From positions 1 to 40,999 of the forward strand of contig JAUVXR010000024.1 of NCBI GenBank assembly GCA_030603495.1: a stretch of DNA of 40,999 bases, in the 5' to 3' direction. A program made the position numbers and the translations under genes. Positions 1-40,999 of the stretch are shown here, piece by piece. The notes under the pieces are model-generated. The model was not told where the DNA came from. It was given only the letters and a program-made list of their open reading frames with translations, and searched no databases. This DNA is from a bacterium. Its GTDB lineage: Bacteria > Armatimonadota > Zipacnadia > Zipacnadales > Zipacnadaceae. Position 1 is the first letter of the stretch; each line of letters starts with the position of its first letter.

Positions 1-8
1 CTTGTCCC

Positions 9-110
9 GACATTTCCCAGATGGTATGCCAGCGATGTCCCTATTCCCCGCCAACGTCATAGTTTCCTCCCTGCAGGGAAAGATTAGTCTGACAGATTAG
101 CCCACCCCGA
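9..110. repeat. Direct repeat copy A (about 102 bp)
   Basis: This is nearly the same sequence as 1658-1761, beginning GACATTTCC and ending CACCCCGA. By eye about 85-88% of positions agree, with a few single-base indels. It overlaps the last codons of the minus-strand gene that ends at 97, and the rest lies beyond that gene's stop codon. A 12-base perfect palindrome (TCCCTGCAGGGA) lies at 68-79. The other copy has the related TCCCT...AGGGA hairpin, so the potential to form a stem is kept although bases differ. Confidence 0.85.
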
Positions 111-1620
111 AGCGGAACGAATATAGCTTCGCCCCGAACTGTAGCTCGAAGCGCAGTCTTACCGGCTGGCCGGCAAGCGCTGAGACATCTGACTCGCCCC
201 GCCGCCAGGTGACTACCCGGTCAACGGTATTAGCCGTGTGAATGCGGTCGCAATCGTCCAGGCTGAAGCCCTCAATGGGGGTCCCATCGGCGTCCTGGAT
301 CTCCACCCGGGCCAGGCCCAGCGCCGAAGTCTCGATGTTAATATGCAGCGACTCGCCCTCAAATTGCACCGGGCAGGTGGTGAACTCCCCACCGGTGTAA
401 TCCGCCTCCACGGCTGTGAACCTATCTTTCAGCAGCACCACTCGGCTCAGGGTCGCCGTATGCTGAACACCTTTAACGTCCCCGTGCAGGGTATCATACC
501 CGACGTAGTACATCCAGATCTCATCGCCGCTGAGGTATATCCCCAGGCACATATACATGTGCTTCGAGTCGAAACTACCTTCCGGACCCAGGGGGATCCA
601 GGGCTTGCGCTCGTATCTGTGCCAGTTAATCCCATCACGGCTGGCCGCCAGACCGATGTCCAACGGGCCAGTGTTAAGAGTATCTGCGCCGGAGCGGGGA
701 TAGATCGTCAGATCGTCTGCCAGGAACCAATCCTGGTAGTGCAGGTAGGGTTCGGTAAACAGAAAGTAGCTATCCTGAGCATAAGGATACTGAACTACCC
801 CGGGAATGTAGAAGTCCACCACGCCCACGCCACCGAAATGCGCGTCCTTCTCGTCAAATTCAAAGACGACTTCCGGCATGGGGAAGCTGGACAGATCGTC
901 GGTCACCGACCGCCCGATGGCTCGCATCGAATACATATCCTCGCGTCTGTACTTCTTCTTGCTGAGTTGCGCGAAATAGGCCTGTCGCTCGGGCGGAGCC
1001 GGATACGCATTGTTGACCCGGACATACGCTACATACTTGCCGAGCCGCGTATCGTAGAAGCAGACGTTCTGACTGTCCATGCCCCGGGGATAGAGGGCCG
1101 TGCCCGAAAAGATCCCCTGGTGCAGAAGCTCCCACTTGGCGCCGTCGCTCGAAACGCTGATCTTGTTGCCGCTGAACGGGTTAAACAGCTTGTATCGCTC
1201 CTCGGGCGGAGCTGTCGGATCGACAAAGGGGACACTCACCCCGTTTTTTAGTCCCAGGACGTCGTCGGGCTCCGGTGCCGTCCCCGAGCCGACCCGCCGC
1301 CAGTTCGCACCATCCTTGGTCAAAGCGTGGAACCCGCGGAAGGTGCCGTCAACCGGAAGAATCGTCACGTACGCTGACTGAAGTCCTTCCAGGCACTTCT
1401 CATAGGTCTTGCGGGGGGGACAAACGACGATGCGGCAGCCCTCAGTTGAGTCCATGTAGCGCCCGTCAATGAAGACCTGATTGCGATCGCCAATGTCCAC
1501 GACTTCACCTTCCTGTTGAGCAACTCCAGAGTGTATGCAACTGACGATGAGCAGGCCCATCATCAACCACAGAAACACACCCGCTGTCATGCGCTGGCCT
1601 ACGAAGCTAACCGTCTTCAT
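97..1620 (-). CDS. Secreted glycosidase-like beta-propeller protein
   Basis: A 507-residue exported protein, not assignable to a precise enzyme. The N-terminus has a basic start and a hydrophobic stretch (about residues 13-27). It could be cut by signal peptidase II at the lipobox-like IVSC (Cys28) or by signal peptidase I after GVA (residue 34). The body has repeated propeller-type strands with SRDGINWHR and GDEIWMYYVGYD, typical of the fold shared by GH32/43/68-like glycosidases and sialidase-like proteins. I cannot identify a full catalytic triad, so a sugar-hydrolase or sugar-binding role is inference. The ATG is supported by AAGGAGA seven bases upstream. Imperfect 102-bp direct repeats lie at its 3' end and upstream of it, suggesting duplication of the locus. 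It stands alone, with no operon partner visible. Confidence 0.75.
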   Translation of the reverse strand: MKTVSFVGQRMTAGVFLWLMMGLLIVSCIHSGVAQQEGEVVDIGDRNQVFIDGRYMDSTEGCRIVVCPPRKTYEKCLEGLQSAYVTILPVDGTFRGFHALTKDGANWRRVGSGTAPEPDDVLGLKNGVSVPFVDPTAPPEERYKLFNPFSGNKISVSSDGAKWELLHQGIFSGTALYPRGMDSQNVCFYDTRLGKYVAYVRVNNAYPAPPERQAYFAQLSKKKYRREDMYSMRAIGRSVTDDLSSFPMPEVVFEFDEKDAHFGGVGVVDFYIPGVVQYPYAQDSYFLFTEPYLHYQDWFLADDLTIYPRSGADTLNTGPLDIGLAASRDGINWHRYERKPWIPLGPEGSFDSKHMYMCLGIYLSGDEIWMYYVGYDTLHGDVKGVQHTATLSRVVLLKDRFTAVEADYTGGEFTTCPVQFEGESLHINIETSALGLARVEIQDADGTPIEGFSLDDCDRIHTANTVDRVVTWRRGESDVSALAGQPVRLRFELQFGAKLYSFRFGVG

Positions 1621-1657
1621 AATGCTGTCTCCTTCTTAGAAGTGTTTTGCTTAACCT

Positions 1658-1761
1658 GACATTTCCTAGATGGTATGCCAGGGATGTCCCTATATTCCCG
1701 GCCAACGTCATAGTTCCCTACCTGGAGGGAAAGATTAGTCTACCCCATTAGCCTACCCCGA
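1658..1761. repeat. Direct repeat copy B (about 104 bp)
   Basis: Second copy of the repeat at 9-110, lying 1649 bp away and upstream of the secreted propeller gene. On the minus strand it preserves GGG-GTA-GGC-TAA, matching the Gly-Val-Gly-stop end of that gene. This suggests it is the tail of a lost paralogous copy rather than a free-standing element. Sequence beyond 1761 shows no clear similarity to the rest of the gene. Confidence 0.8.
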
Positions 1762-1954
1762 CCTGGAAGTCATCATTCATTCCTCCTATCAATGAAGATT
1801 CTCCGGGCGACGTAAGCTTGACCTGCCCGCAAGAGCGGTACCAGTTGTTATCCGAGATTCACCGTTTGGCTTTTACTTGTTTCCATATTCTTCTCTGTGA
1901 GAAACTCCTGCTCGTGCTGGCAATGTACATCGAAAAACAAGTGCCTTGCAGCCT

Positions 1955-2110
1955 TCTATCCTGGATTTCCCACATCAGGCGGGTCACGACGTCTGGGATG
2001 CGTCCATCCCTCTGCGCCCGGACATCCCATGTCGCTATGTTCGGGTCAGCTTTGCAGAACGTCCGGCGGGGCAGGAACTGACCCTGATCGAGGTTGAGGT
2101 ATTTCGAGGG
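1955..2110 (+). pseudogene. Decayed fragment of a discoidin (F5/8 type C)-like domain
   Basis: In one plus-strand frame this stretch reads ...HDVWDASIPLR... followed by RYVRVSFAERP and LTLIEVEVFRG. The pattern 'RYVRV...L.L.EVEVF' is the usual C-terminal edge of F5/8 type C carbohydrate-binding modules. No complete domain or convincing start precedes it, and the frame then runs into the oppositely oriented regulator gene. I read it as the leftover 3' end of a secreted carbohydrate-binding protein, in keeping with the neighbouring secreted protein. Chance similarity cannot be excluded. Confidence 0.4.
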
Positions 2111-2158
2111 GCAACGTATCGCTCCGCTTGCTGTGCTGCTTTCTGCCATTGTCTGTCT

Positions 2159-3523
2159 CTACCTACCGTATTCGGTCAGCCGCCGGTTCAGCGTCGAGCG
2201 GCTGATGCCCAGAATCTCGGCAGCGGCGCCCTTATCACCGTCGCAGGCCGCCAGCACTGTCAGGATGTGCTGCTTCGCCACTTCTTCGAGGGAGGGTAAT
2301 GCAGAGCTGTCCGCCGGCTGGACAGCGCTTGGGGAGGGGCTACCGGCGGCCCTCACCTTGGCTCCCAGCAGCAGGTGCTTCTCCTCGAGGGTATCGGCGA
2401 CTGCCAGGACTACCGCCCGCTGGATGACGTTGCGTAGCTCCCGTAGATTCCCGGGCCACGTATACGCCTTAAGCGCATCCCAAGCCGGTTCGGCGATCTG
2501 CTTCCTACCCTCCACATCAAATTGAGCCAGAAAGTGCGCGACGAACGGCTTAATATCCTCAGGTCGCGCCCGCAGCGCCGGCAGGTGCAGAGGGATGACG
2601 TTGAGGCGGTAGTAGAGGTCCTCGCGAAACCGCCCCGACTCGAGCATCTCGGGCAGCGGCTGGTTGGTGGCGGCAATTATCCGTACCTCCACCTGCCGGG
2701 GCTCAGTTCCTCCTAGACGGGTGAAGGTACGGTCCTCGACGAAGCGTAGCAGCTTTATTTGCATCGTCGGACTCATCTGGCTGATCTCGTCGAGGAAGAG
2801 CGTGCCCCCGTCGGCGATCTCGCACAGACCGGCCTTAGCTGCGTTAGCTGAGGTAAAGGCGCCCTTCTCATGGCCAAATAGTTCGTTCTCCAGCAGCTCG
2901 TCGGGAAAGCCCCCACAGTTGAGCGGCACGAAGGGCCTGTCGGCCCGATCGCTCATGTAGTGGATAGCGTGCGCCAGATATTCCTTGCCCACGCCGGTCT
3001 CGCCCTCGATGACCACGGGGGCACGGCTGGGAGCGGCCTGCGCTGCCATTATGTACGCCCGCTGTGCCTGGGGACTGCGACTGAGCACGTGCCGCCAACC
3101 GTACGTGGCAGCTAATGTCTCCCACAGGTAGAGGTTCTCGTCCACTACCCTGTCGCTTGCCAGCGCCCGTTGCGCCTTCGCCAGCAGCTCTTCGGTGTCG
3201 AAGGGCTTCTGGAGGTAGTCGAAGGCCAACGACTGGAGGGCTCCCACCGCAGTAGGCACGGAAGGATGCGCGGTGATGATGATGGCTGCTGTAGAGATGC
3301 CTTGGGCGCGGAGCTGCCGCAGCAGGTGCACGCCGTCGGTATCCGGAAGCTTGCGATCAATCAGCAGCAGGTCAAAGCTCTGCTCTTCGAGCGCCTCGAG
3401 AGCCTGGGTAGCGCTGTCCGTAGGCACACAGTCAAAGCCACCCTTGCCCAGGACTGAGGCCACTAGTCGCTGCACATCGGGATCATCATCAACTATCAGG
3501 GCTCGCCACTTCTTCGCCGACAT
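2159..3523 (-). CDS. NtrC-family sigma-54 dependent response regulator
   Basis: A 454-residue activator with the full three-domain layout. The receiver domain (1-120) has the acidic pocket D12-D14, phospho-acceptor Asp56, Thr84 and Lys106. The AAA+ domain has Walker A GETGVGKE (173-180) and Walker B GGTLFLDE (238-245). A Fis-type helix-turn-helix occupies roughly 420-454. Phosphorylation would drive ATP-dependent opening of sigma-54 promoters. The sigma-54 contact loop, normally GAFTGA, reads GAFTSA (220-225). No histidine kinase lies in the window, so it is an orphan here, and I saw no convincing -24/-12 promoter nearby to name a target. The ATG has a GAGAGGAA ribosome site and a good sigma-70 promoter just upstream. 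Confidence 0.93.
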   Translation of the reverse strand: MSAKKWRALIVDDDPDVQRLVASVLGKGGFDCVPTDSATQALEALEEQSFDLLLIDRKLPDTDGVHLLRQLRAQGISTAAIIITAHPSVPTAVGALQSLAFDYLQKPFDTEELLAKAQRALASDRVVDENLYLWETLAATYGWRHVLSRSPQAQRAYIMAAQAAPSRAPVVIEGETGVGKEYLAHAIHYMSDRADRPFVPLNCGGFPDELLENELFGHEKGAFTSANAAKAGLCEIADGGTLFLDEISQMSPTMQIKLLRFVEDRTFTRLGGTEPRQVEVRIIAATNQPLPEMLESGRFREDLYYRLNVIPLHLPALRARPEDIKPFVAHFLAQFDVEGRKQIAEPAWDALKAYTWPGNLRELRNVIQRAVVLAVADTLEEKHLLLGAKVRAAGSPSPSAVQPADSSALPSLEEVAKQHILTVLAACDGDKGAAAEILGISRSTLNRRLTEYGR

Positions 3524-3568
3524 TTCCTCTCTCCCTAGTTACCCAAAGACGGCCGCCGCGCTAATACT

Positions 3569-3597
3569 ACTATACTGACAATCGGCGCCGGTGGCAA
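3569..3597 (-). promoter_or_regulatory. Sigma-70 type promoter of the NtrC-family gene
   Basis: Read on the minus strand: TTGCCA (3597-3592), a 17-base spacer, then TATAGT (3574-3569). Each hexamer matches the consensus at 5 of 6 positions. Transcription would start near 3562, about 40 bases before the ATG at 3523. Confidence 0.6.
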
Positions 3598-4028
3598 CCC
3601 CCGTCGGCCCCAACGGACCGTTGAGGATTCTGGGCAGGGCGGTGCCGGTTGACTCCCGGCAGACGGCGTGGTCGGAGGTAAGGCGATAGGCGAGGCGACC
3701 GCCCGGGGGAAACGCTCTCGCGTTCGTCCTCGAGGAAGACTGGCGTAGGCTCTTCCTGCGCTGTGAGACAGCAGGGTAACGCGACTACCGCCCCGCCCAA
3801 ACTCGAATCAGCAACATGTATGCCAAAGTCATCCTGCGGTTATGCTGCTGGTACTACAACACGCCACCACGGGGGGAAAGCTTTTGGGACAGTTGTTGGG
3901 CTATGCCCTCGGCAAATCCAGATCAATGCGAGACGCTGCCAACTACTGCACAGGCATACTGCTCGGTTCCTTGGAAACACCGAAAGGTCTTGTGTCAAGT
4001 GTATGTTCTAATGCGAGGCGGAGGTTCG
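3598..4028. other. Intergenic stretch without a recognisable gene
   Basis: About 430 bases between divergent promoters of the regulator (minus) and the lipoprotein (plus). Short open frames exist on both strands, but none has a convincing ribosome site, protein-like composition or a family motif. Nothing further was recognised. Confidence 0.5.
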
Positions 4029-4057
4029 TTGCTAGCGGCGAAGGGCGGAGGTATAAT
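4029..4057 (+). promoter_or_regulatory. Sigma-70 type promoter of the lipoprotein gene
   Basis: TTGCTA (4029-4034), a 17-base spacer and a perfect TATAAT (4052-4057). The start would be near 4064, about 50 bases before the lipoprotein ATG at 4117. Confidence 0.6.
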
Positions 4058-4116
4058 GGTAACTGATTAGTTGTGCCCGCTGGGACGGACCTAACTTGTG
4101 AGCGAGGTGGACGTTG

Positions 4117-5340
4117 ATGAAGAGTGCATTTGGTTTGATAGCGGTTGTATGTCTACTGGTGCTGGTGGTGGGATGCCGTCGAACCTCGAGAGTGGTTTCG
4201 CCGGCCCCACCCACGCCTACTGCCAGGGCTGCCCCGTCCCCGCCCGTCAGCAGGAGCGCCGCGACGACGACGCCAGATGCCGAGGAGCAGGAGGCGCTGC
4301 GGCGAGGGGCCGCTGACGTGGCCCAGAGCTTCCTCGATGTCTTACAGGCAGAAAACTGGGCGAAGGCAATCGAGTTCTTCTGTGCTGACTTTCGGAAGGC
4401 GCATCGTCAGGAGTTGCTTGATGGCAGTCTGTTGCAGAAAGGTCGTGGGAAACAGAGCTCTGTGTCGGTCTTCTTCGCTGGACAGGCCGGTGAGTATGCG
4501 ACAATGCGCGGTGAGCGCGCCTGGGTTGGAGTGAGTGCTAGCAGTGGTGGCCGCCACAGCAAGATCGGGCTGGCTACCTTGGAATTGGTTAGAGAGGACG
4601 GGGAGTGGAAGGTCCTTCGCTATCCGCCCTCTTATGATGTGTCCTACGCCCGAAGAGCTGGTTATGACGGGGAGGCGGCGGGGCGCTGGTTCAGGGGTAT
4701 GCTCAGCGATGGGGAGTTCACGGAAGAGGAACAGGCGGAGATTGCCCAGGTGCTGGATAGGTACTACGCCGTAGTTGTCCAGATGGAGTCGCAGGCGGAG
4801 GGCCGACCCCTGCCGCCGCCAATGTACCGTCCGGCCACGATGGAGTGGCTAACGAAGAGGGCCACGCACCTCGAAGAGGCACGACCTGGGTTCAAGCTAG
4901 CCAGTATTGCCTTCTGGCCGGAGCCGGACGAAGACATTACTACTGTAGCGCAGGCGCTGGCCGAGCAGGCGATTCGCCAGGTTCATAAAGACCTGGCGGC
5001 GATCAAAGATGAATACCCCGAACTGGCCGACTTTGGCCAAGAGAATGTCAACTTCAGTGACACTAGTCTCTTCTATGCGCCCAATCCATCTGAGCCAGGC
5101 CAAAAGGGCTCTGTGCCCACGATCAGCGTCTCCATTGGTACGCCGTATTTAGGAGTGACCCAGGCTACCTTCCCACAGCGAATCTTCTTGCCGCGGCAGA
5201 AGCTCGCAGTAGGTCGCCATGCGTGGGTCACCGACGAGCAGCTTGCCAAGTGTGTGAAGGAGACGATTGAGAAGAACGTTGTGCCGCTGATTCGCTTTGA
5301 GAAGATTCTCGGCGGGGAGCCGGTGTACGATAACTGGTAA
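4117..5340 (+). CDS. Predicted lipoprotein of unknown function
   Basis: A 407-residue protein. The N-terminus MKSAFGLIAVVC...LVVGC is a lipoprotein signal with a lipobox ending in Cys, followed by a low-complexity Pro/Ala/Ser/Thr linker, so it is probably anchored to a membrane on the periplasmic side. Residues about 60-160 (SFLDVLQAENWAKAIEFF...LELVREDGEWKVLRY) resemble the small alpha+beta fold of DUF4878/SnoaL/NTF2-like domains, which bind ligands or partners. The C-terminal half is not recognised. I chose ATG at 4117 over the in-frame TTG at 4114 because GAGGTGG then sits at normal spacing. It precedes the TPR protein on the same strand but is separated from it by 228 bases. Confidence 0.8.
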   Translation: MKSAFGLIAVVCLLVLVVGCRRTSRVVSPAPPTPTARAAPSPPVSRSAATTTPDAEEQEALRRGAADVAQSFLDVLQAENWAKAIEFFCADFRKAHRQELLDGSLLQKGRGKQSSVSVFFAGQAGEYATMRGERAWVGVSASSGGRHSKIGLATLELVREDGEWKVLRYPPSYDVSYARRAGYDGEAAGRWFRGMLSDGEFTEEEQAEIAQVLDRYYAVVVQMESQAEGRPLPPPMYRPATMEWLTKRATHLEEARPGFKLASIAFWPEPDEDITTVAQALAEQAIRQVHKDLAAIKDEYPELADFGQENVNFSDTSLFYAPNPSEPGQKGSVPTISVSIGTPYLGVTQATFPQRIFLPRQKLAVGRHAWVTDEQLAKCVKETIEKNVVPLIRFEKILGGEPVYDNW

Positions 5341-5390
5341 TGCCTATGCCAATTGCGGCTGACTTCGCACCGAACCCAACCGGCTCCCCG
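5313..5390. repeat. 12-bp inverted repeat across the lipoprotein stop codon
   Basis: CGGGGAGCCGGT (5313-5324) and its exact reverse complement ACCGGCTCCCCG (5379-5390) enclose a 54-base loop containing the stop codon. No T-run follows, so it is not a classical intrinsic terminator. It could protect the 3' end of the mRNA or act as a processing site. Confidence 0.6.
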
Positions 5391-5406
5391 TACGTCTAAG
5401 CGGGTG

Positions 5407-5435
5407 TAGACAGCATGGCAAATTGGGTATAGTAT
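5407..5435 (+). promoter_or_regulatory. Possible sigma-70 promoter before the TPR protein
   Basis: TAGACA (5407-5412), 17 bases, then TAGTAT (5430-5435). The overlapping TATAGT at 5428 is an alternative -10 with shorter spacing. The untranslated leader would be about 125 bases. Confidence 0.35.
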
Positions 5436-5568
5436 TAGGGTAGTTGTGGCGAGGAAAGGGCCAGTCCGGGCGCGAATATTGCAGGTAACAATAAGGCCGC
5501 ATCCCCTGCGGACGCTTGGGCGCCTGCCTAGCTAGAGGTGTGCAATAAGCTTGTGGAGGTGACTTGTC

Positions 5569-8271
5569 ATGTCTCGGGCCCGAATCACAGTTGTGCTGCT
5601 TATCCTCTTCGTTTTCTTTGGTGCAATCGCAGCTGCTGAGGACTTCGACATATCTGGAGCGCTCCAACCCTCCTTTGCGGACATCGCGCTGCTTCCCAGC
5701 CGGCTGACCTACTACAACGAACACGACGACGCAGCCACCGCTACCTACACCTGCTGCAAGCCCAGCCAGCACAAGCAGATTATGGCAGCCATCAGGGCCA
5801 ACGAAGTCTTCTTGGATAAGTATGCTGACACCGACTTCGGCGATGACACGCTGATGCACTACGGCCGGGTCACTGGCGTTCAGGGGGATTTCCGGGCGCA
5901 GGTCTCCGCCTACAGCATCCTGCTGGAGAGATATCCCCACAGCCATATGGCTGATGATGCCGCCTGGCAACTGGCCAAGCTCCACGCCAAAGACAAGAAC
6001 CATCCCCGAGCCATTGAGGCGCTGGAGTTCCTGGTGCGTAAGTTCCCCCGTAGCACCTGGGCCGACGACGCTTTGATGTCCCTGGTCAATGAGTACAACG
6101 AAGTGGACGATCCTCGGGCCACTATTGATGCATTGGTTGAGCTTACCGAGCGCCATTCCACTAGCGACTATGGCGCTCGGGCCTTGCACCTGCTGGCTAC
6201 CAAGTACTTCCAGGTGGAGAGCTACGACCGGGCTATGGAGATAAGTGAGGACCTCATTGACCGCTACTCGATGACCGACTGGGCCGACGACGCCCAGATG
6301 ATGATTGCTAACTCCCTGCGACTCAAGGGCGAGCTACGGGCTGCGCTTGATGCTTACGAGTACATAGTCAATCAGATGTATGGCAGTAGCCAGACCAATA
6401 AGGCGATGCGGGAGGCGAACAACCTGCGCAAGCGCCTCCAGCAGCGGCGTGAGCGGACCGGGGGACAGAGCTACGATACCCTGGCCTACGATCCGGGCCG
6501 CGACGCCAAGGACCTGTGGGAGCGCGCGCGCCACCATGAGAACTACCGGGAGTACGCCGATGCCATTGACCTGTACCGGGAGTTTATCGGCGAGTTTCCC
6601 GGTCACGACAGCTACGATGATGCCTTCTTCCACATCGGCGAGTGCTACCGCCAGATGAAGATCCTCTTTGAGGATATCAACAAGGCGAAAGGGCCCGATG
6701 ACCTGTACAGGCTCAGCAAGCGCTACCAGATGGCCACAGGTGCCCGGCGCATGGCCTCCTCGGTTGACGAAGTGCTGGCCATCAAGGACGCGAGCAGTGC
6801 CTATGCGGCGATCGTCAATGATTTCCACGGCAGCCCGCTGCGGGATGATGCCCTCTACAAGATCGCCGAGGCCTACACGCCCTATGAGGACCCCGAGGCG
6901 GTAACACCCGACACCGCCTACACCCTTCAACAACTCTTGATCCACTTCCCAGGGAGCAACTACGAGTTCGAGGCCCTGGTGAAGGTGGTGCGGTTCTATG
7001 CTGATTCGAAGAACTATGAGATCGCCCAGCGGATCTATCCAGAGGCTTCGCGGGCGATGCCGGATGTCTTCCCCGCTGGCCTCGTCAACGATAAGGACAC
7101 CTTCCTGCGCCTGATGCGGTTATACAAGCGACACACTGAGTTCGCGTGGTTTGAGGGCTACAAGAAGCACATAAAGTACGTGATGACGCCGGCGGACCTG
7201 GTCCAGCACGCCTACTACTACCAGTCGGCACTGTTGATGGATCAGGGGCAGTTCGCCCGCGCCGGACAACTGCTCCAGAAGCTCGTGGGACTGGGAACCG
7301 GTGACCTCACCGCCCCGGCGCTGTACCTGCTGGCCCGCTGCCATCAGCAGGTAGGGAACACGGAGCAGGCGGCGGCGGTCCTTCAGGACCTGGCGAATTC
7401 CTTCCCCCAGAGCGGGCTGGCCGACGATGTCAAGCAGATCCAGCAGGAGATGGCCGACGGGGGCCTGGCGGCAGCTCAATACGCGCAGCAAGTAGCCGAG
7501 GTGGCAGGTGGCGATGTCGGACACCTGGATTGCCACGTCGGCGAGAACGTCGTCGTCTTTGCTCCCTACACTGTGGCCGCGCTGATGCGCCAGTACAATA
7601 TGCCCAATATCTGGGACCAAGCCCAACACGTCTTGCTGGACTGGACGGGCGTGCCCAAGTCAGAGAAGGTCGTCATTTATGTGGATCCCAGCCGCAGGCA
7701 GTCAGCGGGCAATCCCATTCGCGTCAGTGCGGCGGGTATCAAGGACCCGCCTGATTGGATGATCGGCTTGGTGCAGCTAAGCGAGAATGCGGTGCGTCAG
7801 GCCACGGATCCCTGGCTAACCACGCAGCCGGCCCTGATTGACGGGGTGAGCCAGTTTGCCGCGGCCTCACTGCAGTACGAGCTGGTCACCGAAACCCGGG
7901 ACGCCATCGGCAGTGCTTCCGCCGTCAAGCTGCCCCAGGAGGCGGTCATCAGGAGTCGGGAGCGGGCACTGAAGGCCCTGGAGGAGTACGTGCGGGCCGG
8001 CGCTCAGCGTCAGCAACATGACCTCAAGTCCACCGTGGTGGCCGGGATGCTCTACTCGATCCTCGATGCCCAAGGCTACAGTGCTGACCAACTGATTGAC
8101 CGCGAGCCCTACCGCGCCTTTTTCCTGAATCTGAAGGCCATATCTCCGCGTGCTCACAGCATGTACGCCTTCGGGACAGCGCTGGATCGAGTATTCGGGG
8201 GCGCTGCTCGCAATCAGCTTACTCAGTGGGGCATACCCGTCTTCACAGGCTATTCGCGGCTTGCGGGATAG
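5569..8271 (+). CDS. Exported TPR-repeat protein, 900 residues
   Basis: A large periplasmic or envelope protein. A signal peptide covers residues 1-23, cut before EDFD. About residues 60-650 are made of repeated helix pairs of the Tol-Pal system YbgF/BamD type TPR, each with a phrase such as 'YPHSHMADDAAWQLAKL', 'FPRSTWADDALMSL' or 'YSMTDWADDAQMMI'. Such arrays bind peptides or outer-membrane partners. The last 250 residues form a separate globular part; IDGVSQFAAASLQYEL recalls the glutamate helix of gluzincin-like peptidases, but no HExxH zinc motif is present, so I do not call it a protease. GGAGGT before the ATG supports the start. It lies 63 bases before the radical SAM gene and is likely co-transcribed with it. 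Confidence 0.85.
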   Translation: MSRARITVVLLILFVFFGAIAAAEDFDISGALQPSFADIALLPSRLTYYNEHDDAATATYTCCKPSQHKQIMAAIRANEVFLDKYADTDFGDDTLMHYGRVTGVQGDFRAQVSAYSILLERYPHSHMADDAAWQLAKLHAKDKNHPRAIEALEFLVRKFPRSTWADDALMSLVNEYNEVDDPRATIDALVELTERHSTSDYGARALHLLATKYFQVESYDRAMEISEDLIDRYSMTDWADDAQMMIANSLRLKGELRAALDAYEYIVNQMYGSSQTNKAMREANNLRKRLQQRRERTGGQSYDTLAYDPGRDAKDLWERARHHENYREYADAIDLYREFIGEFPGHDSYDDAFFHIGECYRQMKILFEDINKAKGPDDLYRLSKRYQMATGARRMASSVDEVLAIKDASSAYAAIVNDFHGSPLRDDALYKIAEAYTPYEDPEAVTPDTAYTLQQLLIHFPGSNYEFEALVKVVRFYADSKNYEIAQRIYPEASRAMPDVFPAGLVNDKDTFLRLMRLYKRHTEFAWFEGYKKHIKYVMTPADLVQHAYYYQSALLMDQGQFARAGQLLQKLVGLGTGDLTAPALYLLARCHQQVGNTEQAAAVLQDLANSFPQSGLADDVKQIQQEMADGGLAAAQYAQQVAEVAGGDVGHLDCHVGENVVVFAPYTVAALMRQYNMPNIWDQAQHVLLDWTGVPKSEKVVIYVDPSRRQSAGNPIRVSAAGIKDPPDWMIGLVQLSENAVRQATDPWLTTQPALIDGVSQFAAASLQYELVTETRDAIGSASAVKLPQEAVIRSRERALKALEEYVRAGAQRQQHDLKSTVVAGMLYSILDAQGYSADQLIDREPYRAFFLNLKAISPRAHSMYAFGTALDRVFGGAARNQLTQWGIPVFTGYSRLAG

Positions 8272-8334
8272 CCCGGCTCACCACCCGGGTAGCTACAGTT
8301 CAGTATACAGTATACGCACGCAGGGGTCAGGTGC

Positions 8335-9501
8335 ATGGCTTCACCCGATAGCATAGCTCGCCGCGAGTTTCTGGCCAAGTGTATACAGGCCGGGTGCGGG
8401 GCACTGCTGGGTTGTGGGCTAGGGGTGGCTGGCGGGCTTCTTTCCGCTGCTGCTCCGGCTGAGGCTGCAATCGGCAACGTCGCGCGACATCCCGCCCGGT
8501 TCTGGGAGAGCCTCTCGGGAGACACGGTCGCCTGCCTGCTCTGCCCGCGCCACTGTGTGCTGGCGCCCAATGAGCACAGCAACTGCAAGGCGCGGATGAA
8601 CTACAGCGGCAAGATGATCTCCCTGGTTTACGGCAAGCCGACGGTCGTCCGCGGCGATCCCGTCGAGAAGGCACCCTTCTTCCACTTTCTGCCCGGCACC
8701 CAAACCCTGGCCGTGGCTACAGCGGGCTGCAATCAGCACTGCAAGTTCTGCCAGAACTGGGAGTTCAGCCAGGCCTTTCCCGAGAAGACCGACAATAAGG
8801 ACCTCTCCCCGCAGAGCATGGTAAGCCAGGTTCAAACCAACGGGGTCCCCATTATCATCTTTACGCTCAACGATCCGGTCCAGTGCATTGAATACGCGCT
8901 GGACACTGCGCAGATCGCCCGTGCTCGGGGGATAAAGATGCTGTGCCACACCGGCGGCTATATCTGCACCCAGCCGCTCGCCGAGTTGTGCCAGGCGATG
9001 GACGCTATCGCAGTTGATCTCAAGGGCTTCACTGACGAATTCTACCAGAGCGTCACCGGCGCCAGCCTCCAGCCAGTGCTCGATACCATCAAGCAAGTCC
9101 ACGCCAGCGGGACGTGGCTGGAGCTGACCCACCTGGTAATTCCCGGGTACAACGATAATATAGGCATCTTCCGGAGTATGTGCCAGTGGATTCTCGATAA
9201 CCTGGGACCAGATGTCCCCCTGTTCGTCTCGCGCTTCTTCCCCCAGTATCAACTGCGCCAGGTGCAGGCTACCTCGCCGGACACCTTGCGGAACATGCGC
9301 AAGCAGGCCTACGAACTAGGCCTGCGCTACGTCTACCTGGGGAATATGCCCGGCGACCCAGCCGAGTCTACCTACTGCCCGGCCTGCGGGATGAAGGTCA
9401 TCAAGCGTCATGGCCCACAGGCCACCAACACCGGACTCGACCCGCACACCGGCAAGTGCGTCAAGTGTGGCTACGTAATCCCGGGCATCTGGCGAGCGTA
9501 A
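8335..9501 (+). CDS. amrS: AmrS-type radical SAM protein with twin-arginine signal
   Basis: A 388-residue protein of the radical SAM family named after the AmmeMemoRadiSam gene set. The radical SAM cluster motif is GCNQHCKFC (Cys132, 136, 139). An N-terminal cysteine group CLLCPRHC...NC (67, 70, 74, 84) is typical of this family, and a C-terminal zinc-ribbon-like pair CPAC...CVKC closes the protein. The reaction of the family is not well defined. Residues 1-45 form a twin-arginine export signal: ARREFLAK, then a hydrophobic stretch and AEAA, implying export of a folded protein with its cluster. Neither partner (AMMECR1 or MEMO1 homologue) is in the window. CAGTATACAGTATAC precedes the gene at about 8300-8314. 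It ends 16 bases from the converging membrane gene. Confidence 0.88.
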   Translation: MASPDSIARREFLAKCIQAGCGALLGCGLGVAGGLLSAAAPAEAAIGNVARHPARFWESLSGDTVACLLCPRHCVLAPNEHSNCKARMNYSGKMISLVYGKPTVVRGDPVEKAPFFHFLPGTQTLAVATAGCNQHCKFCQNWEFSQAFPEKTDNKDLSPQSMVSQVQTNGVPIIIFTLNDPVQCIEYALDTAQIARARGIKMLCHTGGYICTQPLAELCQAMDAIAVDLKGFTDEFYQSVTGASLQPVLDTIKQVHASGTWLELTHLVIPGYNDNIGIFRSMCQWILDNLGPDVPLFVSRFFPQYQLRQVQATSPDTLRNMRKQAYELGLRYVYLGNMPGDPAESTYCPACGMKVIKRHGPQATNTGLDPHTGKCVKCGYVIPGIWRA

Positions 9502-9517
9502 CCTCTGGTCTACCAGC

Positions 9518-12019
9518 CTAGCCCTTGGACGTGCCCAGAACTATCAGCGCGGCAACGGCTGCCGGCATTGCCATCAGCCAGCACGTCCCCGCTGTCCCCA
9601 GGATCGGTACCAGCAGCGTCCCGGCCACCAGTGCACCGCCCGCTGCGCCGATGAGGTCAACCGCATATAGAATCGAGGCAGAGCGAGCCCGGTCATCCCG
9701 GCCGGCGGCCCACAGATGGCTGGCTACCGGGAACTGGGCGCCGATCCACAGCCCAAAGAGAGCGGCCAGTATGGGGAAAGCTACGTTGGCGACGAGGGCC
9801 TCGGCCCACGGCGAATCGGCACTGGTCCACAGCGCTGTCAGCAGATAGGGCATCACCGCTAAGAGCGCCGCGCCACTGGCCAGAATGCCGGCCAGGCGGT
9901 GGGCCACTGCTGCGGCGCTCAAGCTTGGAGGCATGGGTAGGACAGGCGTCTCGCCTGTCGGGATTGGGGACAGGCGGGACGCCTGTCCTACTGCGGGCAT
10001 GGCCTGCCGCAGCCAGCGTCCTAGCAGCCAACTTCCTGTCGCCAGACCGACCATAAAGCTGCCCATGATCAAGCCGATCTGCTGGAAGACGTACCCGTAG
10101 TACGACTGGAAGTTAAGCAGCAGGACCATCTCCCCGGCCATTCCGCACAGGCCTGCAACCGCCACGGCTGTGGGAATGACCGTACGCTGGCCCAGTCCGG
10201 TCAACGATATGACTGCCCAGAGCAAGAGTAGCCCGGCAACTGCTGCGAACCACTGCCAGGCCGGCCGCTGGGCCAGCGTACTTAGCCTCTCGCCCCAGCC
10301 GGGATGGCGGTGCTCCAGCCACCAGGCCTGATGGTAGAAATATGCCAGCGGGCGCTGATCGGTGTTGATGGACACATGCTCGGCCGCCTCAATCTGCTCG
10401 CGGACATAATCGGTGAAGATCGGTCGCAGCATATCCGGCAGCCAGGCATAAAGCATATCCGACTCCAGCCCACGCCAGCGTGCTCTGGCGAGCAGTTCTT
10501 CCGCGTCGTTGCTCATATAGTCGCCAACGGATCCGGCCACAACCGTCATCTCCTCACCGGGCAGGTAGACCAGTGAGTCGAACACCTCCTGGGCGCTGGT
10601 CAGCACCGTGGCGTTCAGACTGCGCAGAGGCCCGAGAAGGTAGACTTGCGACGAGGGTATCTGCCACGCGACGATGCCCCCGGGGGCCAGCAGCCGGGCG
10701 AGCTGCTTGAACCACTGCCGGGTGTAGAAGCGGTTAAGCTGGGCGCTGGCCGGCGGCGCCATGAGCTGCAAGATCACATCGTATTTCGGAGCGGTGTCGA
10801 GCTGGGCCTGGTGCTTGACGAACAGGCGCACATCGCCGGCAATGGCCTGTACCCTCGGGTCATTCAGGGCGGCGCGGTCAGCGGGCGCTAGCCACGGCGC
10901 TACGAATGAGAAGACCGCCGGGTCTAACTCAAGGCAGGCAATTGACTCGGGTCTATGGCGCAGTGCCGCGGCCAGTCCGCCAGTCGCCCCGCCGCCAACC
11001 ATAAGTATCCGTCTCGGCGCGGGATGCTGAAGGAGAGCGAAGTCAATGTCCACTGTAAGAAACTCGGGGGCAGGCGAGCTGGCCGTGGGTAGACCACTAT
11101 TGTAGACATAGACGCCGTTTTCGCCGAACCGGGTCACAGCCAGGTCGCCATAGACTGTGCGAATGCTGGCCAGCAGTTCGTGGTGATACCAGCGCAGACG
11201 GCGCGAGACCTCCTCCCCCCGAGGGCCAGCGAAAAGGAGTACGAGCATGAGCACGCTTCCCAATATCCAGATAACAGACCGCAGACGTGCGCCAGCGAAC
11301 AAAGACAACAGTAACAAGCCCACGAGGATATTGGCAATGCCGACAGCAGTGGCCATAGCGAAGGGGGGTACGACCTGGAGCGCCAGCCAGGCCAGGGCGG
11401 TGCCCCCCAGCAGGTGCCCGACGGCATCAAGGGCATAGGCGCGGCCCACCGTGTCTGGATCAGCGGGCCGTAGATGCGCATAGGCCCGTAGGATGGCGGC
11501 GAACTGTGCACCACACACGATGGCAGGCAACATCGTGGCAGCGAAGCTCAGGATAAGGATCTGGGGCAAGTTGAGCATCTGCCCAGGCTCCAGCGTCACA
11601 AGCTGGGCCAGCCAACCCTGCGACTGGCTTACCCTGACGGCCAGGTCCGGGACCTTCGTTGTCAGCAGCCAGCCAAAACTGCGCGCCACCAGCAGTGCGG
11701 CCACCAGTGCCGGGCCCGGCGCAAAGGTGAGAATGGCTACCGTCCGTACTGTACTAGCTAGCTCGCTGCTTCCCCTGCTGCGACTGGCACTCAGTGCTCC
11801 CAGCGCGCCCCACAGCAGCCACGCCGCCAGCATTATGCCCATACTGACCTCGTTGCCCTGGCAGGAGACGACCAGCTCGCGAAAGATCAGCACCTGGGCG
11901 ACACCCGCCGCCAGCCCGGCAGTTACGAAGGCCGCGGGAATCAGAACGCCCAGTTTCCGACGAAGCTCAGCACTTATGGCAGCACCTGCGCTCCAACCGA
12001 AGATGTGGCTCGGTCCCAT
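9518..12019 (-). CDS. Membrane-embedded spermidine-synthase-like protein
   Basis: An 833-residue protein of the kind annotated as fused MFS/spermidine synthase. Hydrophobic segments fill residues about 25-265. A cytosolic Rossmann methyltransferase-like domain follows (about 275-560), with SAM-type loop ILMVGGGATGG (338-348), acidic CLELDP (362-367) and the family signature LNRFYT (428-433). A second membrane block spans about 588-830. The aspartates that polyamine synthases use after 'YDVI' are missing (YDVILQLMAPP), so a true aminopropyl-transfer reaction is unlikely and its substrate is unknown. Residues 677-695 are encoded by a dispersed palindromic repeat. It follows the CysC-like gene by 99 bases on the same strand. 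No strong ribosome site precedes the chosen ATG, so the start is less certain. Confidence 0.82.
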   Translation of the reverse strand: MGPSHIFGWSAGAAISAELRRKLGVLIPAAFVTAGLAAGVAQVLIFRELVVSCQGNEVSMGIMLAAWLLWGALGALSASRSRGSSELASTVRTVAILTFAPGPALVAALLVARSFGWLLTTKVPDLAVRVSQSQGWLAQLVTLEPGQMLNLPQILILSFAATMLPAIVCGAQFAAILRAYAHLRPADPDTVGRAYALDAVGHLLGGTALAWLALQVVPPFAMATAVGIANILVGLLLLSLFAGARLRSVIWILGSVLMLVLLFAGPRGEEVSRRLRWYHHELLASIRTVYGDLAVTRFGENGVYVYNSGLPTASSPAPEFLTVDIDFALLQHPAPRRILMVGGGATGGLAAALRHRPESIACLELDPAVFSFVAPWLAPADRAALNDPRVQAIAGDVRLFVKHQAQLDTAPKYDVILQLMAPPASAQLNRFYTRQWFKQLARLLAPGGIVAWQIPSSQVYLLGPLRSLNATVLTSAQEVFDSLVYLPGEEMTVVAGSVGDYMSNDAEELLARARWRGLESDMLYAWLPDMLRPIFTDYVREQIEAAEHVSINTDQRPLAYFYHQAWWLEHRHPGWGERLSTLAQRPAWQWFAAVAGLLLLWAVISLTGLGQRTVIPTAVAVAGLCGMAGEMVLLLNFQSYYGYVFQQIGLIMGSFMVGLATGSWLLGRWLRQAMPAVGQASRLSPIPTGETPVLPMPPSLSAAAVAHRLAGILASGAALLAVMPYLLTALWTSADSPWAEALVANVAFPILAALFGLWIGAQFPVASHLWAAGRDDRARSASILYAVDLIGAAGGALVAGTLLVPILGTAGTCWLMAMPAAVAALIVLGTSKG
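9937..9991. repeat. Dispersed palindromic repeat inside a coding region
   Basis: Two 23-base arms (9937-9959 and 9969-9991) pair at 22 of 23 positions around a 9-base loop. Each arm also holds the shorter palindrome GACAGGCG...CGCCTGTC. It has no stop in the frame of the host gene and encodes VGQASRLS...GETPVLP between two membrane blocks. The left arm is identical over 23 bases to the left arm of the copy at 16969-17021. Confidence 0.9.
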
Positions 12020-12118
12020 TGATGGCGGCGGATAGGCTTAGGTTCGTGGATTGTGGCCTGTGCCCTGCACGGGCGGAGATTATCAGGGCGTAATCAGCCG
12101 GGGGGAACAGCGAACACA

Positions 12119-12649
12119 TCAGGGCAGGTAACCCAGGGCCCGCAGTGTGCAGAGAATCTTGCCCGTGCAGGTGGCGACGTCTTCTTGATCGCTGCGGCAG
12201 GTCACCTCGGGTGCGGTCGGCGGCTCGTAGGGTAGATGTAGGCCGGCAATATCGTCTACCTCACCGTGCGCTGCCCGGGCGTAGAGACCTTGGGGGTCGC
12301 GCTGCTGGCAGACCTCGAGGGGACAGTCCATGAAGACTTCGACGAACTCCTCGCACCACTGGCGGGCACGGTCGCGATGCTTCTGAAGCGGCGAGACCGC
12401 CGCGACCAGTACGTTAATGCCGTGCCGGGACAATAGTCGCGCCATCCACGCCAGCCGGCGGGTATTCTCATCGCGGGCTTCGGGGGTAAAGCCCAGATTG
12501 GGGCTAAGATTGGCGCGCACCTCGGGGGAGTCCAGGTTCTCCACCGCCAGCCCGCGCTCGTGCAATTCCTGAGCTACTGCGGCCGCCAACGTAGACTTGC
12601 CCGCGGCGGGAACTCCGGTAAACCAGATGACGATGCCCCGCTCACACAT
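12119..12649 (-). CDS. Adenylylsulfate-kinase-like protein (CysC family)
   Basis: 176 residues, close to a full-length bacterial APS kinase. Seen: P-loop GVPAAGKST (12-20), LGFTPEARDENTRR (52-65), SPLQKHRDRAR (86-96), FVEVFMDCPLEVCQQRDPQGLY (102-123) and LPYEPP. These follow the CysC order, an enzyme that phosphorylates adenylylsulfate at the 3' position to make PAPS. The substrate loop, normally LDGDNVR, reads LDSPEVR (39-45), losing Gly, the second Asp and Asn. No ATP sulfurylase or PAPS-using gene is nearby. It may therefore be an APS kinase of low or changed specificity. GGAGAA eight bases before the ATG supports the start, and it lies 18 bases after argD in the same operon. Confidence 0.82.
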   Translation of the reverse strand: MCERGIVIWFTGVPAAGKSTLAAAVAQELHERGLAVENLDSPEVRANLSPNLGFTPEARDENTRRLAWMARLLSRHGINVLVAAVSPLQKHRDRARQWCEEFVEVFMDCPLEVCQQRDPQGLYARAAHGEVDDIAGLHLPYEPPTAPEVTCRSDQEDVATCTGKILCTLRALGYLP

Positions 12650-12667
12650 TTATGGCTTCTCCAGTGC

Positions 12668-13873
12668 TCAGGACCGACTGGCCTCGCGAACTGCCTGGCC
12701 AAGTACAGCGACAGCCTGTCGGCAGTCTGCTTCGCTGACCATGAGTGGTGGGGCCAGGCGCACCTTGTCCTCGCCCATGGCGCTGACCACCAGCCCCGCC
12801 TCCAGGCAGCGCCGCTCGACATCCTTGGCGGATGCCTGCCCGGTCAACTGCACCGCTCGCAACAGGCCTCGACCGCGGAGGTAGTCATAACCCACGCAGC
12901 TGCTGAGTTCGGCGGTGAGCAACTCTTCAAGCAGGCGCCCCTTATCGGCGGCGTTCTGCACCAGGCCTTCTTCCTCGATCACATCTATGGTCGCGAGTGC
13001 TGCGGTGCAGGCCAGGTGGTTGCCACCGAACGTTGAGGCGTGATCGCCCGGCGCGAAAGCGGTGGCCACCTCTTCGGTGGCCAGGCACGCACCGATGGGG
13101 AAGCCTGAGCCTAGTGACTTGGCCAGGGTCATAATATCGGGTGTTATGCCGGCGTGCTCGTAGCCGAACCAGTGACCGGTCCGGCCCATGCCGGTCTGGA
13201 CCTCGTCGAGTATCAGCAGGAGGCCGCGCTCGTCACAAAGCTGGCGCACTGCAGGCAGGTATTCGTCAGCGGGCACGTTCATGCCCCCTTCGGCCTGGAT
13301 AGGTTCGAGCATTACGGCACAGGTCTCGTCGCTGATAGTCGCCTCCAGCGCACCGATGTCGTTGAACAGCACGTAACGGAAGCCAGGGGACAGCGGCTGG
13401 AACCCTTTCTGGTACTTCTCCTGGCCGGTAGCGGCGACGGTAGCAAGCGTGCGGCCGTGGAAGGATTGGTGGGCGGTAATAATCTCGAAACATGCGCCCT
13501 CGCGGTTCAGCCCGGCCCACTTGCGCGTGAGTTTGATAGCAGTCTCGTTGGCCTCCGCGCCGCTGTTGCAGAAGAAGCAGCGGTCGGCGAAGGACAGCTC
13601 CGCCAGCCGCTGGGCCAGCAGAGCTTGTGGCGGGATGTGATAGAGGTTGGAGGTGTGCATCAGGCTGTGCGCCTGCTTGCAGATCGCTTCGACGATCCCG
13701 GGGTGGCAGTGGCCGGTGCCGGCGACCGCGATCCCCCCGACAAAGTCCAGGTACTCCTTGCCGTCAGCGTCCCACAGTCGGCACGCTTCGCCCCGCACAA
13801 AGGCCACGGGTAGCTGGCTGTAGGTGGGCATTAGGTATTGCTGGGTGATTTCGATGACTTGTTGGTTATTCAT
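12668..13873 (-). CDS. argD: Acetylornithine aminotransferase (class III, PLP)
   Basis: 401 residues, the normal length. ArgD moves an amino group from glutamate to N-acetylglutamate semialdehyde in arginine synthesis; many homologues also act in the lysine (succinyl- or acetyl-amino) pathway, which sequence alone does not settle. Seen: CNSGAEANETAIKLTRK (102-118), FHGRT (138-142), LDEVQTGMGRTG (222-233) with cofactor Asp223, and PLP lysine Lys252 in LAKSLGSGFPIGA. The ATG overlaps the DUF4340 stop codon in ATGA, so the two are translationally coupled. No other arginine genes are in the window, and its place in a gliding-type ABC operon is unexpected. Confidence 0.93.
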   Translation of the reverse strand: MNNQQVIEITQQYLMPTYSQLPVAFVRGEACRLWDADGKEYLDFVGGIAVAGTGHCHPGIVEAICKQAHSLMHTSNLYHIPPQALLAQRLAELSFADRCFFCNSGAEANETAIKLTRKWAGLNREGACFEIITAHQSFHGRTLATVAATGQEKYQKGFQPLSPGFRYVLFNDIGALEATISDETCAVMLEPIQAEGGMNVPADEYLPAVRQLCDERGLLLILDEVQTGMGRTGHWFGYEHAGITPDIMTLAKSLGSGFPIGACLATEEVATAFAPGDHASTFGGNHLACTAALATIDVIEEEGLVQNAADKGRLLEELLTAELSSCVGYDYLRGRGLLRAVQLTGQASAKDVERRCLEAGLVVSAMGEDKVRLAPPLMVSEADCRQAVAVLGQAVREASRS

Positions 13874-15285
13874 CGCCTGACCTCGGGGGGATACTCCCCC
13901 GGGTAATCGTCGCTGGATTCAGTTAGTTCCTCGAGGCTAGCCGGCAGGCCCTTTACAATTATATCACCCACCTGGTAGACTTGCGTGCTCTGGGAGGTCC
14001 GGCAATAGCGTGCGCCCGGGTCGGCTGGTTTGCCAAAGGTAACCTTGACCGGTTGGCTTTGTCCGCGGATGGTCAGAGTGATGACCGCTTCGGGCACGGT
14101 GAGACCGTACTTCTGGAGATCCTGCGGCTCTTCTTCCTCGAAGGCGGTGGCACTAAGGTCATCCAAGCTCCATAGTATACTATCAATCTCGCCGCGGTCC
14201 GCTTCGACGCCGGCGGGGGCCTGGAGCATCCACTGACCATCTTTGTTCTTGTGTGCCTCGAAATTAGCGGCGCTTTTCGACTGGACCTTTACCGCGGTTA
14301 CGTCGTTGTTGGCAAAGCTCAGAATGGTCTTGTCGCGCAGGTCCATAACGTCCTTGTTGAGGTCGTCGGCCAAGTCGGCGTAGACCAGCAGTAGCTGGGG
14401 GTGCTCGTCAGCCTCAACGTACACCACCCGCCGGGTCTCGGTGCCCTCGCCGGATTCGGTGGCCACTTCCTTCTCGATCTCCTTGCCGACGCGCAGCGTA
14501 ATCTCTTGGCCGTCTTTGGTAGTAAGGGTCGCCACTGCCTGGGGCTTGTCCAGCCCGACAGTGCTCGGATCGGCGGGCTTCTCGGCGAATTCCGCCGCCT
14601 TCGCCCTGGTTACCGCGTCGAGGATGCCCTGCACCGCAAAGCGGTCCGCCGGGGTGTCAAGCGGCTGGCGCAGATACCAGACGTCCTCGTCGCCGACCGT
14701 CACCCGCTCTGCAACAATAGTCTGGCCAGGCCGCTCGATCTTCACCCGGCGGACGTCAGCCTGGTCCACACGCACAGCCTGCTTGTCACGAATCTCGTCG
14801 GCGCTCTTGTCCATTGCGCTCTGGAACGAGGAGCTAACCAGATACAGTTCGGGCCGGCCGGTTATCGTGGCGAAGTGCTCCGAGCCAACGCCGGTCTTGG
14901 CACCCAGCTTCACGGTCGTAGCCTGGCCTGTATTGGTGTGGAAGGTAACAGTGAGCGCTGGCTCTTGTAGTCCGTAGTCGGCGCGGGTGACGTCGGCACC
15001 TTCGCGCTTGTTTGGCTTGAGGCGCACCAGGGCGTCAAGCAGTGCCTGGGCTTTATCGGGGTCCACCAGGCCAGTGATCGGTGCAGTCAGGTGCCAGCGC
15101 TCGCCGCGACGTTCCAGCACGATCTTGTCGTCGTCCCCGGTGATTTCGAGCTTGCTTATCTGCTCGGGGCCTAGCCGGAAGATCTCGCCTTCTTCCGGCA
15201 CGCGACCGCGCTCCTGTGTAAACACCCAGGCCAGTAAAGCCAAAAAGACCAAGAGCGCGGCCAGGGTGAACCGGTAGCGCTTCAT
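13870..15285 (-). CDS. DUF4340 protein, partner of the Gld-type ABC system
   Basis: 471 residues. A single N-terminal membrane helix (about 5-22) is followed by a repeated beta-rich periplasmic region: 'LERRGERWHLTAPITGLVDPDKAQALLDAL' and later 'DGQWMLQAPAGVEADRGEIDSILWSL' are the paired repeats of the DUF4340 family. Family members nearly always follow a GldG-like gene in an ABC operon, as here (5-base gap). The biochemical role is unknown; an anchor or accessory part of the exporter is the usual guess. Its stop overlaps the argD start by four bases. Confidence 0.88.
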   Translation of the reverse strand: MKRYRFTLAALLVFLALLAWVFTQERGRVPEEGEIFRLGPEQISKLEITGDDDKIVLERRGERWHLTAPITGLVDPDKAQALLDALVRLKPNKREGADVTRADYGLQEPALTVTFHTNTGQATTVKLGAKTGVGSEHFATITGRPELYLVSSSFQSAMDKSADEIRDKQAVRVDQADVRRVKIERPGQTIVAERVTVGDEDVWYLRQPLDTPADRFAVQGILDAVTRAKAAEFAEKPADPSTVGLDKPQAVATLTTKDGQEITLRVGKEIEKEVATESGEGTETRRVVYVEADEHPQLLLVYADLADDLNKDVMDLRDKTILSFANNDVTAVKVQSKSAANFEAHKNKDGQWMLQAPAGVEADRGEIDSILWSLDDLSATAFEEEEPQDLQKYGLTVPEAVITLTIRGQSQPVKVTFGKPADPGARYCRTSQSTQVYQVGDIIVKGLPASLEELTESSDDYPGEYPPEVRR

Positions 15286-15290
15286 CTATC

Positions 15291-16931
15291 TCATCCTCTC
15301 CTGCGACGCCACCAGACCGTTACCCCCGTCAGCATGACCAGGACGGGCAGGCCGAAGACGGCGACGATAGCGGCGTTGCGTTGCCGGTCGGAAAAGGTGA
15401 TGTAGTTGGGCGTAGTGTCTTTGGGCGGAATGGAGATCAGTTTCTCATTCTCAACGAGCCAGGCGATGCTCTTCAGGGCGAAGTAGACGCCAATATCCAC
15501 TCCCTGACGCACCAGGTCGTCCGACATCATAATCGAGGTGCCCACCACAACCATCCGCACACCGTCCTCACGGGGCGGCGGCGCCATCCCTGGCATCATG
15601 GGGGGAGGGGGAGTGGTCTGGTCAACCAACGCCGCCATGACCAACGGCCCGCTTCGCTCATCGGTGTCTCTTTGGGCTTGCTCATTGATGGATATCTCGA
15701 GCCATGCCGACGAGGACGACTCCAGGAGCGCGGTTGCACTGGGGGTGGGAGAAGGAGCGCCGGGGTACTCTGACTCCTGCCCAGGGCTTCCCAGCTCAAA
15801 AGCGCGCGTCACCGGCAGGATCACCGCGCCCAAATTGCGGGTGATTTCATGGGAGGGCGGCGCATTGACCATCGGCACGTTGCTCTGACCCCACAGGCTG
15901 AGCTGCGGGTCCAGGACTATCCCGTCGAGAGGGATGATGCCGTAGTCGATCAGGATCTCCTCCAGGTTGGGAGCGGGTGGCGGATCAATCGCCGCAATTA
16001 ACTTGCCACCGAAGGTCAAGTATGCACTGATAGCGTTTACTTCTTTCTCGTCGAGCGGCCGCTTGGCCCCGATGATGCCCAGCACGGCACAATCTTGGGG
16101 CACCTGCGGCTGTTCCATCGCCATCAGCGATAGCGTTTCGACCTCGTACTGCTGATTCTCCAGATTGGCCTTGAGAGTCGCCACCGATTGCTGGCTGCCC
16201 GTCAGGGGTAGCTCGCCGTGCCCGGTCAGAAAGTAGACCTTGGTCTTCTCGCCGCTGGTGACCGCTAGAATCGCCGAGGTCAGCTGCTCTTCGCTCGCAC
16301 CGGTGACCCTCTCAGTCTTGCCACTCGATTCGACCATCACTGTCCCGTCAAACTGAACGTCGTGTTCCTTGGCCTTGCTGAAGTCGGTTTTCGGATCGTA
16401 CCGTTCGACCTTTATCTTCGGCGAAAGCATCTCGTACTCGCGCAGGCGATCGTCGATTTCCCCCCAATTGTGATAGTCCAGGGAGACAAAGGCGATTAGC
16501 TTGACCTCCTGCTCGAGCGCCTGGGCCACTGCCCGGGTCTGTTCGGACAGTGAGTATTGCTTTGACTGGGTCAAGTCTTTGCGCACGTGGTGGCGGGCGC
16601 CGACGTAGTTGACCAGCACGACGATGCCCAGAATCAGCGCAGTAAAGAGCACAGAGTTGAGAATGAGCTTGGCCTGGCGACTCTTAGCTGCCGCCGCCAC
16701 CGTGGCAATATTGATGATCAGCCAGAAGATGACCAAAGCCGCACCGCCCATGACCAAGACTAGCGGTGCAACGGAGAAACTCTTGATGACCGCAGCCCAT
16801 AGCAGGCCGACGACGATAGCCGCCAGCCCCGCCCATCCCGCGACAATACTGGCCAGTTGCAGCGGGCCGCGCTCCGGGCCGCCGGAAGTTGAATTAGTAT
16901 GCTGAGGCTTGCTTGTCTTGTCTTCGGACAT
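15291..16931 (-). CDS. GldG-like ABC transporter auxiliary protein
   Basis: About 546 residues. The N-terminus has three membrane helices, followed by a periplasmic part with KVYFLTGHGELPL and KLIAAIDPPPAP, characteristic of the GldG/DUF7088 'ABC-type uncharacterised transport system' family, and a C-terminal helix ending WWRRRRG. With the ATPase and permease it forms a Gld-type exporter; in Bacteroidetes the relatives support gliding, but in other phyla the substrate is unknown. I chose ATG at 16931 rather than GTG at 16937 because AGGTGA lies six bases before the ATG. A Pro-rich insert (PTPSATALLE, and PPPPMMPGMAPPP) is present. Confidence 0.88.
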   Translation of the reverse strand: MSEDKTSKPQHTNSTSGGPERGPLQLASIVAGWAGLAAIVVGLLWAAVIKSFSVAPLVLVMGGAALVIFWLIINIATVAAAAKSRQAKLILNSVLFTALILGIVVLVNYVGARHHVRKDLTQSKQYSLSEQTRAVAQALEQEVKLIAFVSLDYHNWGEIDDRLREYEMLSPKIKVERYDPKTDFSKAKEHDVQFDGTVMVESSGKTERVTGASEEQLTSAILAVTSGEKTKVYFLTGHGELPLTGSQQSVATLKANLENQQYEVETLSLMAMEQPQVPQDCAVLGIIGAKRPLDEKEVNAISAYLTFGGKLIAAIDPPPAPNLEEILIDYGIIPLDGIVLDPQLSLWGQSNVPMVNAPPSHEITRNLGAVILPVTRAFELGSPGQESEYPGAPSPTPSATALLESSSSAWLEISINEQAQRDTDERSGPLVMAALVDQTTPPPPMMPGMAPPPREDGVRMVVVGTSIMMSDDLVRQGVDIGVYFALKSIAWLVENEKLISIPPKDTTPNYITFSDRQRNAAIVAVFGLPVLVMLTGVTVWWRRRRG

Positions 16932-16968
16932 TAGCACTCACCTGGTTGCTTATTCTATCTACAAGCCG

Positions 16969-17021
16969 GTAGGACAGGCGTCTCGCCTGTCCGCTGGCGA
17001 CGGGCGAGACGCCCGTCGTAC
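16969..17021. repeat. Dispersed palindromic repeat in the ABC operon
   Basis: Second copy of the element at 9937-9991. The left arm (16969-16991) is identical to that copy; the right arm (16999-17021) has diverged but still pairs at about 20 of 23 positions. It lies in the only sizeable gap of the operon, between the permease and GldG-like genes. In the mRNA it would fold into a long hairpin that could affect stability or the ratio of upstream to downstream products. Confidence 0.88.
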
Positions 17022-17046
17022 GGAAAGGCAGAATCAGCCTTCACGC

Positions 17047-17766
17047 TCATATCGTCCGCCGATTCTCGACGTTGCGGATGCTGAGAAAGAGTCCCACGAA
17101 AGTGAGGCTCAGAAAGTAGATTACGCTCTTGGTGTCAATTATGCCCTTGCCGAAATCCACATAGTTCTCGCGCACCGACAGATGCTTGAGAACGTCGCCC
17201 AGGCTCTGACTGACCGAATAGGACATCCAACCCACCAGCCAGAAGAATAGGAGCAGACAGGCGGCGATGATGGCCGCGGCGATCTGGTTAGAAGTAAGCG
17301 AGCTGGCAAAGACGCCCAAGGCAATGAAGGCCATCCCGGCCAGCAGCAACCCCAGATAGCCGGTCAGCATCATCCCCCAGTCTACCTTGCCCCCTATCTC
17401 CAGAATGAGGGGCAGAGCTAGACTAAGCAGCACTGCCCCTGCAAACAGCCCCCATGCTGCCAGGAACTTGCCGATAACTACCTCCCAGTCGCGCACCGGT
17501 CGCGTCATCAACAGCTCCAGTGTCCCGCTGGCTCTCTCCTGCGCAACCAGTCCCATCGTCAGGACCGGTGTGATCATCAGCGCCAGGAAGACTATGCTTT
17601 CGATCAGGTAGCGAAAGTCGTCGGTCTGCGCCCGGGGTTGGAGCAGGAATCCCAGTGTGAACATTAGCGCGGTAATGCCCAGGAAGAAGACCACCAGGGC
17701 GTAAGCCAGCGGGGAGGTGAAATACGAGCGCAGTTCTCTGCCGGCGATAGTCAGTATGTTACTCAT
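17047..17766 (-). CDS. ABC-2 type permease (GldF-like)
   Basis: 239 residues with six hydrophobic segments. Motifs typical of ABC-2/GldF permeases are visible: AGRELRSYFTSPLAYA at the N-terminus, and VAQERASGTLELLMTRPVRDWEVVIGKFLAA in the cytosolic loop (about 103-130) that contacts the ATPase. It starts at the base next to the end of the ATPase gene, so the two are co-translated. It is followed by the palindromic repeat and then by the GldG-like gene. Confidence 0.92.
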   Translation of the reverse strand: MSNILTIAGRELRSYFTSPLAYALVVFFLGITALMFTLGFLLQPRAQTDDFRYLIESIVFLALMITPVLTMGLVAQERASGTLELLMTRPVRDWEVVIGKFLAAWGLFAGAVLLSLALPLILEIGGKVDWGMMLTGYLGLLLAGMAFIALGVFASSLTSNQIAAAIIAACLLLFFWLVGWMSYSVSQSLGDVLKHLSVRENYVDFGKGIIDTKSVIYFLSLTFVGLFLSIRNVENRRTI

Positions 17767-18702
17767 CTAGGCGACACCCTTTTCCTCCGTGGTAAGCTCG
17801 AGGAAGACATCTTCCAGCGACAACTCCACCGGCTGCAATTCCAATAGCCCCCAGCCCTTGCCGACGATGAACTCGGCGATTTCGGCCCGCAGGTCGGTGC
17901 CCACCGCCGTATCAACATAGTAGCCGCCGGGCTGCTCCGCACGGCGGACTCCGATCACCTGGGGGATATCCTTGAGCTGTCGAGCTACTATGTCATTATC
18001 GTCACGCACCGTGATCAGTAGCGTCTCCGCCTCGCGAATCTGGGCGGTCAGGGCCTCGGGACTGCCCTCGGCGACTATCTGGCCACGGTTGATGATGATT
18101 ACCCGCTCGCACGTCATCTGGGCCTCCGGCAGTATGTGCGTGGAGAGCATCACCGTGTGGTCGCCGGCCAGGCCCTTAATGAGGTTGCGCACCTCGATTA
18201 TCTGCTTGGGGTCCAGGCCCACGGTCGGCTCGTCCAGGATCAGCACTGGCGGGTCGTGCAGCATCGCCTGGGCCAGACCCACACGCTGGCGGAATCCCAG
18301 CGAAAGGGTAGCGATGATTGAATTGGCCCGTTCACTCAGACCGCAGCGCTCAACGACATACTCCATCCGCTCGGCAAGCTGGGCTTTACCCATATGGCGC
18401 AGTCGCCCACAAAAGCGCAAGTACTGAGTCACCCGCATATCCGTGTATAGAGAGGTGGTCTCCGGCATGTAGCCGATATTGCGGCGGGCCTCCAGGGAGT
18501 GATCGGCCAGGTCAAACCCGGCCACCCGGGCCGTGCCGAAGGTGGGCGGCATGTAGCCGGTCAGAATCCGCATAGTAGTCGTCTTCCCTGCTGCGTTGGG
18601 CCCGAGGAAGGCGACAATTTCACCTTCCTTGATGTGGAAGGAGACGTCGGTTATCGCCAGATGAAGACCGTAGTATTTGGTCAGGCCGTGCGCTTCGATC
18701 AT
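17767..18702 (-). CDS. ABC transporter ATPase (GldA-like)
   Basis: 311 residues. Walker A GPNAAGKT (34-41), signature LSLGFRQR (133-140), Walker B VLILDEP (153-159) and an H-loop STHIL are all present, so it should hydrolyse ATP. The C-terminal 80 residues are the extension usual in ABC-2 exporters of the CcmA/GldA class. The signature has Leu where LSKGF is common. It is the first gene of a long minus-strand operon and has a promoter about 150 bases upstream. The ribosome site GGGAGGTCC precedes the ATG. Confidence 0.93.
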   Translation of the reverse strand: MIEAHGLTKYYGLHLAITDVSFHIKEGEIVAFLGPNAAGKTTTMRILTGYMPPTFGTARVAGFDLADHSLEARRNIGYMPETTSLYTDMRVTQYLRFCGRLRHMGKAQLAERMEYVVERCGLSERANSIIATLSLGFRQRVGLAQAMLHDPPVLILDEPTVGLDPKQIIEVRNLIKGLAGDHTVMLSTHILPEAQMTCERVIIINRGQIVAEGSPEALTAQIREAETLLITVRDDNDIVARQLKDIPQVIGVRRAEQPGGYYVDTAVGTDLRAEIAEFIVGKGWGLLELQPVELSLEDVFLELTTEEKGVA

Positions 18703-18848
18703 AGGTTGGACCTCCCGAGGGAGTTAACGTGGACAATAAGACGGCAAAGCCCGACTCGGCCGCCCGGGTACGAGAGCCATTGCTTCCCACCCGAGGGCGA
18801 AGCCGGCTTATAGTTGCTGCGGCTGACAGGCATCTTGACTCACCGACA

Positions 18849-18877
18849 AGTCTAAGAAAAAGGCCATGGCCTGTCAA
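18849..18877 (-). promoter_or_regulatory. Sigma-70 promoter of the ABC/argD operon
   Basis: Minus strand: perfect TTGACA (18877-18872), 17-base spacer, TAGACT (18854-18849, 4 of 6). Transcription would start near 18841, leaving a leader of about 140 bases before the ATPase gene. Confidence 0.55.
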
Positions 18878-18980
18878 GGGTACTCGCCTGTTCTATAACG
18901 CGTGAGGTGGGGCGAATTGTTCCGTCTGGGCAGCAGGACAGCCGGACCAGTGGCAGATTGTTGTAGCGCGAGCATAGGCC

Positions 18981-19601
18981 TCAATCGCCTTGAGCTTTGG
19001 GCAATGTCACCAGCCACGCCCACAACTCCTCGACCTGCCGGCGGGTGTCGGCGAGGTCGCCGGCGGTATTGATTGTGTAGTCGGCCTCGATCTTGTCCAG
19101 GCCCATCTCGTCGTGCAGCTTCACCCGGTGGCGGGCTTCTTCCTCGCTCAGGCCGTCACGGTCCTGGAGCCGTTGAGTGCGCACTGCTGCGGGCGCGGTC
19201 ACCAGCACGAGCTTGTCAGTCAACGGGGCGAGCCCCATCTCGTAGAGGATTGCCGCCTCGATAGCGAGCACTTCAGGGGGACTGGCCCCCTGGCGGCAGT
19301 CCTCTACCCTCTGCCGCAGTCGGGCTACCATCGGTGGGTGCATTATCTGGTTGAGCTGCTCGCGGGCTTGGGCGTCGGCAAAGATCAATTCGGCCAGACG
19401 GTTGCGCCGCAGCGTGCCGTCTTCTGCGAAAAACTCCTCCCCAAAGGCTGCGCGCGCCCGTTCGAGCACCCGCTGCCCGGGCCGGAGCAACTCGCGCGAT
19501 ACGTCATCTGCCCGGAGAGTGGCTGCACCCAAATCCTGCAACATTCTAAGTACAGTAGACTTACCGGACCCCAGAGGGCCGGCGATTCCCAGTACCAGCA
19601 T
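18981..19601 (-). CDS. coaE: Dephospho-CoA kinase
   Basis: 206 residues, the usual length. CoaE makes the last step of coenzyme A synthesis, phosphorylating the ribose 3'-OH of dephospho-CoA. The P-loop is GPLGSGKST (8-16), followed by ADDVSRELL (31-39) and the lid/CoA-binding motif IMHPPMVARL; the DRDGLSEEEARHR segment (153-165) is typical of the C-terminal region. It follows the S1 protein gene by 15 bases and ends the sppA-polA-S1-coaE run; polA-coaE neighbourhoods are common in bacteria. Confidence 0.94.
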   Translation of the reverse strand: MLVLGIAGPLGSGKSTVLRMLQDLGAATLRADDVSRELLRPGQRVLERARAAFGEEFFAEDGTLRRNRLAELIFADAQAREQLNQIMHPPMVARLRQRVEDCRQGASPPEVLAIEAAILYEMGLAPLTDKLVLVTAPAAVRTQRLQDRDGLSEEEARHRVKLHDEMGLDKIEADYTINTAGDLADTRRQVEELWAWLVTLPKAQGD

Positions 19602-19616
19602 GGTTCGATGAGATCC

Positions 19617-21224
19617 TCAGGACTCTTCTTGCTCCTCGGATTCTGGTTCCGGTGCGTCGGGCGGCTCTTCAGCCTCTGACTCGGGCTGGCAGGTCTCGGC
19701 CTCAGCAGCCTCCTCTTCGGCCGTCTCCTCCGGGGGCTGCTTGGGAGTCTCCGTGGGCGAGACCTCCGTCTCGCCACACGTCTCTTCAGCCTCTGACTCG
19801 GGCTGGCAGGTCTCGGCCTCAGCAGCCTCCTCTTCGGACGGCTCCTCCGGGGACTGCTTCGGAGTCTCCGTGGGCGGGACATCCGTATCGCCGCACGCCT
19901 CCCCTTCACCAGTTTCGGGCTGTTCTGCGGCAGGTTCTTGTTCGGCTGGCTCGCCACCCGGCATACTCTCTTTGGCCTTCTCGAGCATATCGCCGAACTG
20001 GTCGCCTAGCTTAACGGTACTGCCCTGCTGTTCTTTCATATGTTCTTCGTACTCCCGCAGGTCGCGCTCGGTTTCCGCGCCGACCAGACTCAGAGTCATC
20101 CGGTGGGCTTGCGCATTGAGGTCCAGCAGTTTGACCTGCACCTGTTGGCCCTTGCTGACCGCCTCCTCTGCGCTGTTGATGCGGTGGGAACTCATCTCCC
20201 GCAGCGGGATGAAACCCTCCACCTCGACACCCGCCAGGCGGGCAAACGCGCCGGCGGATACGACGCGAGTAACCACCGCGTCAATGATGCAGTTGACTTC
20301 GAGCCGCTTGGCCGCTTGCTGCCACGGGTCCGGGAGAATCTGGCGTCGGCCCAGAGATATGCGCTGGCCGTCATCTTCGATGCTTAGCACCATCACCCGG
20401 ATGATCTCACCTGGCTTGATGACTTCAGAGGGATGGTTGACGTGGGTCCATGACATCTCCGAGATATGCAGCAGCCCATCCACGGCACCCAAGTCAATGA
20501 ACGCGCCGTAGTTGGTCAGATTGCGCACCCGGCCCTCGCAGACGATGCCCTCCTTGAGCTTCGACAGAGTCTCCTGGCGCCGCCGCTCACGCTCCTCTTC
20601 GACGACTTGGCGGTGGGAGAGTATGATTTGGTTACGTTGTTGGTTGACCTCTATGACCTTCACCTGCAGGGATCTGCCTACGAGCTTATCAAGCCGCCGG
20701 ACATCACGAATGGCTACGTGCGAGGCGGGGACAAAGCCAGGCATACCCACGTCAACGCGCAGTCCACCCTTCACTCGCTCGGCGACCATTGCGCTGAGCA
20801 CCTCGCCCGTCTCCCGGGCCTGGTAGAGCTCTCGCCACGCGCGCTCGTAGTCGGCCCGCTTCTTGGAGAGGGTAATCAGCCCCCGCTCGTCGTCAACGTG
20901 GACGACGGCGACTTTGATCTCTTCGCCCTGCGCCGGCAGGTCCTCTCCGTCGGCGAATTCATTGCGTGGGACCACACCTTCGAACTTGGCCCCGACATCT
21001 ACCACGATGTGCTGATCCTGAATCGCCACCACCGTGCCGGAGATCACCTCCCCTTTCTCAATATCCGTGGGGGTGGCTTCCTCCAGTTCTGTCCAGCTTT
21101 CCTGCAGATCCCAGCGGGAACTAATTGGCTTGTGTTCGGTTGGTTGTTCCTGATACTGCTCGGCCAAAGAACTGTCGTCGCTCTCGTCGGTGCCCTTAGG
21201 TTGATTGTCACTGGTCGAATCCAT
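19617..21224 (-). CDS. rpsA: Four-domain S1 RNA-binding protein (ribosomal S1-like)
   Basis: 535 residues. Four S1 domains lie at about 57-122, 139-205, 225-293 and 308-382. The third is the best match to the canonical form (GRVRNLTNYGAFIDLGAVDGLLHISEMSW), and the second is weaker. Ribosomal S1 of this size binds mRNA at the 30S platform and helps start translation of mRNAs with weak Shine-Dalgarno sites. The N-terminus is a 50-residue acidic, disordered-looking stretch. The C-terminal ~110 residues are a very acidic Glu/Pro/Thr tail with a 39-residue tandem duplication. I see no fusion to IspH or cytidylate kinase. It sits between polA and coaE. Confidence 0.88.
   Translation of the reverse strand: MDSTSDNQPKGTDESDDSSLAEQYQEQPTEHKPISSRWDLQESWTELEEATPTDIEKGEVISGTVVAIQDQHIVVDVGAKFEGVVPRNEFADGEDLPAQGEEIKVAVVHVDDERGLITLSKKRADYERAWRELYQARETGEVLSAMVAERVKGGLRVDVGMPGFVPASHVAIRDVRRLDKLVGRSLQVKVIEVNQQRNQIILSHRQVVEEERERRRQETLSKLKEGIVCEGRVRNLTNYGAFIDLGAVDGLLHISEMSWTHVNHPSEVIKPGEIIRVMVLSIEDDGQRISLGRRQILPDPWQQAAKRLEVNCIIDAVVTRVVSAGAFARLAGVEVEGFIPLREMSSHRINSAEEAVSKGQQVQVKLLDLNAQAHRMTLSLVGAETERDLREYEEHMKEQQGSTVKLGDQFGDMLEKAKESMPGGEPAEQEPAAEQPETGEGEACGDTDVPPTETPKQSPEEPSEEEAAEAETCQPESEAEETCGETEVSPTETPKQPPEETAEEEAAEAETCQPESEAEEPPDAPEPESEEQEES
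19666..19899. repeat. 117-bp tandem repeat in the S1 gene tail
   Basis: Two head-to-tail units (19666-19782 and 19783-19899), exactly 117 bases = 39 codons each, with few differences. They encode residues 443-481 and 482-520; each contains TETPKQ, EEEAAEAETCQPESEAEE and two cysteines. Because the unit is a multiple of three, copy-number change keeps the frame. Confidence 0.9.
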
Positions 21225-21289
21225 AGTCGTCTTCTCCTATTGATGGTTCCTTGTTCCCAAGTCGATCAGAAATGGTCACTACTTGATCT

Positions 21290-23920
21290 TCACGATACAT
21301 CGCGCAAATCGCGCCAGTTCTCGCCTATCTGAACGTCTACGTGCAGGGGTACGGACAGCTCCCACGCGCTCTCCATAATCTCCATAACCAACTGGGCCAC
21401 GGCCGGCACGTCTTCTACAGGGACTTCGAAGACCAACTCGTCGTGCACCTGCAGCAGCATGTGTGCCGAGGTGCTGGCCTCCTTCAAGCGTTGGGCGATA
21501 TCCACCATCGCGATCTTGATGATATCCGACGCTGAGCCCTGGAGCGGCGCGTTGGCGGCGGCCCGCTCTGCATACGCGCGGACCTGCCGATTATTGCTGC
21601 GCAACTCGGGCACTGGTCGCCGCCGTCCGCAGATCGTTTCGACGTAGCCATCCTGATGTGCTTGCTCCACGATCTGCTCCATATACCGTTGTACCCCTGG
21701 CAATTGCCGAAAATAGTCTCCAATAAACTTATCAGCCTCCTTTCGAGATATGTCCAGTTGTGCCGATAGCGCGTTGCTGCCCATTCCGTAGATCACGGCG
21801 TAGTTGACGGTCTTGGCCGAGCTGCGCATCTTGTCAGTCACTTGCTCGATGGGCAGATCAAAGATAACGGCGGCAGTACGCTTGTGAATATCTTCGCCGG
21901 CGGTGAAGGCCTCTACCAGGTTATTGTCGCCCGACAGGTGGGCGAGAATGCGCAGTTCGATCTGCGAATAGTCCGCGCACAGTAAGACCATACCCGGCGC
22001 GCCCGCGACGAAACAAGCTCGGACCTCCCGGCCCAGTTCGGTGCGCTTGGGAATATTTTGCAGATTAGGATTGCGGCTCGACAGCCGGCCGGTAGAAGTG
22101 ACGGTTTGCTCGAAGGTAGTGTGCACCCGCCCGCTCTCTGCGTCAACCCCCTCGAGCAACCCCCGCACGTAGGTCGAGTAGAGCTTGGCAACCTGGCGGT
22201 ACTGCAGCACGGCACCGATAATCTCATGGTCCTCGACAAGGTCTTCCAGTATCCCGGCCGCCGTTGACCAGCCAGTCTTGGTCCGGCGTCCCCCGGGCAG
22301 TTCGAGCTTCTCGAACAGCACTTGGCCCAGTTGCTGGGGTGAGTTGATGTTGAATGCGCAGCCGGCCAGCTCGTGTATTCGCTTGGCAAGCTGCTCTTGG
22401 TCAGCAGATATCTGTTGGCCGAAGCGCTCGAGTTGCGGGCAGTCAACGGCTATGCCCGCACGCTCCATATCACGGAGAACCTCTGCCAGAGGCATCTCTA
22501 CTCGCTCGAACAGTGCTGTTGCGTTCTGGCTATCGAGGTGCTCGGCCAGCGTCGCGCGCAGCGCGGGAATGAGCATAGCTTCCCGGCATGCTCGCTGCTC
22601 CGCTTGCTCCGGTGGCGGCAGCGCCTGCTGCAGGTAACAGCCTGCCAGGGTGTCAACGCTGTGGTCGCGCTGGGGTGCGATCAGGTAGTCAGCCACTGCC
22701 GCGTCCCATTCGTACCCCCTCAGCCGGATACCGTACTCGTCCAGGACCGCCGCCATACTCTTCAGATTGCAGCCGCACTTGCCGGTCTTTGGGTCTTCCA
22801 GCAGCTCTCTGACCACCGCCGGTACCGCCGAGCCCGTCGCCGTCGCCTTGCCGAATAGCCCGCCGCCACCGCCCTGTTCTTGCGGGGAGCCCAGTGGGAG
22901 GTAAGTGGCACCCACCTCTTCCGCCGCCAGTGCCAGGCCCTGGAGCCCGCCGTCAGCGGAGGCGACGGCCAGGTTACAATGCCCCGCAGACTCAGTTGCC
23001 GCCAGCACTTCGCTCAGCGCTGCCTGGGGGACTGGCGCCTCGGCGCCGGGCTCCGCCGCCGGCAGCCGCGCTAGCAGGCTGCTGAACTCCAACCGCGCTA
23101 ACAGCGTGCGCAGCTCGTCCGCGCGATATCCCTCCCAGGTAATGTCAGCCAGGTCCAACTCAACTGGGCTGTCCGTGACTATCGTCGCCAGGGCCTTGCT
23201 GAGCTTGATCGTATCGCGGTGTTCCGCTATCTTTGCCGAAAGCTTCTCGCTTTCCATTTCTCCCGACTGCGCCAGCAGGTCCTCAACGTGAGGAAACTGC
23301 CCCAGCAGCCGCACAGCCGTCTTGGGGCCGATGCCGGGCACGCCGGGGATATTGTCCGAGCTGTCGCCGACCAGGGCCTTGTAGTCGGTCACCTGGTCAG
23401 GCCGGATGTCGTACTCCTCTTCGATGCGGGCTGCGTCGTAGAGGCGGGTGTCGGTCAGCCCCCGCAGCGTCGCCAGGACCTTGACATCATCACCAACCAG
23501 TTGCAGGAGATCACGGTCTCCGGTGACAATCAGTACCTGATCACCGCTGGCCGCGGCTCTTTGGGCGATCGTCCCAATAATGTCGTCGGCCTCGTAGCCG
23601 GCCAGTTCGGTTTGGGGCAGGCCGAAAGCTTCGACCAGTTCGTGGGCCAGCTCGACCTGCGACGCCAGCGCCTCATCCATCGGCGGGCGGTTCGCCTTAT
23701 AGTCGGCAAACTGTTCGTGCCGGAAGGTCTTGCCAGGAGCGTCGAAGGCCACCAGCGCAGCATCAGGAGCCTGCTCCTCGAGTAAGAGCAGGAGCATCTG
23801 CGCGAGGCCGTAGAGCGCATTGGTGGGCTGGCCCGTCGAGGTGGAGAGGGACTCTGGCAGCGCGTGAAAGGCCCGGTGCAGCAAGTTGTTGCCGTCAATT
23901 AGGAGTACCTTCTTACCCAC
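21290..23920 (-). CDS. polA: DNA polymerase I
   Basis: 876 residues, similar to Taq and E. coli enzymes. The 5'-3' flap nuclease domain (1-290) is intact (LLIDGNNLLHRAF, YEADD, TGDRDLLQL, GDSSDNIPGVPGIGPKTA). The middle domain (about 300-470) keeps the fold but lacks the DxE metal motif at its start (CNLAVAS), so proofreading should be absent. The polymerase domain has motif A LCADYSQIELR (Asp650), O-helix R699...K703...Y707...Y711 and motif C VHDE (Asp827). Residue 707, Phe in E. coli (762) and Taq (667), is Tyr (codon at 21800-21802). It acts in Okazaki-fragment processing and repair. GTG start; sppA ends 27 bases upstream. Confidence 0.96.
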   Translation of the reverse strand: MGKKVLLIDGNNLLHRAFHALPESLSTSTGQPTNALYGLAQMLLLLLEEQAPDAALVAFDAPGKTFRHEQFADYKANRPPMDEALASQVELAHELVEAFGLPQTELAGYEADDIIGTIAQRAAASGDQVLIVTGDRDLLQLVGDDVKVLATLRGLTDTRLYDAARIEEEYDIRPDQVTDYKALVGDSSDNIPGVPGIGPKTAVRLLGQFPHVEDLLAQSGEMESEKLSAKIAEHRDTIKLSKALATIVTDSPVELDLADITWEGYRADELRTLLARLEFSSLLARLPAAEPGAEAPVPQAALSEVLAATESAGHCNLAVASADGGLQGLALAAEEVGATYLPLGSPQEQGGGGGLFGKATATGSAVPAVVRELLEDPKTGKCGCNLKSMAAVLDEYGIRLRGYEWDAAVADYLIAPQRDHSVDTLAGCYLQQALPPPEQAEQRACREAMLIPALRATLAEHLDSQNATALFERVEMPLAEVLRDMERAGIAVDCPQLERFGQQISADQEQLAKRIHELAGCAFNINSPQQLGQVLFEKLELPGGRRTKTGWSTAAGILEDLVEDHEIIGAVLQYRQVAKLYSTYVRGLLEGVDAESGRVHTTFEQTVTSTGRLSSRNPNLQNIPKRTELGREVRACFVAGAPGMVLLCADYSQIELRILAHLSGDNNLVEAFTAGEDIHKRTAAVIFDLPIEQVTDKMRSSAKTVNYAVIYGMGSNALSAQLDISRKEADKFIGDYFRQLPGVQRYMEQIVEQAHQDGYVETICGRRRPVPELRSNNRQVRAYAERAAANAPLQGSASDIIKIAMVDIAQRLKEASTSAHMLLQVHDELVFEVPVEDVPAVAQLVMEIMESAWELSVPLHVDVQIGENWRDLRDVS

Positions 23921-23947
23921 AACCAGTCGTGCCTCCCCGGCTTGCTG

Positions 23948-25012
23948 TCACCGACACTCCGGTTGAGCCGCCGGCGCCGTCAGCGTGCCGGATAGCTCGC
24001 GCATGAGCTGTGACTTGATCTGCTGCGCCGCCGTTTGGGCCATCTCGTCAAAGAAGCGACTGAGCGGCGAGCGGGGCCCGTAGTCTTTGAGCTTGGGTGC
24101 CCCCTTGATTTCGCCCAGTTCTCCCGCCTTGTCAACGGCGTCGTAGAAATTGCCCAGTTCATCAACCAAACCGACCTCCAGAGCCTGAGCGCCGGTGTAC
24201 ACCCGTCCATCAGCCAGCTGCTTGACTACTTCCTTGTCCATTCCCCGGGCCTTGGCGATGTCGTTGACGAACTGCTCGTATATGTCCATCAACATCTCCT
24301 CGAGCAGGACACGCTCGTCAGGCCGCATCGGCCGCAGGGGCGAGCCGGTATCCTTGTACTCACCCGAGGTGATCGTCTCGCTGCCCAGGCCGTATTTCTC
24401 GATGAAATCGTAGAATGTGAGTGTCTCGAAGATGACCCCGATGCTGCCGGTGATGGTGGCGGGGTTAGCCATTATGACATCGGCGCCCGAGGCGATCCAA
24501 TAGCCGCCGGAGGCGGCCACATCGGCCATGGAGGCGACCACCGGCTTCTTCTCGGACAGGCGCTGGACTTCGCTATATATGGCCTGGGACGCGGCACCGC
24601 TGCCTCCGGGGCTATTGATGCGCAGCACTACGGCCTTGATCGAGTCATCCTCCGCAGCCTGGCGGAGGTAGCTCATTGTCGTCCGGGAGCCGCGGGCTTC
24701 GGCGAACGGCCATGCGCCACCCTCGATGCCGGCGCTGATCGAGCCGCTGATGTTGATGACACCCACCTTGGGCCCTCCACTCAGGTCGGGGGAGGCTTTG
24801 AACATCCCCAGGAAGGCGAACATCATCATCATAAACAGGCCGCCCCCTATCAGCAGGAAGCCCAGCACTACCAGGCCCACTATTAAGCCCCAATTTGTGC
24901 GGCGCGGAGGTGGGGCAGAGGCAGGTGGCGGACCGGCCGGTGGCACTGTAGGCCGACCGGCGTCGGCTGCCTGCTCTTCTGCGCCAAGCTGGTTATGTCC
25001 GTACTCGTCCAT
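23948..25012 (-). CDS. sppA: Signal peptide peptidase SppA (single-domain type)
   Basis: 354 residues. SppA is a membrane serine protease that clears cleaved signal peptides. After a Pro/Ala-rich cytosolic tail, one membrane helix spans about 42-70. The catalytic pair fits the family: nucleophile Ser168 in AASGGYW and general base Lys220 in GEYKDTGSPLRPM; INSPGGSG (132-139) is the oxyanion region. Length matches the short SppA form rather than the doubled E. coli form. I start at ATG 25012 (AGGTGGA six bases upstream), because any longer frame would run backwards through tRNA-Leu. First gene of the sppA-polA-S1-coaE cluster. Confidence 0.93.
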   Translation of the reverse strand: MDEYGHNQLGAEEQAADAGRPTVPPAGPPPASAPPPRRTNWGLIVGLVVLGFLLIGGGLFMMMMFAFLGMFKASPDLSGGPKVGVINISGSISAGIEGGAWPFAEARGSRTTMSYLRQAAEDDSIKAVVLRINSPGGSGAASQAIYSEVQRLSEKKPVVASMADVAASGGYWIASGADVIMANPATITGSIGVIFETLTFYDFIEKYGLGSETITSGEYKDTGSPLRPMRPDERVLLEEMLMDIYEQFVNDIAKARGMDKEVVKQLADGRVYTGAQALEVGLVDELGNFYDAVDKAGELGEIKGAPKLKDYGPRSPLSRFFDEMAQTAAQQIKSQLMRELSGTLTAPAAQPECR

Positions 25013-25030
25013 ATCTTCCACCTGGTCCTC

Positions 25031-25060
25031 TTGACAGTATGCTAAGAGATTACCTATACT
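25031..25060 (+). promoter_or_regulatory. Promoter of tRNA-Leu
   Basis: TTGACA (25031-25036), 18-base spacer, TATACT (25055-25060). Transcription would start about 25067, a few bases before the tRNA. The site also lies between the tRNA and the divergent sppA start. Confidence 0.8.
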
Positions 25061-25070
25061 CAGATTGGCT

Positions 25071-25160
25071 GCCGGAGTGGCGGAATTGGTAGACGCACCA
25101 GACTCAAAATCTGGCGGGGCCTTAAACCCCGTGCCGGTTCGAATCCGGCCTCCGGCACCA
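25071..25160 (+). tRNA. tRNA-Leu (anticodon CAA)
   Basis: A complete class II tRNA with encoded CCA end. Acceptor arms GCCGGAG (25071-25077) and CTCCGGC (25150-25156) pair perfectly. The anticodon stem CCAGA/TCTGG (98-102 and 110-114 past 25000) encloses loop CTCAAAA with anticodon CAA at 25105-25107. A long variable arm follows, then the T arm CCGG-TTCGAAT-CCGG. It reads UUG leucine codons. It has its own consensus-like promoter. Confidence 0.98.
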
Positions 25161-25612
25161 CCGCGCTGATTCTCCGCTATTACTGACAAAACTGACAGTA
25201 CGTATCCCTGACATGCCCCCTCGCCTTCCAGGCCGAGTGCTAAGCGCTCGTGCCCCCCGGGATGTACCCATTATGATACAAGAACGGGGGAATACTGGCA
25301 AGCCCCGCGCTGATAAGAGATGTCTGTACGCTCTATCAGCAGGCAACGACTCACCGAGCGTTGGGGTAGGGTGTCTTCCGATACAATGGAGGCGGTAGCA
25401 GAGCGCCTGCGGATCGTACTGGGATTGTAGGCGAACGCCCTCTCCGCAGCTTACCCCGCGCAAGTAATAGGTACGGCAGACATTGAGCTGACCGTCAAGC
25501 AGGCGGGTGTGAGCAGGATAACCGGGGGCTGTGGCGAAGGGCATAATGCATAGAAACCGGCGAGGTGGGTATACTAAAATTGGCTGCGCTGGGTTTAACT
25601 AGCATTAAGGCC
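25161..25612. other. Non-coding or decayed stretch between tRNA-Leu and the NYN gene
   Basis: About 450 bases without a credible gene. No exact second copy of the tRNA 3' end was seen in the window, so an integration event is not shown. A 22-base segment at 25485-25506 (GAGCTGACC...GCAGGCGG) recurs in similar form at 26451-26472, on the far side of the NYN gene. The region has shorter, AT-richer patches than the housekeeping genes and looks like eroded accessory DNA. Confidence 0.4.
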
Positions 25613-25641
25613 TTGACAAGTTCAACGGATTATCGTATAAT
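25613..25641 (+). promoter_or_regulatory. Full-consensus sigma-70 promoter of the NYN gene
   Basis: TTGACA (25613-25618), 17-base spacer, TATAAT (25636-25641): both hexamers and the spacing match the consensus exactly. It is the strongest promoter seen in the window. The start would be near 25648, giving a leader of about 79 bases. Confidence 0.85.
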
Positions 25642-25651
25642 TACTGTACAA

Positions 25652-25714
25652 CTCCCCCCGGAGCTTCGGCGACGGGGAGCGAAGGCCTGACGAAAGTCGG
25701 GCCTTCTGCGTTTT
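25652..25714 (+). promoter_or_regulatory. Structured leader of the NYN gene, attenuator-like
   Basis: Hairpin 1: CTCCCC (25652-25657) pairs with GGGGAG (25674-25679), with a smaller CCG/CGG stem possible inside. Hairpin 2: an 11-base stem (25681-25691 with 25696-25706, one G-T pair) closed by a GAAA tetraloop. TTTT follows at 25711-25714 after TGCG. The second hairpin plus T-run resembles a weak intrinsic terminator placed before the start codon. It may be an attenuator, an RNA-binding site or a self-target of the nuclease; I do not recognise a named riboswitch. Confidence 0.65.
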
Positions 25715-25726
25715 CACTGGGCTGAG

Positions 25727-26338
25727 ATGACAACCAACGTCTATATTGACGGGTTTAACCTGTACTATGGCGCAGTAAAGAGTACCCCTTACCGCTGGCT
25801 GAACCTCGCGGAACTGTGTCGCCTTCTCCTACCCACGGATCAGATCAACCGAATTCAATACTTCACTGCGCTGGTGACGGGTCTTCCCAGAGACCCAGAC
25901 TCACCAAACCGACAATCGTTGTACCTGCGAGCATTGGAGACCATTCCGAACCTCGAAATCTTCCGTGGACACTTTCGGTCTCATGAGCGCTGGCGGCCAT
26001 TGGCGGACGGGTCAGGACGTGTTAAAATTCGGGAGACCACCGAGAAAGGTTCGGACGTGGCTTTGGGCGCTCACCTAGTGCATGATGCTCACATGTGCGA
26101 CTATGACACAGCGGTCGTTGTGTCTAACGATAGTGATCTGATTCCACCGATTCGTATCGTTCGTCAGGATATTGGGAAAAAGGTTGGGCTTCTCTGTCCT
26201 TACAAACGCTTTAGCACAGAACATGCAAAGGAATTCGATTTCTTCAAACTGATTCGGCCCGGAGTTCTTCGGGCAAGCCAGTTTCCAGACGTGCTCACAG
26301 ATTCAAAAGGCGATTTCCATAAGCCAGCATCTTGGTAG
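25727..26338 (+). CDS. NYN-domain (PIN-like) predicted ribonuclease
   Basis: 203 residues. The N-terminal NVYIDGFNLYYG (Asp8, Asn11), the central TTEKGSDVAL (Asp110) and VVVSNDSDLIP (Asp135, Asp137) are the acidic metal-binding positions of NYN/DUF88 (LabA-like) nucleases, which cut RNA with a PIN-like fold. The C-terminal tail is not recognised. Codon use and composition look AT-richer than the surrounding genes, and decayed sequence lies on both sides, next to a tRNA gene, so transfer is likely (inference). A perfect promoter and a two-hairpin leader precede it, but the Shine-Dalgarno site is weak (GGGCTGAG). No antitoxin-like gene is intact beside it. Confidence 0.85.
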   Translation: MTTNVYIDGFNLYYGAVKSTPYRWLNLAELCRLLLPTDQINRIQYFTALVTGLPRDPDSPNRQSLYLRALETIPNLEIFRGHFRSHERWRPLADGSGRVKIRETTEKGSDVALGAHLVHDAHMCDYDTAVVVSNDSDLIPPIRIVRQDIGKKVGLLCPYKRFSTEHAKEFDFFKLIRPGVLRASQFPDVLTDSKGDFHKPASW

Positions 26339-26441
26339 GTAGGCCCCGCTGTCAGAAGGTGAAATCAAAATAGTAGTTGAAGATGCGCCAATAGCCAGCC
26401 TAAAGAGATGCTCCGTTCTTGCCTGCCCCTCGTAGTCTCGC

Positions 26442-26505
26442 GAATACCTCGAGCTGACCACACAGCAGGCGGCGCAAGAACTCGGGCTGGGGCACTGCCA
26501 GCTAC
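26442..26505 (+). pseudogene. Possible remnant of an excisionase-like HTH
   Basis: One frame reads EYLELTTQQAAQELGLGHCQLL, which resembles the 'LTTQQAAELLGVSR' start of small MerR/excisionase-type DNA-binding domains. A stop codon lies just upstream and the frame runs into the converging accA gene. It could be debris of a regulator once linked to the NYN gene. The match is short and may be chance. Confidence 0.22.
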
Positions 26506-27360
26506 TCAGCTATCCTCGCCCAGCCCTTCCGGCTCGGCCATGCGGCGGAACTTCTCGTAGCGGTGGGTGATTAGCTCTTCCGGCGACATTCCCGCCAGCT
26601 CCTCGAACGCCTCGACCAGGACACTCCTCAGCAGGTAGGCGGCCTCGCGATGGTCAGCATGAGCACCGCCGCGTGGTTCCGGAACGATCTGGTCAATCAC
26701 CCCGAGCTTCAGCGCGTCTGTGGCAGTGAGCTTGAGCGCCTGGGCCGCCTCCTGGTTCAGCGACGCATCCCGCCAGAGAATCGCGGCGCATGACTCCGGC
26801 GCGATGACTGAGTAGTAGGCGTTCTCCAGCATCATCACCTGGTTGCCCACGCCGATGCCGATCGCCCCGCCGCTGCCCCCTTCGCCGATTATCACGGAGA
26901 TGACCGGCACCCCCAGCGCGAACATATCGCGCTGGTTAGTGGCGATAGCCTCGCTTATTCCCCGGCTCTCGGCGTCCTCCAGGCAATCGGCGCCGGGAGT
27001 GTCAATCAGGGTGATGATTGGATGGCCGGCGCGGGCGGCCAGTTGCATCACCCGTATCGCCTTGCGGTAGCCTTCGGGACGGGCCATGGCGAAGTTGCGC
27101 TCGCGGCGCTGGCTGACCGTGCGGCCCTTCTGATGGCCGACAACGGCCACCGGGCAGCCCTGCAAGAAGCCCAGTCCGGCGACGATGGCACCGTCATCAC
27201 CGTAGCGCCGATCCCCGTGCAGCTCGATGAAGTCGTCAATTATGTGGCTGATGTAGTCCAGAGTGTAGGGGCGCGCGGGATGCCGAGATATCTCCACCTT
27301 CTCCCAGGCGCTGGTTGGCGTTGCCACTTTACTATGTGGGGGCATCTGTTGCTCACCCAT
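26506..27360 (-). CDS. accA: Acetyl-CoA carboxylase carboxyltransferase, alpha subunit
   Basis: 284 residues from the ATG at 27360. With AccD it transfers the carboxyl group from biotin to acetyl-CoA, giving malonyl-CoA for fatty acid synthesis. Seen: DFIELHGDRRYGDDGAIVAGL, PEGYRKAIRVMQLA, DTPGADCLEDAESRG and GEGGSGGAIGIGVG, the crotonase-like oxyanion and CoA-binding parts. It is about 30 residues shorter than E. coli AccA at the N-terminus. Its ATG overlaps the accD stop in TGATG, so it is translationally coupled to accD. No accB or accC is in the window. Confidence 0.95.
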   Translation of the reverse strand: MGEQQMPPHSKVATPTSAWEKVEISRHPARPYTLDYISHIIDDFIELHGDRRYGDDGAIVAGLGFLQGCPVAVVGHQKGRTVSQRRERNFAMARPEGYRKAIRVMQLAARAGHPIITLIDTPGADCLEDAESRGISEAIATNQRDMFALGVPVISVIIGEGGSGGAIGIGVGNQVMMLENAYYSVIAPESCAAILWRDASLNQEAAQALKLTATDALKLGVIDQIVPEPRGGAHADHREAAYLLRSVLVEAFEELAGMSPEELITHRYEKFRRMAEPEGLGEDS

Positions 27361-28220
27361 CACTCATCAATCTCCCCGACCAAGGCTGGTCTGCCGTTGC
27401 GGCCAGTTGCCGCCGATACCCGACGAGTGCCGTCAAACCACGCCAACAGGGCCTCGAGGGTCCTGTGCATATCCTGGCGATTGACGATCAGGTCAATCAT
27501 GCCGTGCTTGTACTGAAACTCTGCGCTCTGTACGCCCGGGCGGATCTCCAGGCCGGTGACTTCGACTACCCGGGGCCCGGCGAAGCCCACCGCTGCCTGC
27601 GGTTCGGCGATGATGATATCGCCCAGGAAGGTATAGCTGGCGGCGACCCCCCCATAGGTGGGGTGGGTGATGACGGAGATGTAGGGGAGGCCCGCTTGGC
27701 GCAGCTTCCCGGCAGCGGCTGAGGTTTTGGGCATCTGCATCAGCGAGATGAGGCTCTCTTGCATCCGGGCTCCCCCGCTGGCGCAGAAGATGACCACCGG
27801 CAGCCGCTGCTCGATACACCGCTCCATCAGCCGGGTAATCCGCTCGCCGACCACCCAACCCATACTGCCGCCGATGAAGTCGAGGTCCATAATGCCCAGG
27901 CCGAAGGGCATCTGCTCCAGAGCTGCCCAGCCGGTGAGAACCGCCTCGCTCATCTGCGTCTTGGCCCGGGCTTGCTCAACCTTGGGGCGGTAATCGGGGA
28001 ACTCCAAGGGGTCCACCAGCGGCAAGTCAGCGTCCCACTCCTCGAAACTCCCATCGTCGGCAGTAATCGCCAATCGCTGCCACACGGTCAGCCGCAGATG
28101 ATACCCGCACCGTGGGCAGACCCATTGCTCGTTGGCCAGTTGCTTGCTGTACAGTAGTTGGTGGCAGGAAGAACATTCCTCCCACAGGTCCGGCGGAATA
28201 TCGTTGTTTTCTACTGCCAT
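27360..28220 (-). CDS. accD: Acetyl-CoA carboxylase carboxyltransferase, beta subunit
   Basis: 286 residues. A four-cysteine zinc ribbon (Cys16, Cys19, Cys35, Cys38) at the N-terminus is the hallmark of AccD, followed by the crotonase-fold body with GLGIMDLDFIGGSMGWVVGERI and SGGARMQESLISLMQM. It works as the partner of AccA, encoded directly downstream. AGGTAGGG precedes the ATG. The upstream 200 bases are shared with the divergent pheA gene and contain a perfect 10-base palindrome TGATATATCA (28259-28268) that might be an operator. Confidence 0.95.
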   Translation of the reverse strand: MAVENNDIPPDLWEECSSCHQLLYSKQLANEQWVCPRCGYHLRLTVWQRLAITADDGSFEEWDADLPLVDPLEFPDYRPKVEQARAKTQMSEAVLTGWAALEQMPFGLGIMDLDFIGGSMGWVVGERITRLMERCIEQRLPVVIFCASGGARMQESLISLMQMPKTSAAAGKLRQAGLPYISVITHPTYGGVAASYTFLGDIIIAEPQAAVGFAGPRVVEVTGLEIRPGVQSAEFQYKHGMIDLIVNRQDMHRTLEALLAWFDGTRRVSAATGRNGRPALVGEIDE

Positions 28221-28429
28221 TGCCCTACCTTTGCACGTGGGCTAAGCACGAATGGCCAGATGATATATCAGTGCAGATTGTGCCATCGTGCCGCCGGTAA
28301 GGAGGTTTCGCTGTTCGACCTGTGATTTCCTCCTCCTGTGGCTTTGTTGCACAGAGCACCGTGCTTGTGCTAACATAACTGACAATAACTACCCAGACAG
28401 ATGTTGGAGACTGCAGGGGTTTAACACCG

Positions 28430-29491
28430 ATGAATCTGGATGAGCTGCGGCAACGTATTGACCAGCTAGACGAGCAGCTAGTGGGACTGCTGCGCGAGCG
28501 GGCGAAGCTGGCGGCACAGATCGGCCACAGCAAGCAAGGCGAGCAAGCTGCGGTCTATGATGTGGCGCGTGAGGCGCAGATATTGCGGCGCCTAGCTGAA
28601 TTTGACGCCAGCCCGCTCTCCGCTGATGCTCTCGGGCATATCTACCGGGAAATACTGGCCGCCTGCCGCAACATCCAACAGCTGCTGAAGGTCGCCTACC
28701 TGGGACCCGAGCATACCTTCACTCACTTGGCGGCCCGCGGGCAATTCGGCGGCAGCACTATGCTGCTCCCCGTTACCAGTATAAGCGACGTCTTCCGCGT
28801 CGTCCAGAAGGGGCAGGCCGACTTCGGCGTGGTGCCGATCGAGAACTCCACTGGCGGTGTCGTTCCTGAAACCCTGGACTGCTTCCTGGACAGCCATTTG
28901 TTGATTAGCGGCGAGCTATACGTGCCGGTGCATCTGTTCGTAGTCGCCAACTGCCCGTTGGAGGAGGTTACCACCCTCTACAGCCACCCTCAGCCTCTGG
29001 CCCAGAGCCGCGAGTGGCTGCAGCAGAATCTGCCCGGCGTCCCGGTGGAGAGTGTCACCAGTACCGCCGCGGCAGCGCAGCAGGCTGCGCAGGATCCGAC
29101 CGGTGCAGCTATCGCTACCGAGCTGGCGGCGCAGGCGTATGGGCTAGAAATTCTTGCGGAGAATATCGAGGACGAGCCAGCTAACCGAACCCGCTTCTTC
29201 GTCATCGGAACCCGCGATGCGCAGGCCACCGGCCAGGACAAGACCTCAATTGTCTTCACCACTTCCCATCGAGCCGGGGCCCTGGCCACCACACTAGAGC
29301 CACTGGCTGCCCACGACATCAATATGACCTTCATACAATCGCGGCCCGCCCGGGGCCGACTGTGGGAGTACGTCTTCTTCGTGGACTTCGAGGGCCATCG
29401 CAGCGATCCGAACGTACAGCAGGCCCTGGACGATCTAGGGGGGCAATGCCCGCTGCTCCAGGTCCTCGGCTCCTATCCGGCGGCGGACTAG
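28430..29491 (+). CDS. pheA: Bifunctional chorismate mutase / prephenate dehydratase
   Basis: 353 residues with three domains: AroQ-type chorismate mutase (1-90; LRERAKLAAQIGHSK), prephenate dehydratase (about 87-262, with catalytic TRFFVIG at 254-260) and an ACT domain (about 272-350) for phenylalanine feedback. It converts chorismate via prephenate to phenylpyruvate. The ACT motif, usually GAL...ESRP, reads GAL...QSRP (Gln303), a conservative change in the effector site. Divergent from accD. GCAGGGG lies before the ATG. Confidence 0.95.
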   Translation: MNLDELRQRIDQLDEQLVGLLRERAKLAAQIGHSKQGEQAAVYDVAREAQILRRLAEFDASPLSADALGHIYREILAACRNIQQLLKVAYLGPEHTFTHLAARGQFGGSTMLLPVTSISDVFRVVQKGQADFGVVPIENSTGGVVPETLDCFLDSHLLISGELYVPVHLFVVANCPLEEVTTLYSHPQPLAQSREWLQQNLPGVPVESVTSTAAAAQQAAQDPTGAAIATELAAQAYGLEILAENIEDEPANRTRFFVIGTRDAQATGQDKTSIVFTTSHRAGALATTLEPLAAHDINMTFIQSRPARGRLWEYVFFVDFEGHRSDPNVQQALDDLGGQCPLLQVLGSYPAAD

Positions 29492-29516
29492 CCCTGCTGA
29501 TGTCGGGCCGCCGTTT

Positions 29517-30488
29517 CTATCTCTCCTGAGTGATTTCCTGGAGTATCTCGCCTATCTTTCCGAAGGCCGTTTTGCCCTCTTCGCTACTGACGAATTGGCC
29601 AATCTCCTGGAGCCGTTCGCGCATATTGGGCTGCTTATTGATCAATTCGCTGATCTTGAAGAGACGCTCGATCTGGCCGGCGTCAGTGTCGAGTGCGCCG
29701 GCCGCTTCCAGGTAGGCGTCAATTTCGTCCTGGTCGAGGTCAGCCTGCTCGTCGGCGGCAGCGGCTGACTTGATGATGACGCGCAGCAGAGATGCCGGGT
29801 CCTGAGTAAGCAGCAGGGCCACGCGATCGGCCGTGTATTCGATGACGTCGCGCCATGAGCCCATCAGCCCCCGCCAGATGGTGACCGGACCGAAGGCAAG
29901 CTTCAGCATTGGATTGACGTTATCCACGTAGGTCATCGCCAGCTCTAAGTGCAGGTGGTGCGACTTAATATGCCCAATTTCGTGTGCCACCAAGGCCTCA
30001 AACTCCTCCGGCTCGAGCACATCTAGAAGCGGTTTGGTGGCGATGATTGTCCCGCCCCGATCCGGCAAGCTGTAAATATACGGCGCGTCCTCGTTAATGA
30101 TGTACATTTGCGGGGCCTGCCGCAGGCAGGCCCGCCTGCTCAGCCGGGTGAGCATCTGGCCGTATTGAGGGTAGTTGCTGCCCCAGACCTTGGCGGGGTG
30201 GCCCAGCTTATTGAGCTGCTGGCGCCGGGGCCGAGCCGCGAGGTAGCTGACCAGCGGTGCTGAGATGAGCACCCAGACGGGAAGGTAGCCCCACTGGTAG
30301 GTCCAGGTGTCGTGGAACTTCCATAAGCCCATGCCCGCGATCCATACCGACACCAGCACGACGACACCCGTGCTCGTCCAGTAATGCTGTCTCTCCCCGG
30401 GGTACTGGTAGTCGCTCAGACGTAGACAGACCTCCAGCCGCCGCTTCTTCTTGTGCACCTTTTGCACGCGCCGAGGCAGCTTAACCAC
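29517..30488 (-). CDS. M48-family membrane zinc metalloprotease
   Basis: 323 residues. Two membrane helices (about 38-54 and 68-85) precede a catalytic domain with HEIGH (His169, Glu170, His173) and the third zinc ligand Glu217 in IEYTADR. This is the HtpX/Ste24-like M48 pattern; such proteases help clear damaged membrane proteins. The C-terminal part is acidic and helical. The GTG start overlaps the end of the upstream CBS-domain gene by eight bases, so the two are coupled. The very basic N-terminus (KVHKKKRRLE) faces the cytosol. Confidence 0.9.
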   Translation of the reverse strand: MVKLPRRVQKVHKKKRRLEVCLRLSDYQYPGERQHYWTSTGVVVLVSVWIAGMGLWKFHDTWTYQWGYLPVWVLISAPLVSYLAARPRRQQLNKLGHPAKVWGSNYPQYGQMLTRLSRRACLRQAPQMYIINEDAPYIYSLPDRGGTIIATKPLLDVLEPEEFEALVAHEIGHIKSHHLHLELAMTYVDNVNPMLKLAFGPVTIWRGLMGSWRDVIEYTADRVALLLTQDPASLLRVIIKSAAAADEQADLDQDEIDAYLEAAGALDTDAGQIERLFKISELINKQPNMRERLQEIGQFVSSEEGKTAFGKIGEILQEITQER

Positions 30489-31755
30489 CGCCTTCAGGGG
30501 GTACGACTATCTGCAAGCGCTCTATCTGCTGCTCATCGCCTTCCTGCACGATGAACTGAACCCGCCTGTAGGTTATCACGTCACCGGGCTCCGGGATATG
30601 CCCGGCCACGGCGCTGACCAACCCGGCCACAGTCTCGTATTCGTCTTCGGGTAGCTCCGTCCCCAGCGCCTTGTTGACATCCTCAATATGCGCCCTGCCG
30701 TCCACCAATGCCTCAGTGACGCTCAGCAGCTCAATTTCCGGCTCAGCGAAGTCGTGCTCGTCTTCGATCTCGCCGACCAGCTCCTCGAGGATGTCTTCAA
30801 TAGTCACCAGACCGGCGGTGCTGCCGAACTCGTCGATCACCACCGCCAGGTGGGTTGATTGCTCGCGCATCATCCATAGTATCTCGTCCACGCACTTGCT
30901 TTCCGGTACCAGCACCGGTTCGCGCATTATCTCGTGCAGTTGCAGGTCGTCCCAGTTTTGGGCCGGCGTAGCGAGCAGGTCGTGAACGTAGAATATGCCT
31001 ACTACCTGATCAATCTCCTTTTCGTAGACCGGGATGCGCGAGTGACCGCTACTCAGCGCGGTCGAGATGACCTGGTCAATGGGTGCGGTCAGCGGCAGCG
31101 CGACGATATCAAGCCGCGGCACCATTACCTCTCGCGCGGTAGTGTCGGTCAGCGCCATGACGCTCTCCAGCATCTCGGTCTCTTCCTGGGTCACTTGACC
31201 ATTTTCCGCGCCGAGCTCCGCGGCGACCCTAATCTGGCCCGGTGTCATCAGTTCCGCCCGACGTTCCAGGCCCGTACCCACCGCATTGAACAGCGCTTGG
31301 CTCACCGCCATCAGCACCCGCGTCACTGGCCCCAGCACGTGGGTCAGTCGCTGAACCGGTCGGGCGACCCGCAGCGCTACTGGCTCCGCGAACAGCGATC
31401 CGTAAGTCTTGGGAGTCAGCTCGCTGATCACCACGATCACCGCGATCATCCCGATGTGCAGTAGCTCCTGCCGAGTGCTGGCGTCCGCGGGGAACAGATG
31501 CGCAGCCATCACGGTCGTTATCGTAGAGATCAGGATAATCCCGGCGTTCATCGAGACGATAAGCGCTGTGAGGTAGTGGCCGCTCTGCCGTAACTGCCGA
31601 ATTATCCGGGCGCGCTCATCGCCCCGTTCAGCCCGCCGGCGCACCACTAGCGGATGCACCGCCACCAGGGCGGCCTCCGCCAGCGAGACGAAGAATATAC
31701 CCGCCAGCGCGACGACGATGACCACCGCTCCTATTACAGGTAAGGGGGCGTCCAA
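30481..31755 (-). CDS. CorC/HlyC-type membrane protein, DUF21 + CBS pair (second copy)
   Basis: 424 residues. A DUF21/CNNM membrane domain (about 1-180), two CBS domains (about 205-325; VPRLDIVALPL...VDQVVGIFYVHDLLA...THLAVVIDEFGSTAGLVTIEDILEELVGEI) and a C-terminal CorC/HlyC FAD-like domain. The family is linked to magnesium or cobalt export and ion homeostasis; 'hemolysin' is a historic label. It is a paralogue of the gene just upstream (31831-33102). The TTG start is the best available; GGGGGAGG lies 12 bases before it, a slightly long spacing. Confidence 0.9.
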   Translation of the reverse strand: MDAPLPVIGAVVIVVALAGIFFVSLAEAALVAVHPLVVRRRAERGDERARIIRQLRQSGHYLTALIVSMNAGIILISTITTVMAAHLFPADASTRQELLHIGMIAVIVVISELTPKTYGSLFAEPVALRVARPVQRLTHVLGPVTRVLMAVSQALFNAVGTGLERRAELMTPGQIRVAAELGAENGQVTQEETEMLESVMALTDTTAREVMVPRLDIVALPLTAPIDQVISTALSSGHSRIPVYEKEIDQVVGIFYVHDLLATPAQNWDDLQLHEIMREPVLVPESKCVDEILWMMREQSTHLAVVIDEFGSTAGLVTIEDILEELVGEIEDEHDFAEPEIELLSVTEALVDGRAHIEDVNKALGTELPEDEYETVAGLVSAVAGHIPEPGDVITYRRVQFIVQEGDEQQIERLQIVVPPEGGG

Positions 31756-31830
31756 GGTCGGTATCAGCCTCCCCCTGGGAGAACGTTGCTGGAATTGTTC
31801 GCTTGCCAGGTCATATTGCCAGCTTTCAGT

Positions 31831-33102
31831 CTACTCACTAGCTTGTGGCGGCTGCTGGATAACGCGCACCTTCTCGATCCTATTGCCTGCCGTCTCCTCG
31901 ACGACGAAGATCACGCTGCCCCATGATACCTGCTCGCCCTGCGCAGGTATGTGGCCAGCGATATCCAGAACCAGGCCCCCCAGACTGTCATACTCGGTCT
32001 CGGGTAGCTCCGGCAGCACATAGTTGTCCAGCAGGTGCAGAGAGATGCGGGCATCACACAGCAGTTCGCCTTCGCCCACTGCCTGGATCTCGGGCTCTTC
32101 TATGTCGTATTCGTCGGTGATCTCCCCGACTATCTCCTCGAGGAGGTCCTCTACGGTCACCAACCCAGCCGTGCCGCCGAATTCGTCCTTGACGATAGCT
32201 ATAGTGCGGTGTTTCCTCTGCAGCCGCTGCAGCAGCACGTTGGCGGGGAGGCTTTCGGGGACGAACATCGGCGCGCGCGCCACCCGTCGCACTGACTTGT
32301 CCATCTCGCCGGTGCGCAAATAGGGTAATACGTCTTTGATGTGGATGACGCCAATGACATCGTCCAGATCGCCCTTGCAGACGGGCAGGCGCGAGAAGCC
32401 CTCGGTGGTACCGGTTTCGAGGGCCTCCTGCAACGTGCACTGCGATCCTACCCACACAATGTCCGGCCGGGGTGTCATGACCTGGGCTACGGTCTGATCG
32501 CCGAAGTCCAGCGCCCCATACAACATCCGCTGCTGCCCCGCGGGCACCGTGCCCTCTTGCTCGCCCTGCTCGATCATCGCCTTGAGTTGGTCCTCGGTGA
32601 CCGGAGCAGGTGCAGCGTCGCGGCGGACTCCGCCCAGCAAGAGAAGGCCGCGCGCAATCGTACTCAGTACGAAGATGACCGGCGCCAGAAGCGTGGCGAA
32701 TATCGCTATCGGCAACGCCGCGCGCGTCGCCATTGACTCACTGTGGCGCACGGCGTATTGTATGGGCGTAACCTCGCAGAAGATTAGCACGATGACGATC
32801 ACGGAAACATAGGCGACAATTGGACCGACGGTGGGATCAATCCACTTGACTGCCAGAGTCGTAGCCAGGCGCTCGGCGGTATAATTGGAGACGGTGATGG
32901 CGATGAGTACGGTAGACAATACCCAGGCGCGATGGCCACGCATGAACAGGAGCAGTTGGGCGAGGCGCGAACCTTTTTCGGTGAGGTAGCGCAATCGGGC
33001 ATCACCCACCGCGAGGAACGCTACTTCGCTTCCGGAGAAGAACGCAGAGGTACCCAGCAGGAGCAGGATTAGTCCTAACTCAGGTTCCAAGTCTGTCCTC
33101 AC
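31831..33102 (-). CDS. CorC/HlyC-type membrane protein, DUF21 + CBS pair (first copy)
   Basis: 423 residues with the same layout as its downstream paralogue: DUF21 membrane part with FFSGSEVAFLAV and FCEVTPIQYAVRHSE, CBS pair with MTPRPDIVWV...DLDDVIGVIHIKDVL...TIAIVKDEFGGTAGLVTVEDLLEEIVGEI, and a CorC/HlyC tail. Likely a magnesium/cobalt efflux or divalent-cation homeostasis protein. 'TPIQYAVRHSE' replaces the more usual 'TPKTYGxxxAE' seen in the paralogue. GTG start, with a good promoter 30 bases upstream. First gene of a three-gene operon ending in the M48 protease. Confidence 0.9.
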   Translation of the reverse strand: MRTDLEPELGLILLLLGTSAFFSGSEVAFLAVGDARLRYLTEKGSRLAQLLLFMRGHRAWVLSTVLIAITVSNYTAERLATTLAVKWIDPTVGPIVAYVSVIVIVLIFCEVTPIQYAVRHSESMATRAALPIAIFATLLAPVIFVLSTIARGLLLLGGVRRDAAPAPVTEDQLKAMIEQGEQEGTVPAGQQRMLYGALDFGDQTVAQVMTPRPDIVWVGSQCTLQEALETGTTEGFSRLPVCKGDLDDVIGVIHIKDVLPYLRTGEMDKSVRRVARAPMFVPESLPANVLLQRLQRKHRTIAIVKDEFGGTAGLVTVEDLLEEIVGEITDEYDIEEPEIQAVGEGELLCDARISLHLLDNYVLPELPETEYDSLGGLVLDIAGHIPAQGEQVSWGSVIFVVEETAGNRIEKVRVIQQPPQASE

Positions 33103-33131
33103 CTGGCAACTCTCCAGAGCCGCCTGTCAAC

Positions 33132-33160
33132 ATTATATCAAAACGATGAGTTTACTGCAA
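33132..33160 (-). promoter_or_regulatory. Sigma-70 promoter of the CBS/M48 operon
   Basis: Minus strand: TTGCAG (33160-33155), 17-base spacer, perfect TATAAT (33137-33132). The start would be about 33125, giving a leader of only some 20 bases before the GTG at 33102. Confidence 0.55.
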
Positions 33161-33448
33161 CCGACGCACTAAGGCTGGGCAAAGAAGTCCGGCAGAAGCG
33201 CGCCAGCTAATTTCAGCCCGCCTTGGCTTACGGCGACTCAACGGGTAGAAAAGTCGAAGCGACAACATTCTGAGCAGCAGAGCAAGGGGGCTGGAGGAAA
33301 ACGCACGTATTGCGACCCGCCCCCAGCTTTGATTTACCCTGCAGCGAAGTATGGGGAGGACATTCACCTACCGTTGGCGAATAAGATATTGGACTTGAAG
33401 GCAGTAAGCCGTTATCTTTGCTACGGATGAACAATAATACTTTCGGCG
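33161..33448. other. Intergenic stretch, nothing recognised
   Basis: Short open frames occur on both strands but none has a ribosome site or family motif. AT-rich patches after about 33370 could hold the promoter of the sugar-isomerase gene, though I find no strong hexamer pair. Confidence 0.4.
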
Positions 33449-33628
33449 ATGCTTCAACGGCGGGACGTGTACAAGGCGATGTGCGAGCACCTACAGACCA
33501 GCGAAGGTCTGGCTGCTTTCGGTGAGATACACGAGAACATCTCGCCCAGTTGGGCGCGTAGTTGCCAAAAGATAGAATGCAACAGGTTTCACCATTCTTC
33601 AGTCGTCAAAGGAGGTCATAAGCAATGA
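33449..33628 (+). CDS. Possible small ORF overlapping the sugar isomerase start
   Basis: A 59-codon frame beginning MLQRRDVYKAMCEHLQTSEG and ending in TGA that overlaps the next ATG (ATGA). The first 38 residues have a protein-like helix pattern, but the end simply translates the next gene's ribosome site, and no Shine-Dalgarno precedes this ATG. It may be a fragment of an older gene or chance. Confidence 0.18.
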   Translation: MLQRRDVYKAMCEHLQTSEGLAAFGEIHENISPSWARSCQKIECNRFHHSSVVKGGHKQ

Positions 33629-34605
33629 AAGTCGGTGCGTTTACGGTGGCGAAGGGGGATCTGCCGTTCGAGGAGGCGTTGGACTGGTTTGTCGAGGCGG
33701 GTTGTGAAGCGGTGGAGATCGGCACGGCGAACTATGCGGGTGATGTCCATTGCAACGTAACGGAGCTCAACAGCTCCAAGCGCAAGCGTGATGCTTTTAT
33801 GAAGGCGATCGAGAGCCGCGGGCTGGTGCTATCGGGGCTGAGCTGTCACGGTAATCCCCTTCATCCTGACAAGCGGATGGCCAATGCCCATCATGAGGGC
33901 TGCCGGGCTACGGTCAAGCTGGCCAGCAAACTGGGCATTGAGTGTGTTAACGGCTTTTCCGGACTGCCGGGGGGCAGTCCGCGGGACCGGGTGCCCAATT
34001 GGGTCGTCGCGCCCTGGCCGGAGGATCTTCTGGCGGCGCTCGAATACCAGTGGAATGAAGTGGCGATGCCGTACTGGAAGCAGGAAGCGCGCTACGCCGC
34101 CAGCAACGGGGTCTACATCTGTTTCGAGATGCACCCCAATTTCCTGGTCTACAACCCGGAGACGCTCATCAAGCTGCGCGAGGCGTGCGGTAAGTATGGC
34201 GAGCGCATCTGCGCCAACTTCGATCCCAGCCATCTGTTCTGGCAGGGCATCGAGCCTGCGGCGGCGGTACGCTGGTTGCAGGAGCAGGGTGAGGTCATCA
34301 AGCATTTCCATGCGAAGGACTCCTGTGTCTACCAGTGGAATGCTCGGGTCAATGGTGTCCTGGACGCCAAGCACTACGGTGATGAGCCCAACCGGGCCTG
34401 GATATTCCGCACCGTGGGCTACGGCCACGATGACAGCGTCTGGAAGGACCTGATCAGCACCTTGCGGATGTGCGGCTACGACGGCGTGCTGAGCATCGAG
34501 CACGAGGACAGCCTGATGACCGCTGACGAGGGTTTCCTGAAGGCGGTCAGGTTTCTGAAGGATGTGCTCATCTCAGAGGCTGCGGGCGAGATAACCTGGG
34601 CGTAG
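33625..34605 (+). CDS. Sugar phosphate isomerase/epimerase-like TIM barrel
   Basis: 326 residues of the xylose-isomerase-like superfamily. The metal-binding pattern is visible around the barrel: ICFEMHPNFLVYN, ANFDPSHLFWQG, IKHFHAKDS and LSIEHEDSLM. Such enzymes isomerise or epimerise free sugars or inositol-type compounds using a divalent metal; the exact substrate is not readable. AAAGGAGGT lies ideally before the ATG. It stands alone between intergenic regions, followed by ilvE with its own promoter. Confidence 0.88.
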   Translation: MKVGAFTVAKGDLPFEEALDWFVEAGCEAVEIGTANYAGDVHCNVTELNSSKRKRDAFMKAIESRGLVLSGLSCHGNPLHPDKRMANAHHEGCRATVKLASKLGIECVNGFSGLPGGSPRDRVPNWVVAPWPEDLLAALEYQWNEVAMPYWKQEARYAASNGVYICFEMHPNFLVYNPETLIKLREACGKYGERICANFDPSHLFWQGIEPAAAVRWLQEQGEVIKHFHAKDSCVYQWNARVNGVLDAKHYGDEPNRAWIFRTVGYGHDDSVWKDLISTLRMCGYDGVLSIEHEDSLMTADEGFLKAVRFLKDVLISEAAGEITWA

Positions 34606-34623
34606 TCTCTGGTACCGGTTTTG

Positions 34624-34653
34624 TTGAATAATCGGCGCCGAAAGTGGTATAAT
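34624..34653 (+). promoter_or_regulatory. Promoter of ilvE
   Basis: TTGAAT (34624-34629), 18-base spacer, perfect TATAAT (34648-34653). The start would be near 34660, about 90 bases before the ilvE ATG. Confidence 0.5.
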
Positions 34654-34750
34654 TCGTAAGAGTGAGTAATCTCCTGTCTATGCCGGCGAGCTGGCTTGCG
34701 GCGGAATGGGGTAGCTACAGGGGATAGACTCAGCACATAGGTGGTCTTTG

Positions 34751-35629
34751 ATGTCTTTACACATCTACTTAGATGGGGAAATGGTGGCGGAGGAAGAGGC
34801 GAAGGTCTCGGTCTTTGATCACGGTCTGCTTTATGGCGATGGGGTATTTGAGGGCATTCGCGCCTATAACGGCCGGGTCTTCCGTCTCGATGAGCACCTG
34901 ACGCGACTGTGGGACTCGGCCAATGCCATAATGCTCGACATTCCCCTGAGCCGCGAGGAAATGTGCGAGGCGGTCCTGGCGACCTGTCGAGCTAATGAGT
35001 TGACCGACGGCTACATCCGGTTGGTGGTGACCCGGGGCAAGGGCGATCTGGGCCTAGACCCGCGCAAGTGTCCACGCCCCACGGTGTTCATAATCGCAGA
35101 CGTGATAGCGTTGTATCCCGAGGCATTCTATCAAGAGGGCCTGGAGGTAATCACCTGTACGACGCGCCGCACCTCGCCGGACGCGCTGGATCCGGGGATG
35201 AAGAGCCTCAACTATCTGAATAACATCCTGGCTAAGATTGAAACGGTGCGGGCTGGCGTGCCCGAAGGCATAATGCTCAGCAGCGACGGATACGTGGCCG
35301 AATGTACTGGCGACAACATATTCGTGGTTCGTGACGACTATGTGGTGACGCCACCCGTTCACGTGGGGAATCTGCGGGGTATCACCCGGCAGGTGGTTAT
35401 TGACCTGCTGGCTGAGATGGGGATCGAGGCCCAGGAGGATCTCTTCCGCCTGCTGGAAGTCTACAGCGCCAAAGAGGTATTCCTGACGGGGACGGCCGCG
35501 GAGATAATCCCCGTCGTGACCGTGGACGGCCGCAGCATCGGAGAGGGGAAGATCGGCCCGCTGACCCAGAAGCTGCGTGAGGCGTTCCGCGAACTGGTCC
35601 GGAGCGAAGGTGCGCCGATATACGAGTGA
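34751..35629 (+). CDS. ilvE: Branched-chain amino acid aminotransferase (class IV)
   Basis: 292 residues. It moves the amino group from glutamate to the keto acids of valine, leucine and isoleucine. PLP lysine Lys151 in MKSLNYLNN, Glu184 in ECTGDNIF and the phosphate loop LTGTAAEIIPV are present; DHGLLYGDGVFEGIRAYNG is the N-terminal class IV signature. D-amino-acid or aminodeoxychorismate lyase activity is possible in this fold, but the length and 'FEGIRAYNG' favour IlvE. I use ATG 34751, with AGGTGG at good spacing, rather than the TTG just before it. Confidence 0.92.
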   Translation: MSLHIYLDGEMVAEEEAKVSVFDHGLLYGDGVFEGIRAYNGRVFRLDEHLTRLWDSANAIMLDIPLSREEMCEAVLATCRANELTDGYIRLVVTRGKGDLGLDPRKCPRPTVFIIADVIALYPEAFYQEGLEVITCTTRRTSPDALDPGMKSLNYLNNILAKIETVRAGVPEGIMLSSDGYVAECTGDNIFVVRDDYVVTPPVHVGNLRGITRQVVIDLLAEMGIEAQEDLFRLLEVYSAKEVFLTGTAAEIIPVVTVDGRSIGEGKIGPLTQKLREAFRELVRSEGAPIYE

Positions 35630-35884
35630 CAGTCGTCTTAGTGGAACAACCTGCCCGGCTGGGGCGTTAGGTAAGAAGGACGACAGAGGCTTGACGACCG
35701 CCGCGCCCGAGTGGGAGCGGCTCTTAACAGGAGCTGCAGGTTTTACTGACGGGGGCGCGGTGCCGATATCTATTGTGTGCCCTCGCCGGGGAAACTTTCG
35801 CCGGGGCGGGAACGTCTATACATATGCAATAATAGTAGATAGCCTCGCAGTTCTCGCTGTGGGAATGCAGGAGAGAGCAGAGAT

Positions 35885-38308
35885 ATGGAGCTATGGCAAA
35901 GATTCACCCCTCGGGCGCGGCGGGCCGTGCTGTTGGCGCACGGTGAAGCGCAGCGCAGTAGGGTCCAATTGATAAGTACGGAACACCTGCTAATGGGGCT
36001 CTTGCGCGTAGGTGAGGGGTTGGCGCTGGAAGCATTGGATGTGGCAGGCGTGGATCTGGATCTGCTGCGCTCCGAGTTGGAGGAGGGCATGGAGCTGGGG
36101 CCAATTGAGGAGGCCAGCCGGGAACTGTCGTTTACCCCTGATGCGACGCAGGTCTTGCAGCTTGGCTATGCCGAAGCCCGGCACCTGGGCGATGCGCACA
36201 TCGGCACCGAGCACCTGCTGCTGGGTTTGCTGCGGCTGGGCAAAGGTCCGGCCTATCGGGTGCTGCAGCGCTGCGGCCTGGAACTGCGGCAAGTGCGGCA
36301 TCTGCTCCGCGAACTAGCAGGAAGGGATGGGGAGCAGAGCGGAGATGAGCGCAAGTCGAAGACCTCGAATCTGGACCACTTCAGCCGGGACCTTACGCGG
36401 CTGGCCCACGCGGGCAAACTGGACCCGGTTATCGGGCGCGAAGCTGAGATCGAGCGAGTTATGCAGATCCTGTGCCGCCGGACCAAGAACAATCCGGCCC
36501 TGATTGGTGATGCGGGGGTAGGGAAGACGGCAATTATTGAGGGCCTGGCCCAGCGCATTGTCAGCTCCGAAGTGCCTGATTTGCTCAAGGGCCGCCGCCT
36601 GATGGCGCTGGACCTGGCCAGCCTGGTAGCAGGGACGAAGTATCGCGGCGAGTTCGAAGAGCGAATGAAGCGGGTGATGGAGGAGATCCGTAACTCGGAG
36701 GGGCAGATCATCATCTTTGTGGACGAGCTGCATACTGTCGTCGGTACAGGCGCAGCCGAAGGGGCTATGGATGCTTCGAACATCCTCAAACCCGCCTTGG
36801 CTCGCGGCGAGCTGCAATGCATTGGCGCGACTACTCTGGATGAATACCGCAAATACATTGAGAAGACCCCGTCGCTGGAGCGCCGCTTCCAACCGATTAT
36901 GGTCCGCGAGCCCACCCTGGAAGAGACGTTGCTGATCCTGGAGGGGGTCAAGGAACGCTACGAGGACTTTCACCAGGTTTATTACACACCCGAGGCGATA
37001 GCTGCGGCAGTGGATCTGTCCAGCCGGTACATTACCGATCGGGCACTGCCCGACAAGGCGATTGACCTGGTTGATGAGGCCGGCTCCCGGGTGAAGCTGC
37101 GCCAGTACAAGATGACTACTGACGTCCAGGCCTTGGCGGCGGGGCTGCCAGAGGCGGTAGACAGCACTGGGCCGGCCTGGGGGGAGTACGGGGACCTCGA
37201 GTCCGAGAGTGTTGAGGCTACTGACGCGCCGGAGGCCGATAGGGAGCAGCCTTACGTCTACCGTGAGGACATCGGCCAGGTGGTATCCACCTGGACAGGG
37301 ATACCGGTAACGGCACTGACCGAAGAAGAGTCTGAGCGGCTGCTGCGGATGGAAGATGCCCTGCACGAGGATGTGGTAGGGCAGGATGAAGCCATCGCTA
37401 TGGTCTCTCGGGCCGTACGCCGTGCCCGGGCCGGCATCAAGGACCCGAATCGTCCCACCGGCTCGTTCATTTTCCTGGGCCCGACCGGGGTTGGCAAGAC
37501 GCTGCTCGCCCGGATCTTGGCCCGCTTCCTGTTCGGTGATGAAAACGCGCTCGTGCGGATTGACATGAGCGAGTATATGGAGCGGTTCACTGTCTCGCGT
37601 CTCACCGGTGCCCCGCCCGGGTATGTCGGCTATGATGAGAGCGGCCAGCTCAGCGAAGCGGTCCGCCGCCGGCCCTACTCCGTGGTGCTGTTTGATGAAA
37701 TCGAGAAAGCGCACCCCGATGTCTTCAGCGTCCTGCTCCAGATAATGGAAGACGGGCGCCTCACCGATGCTCAGGGTCGCGTGGTGAACTTCAAGAATAC
37801 GGTCGTAATCATGACTAGCAACGTGGGCGCTCGCCTGATAAGCGAAGGCATCACGATCGGTTTCGCCACCGAAGAGGAGAAAGCCACAGCCAAGCAGCAC
37901 CAGCGCGATTACGAACGGATGAAGACGAAGGTCACCGATGAGCTGCGCAAGACCTTTAGTCCGGAGTTCCTCAACCGTGTGGACGACGTAGTGGTCTTCC
38001 ACGCGCTGACGCTGGAGCAGATTGATGAGATCATTGATCTGGAGCTGCGCAATGTCCATGAGCAATTGGGCGGGCGGGGCTTGATGCTGCAGATTACCGA
38101 GCGGCTGCGGACCCATTTGGCCGAAGAGGGCTATGATCCAACGATGGGTGCCCGGCCGCTGCGCCGTGCGATTCGCCGGGTCATCGAGGACCCGCTGGCC
38201 GAGCGAGTGCTGCAATGGGGCGACCAGGTCCAGGGCGAGGTCGTGGCTGATTACTGCGATGGCGAGGCGACATTCGAGCTGATTGATGCCGGCGTGCTCT
38301 CCCCCTAA
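35885..38308 (+). CDS. clpC: ClpC-type AAA+ unfoldase lacking the usual M domain
   Basis: 807 residues. Two Clp N repeats (1-145), AAA-1 with Walker A GDAGVGKT (208-215) and Walker B IIIFVDE (275-281), and AAA-2 with Walker A GPTGVGKT (532-539) and Walker B VVLFDE. The ClpP-docking tripeptide IGF is at 658-660, so it should feed substrates to ClpP. Between RVKLRQYKM (about 402-410) and [17 protein letters not shown] (459-475), where ClpC has a coiled-coil M domain with the EFEKAA.LRD repeat, there are about 50 acidic, Ala/Glu/Asp/Pro-rich residues and no such motif. AGGAGA precedes the ATG; a strong terminator follows. clpP is not in the window. Confidence 0.94.
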
Positions 38309-38333
38309 AGCGAGGTCAACTCTGAAAAACACC

Positions 38334-38368
38334 GGGACAAGCCCTGCCCGAGGCTTGTCCCTTTTCTT
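38334..38368 (+). terminator. Intrinsic terminator after clpC
   Basis: A perfect 10-base stem GGGACAAGCC (38334-38343) / GGCTTGTCCC (38352-38361), an 8-base loop, then TTTTCTT. Lying 26 bases after the clpC stop, it ends that transcript. On the other strand the stem is followed after four bases by a T5 run, so it could also serve the converging kinase gene. Confidence 0.9.
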
Positions 38369-38392
38369 CGTTGTGCCACGGTGGGCTGCTGC

Positions 38393-39340
38393 CTACTCCC
38401 AGTTTTGCGGCTCGCGCTCTTGCAGGAAGGCCAGGACCTGCTGGTAGTCTTTGATGCCGGTGGTGGTGCCAAGCGTGGTGGTGGCCAGCGCACCCATGGC
38501 GCAGGCGAAGCGCGCGGTGCGCTCCAACTCCCAGTCATGGAGGCAACCATAGACAAAGCCAGCCGTGAACGCGTCACCTGCGCCGCTGCCATCCACGACG
38601 TCCACCTCATAGGCGGGTAAGGCTATTTCCTCATTGGCGGTGAAGACCCAGACCCCTTCGGCCCCATTGGTCAGGCCCACGATCTCTATCCCCGTATCCA
38701 GCAAGAAGGCGGCCACATCTGAGGGGTCCTTGTGGCCGGTGATTTCTTGCGCTTCGACCAAGCTGGGCAGGAATATGTCGGTGTGGGGCAGCACCGGTGC
38801 CAGCGTTTCCAGCCACTTACCGGTAGCGTCCCAGACCACATCCAGGACGGTCGTCAGCCCGGCCTGCTGGGCCTCAGCCATGACCTGGGCCTGGGGCTCG
38901 CCGTCGAACCCGGGCATGGCCAGCGCCCCGGCCATATACAGAAACTGGGCAGACTTAACGAGGTCCATGTCGAGTTGTTGGGGCCGGATCTCACCGTCGG
39001 CGCCGACAGCGTGGACGAAGGTACGCTCGCCGGCGCCGTCCACCATGATCAGCGTGGCGGCAGTACCGGTGGCGGCAGTACGATATATGGAGGTGGTCTC
39101 TACCCCCTGCGCCTGGAGTTCCTCGAGAGCGAAGTCGCCCAGGCCGTCTTGGCCGATGCAGCCCATCACGGCTACGTCCACGCCCAGTTTGGCCAGACAG
39201 CGGCCGCTGTTGGTGGCATGCCCGCCCAGGCCGATGCCGATCTCGTCAACCAGTAGCAATCGCCCTTTCTCTGGCCATTGATCCACCGGCCAGGCCCATA
39301 CGTCCACGACTATTATTCCCAGACAGACTACTCGAGGCAT
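38393..39340 (-). CDS. PfkB-family carbohydrate kinase
   Basis: 315 residues. PfkB (ribokinase-type) enzymes phosphorylate sugars or nucleosides with ATP. GGHATNSGRCLAKLG (substrate/first signature) and VVDGSGAGDAFTAGF (anion hole and catalytic Asp in GAGD) are visible; the substrate cannot be named. I start at ATG 39340, which has AAGGAGGG eight bases before it; a longer frame would overlap the aldolase gene. Last gene of the nitroreductase-aldolase-kinase cluster, and with the aldolase it suggests breakdown of a sugar acid or keto-sugar. Confidence 0.9.
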   Translation of the reverse strand: MPRVVCLGIIVVDVWAWPVDQWPEKGRLLLVDEIGIGLGGHATNSGRCLAKLGVDVAVMGCIGQDGLGDFALEELQAQGVETTSIYRTAATGTAATLIMVDGAGERTFVHAVGADGEIRPQQLDMDLVKSAQFLYMAGALAMPGFDGEPQAQVMAEAQQAGLTTVLDVVWDATGKWLETLAPVLPHTDIFLPSLVEAQEITGHKDPSDVAAFLLDTGIEIVGLTNGAEGVWVFTANEEIALPAYEVDVVDGSGAGDAFTAGFVYGCLHDWELERTARFACAMGALATTTLGTTTGIKDYQQVLAFLQEREPQNWE

Positions 39341-39368
39341 TGCGGCTGCCCTCCTTGTGCGGCGCAAA

Positions 39369-40154
39369 TCACTGGCAGGTGTCAGCATCGCTGGCGCGGA
39401 GCTGGGCCAGGACTTGGGTGCTGGCTTGGGTAATCATTGATATGTCGCTGCTGTAGGCCATGAACAGCCCGCCCTGCGCCACCCAATAACGGAGCTGGTC
39501 CACATCTTTCATGTGAATGCCGGGGGCGACGCTGCTGGCCTGGGCGGCGGCAAAAACGGTGTGGATGGCTGCCGTGACGTCCGGATGCTCACGCTGGCCG
39601 GGCACGCCGAGGCTGAGTGAGAGATCCGCCGGGCCCACGAAGCACGCATCAATACCCTCGACCGCGAAGATCTCGCTGCAGTTGTCCACGCCCGTCTTCG
39701 ATTCGATTTGTACTACGACCATGGTATAGGCATCGTGGCGGTCGAGCGCCTCGGGCAACGGCCACCGTTCGTAATCTTCCAGCCCCACGCCGCTGGCCCT
39801 CCCGCGCTGGCCGGTGGGCTGGTACTTGGCCCAGTTGACCACTTCCTGAGCCTGTTCGGCGTTCTCGATGTAGGGGACGATCAGTCCAGTGGCCCCAATA
39901 TCCAGCAGGCGGCTAAGCATCTGCCCGACAGTGCGGGAGATGCGGAAGAAGATGGGGAAGCCAATGGCCCGGGCCACGCGGATCAGCCACGCGCAGCGCT
40001 CCAGTCCCGGCCAGGAGTGCTCGCAGTCAATAACGAACCAGTCAAAGCCAGCATTATTGAGAAGCTGCGGCGCACCTGGCGAGGTCATCTCCTGGAGCAT
40101 CGTTCCCCAAACAGGAGTATCATTGGCTATCATTTGCTTGAGCGGATTGTGCAT
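39369..40154 (-). CDS. HpcH/HpaI-type aldolase
   Basis: 261 residues. Class II pyruvate (or keto-acid) aldolase of the HpcH/HpaI/2-dehydro-3-deoxyglucarate aldolase family. Motifs: WFVIDCEHSWPGLE with Glu/His, the Arg of FFRISRTVGQ, GLIVPYIENAEQA, VQIESKTGVDNCSEI with metal-binding Glu, and FVGPADLSLSLG with metal-binding Asp. Such enzymes split 2-keto-3-deoxy compounds to pyruvate plus an aldehyde. It lies 28 bases before the PfkB kinase gene on the same strand; together they fit a carbohydrate-acid degradation unit (inference). Confidence 0.92.
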   Translation of the reverse strand: MHNPLKQMIANDTPVWGTMLQEMTSPGAPQLLNNAGFDWFVIDCEHSWPGLERCAWLIRVARAIGFPIFFRISRTVGQMLSRLLDIGATGLIVPYIENAEQAQEVVNWAKYQPTGQRGRASGVGLEDYERWPLPEALDRHDAYTMVVVQIESKTGVDNCSEIFAVEGIDACFVGPADLSLSLGVPGQREHPDVTAAIHTVFAAAQASSVAPGIHMKDVDQLRYWVAQGGLFMAYSSDISMITQASTQVLAQLRASDADTCQ

Positions 40155-40199
40155 GTCGCCTGCTCCGTAGTTGAGTTATTCTACTACAGCATTATCTGA

Positions 40200-40772
40200 T
40201 TAGTATCCGTTCCAGTGAAGCACATCCGCCAGCGCCCGCTTGGGCACACGGAGGGTGCCGTCTTCGTCAAGGTAGTACTTGATTGAGTCGCTGGTCATTT
40301 CCTCCATCATCGGCTGCTCAGCGGGGTAGCCCAGGGCGATGGCCAGCGATATTTCGCACTGGCTGGGCACCTCGAGCATCTGCCGGAGCGCATCCCGATC
40401 CAGCGAGCCGATCATACAGCCCCCTACGCCCTCATCGAGCGCCACCAGGACAATGTTCTCGGCGGCGATGCCTACATCCTGGGGCGCATTGGCGCGGATT
40501 TCCGTGTTGGTCAGGATGAATACATACGCCGTCGGCTGCTCGCCGGGTTGAGGAGTACCGTCGTCGAGGTAGCCCGCCCAGGCGGTATGAGGGAATACCT
40601 GCTGGCACTGCTCAGGATCGTTGACGACGATATACTCCAGGGGCTGGAGGTTGGCGCCAGAGGGGGCTACCCGTGCGGCATTGGCGCACCTCTCCAGCAA
40701 CTCCTGCGGCACCGGCTCTTGCTGGAACTTGCGGATGGTCCGCCGGCTCAGAATCAATTCGTAGGTTGTCAT
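40200..40772 (-). CDS. Nitroreductase-family FMN protein
   Basis: 190 residues. The N-terminal ILSRRTIRKFQQEPVP and APSGANLQPLEYIVV are the FMN-phosphate-binding and dimer motifs of the nitroreductase fold; LVALDEGVGGCMIGSLD is the second cofactor region. It reduces nitro, quinone or similar substrates with NAD(P)H, but the true substrate is unknown. AAGGGGTGAT before the ATG supports the start. First gene of the cluster with the aldolase and kinase (45-base gap). Confidence 0.92.
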   Translation of the reverse strand: MTTYELILSRRTIRKFQQEPVPQELLERCANAARVAPSGANLQPLEYIVVNDPEQCQQVFPHTAWAGYLDDGTPQPGEQPTAYVFILTNTEIRANAPQDVGIAAENIVLVALDEGVGGCMIGSLDRDALRQMLEVPSQCEISLAIALGYPAEQPMMEEMTSDSIKYYLDEDGTLRVPKRALADVLHWNGY

Positions 40773-40957
40773 ATACTCATCACCCCTTAGCTGGGTTTGG
40801 CAGCTATACGTGCTCTGCCAGGCAGGGAGCTGACCCCTCGGCCCTGGCCAGTTTCAATAATGAGACCGTTGAGAAAGCCTTCGATGATTGCCAGCAGACG
40901 GTTTCGTCGCAGAAACGGAGTTAAGAGACTTAGGATTTCAGCTTCAGATTAGTTCAG

Positions 40958-40999
40958 ATGTCGCGTCCTTATCTGCTGCTGACCACCTATCAGGGCGGT
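40958..40999 (+). CDS. Possible 5' end of a gene running off the window
   Basis: An ATG at 40958 opens a frame MSRPYLLLTTYQGG that stays open to the last base. No clear ribosome site precedes it (CAGATTAGTTCAG), and 14 residues are too few to name a family. The rest of 40773-40957 shows nothing else. Confidence 0.2.
   Translation, partial: MSRPYLLLTTYQGG

Follow-up and report, generated by a model that had tools for sequence, protein, structure and literature searches.

To our knowledge, very few folds are known among the protein toxins that are neutralised by RNA, namely the ToxN fold and HEPN in AbiF. The Weinberg 2017 survey reportedly tied further structured RNAs, the DUF3800 RNA motifs and the abiF motif, to putative nuclease genes. 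Type III toxin-antitoxin (TA) systems (ToxIN, CptIN, TenpIN, AbiQ) reside on plasmids, prophages and chromosomes. The anatomical criteria by which they are found are a promoter, a structured RNA in a repeat array, a terminator and an RNase gene (PMC8860590). In Clostridioides difficile, the abiF RNA (RCd22) neutralises the AbiF protein both in cis and in trans; here, a short ncRNA with its own promoter and terminator and with repeated stem-loops lies upstream of the gene for a HEPN-like (Abi_2) defence RNase (PMC12373285). Nucleases with an NYN fold and three active-site aspartates, such as the CRISPR-associated NYN protein of Bacteroides fragilis (PMC11346440), VPA0982 (2qip) and the NYN domain of MARF1, are not known to be linked to a dedicated two-hairpin RNA gene. 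The NYN families PADLOC HEC-09 and PHROG 7929 are treated as single-protein families, and we came across no description of an RNA that partners them.

We analysed a window of 40,999 nucleotides (the whole stretch of DNA under study) from an Armatimonadota genome, in which an NYN gene is combined with such an RNA. On the forward strand, a promoter of the sigma-70 type with exact consensus (25613-25641; -35 TTGACA at 25613-25618, a spacer of 17 bases, -10 TATAAT at 25636-25641) is followed by a two-hairpin RNA of ~67 nt that closes with a U-tract, and then by an NYN-domain open reading frame (ORF). The promoter lies directly upstream of the RNA, and would serve the NYN gene by read-through. Of 50 RNA copies on either strand, orphans included, 38 matched the promoter at 9/12 positions or more (shuffles 14%) and 27 at 10/12 or more (shuffles 2%). 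A first-pass annotation, made from the letters of the DNA, had pointed to the exact TTGACA-17-TATAAT, to an 11-bp hairpin capped by GAAA and followed by TTTT, and to the NYN-domain ORF, all of which were recovered in our analysis.

The RNA gene extends from 25648 to 25715 on the plus strand and scores 80.9 bits with covariance model R1. Hairpin 1 (25656-25677) is formed by pairing of 25656-25664 with 25669-25677 around a UUCG loop, with an internal tandem G.A. The first-pass annotation was right about the presence of this hairpin, while its register, CTCCCC/GGGGAG, gives way to one shifted by two bases that the relatives favour (CCCCG, tandem G.A/A.G, GC-UUCG-GC, CGGGG). Hairpin 2 and the U-tract (25681-25714) constitute an intrinsic terminator between the RNA and the ORF: 11 bp (25681-25691 with 25696-25706) enclose the GAAA loop, and TGCG and TTTT (25711-25714) follow. 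The 3' flank of hairpin 2 has the consensus TGCTTTTT in 36 copies, and hairpin 1 has conserved AxCCC and GC flanks. The region 25648-25735 folds with -42.2 kcal/mol (z -3.85), and 0 of 200 shuffles folded as well. In folds modelled by minimum free energy (MFE), the RNA forms two simple hairpins.

The first-pass annotation had made its case depend on conservation and covariation of the hairpins upstream of homologous NYN genes, and both were found. Upstream of relatives with 38-75% protein identity, the order of promoter, hairpin 1, hairpin 2 and ORF recurs, with differing stem sequences. In an unfitted MAFFT alignment of eleven leaders of the window type, 89.5% of the cells pair, and in 16 of the 20 base pairs both partners have changed. 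The covariation score of these leaders is 0.657, compared to 0.249 in shuffles (0 of 500 reached 0.657), and it drops to 0.14 or less when the registers are slid. Hairpin 2 has both-side changes in 11 of 11 pairs (alignment A2, unfitted MAFFT), and hairpin 1 in 5 of 9 pairs in A2 and 9 of 9 in A5. When 36 copies were fitted to the model all 20 pairs covaried, a count that is leaning by construction. A strict scan with a grammar of two hairpins plus U-tract matched 39 of 71 loci and 6 of 1420 shuffles. At the curated threshold there was no Rfam match for the RNA of the window or for the RNAs of 20 relatives, which agrees with the annotation's remark that it knew of no named leader RNA that fits; AgrB, at 25.5 bits against a threshold of 40, was taken as chance. 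Searched as a DNA repeat in its own genome, the leader was found at its own locus only. It is near certain that this two-hairpin stretch, equipped with a promoter and a terminator of its own, is an RNA gene.

A covariance search upstream of other NYN genes, as the first-pass annotation had suggested, showed that the RNA and the NYN family form a near-obligate pair. The RNA was detected by covariance model or strict scan in 54 of 54 testable loci. To be testable, a locus had to be distinct, to score 140 bits or more for the family and to have 100 bases or more of upstream sequence. Of these loci, 53 appear in the combined covariance-model and scan listing, and L072 was detected by the strict scan. 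Loci with the RNA are found in Armatimonadota, Leptospira, Proteobacteria, Actinobacteria and Acidobacteria, on chromosomes, plasmids and proviruses. The NYN family itself is present in 27 of 291 Armatimonadota genomes, on 448 plasmid records (distant relatives counted in) and in IMG/VR proviruses, so that the module is both mobile and patchy in its distribution.

In the same 291 genomes, R1 produced 11 matches of at least 38 bits, each covering the full length of the model, hairpin 1 included. Of these, eight adjoin an NYN ORF and the other three are the copies L154, L155 and L156 that are described below. Matches below about 32 bits were mostly generic terminators and were left unused. These weak matches, together with the terminator nature of hairpin 2, are what one would expect if the hairpins were ordinary terminator or spacer elements, kept because a mobile cassette shares its promoter and terminator. 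This explanation is very improbable, given that hairpin 1 covaries as well, that its flanks are conserved, and that the stronger phylum matches include hairpin 1 and lie mostly beside NYN.

The ORF (25727-26338, plus strand) encodes 203 amino acids. The protein matches Pfam NYN (PF01936) with 29.8 bits (gathering cut-off 24.2; 1e-6), and both PADLOC HEC-09 (6.5e-40, residues 5-203 of 203 on profile positions 6-202 of 203) and PHROG 7929 (phrog_7929, 2.2e-64) over its full length. An AlphaFold model with a mean pLDDT of 93 was compared by Foldseek, and the closest folds were VPA0982 (2qip) and MARF1 NYN (top matches 2qip, 5yaa and 6fdl). The residues D8, D110, D135 and D137 do not vary among 22 relatives, and three of these aspartates (D8, D110, D135) correspond to the active-site Asp of tested NYN nucleases (PMC11346440). 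The protein is thus a putative NYN/PIN-like metal-dependent endoribonuclease, as predicted from its modelled fold, and a candidate toxin. In a genomic study of Pseudomonas, HEC-09 correlated with phage susceptibility and not with resistance (PMC12447246).

Comparison of the window ORF with that of a sister genome (L003:3001-3612) showed 85.3, 85.8 and 84.8% identity at the three codon positions and 90% in the noncoding flanks. The dN/dS was about 0.58. Since the rates are nearly equal at all codon positions, protein constraint on the window copy may be weak, and the sequences would be compatible either with fast protein change or with such weak constraint.

The placement of the RNA relative to the gene is informative about how it acts. 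In a Mycobacterium prophage (L023, R1 48.9 bits) and a Paenarthrobacter plasmid (L025, 41.8 bits), the RNA lies downstream of NYN on the opposite strand in convergent orientation, and no leader is present upstream of NYN; R1 had been built without these two loci. In a provirus (L047, 58.6 bits), the RNA lies upstream and is divergent from NYN. All three copies have their own TTGACA ~17 bases before a -10-like hexamer, at the usual short distance to hairpin 1. By eye, a two-hairpin RNA with a TTGACA also appears to be divergent upstream of NYN in a Thermus plasmid (L041) and an Armatimonadota relative (L100).

These layouts bear on the idea of a cis-acting leader, in which hairpin 2 acts as attenuator and on which the nuclease, or a ligand, acts in autoregulation. 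The first-pass annotation had favoured attenuation or cutting of the leader by the nuclease. Such a leader is expected always to lie 5' of its gene and to be co-transcribed with it. Most loci do have the RNA close to the promoter with a terminator before the ORF, so that some control of this kind is probable there, and hairpin 2 probably still attenuates transcription where RNA and gene run in the same direction. The strong promoter and the terminator-like hairpin of the annotation stand, whereas its leader acting purely in cis does not: the opposite-strand copies with their own promoters in L023, L025 and L047 exclude it. Orphan RNAs, and the repetition of hairpin 1, for which a simple attenuator has no need, argue in the same direction. 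As the sole function, cis action is largely refuted, and we consider a cis-acting leader an improbable account of the RNA. The opposite-strand placement, together with tandem repeats and the survival of RNA copies without nuclease, means that the RNA must act in trans.

The convergent RNAs of L023 and L025 point at the 3' end of the gene, as they would if the NYN mRNA were under antisense control of a type I-like kind. In both loci the RNA terminator is located at or before the stop codon, and there is consequently almost no overlap between RNA and mRNA; moreover, the common layout has the RNA upstream on the same strand as the gene. Antisense control is therefore hardly credible.

Most copies, including that in the window, hold a single RNA unit after the -10 box, while tandem units occur in several relatives. 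Hairpin 1 is repeated in L029, L030 and L104-L106; in 4.6-kb mobilisable plasmids of E. coli and Klebsiella it is present four or five times, with a number that varies between plasmids, in units of 29-33 nt (a 33-nt period by Tandem Repeats Finder) that are followed by a perfect terminator and then the ORF. L062 has two full units. In L160, which was found by an RNA-only pattern, TTGACA-17-GATAAT precedes three diverged two-hairpin units that fold alike with different stem sequences, and the NYN gene is distant. This array was recognised by reading and folding, because Tandem Repeats Finder (the units are too diverged) and R2 both miss it. Among the matches of the RNA-only pattern searches, five of nine from the first pattern were judged by eye to be chance matches inside coding sequence (for example 'KPWSFGEGL'), as were both matches of the second pattern (L168 and L169).

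Other RNA copies are found without a functional partner. L154 is an orphan RNA with an intact promoter and no NYN gene. In L155, a second copy (5288-5350, minus strand) is situated 3.2 kb from the NYN module and adjoins no NYN gene; its promoter and both stems are intact and its U-tract has decayed. In L156 the RNA stands beside an NYN frame that is broken by a frameshift. These three copies indicate that the RNA is retained longer than the nuclease, as would be expected if the RNA is an antidote.

A further copy is carried by a virus. In a 47.7-kb virus record that may be a fragment, and that was picked up by the RNA-only pattern which also led to L160, a promoter-like site and a well-formed RNA copy (L163:7880-7968, minus strand; R2 33.5 bits, E 6.6e-9) precede the tail completion, tail terminator and major tail genes, and the record holds no NYN gene. 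There is a precedent in the pseudo-ToxI of a Pectobacterium phage that escapes ToxIN. By analogy, the RNA of L163 is possibly a phage mimic of the antitoxin, a reading that is only suggestive since it concerns a single case.

Taken together, we consider it fairly probable that the locus is a two-part TA-like module resembling type III, with the NYN nuclease as toxin and the RNA as antitoxin. We infer this role for the RNA from a layout that conforms to the anatomical criteria for type III systems and from the precedent of AbiF. In such a module, the strong constitutive promoter would yield an RNA of ~67 nt, with transcription stopping at the intrinsic terminator of the RNA (hairpin 2 and U-tract), and a minority of the transcripts would read through into the endoribonuclease gene, with hairpin 2 setting the ratio of RNA to nuclease. 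The abundant RNA would bind the nuclease, occupy or block its active site and so silence it, and the nuclease may process arrays of repeated units into single ones. Upon failure of transcription or loss of the element, for instance by phage infection or plasmid loss, the short-lived RNA would vanish and the nuclease would be set free to cut cellular or phage RNA.

Several observations may count against the RNA being an antitoxin: the mostly single unit per copy, the plain hairpins of the MFE folds, the opposite-strand layouts and the possibly weak constraint on the window ORF. An RNA with an activating or guiding effect on the nuclease would also agree with the data. In the main rival explanation, the RNA serves the nuclease as a positive cofactor or guide (for folding, targeting or activation), and the pair is an anti-phage effector instead of a toxin and its antidote. 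The near-obligate pairing and the independence of orientation fit it equally well, the protein belongs to the PADLOC defence candidate family HEC-09, and the arrays recall guide arrays. For a pure cofactor, however, it would be odd that the RNA is kept at loci whose nuclease has been lost or disrupted, or that one copy sits in a phage tail cluster; a terminator that allows much RNA and little protein better suits a neutraliser, and the stems vary freely while a variable spacer-like segment is absent. We thus regard a cofactor or guide as unlikely, and prefer the antitoxin reading.

As in type III systems, the module combines a promoter, a structured RNA (tandem in some copies), an intrinsic terminator and an endoribonuclease gene, and it likewise occurs on plasmids, prophages and chromosomes. 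The layout departs from the type III criteria in the repeat array (PMC8860590), which is present in only some relatives. We did not file the module in the known type III families because the fold of its putative toxin, an NYN/PIN-like metal nuclease, does not match ToxN, the RNA has usually one unit, and the MFE folds give two plain hairpins, in which no pseudoknot was seen. In addition, the RNA here can be on the opposite strand, upstream or downstream, and we know of no such layouts for type III systems. AbiF shares with the NYN pair the short promoter-terminator RNA with repeated stem-loops ahead of an RNase gene, whereas its RNA motif and its protein fold are unrelated. The DUF3800 and abiF motifs involve other protein families, and no Rfam model matched the two-hairpin RNA. 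An NYN-RNA pairing or an NYN type III system was not found described in the literature searched, and none is known to us from Blower 2012 or Weinberg 2017.

There is about an even chance that the module represents a new and widespread class, in which an NYN ribonuclease is held by a two-hairpin RNA on either strand and either side of the gene. The class would extend over no fewer than five phyla, include plasmid and provirus copies, and have a mimic in a phage that carries the RNA alone. If true, NYN would be the third toxin fold under RNA neutralisation, and HEC-09, annotated as a lone gene and an orphan defence candidate, would become a two-part system. Screens in which the ORF is cloned apart from its RNA, or in which nothing but the ORF is deleted, may then misread HEC-09. 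The analysis yields a ready covariance model, a natural version on E. coli plasmids and a possible phage counter-measure.

The window copy lies in an exchangeable island (25328-26458, plus strand) between tRNA-Leu(CAA) (25071-25160, plus strand; ARAGORN) and accA. The island is 87% identical over 1136 bases to L003, and dS between the window and this sister genome is 0.24 for the NYN ORF and 1.06 for accA, which together indicate a more recent movement of the island than of the genes beside it. In L003 and L015/L122, too, a tRNA-Leu(CAA) lies close to the NYN module. The kilobase at 25-26 kb has a GC content of 0.552 against about 0.61, and is the most AT-rich near by. The AT-richer composition and tRNA neighbour noted in the first-pass annotation were thus confirmed, and its suggestion of an acquired, toxin-like module was supported. 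At the syntenic spot of genome G006 (L123:3354-4224), between a common 99-bp flank and accA, there is a gene with a SocA/Panacea antitoxin domain and an ORF of 141 amino acids that matched no known family; a TA-type gene takes the place of the NYN module here, which marks the spot as one where TA-type modules are exchanged. A separate NYN-RNA module of G006 is located close to the tRNA-Leu(CAA) of that genome.

Distant plasmid relatives of the NYN family from Klebsiella, Xanthomonas, Thiothrix, Cupriavidus and Pseudomonas (L032, L033, L034, L035, L036, L037 and L039) have a different structured RNA upstream of the NYN ORF, and the model gave no match in those from Klebsiella, Xanthomonas, Pseudomonas and Thiothrix. 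In several of these relatives, a (G)CGATTAAGTT or CCATTAAGTT element is located before a strong terminator, with two copies in Klebsiella.
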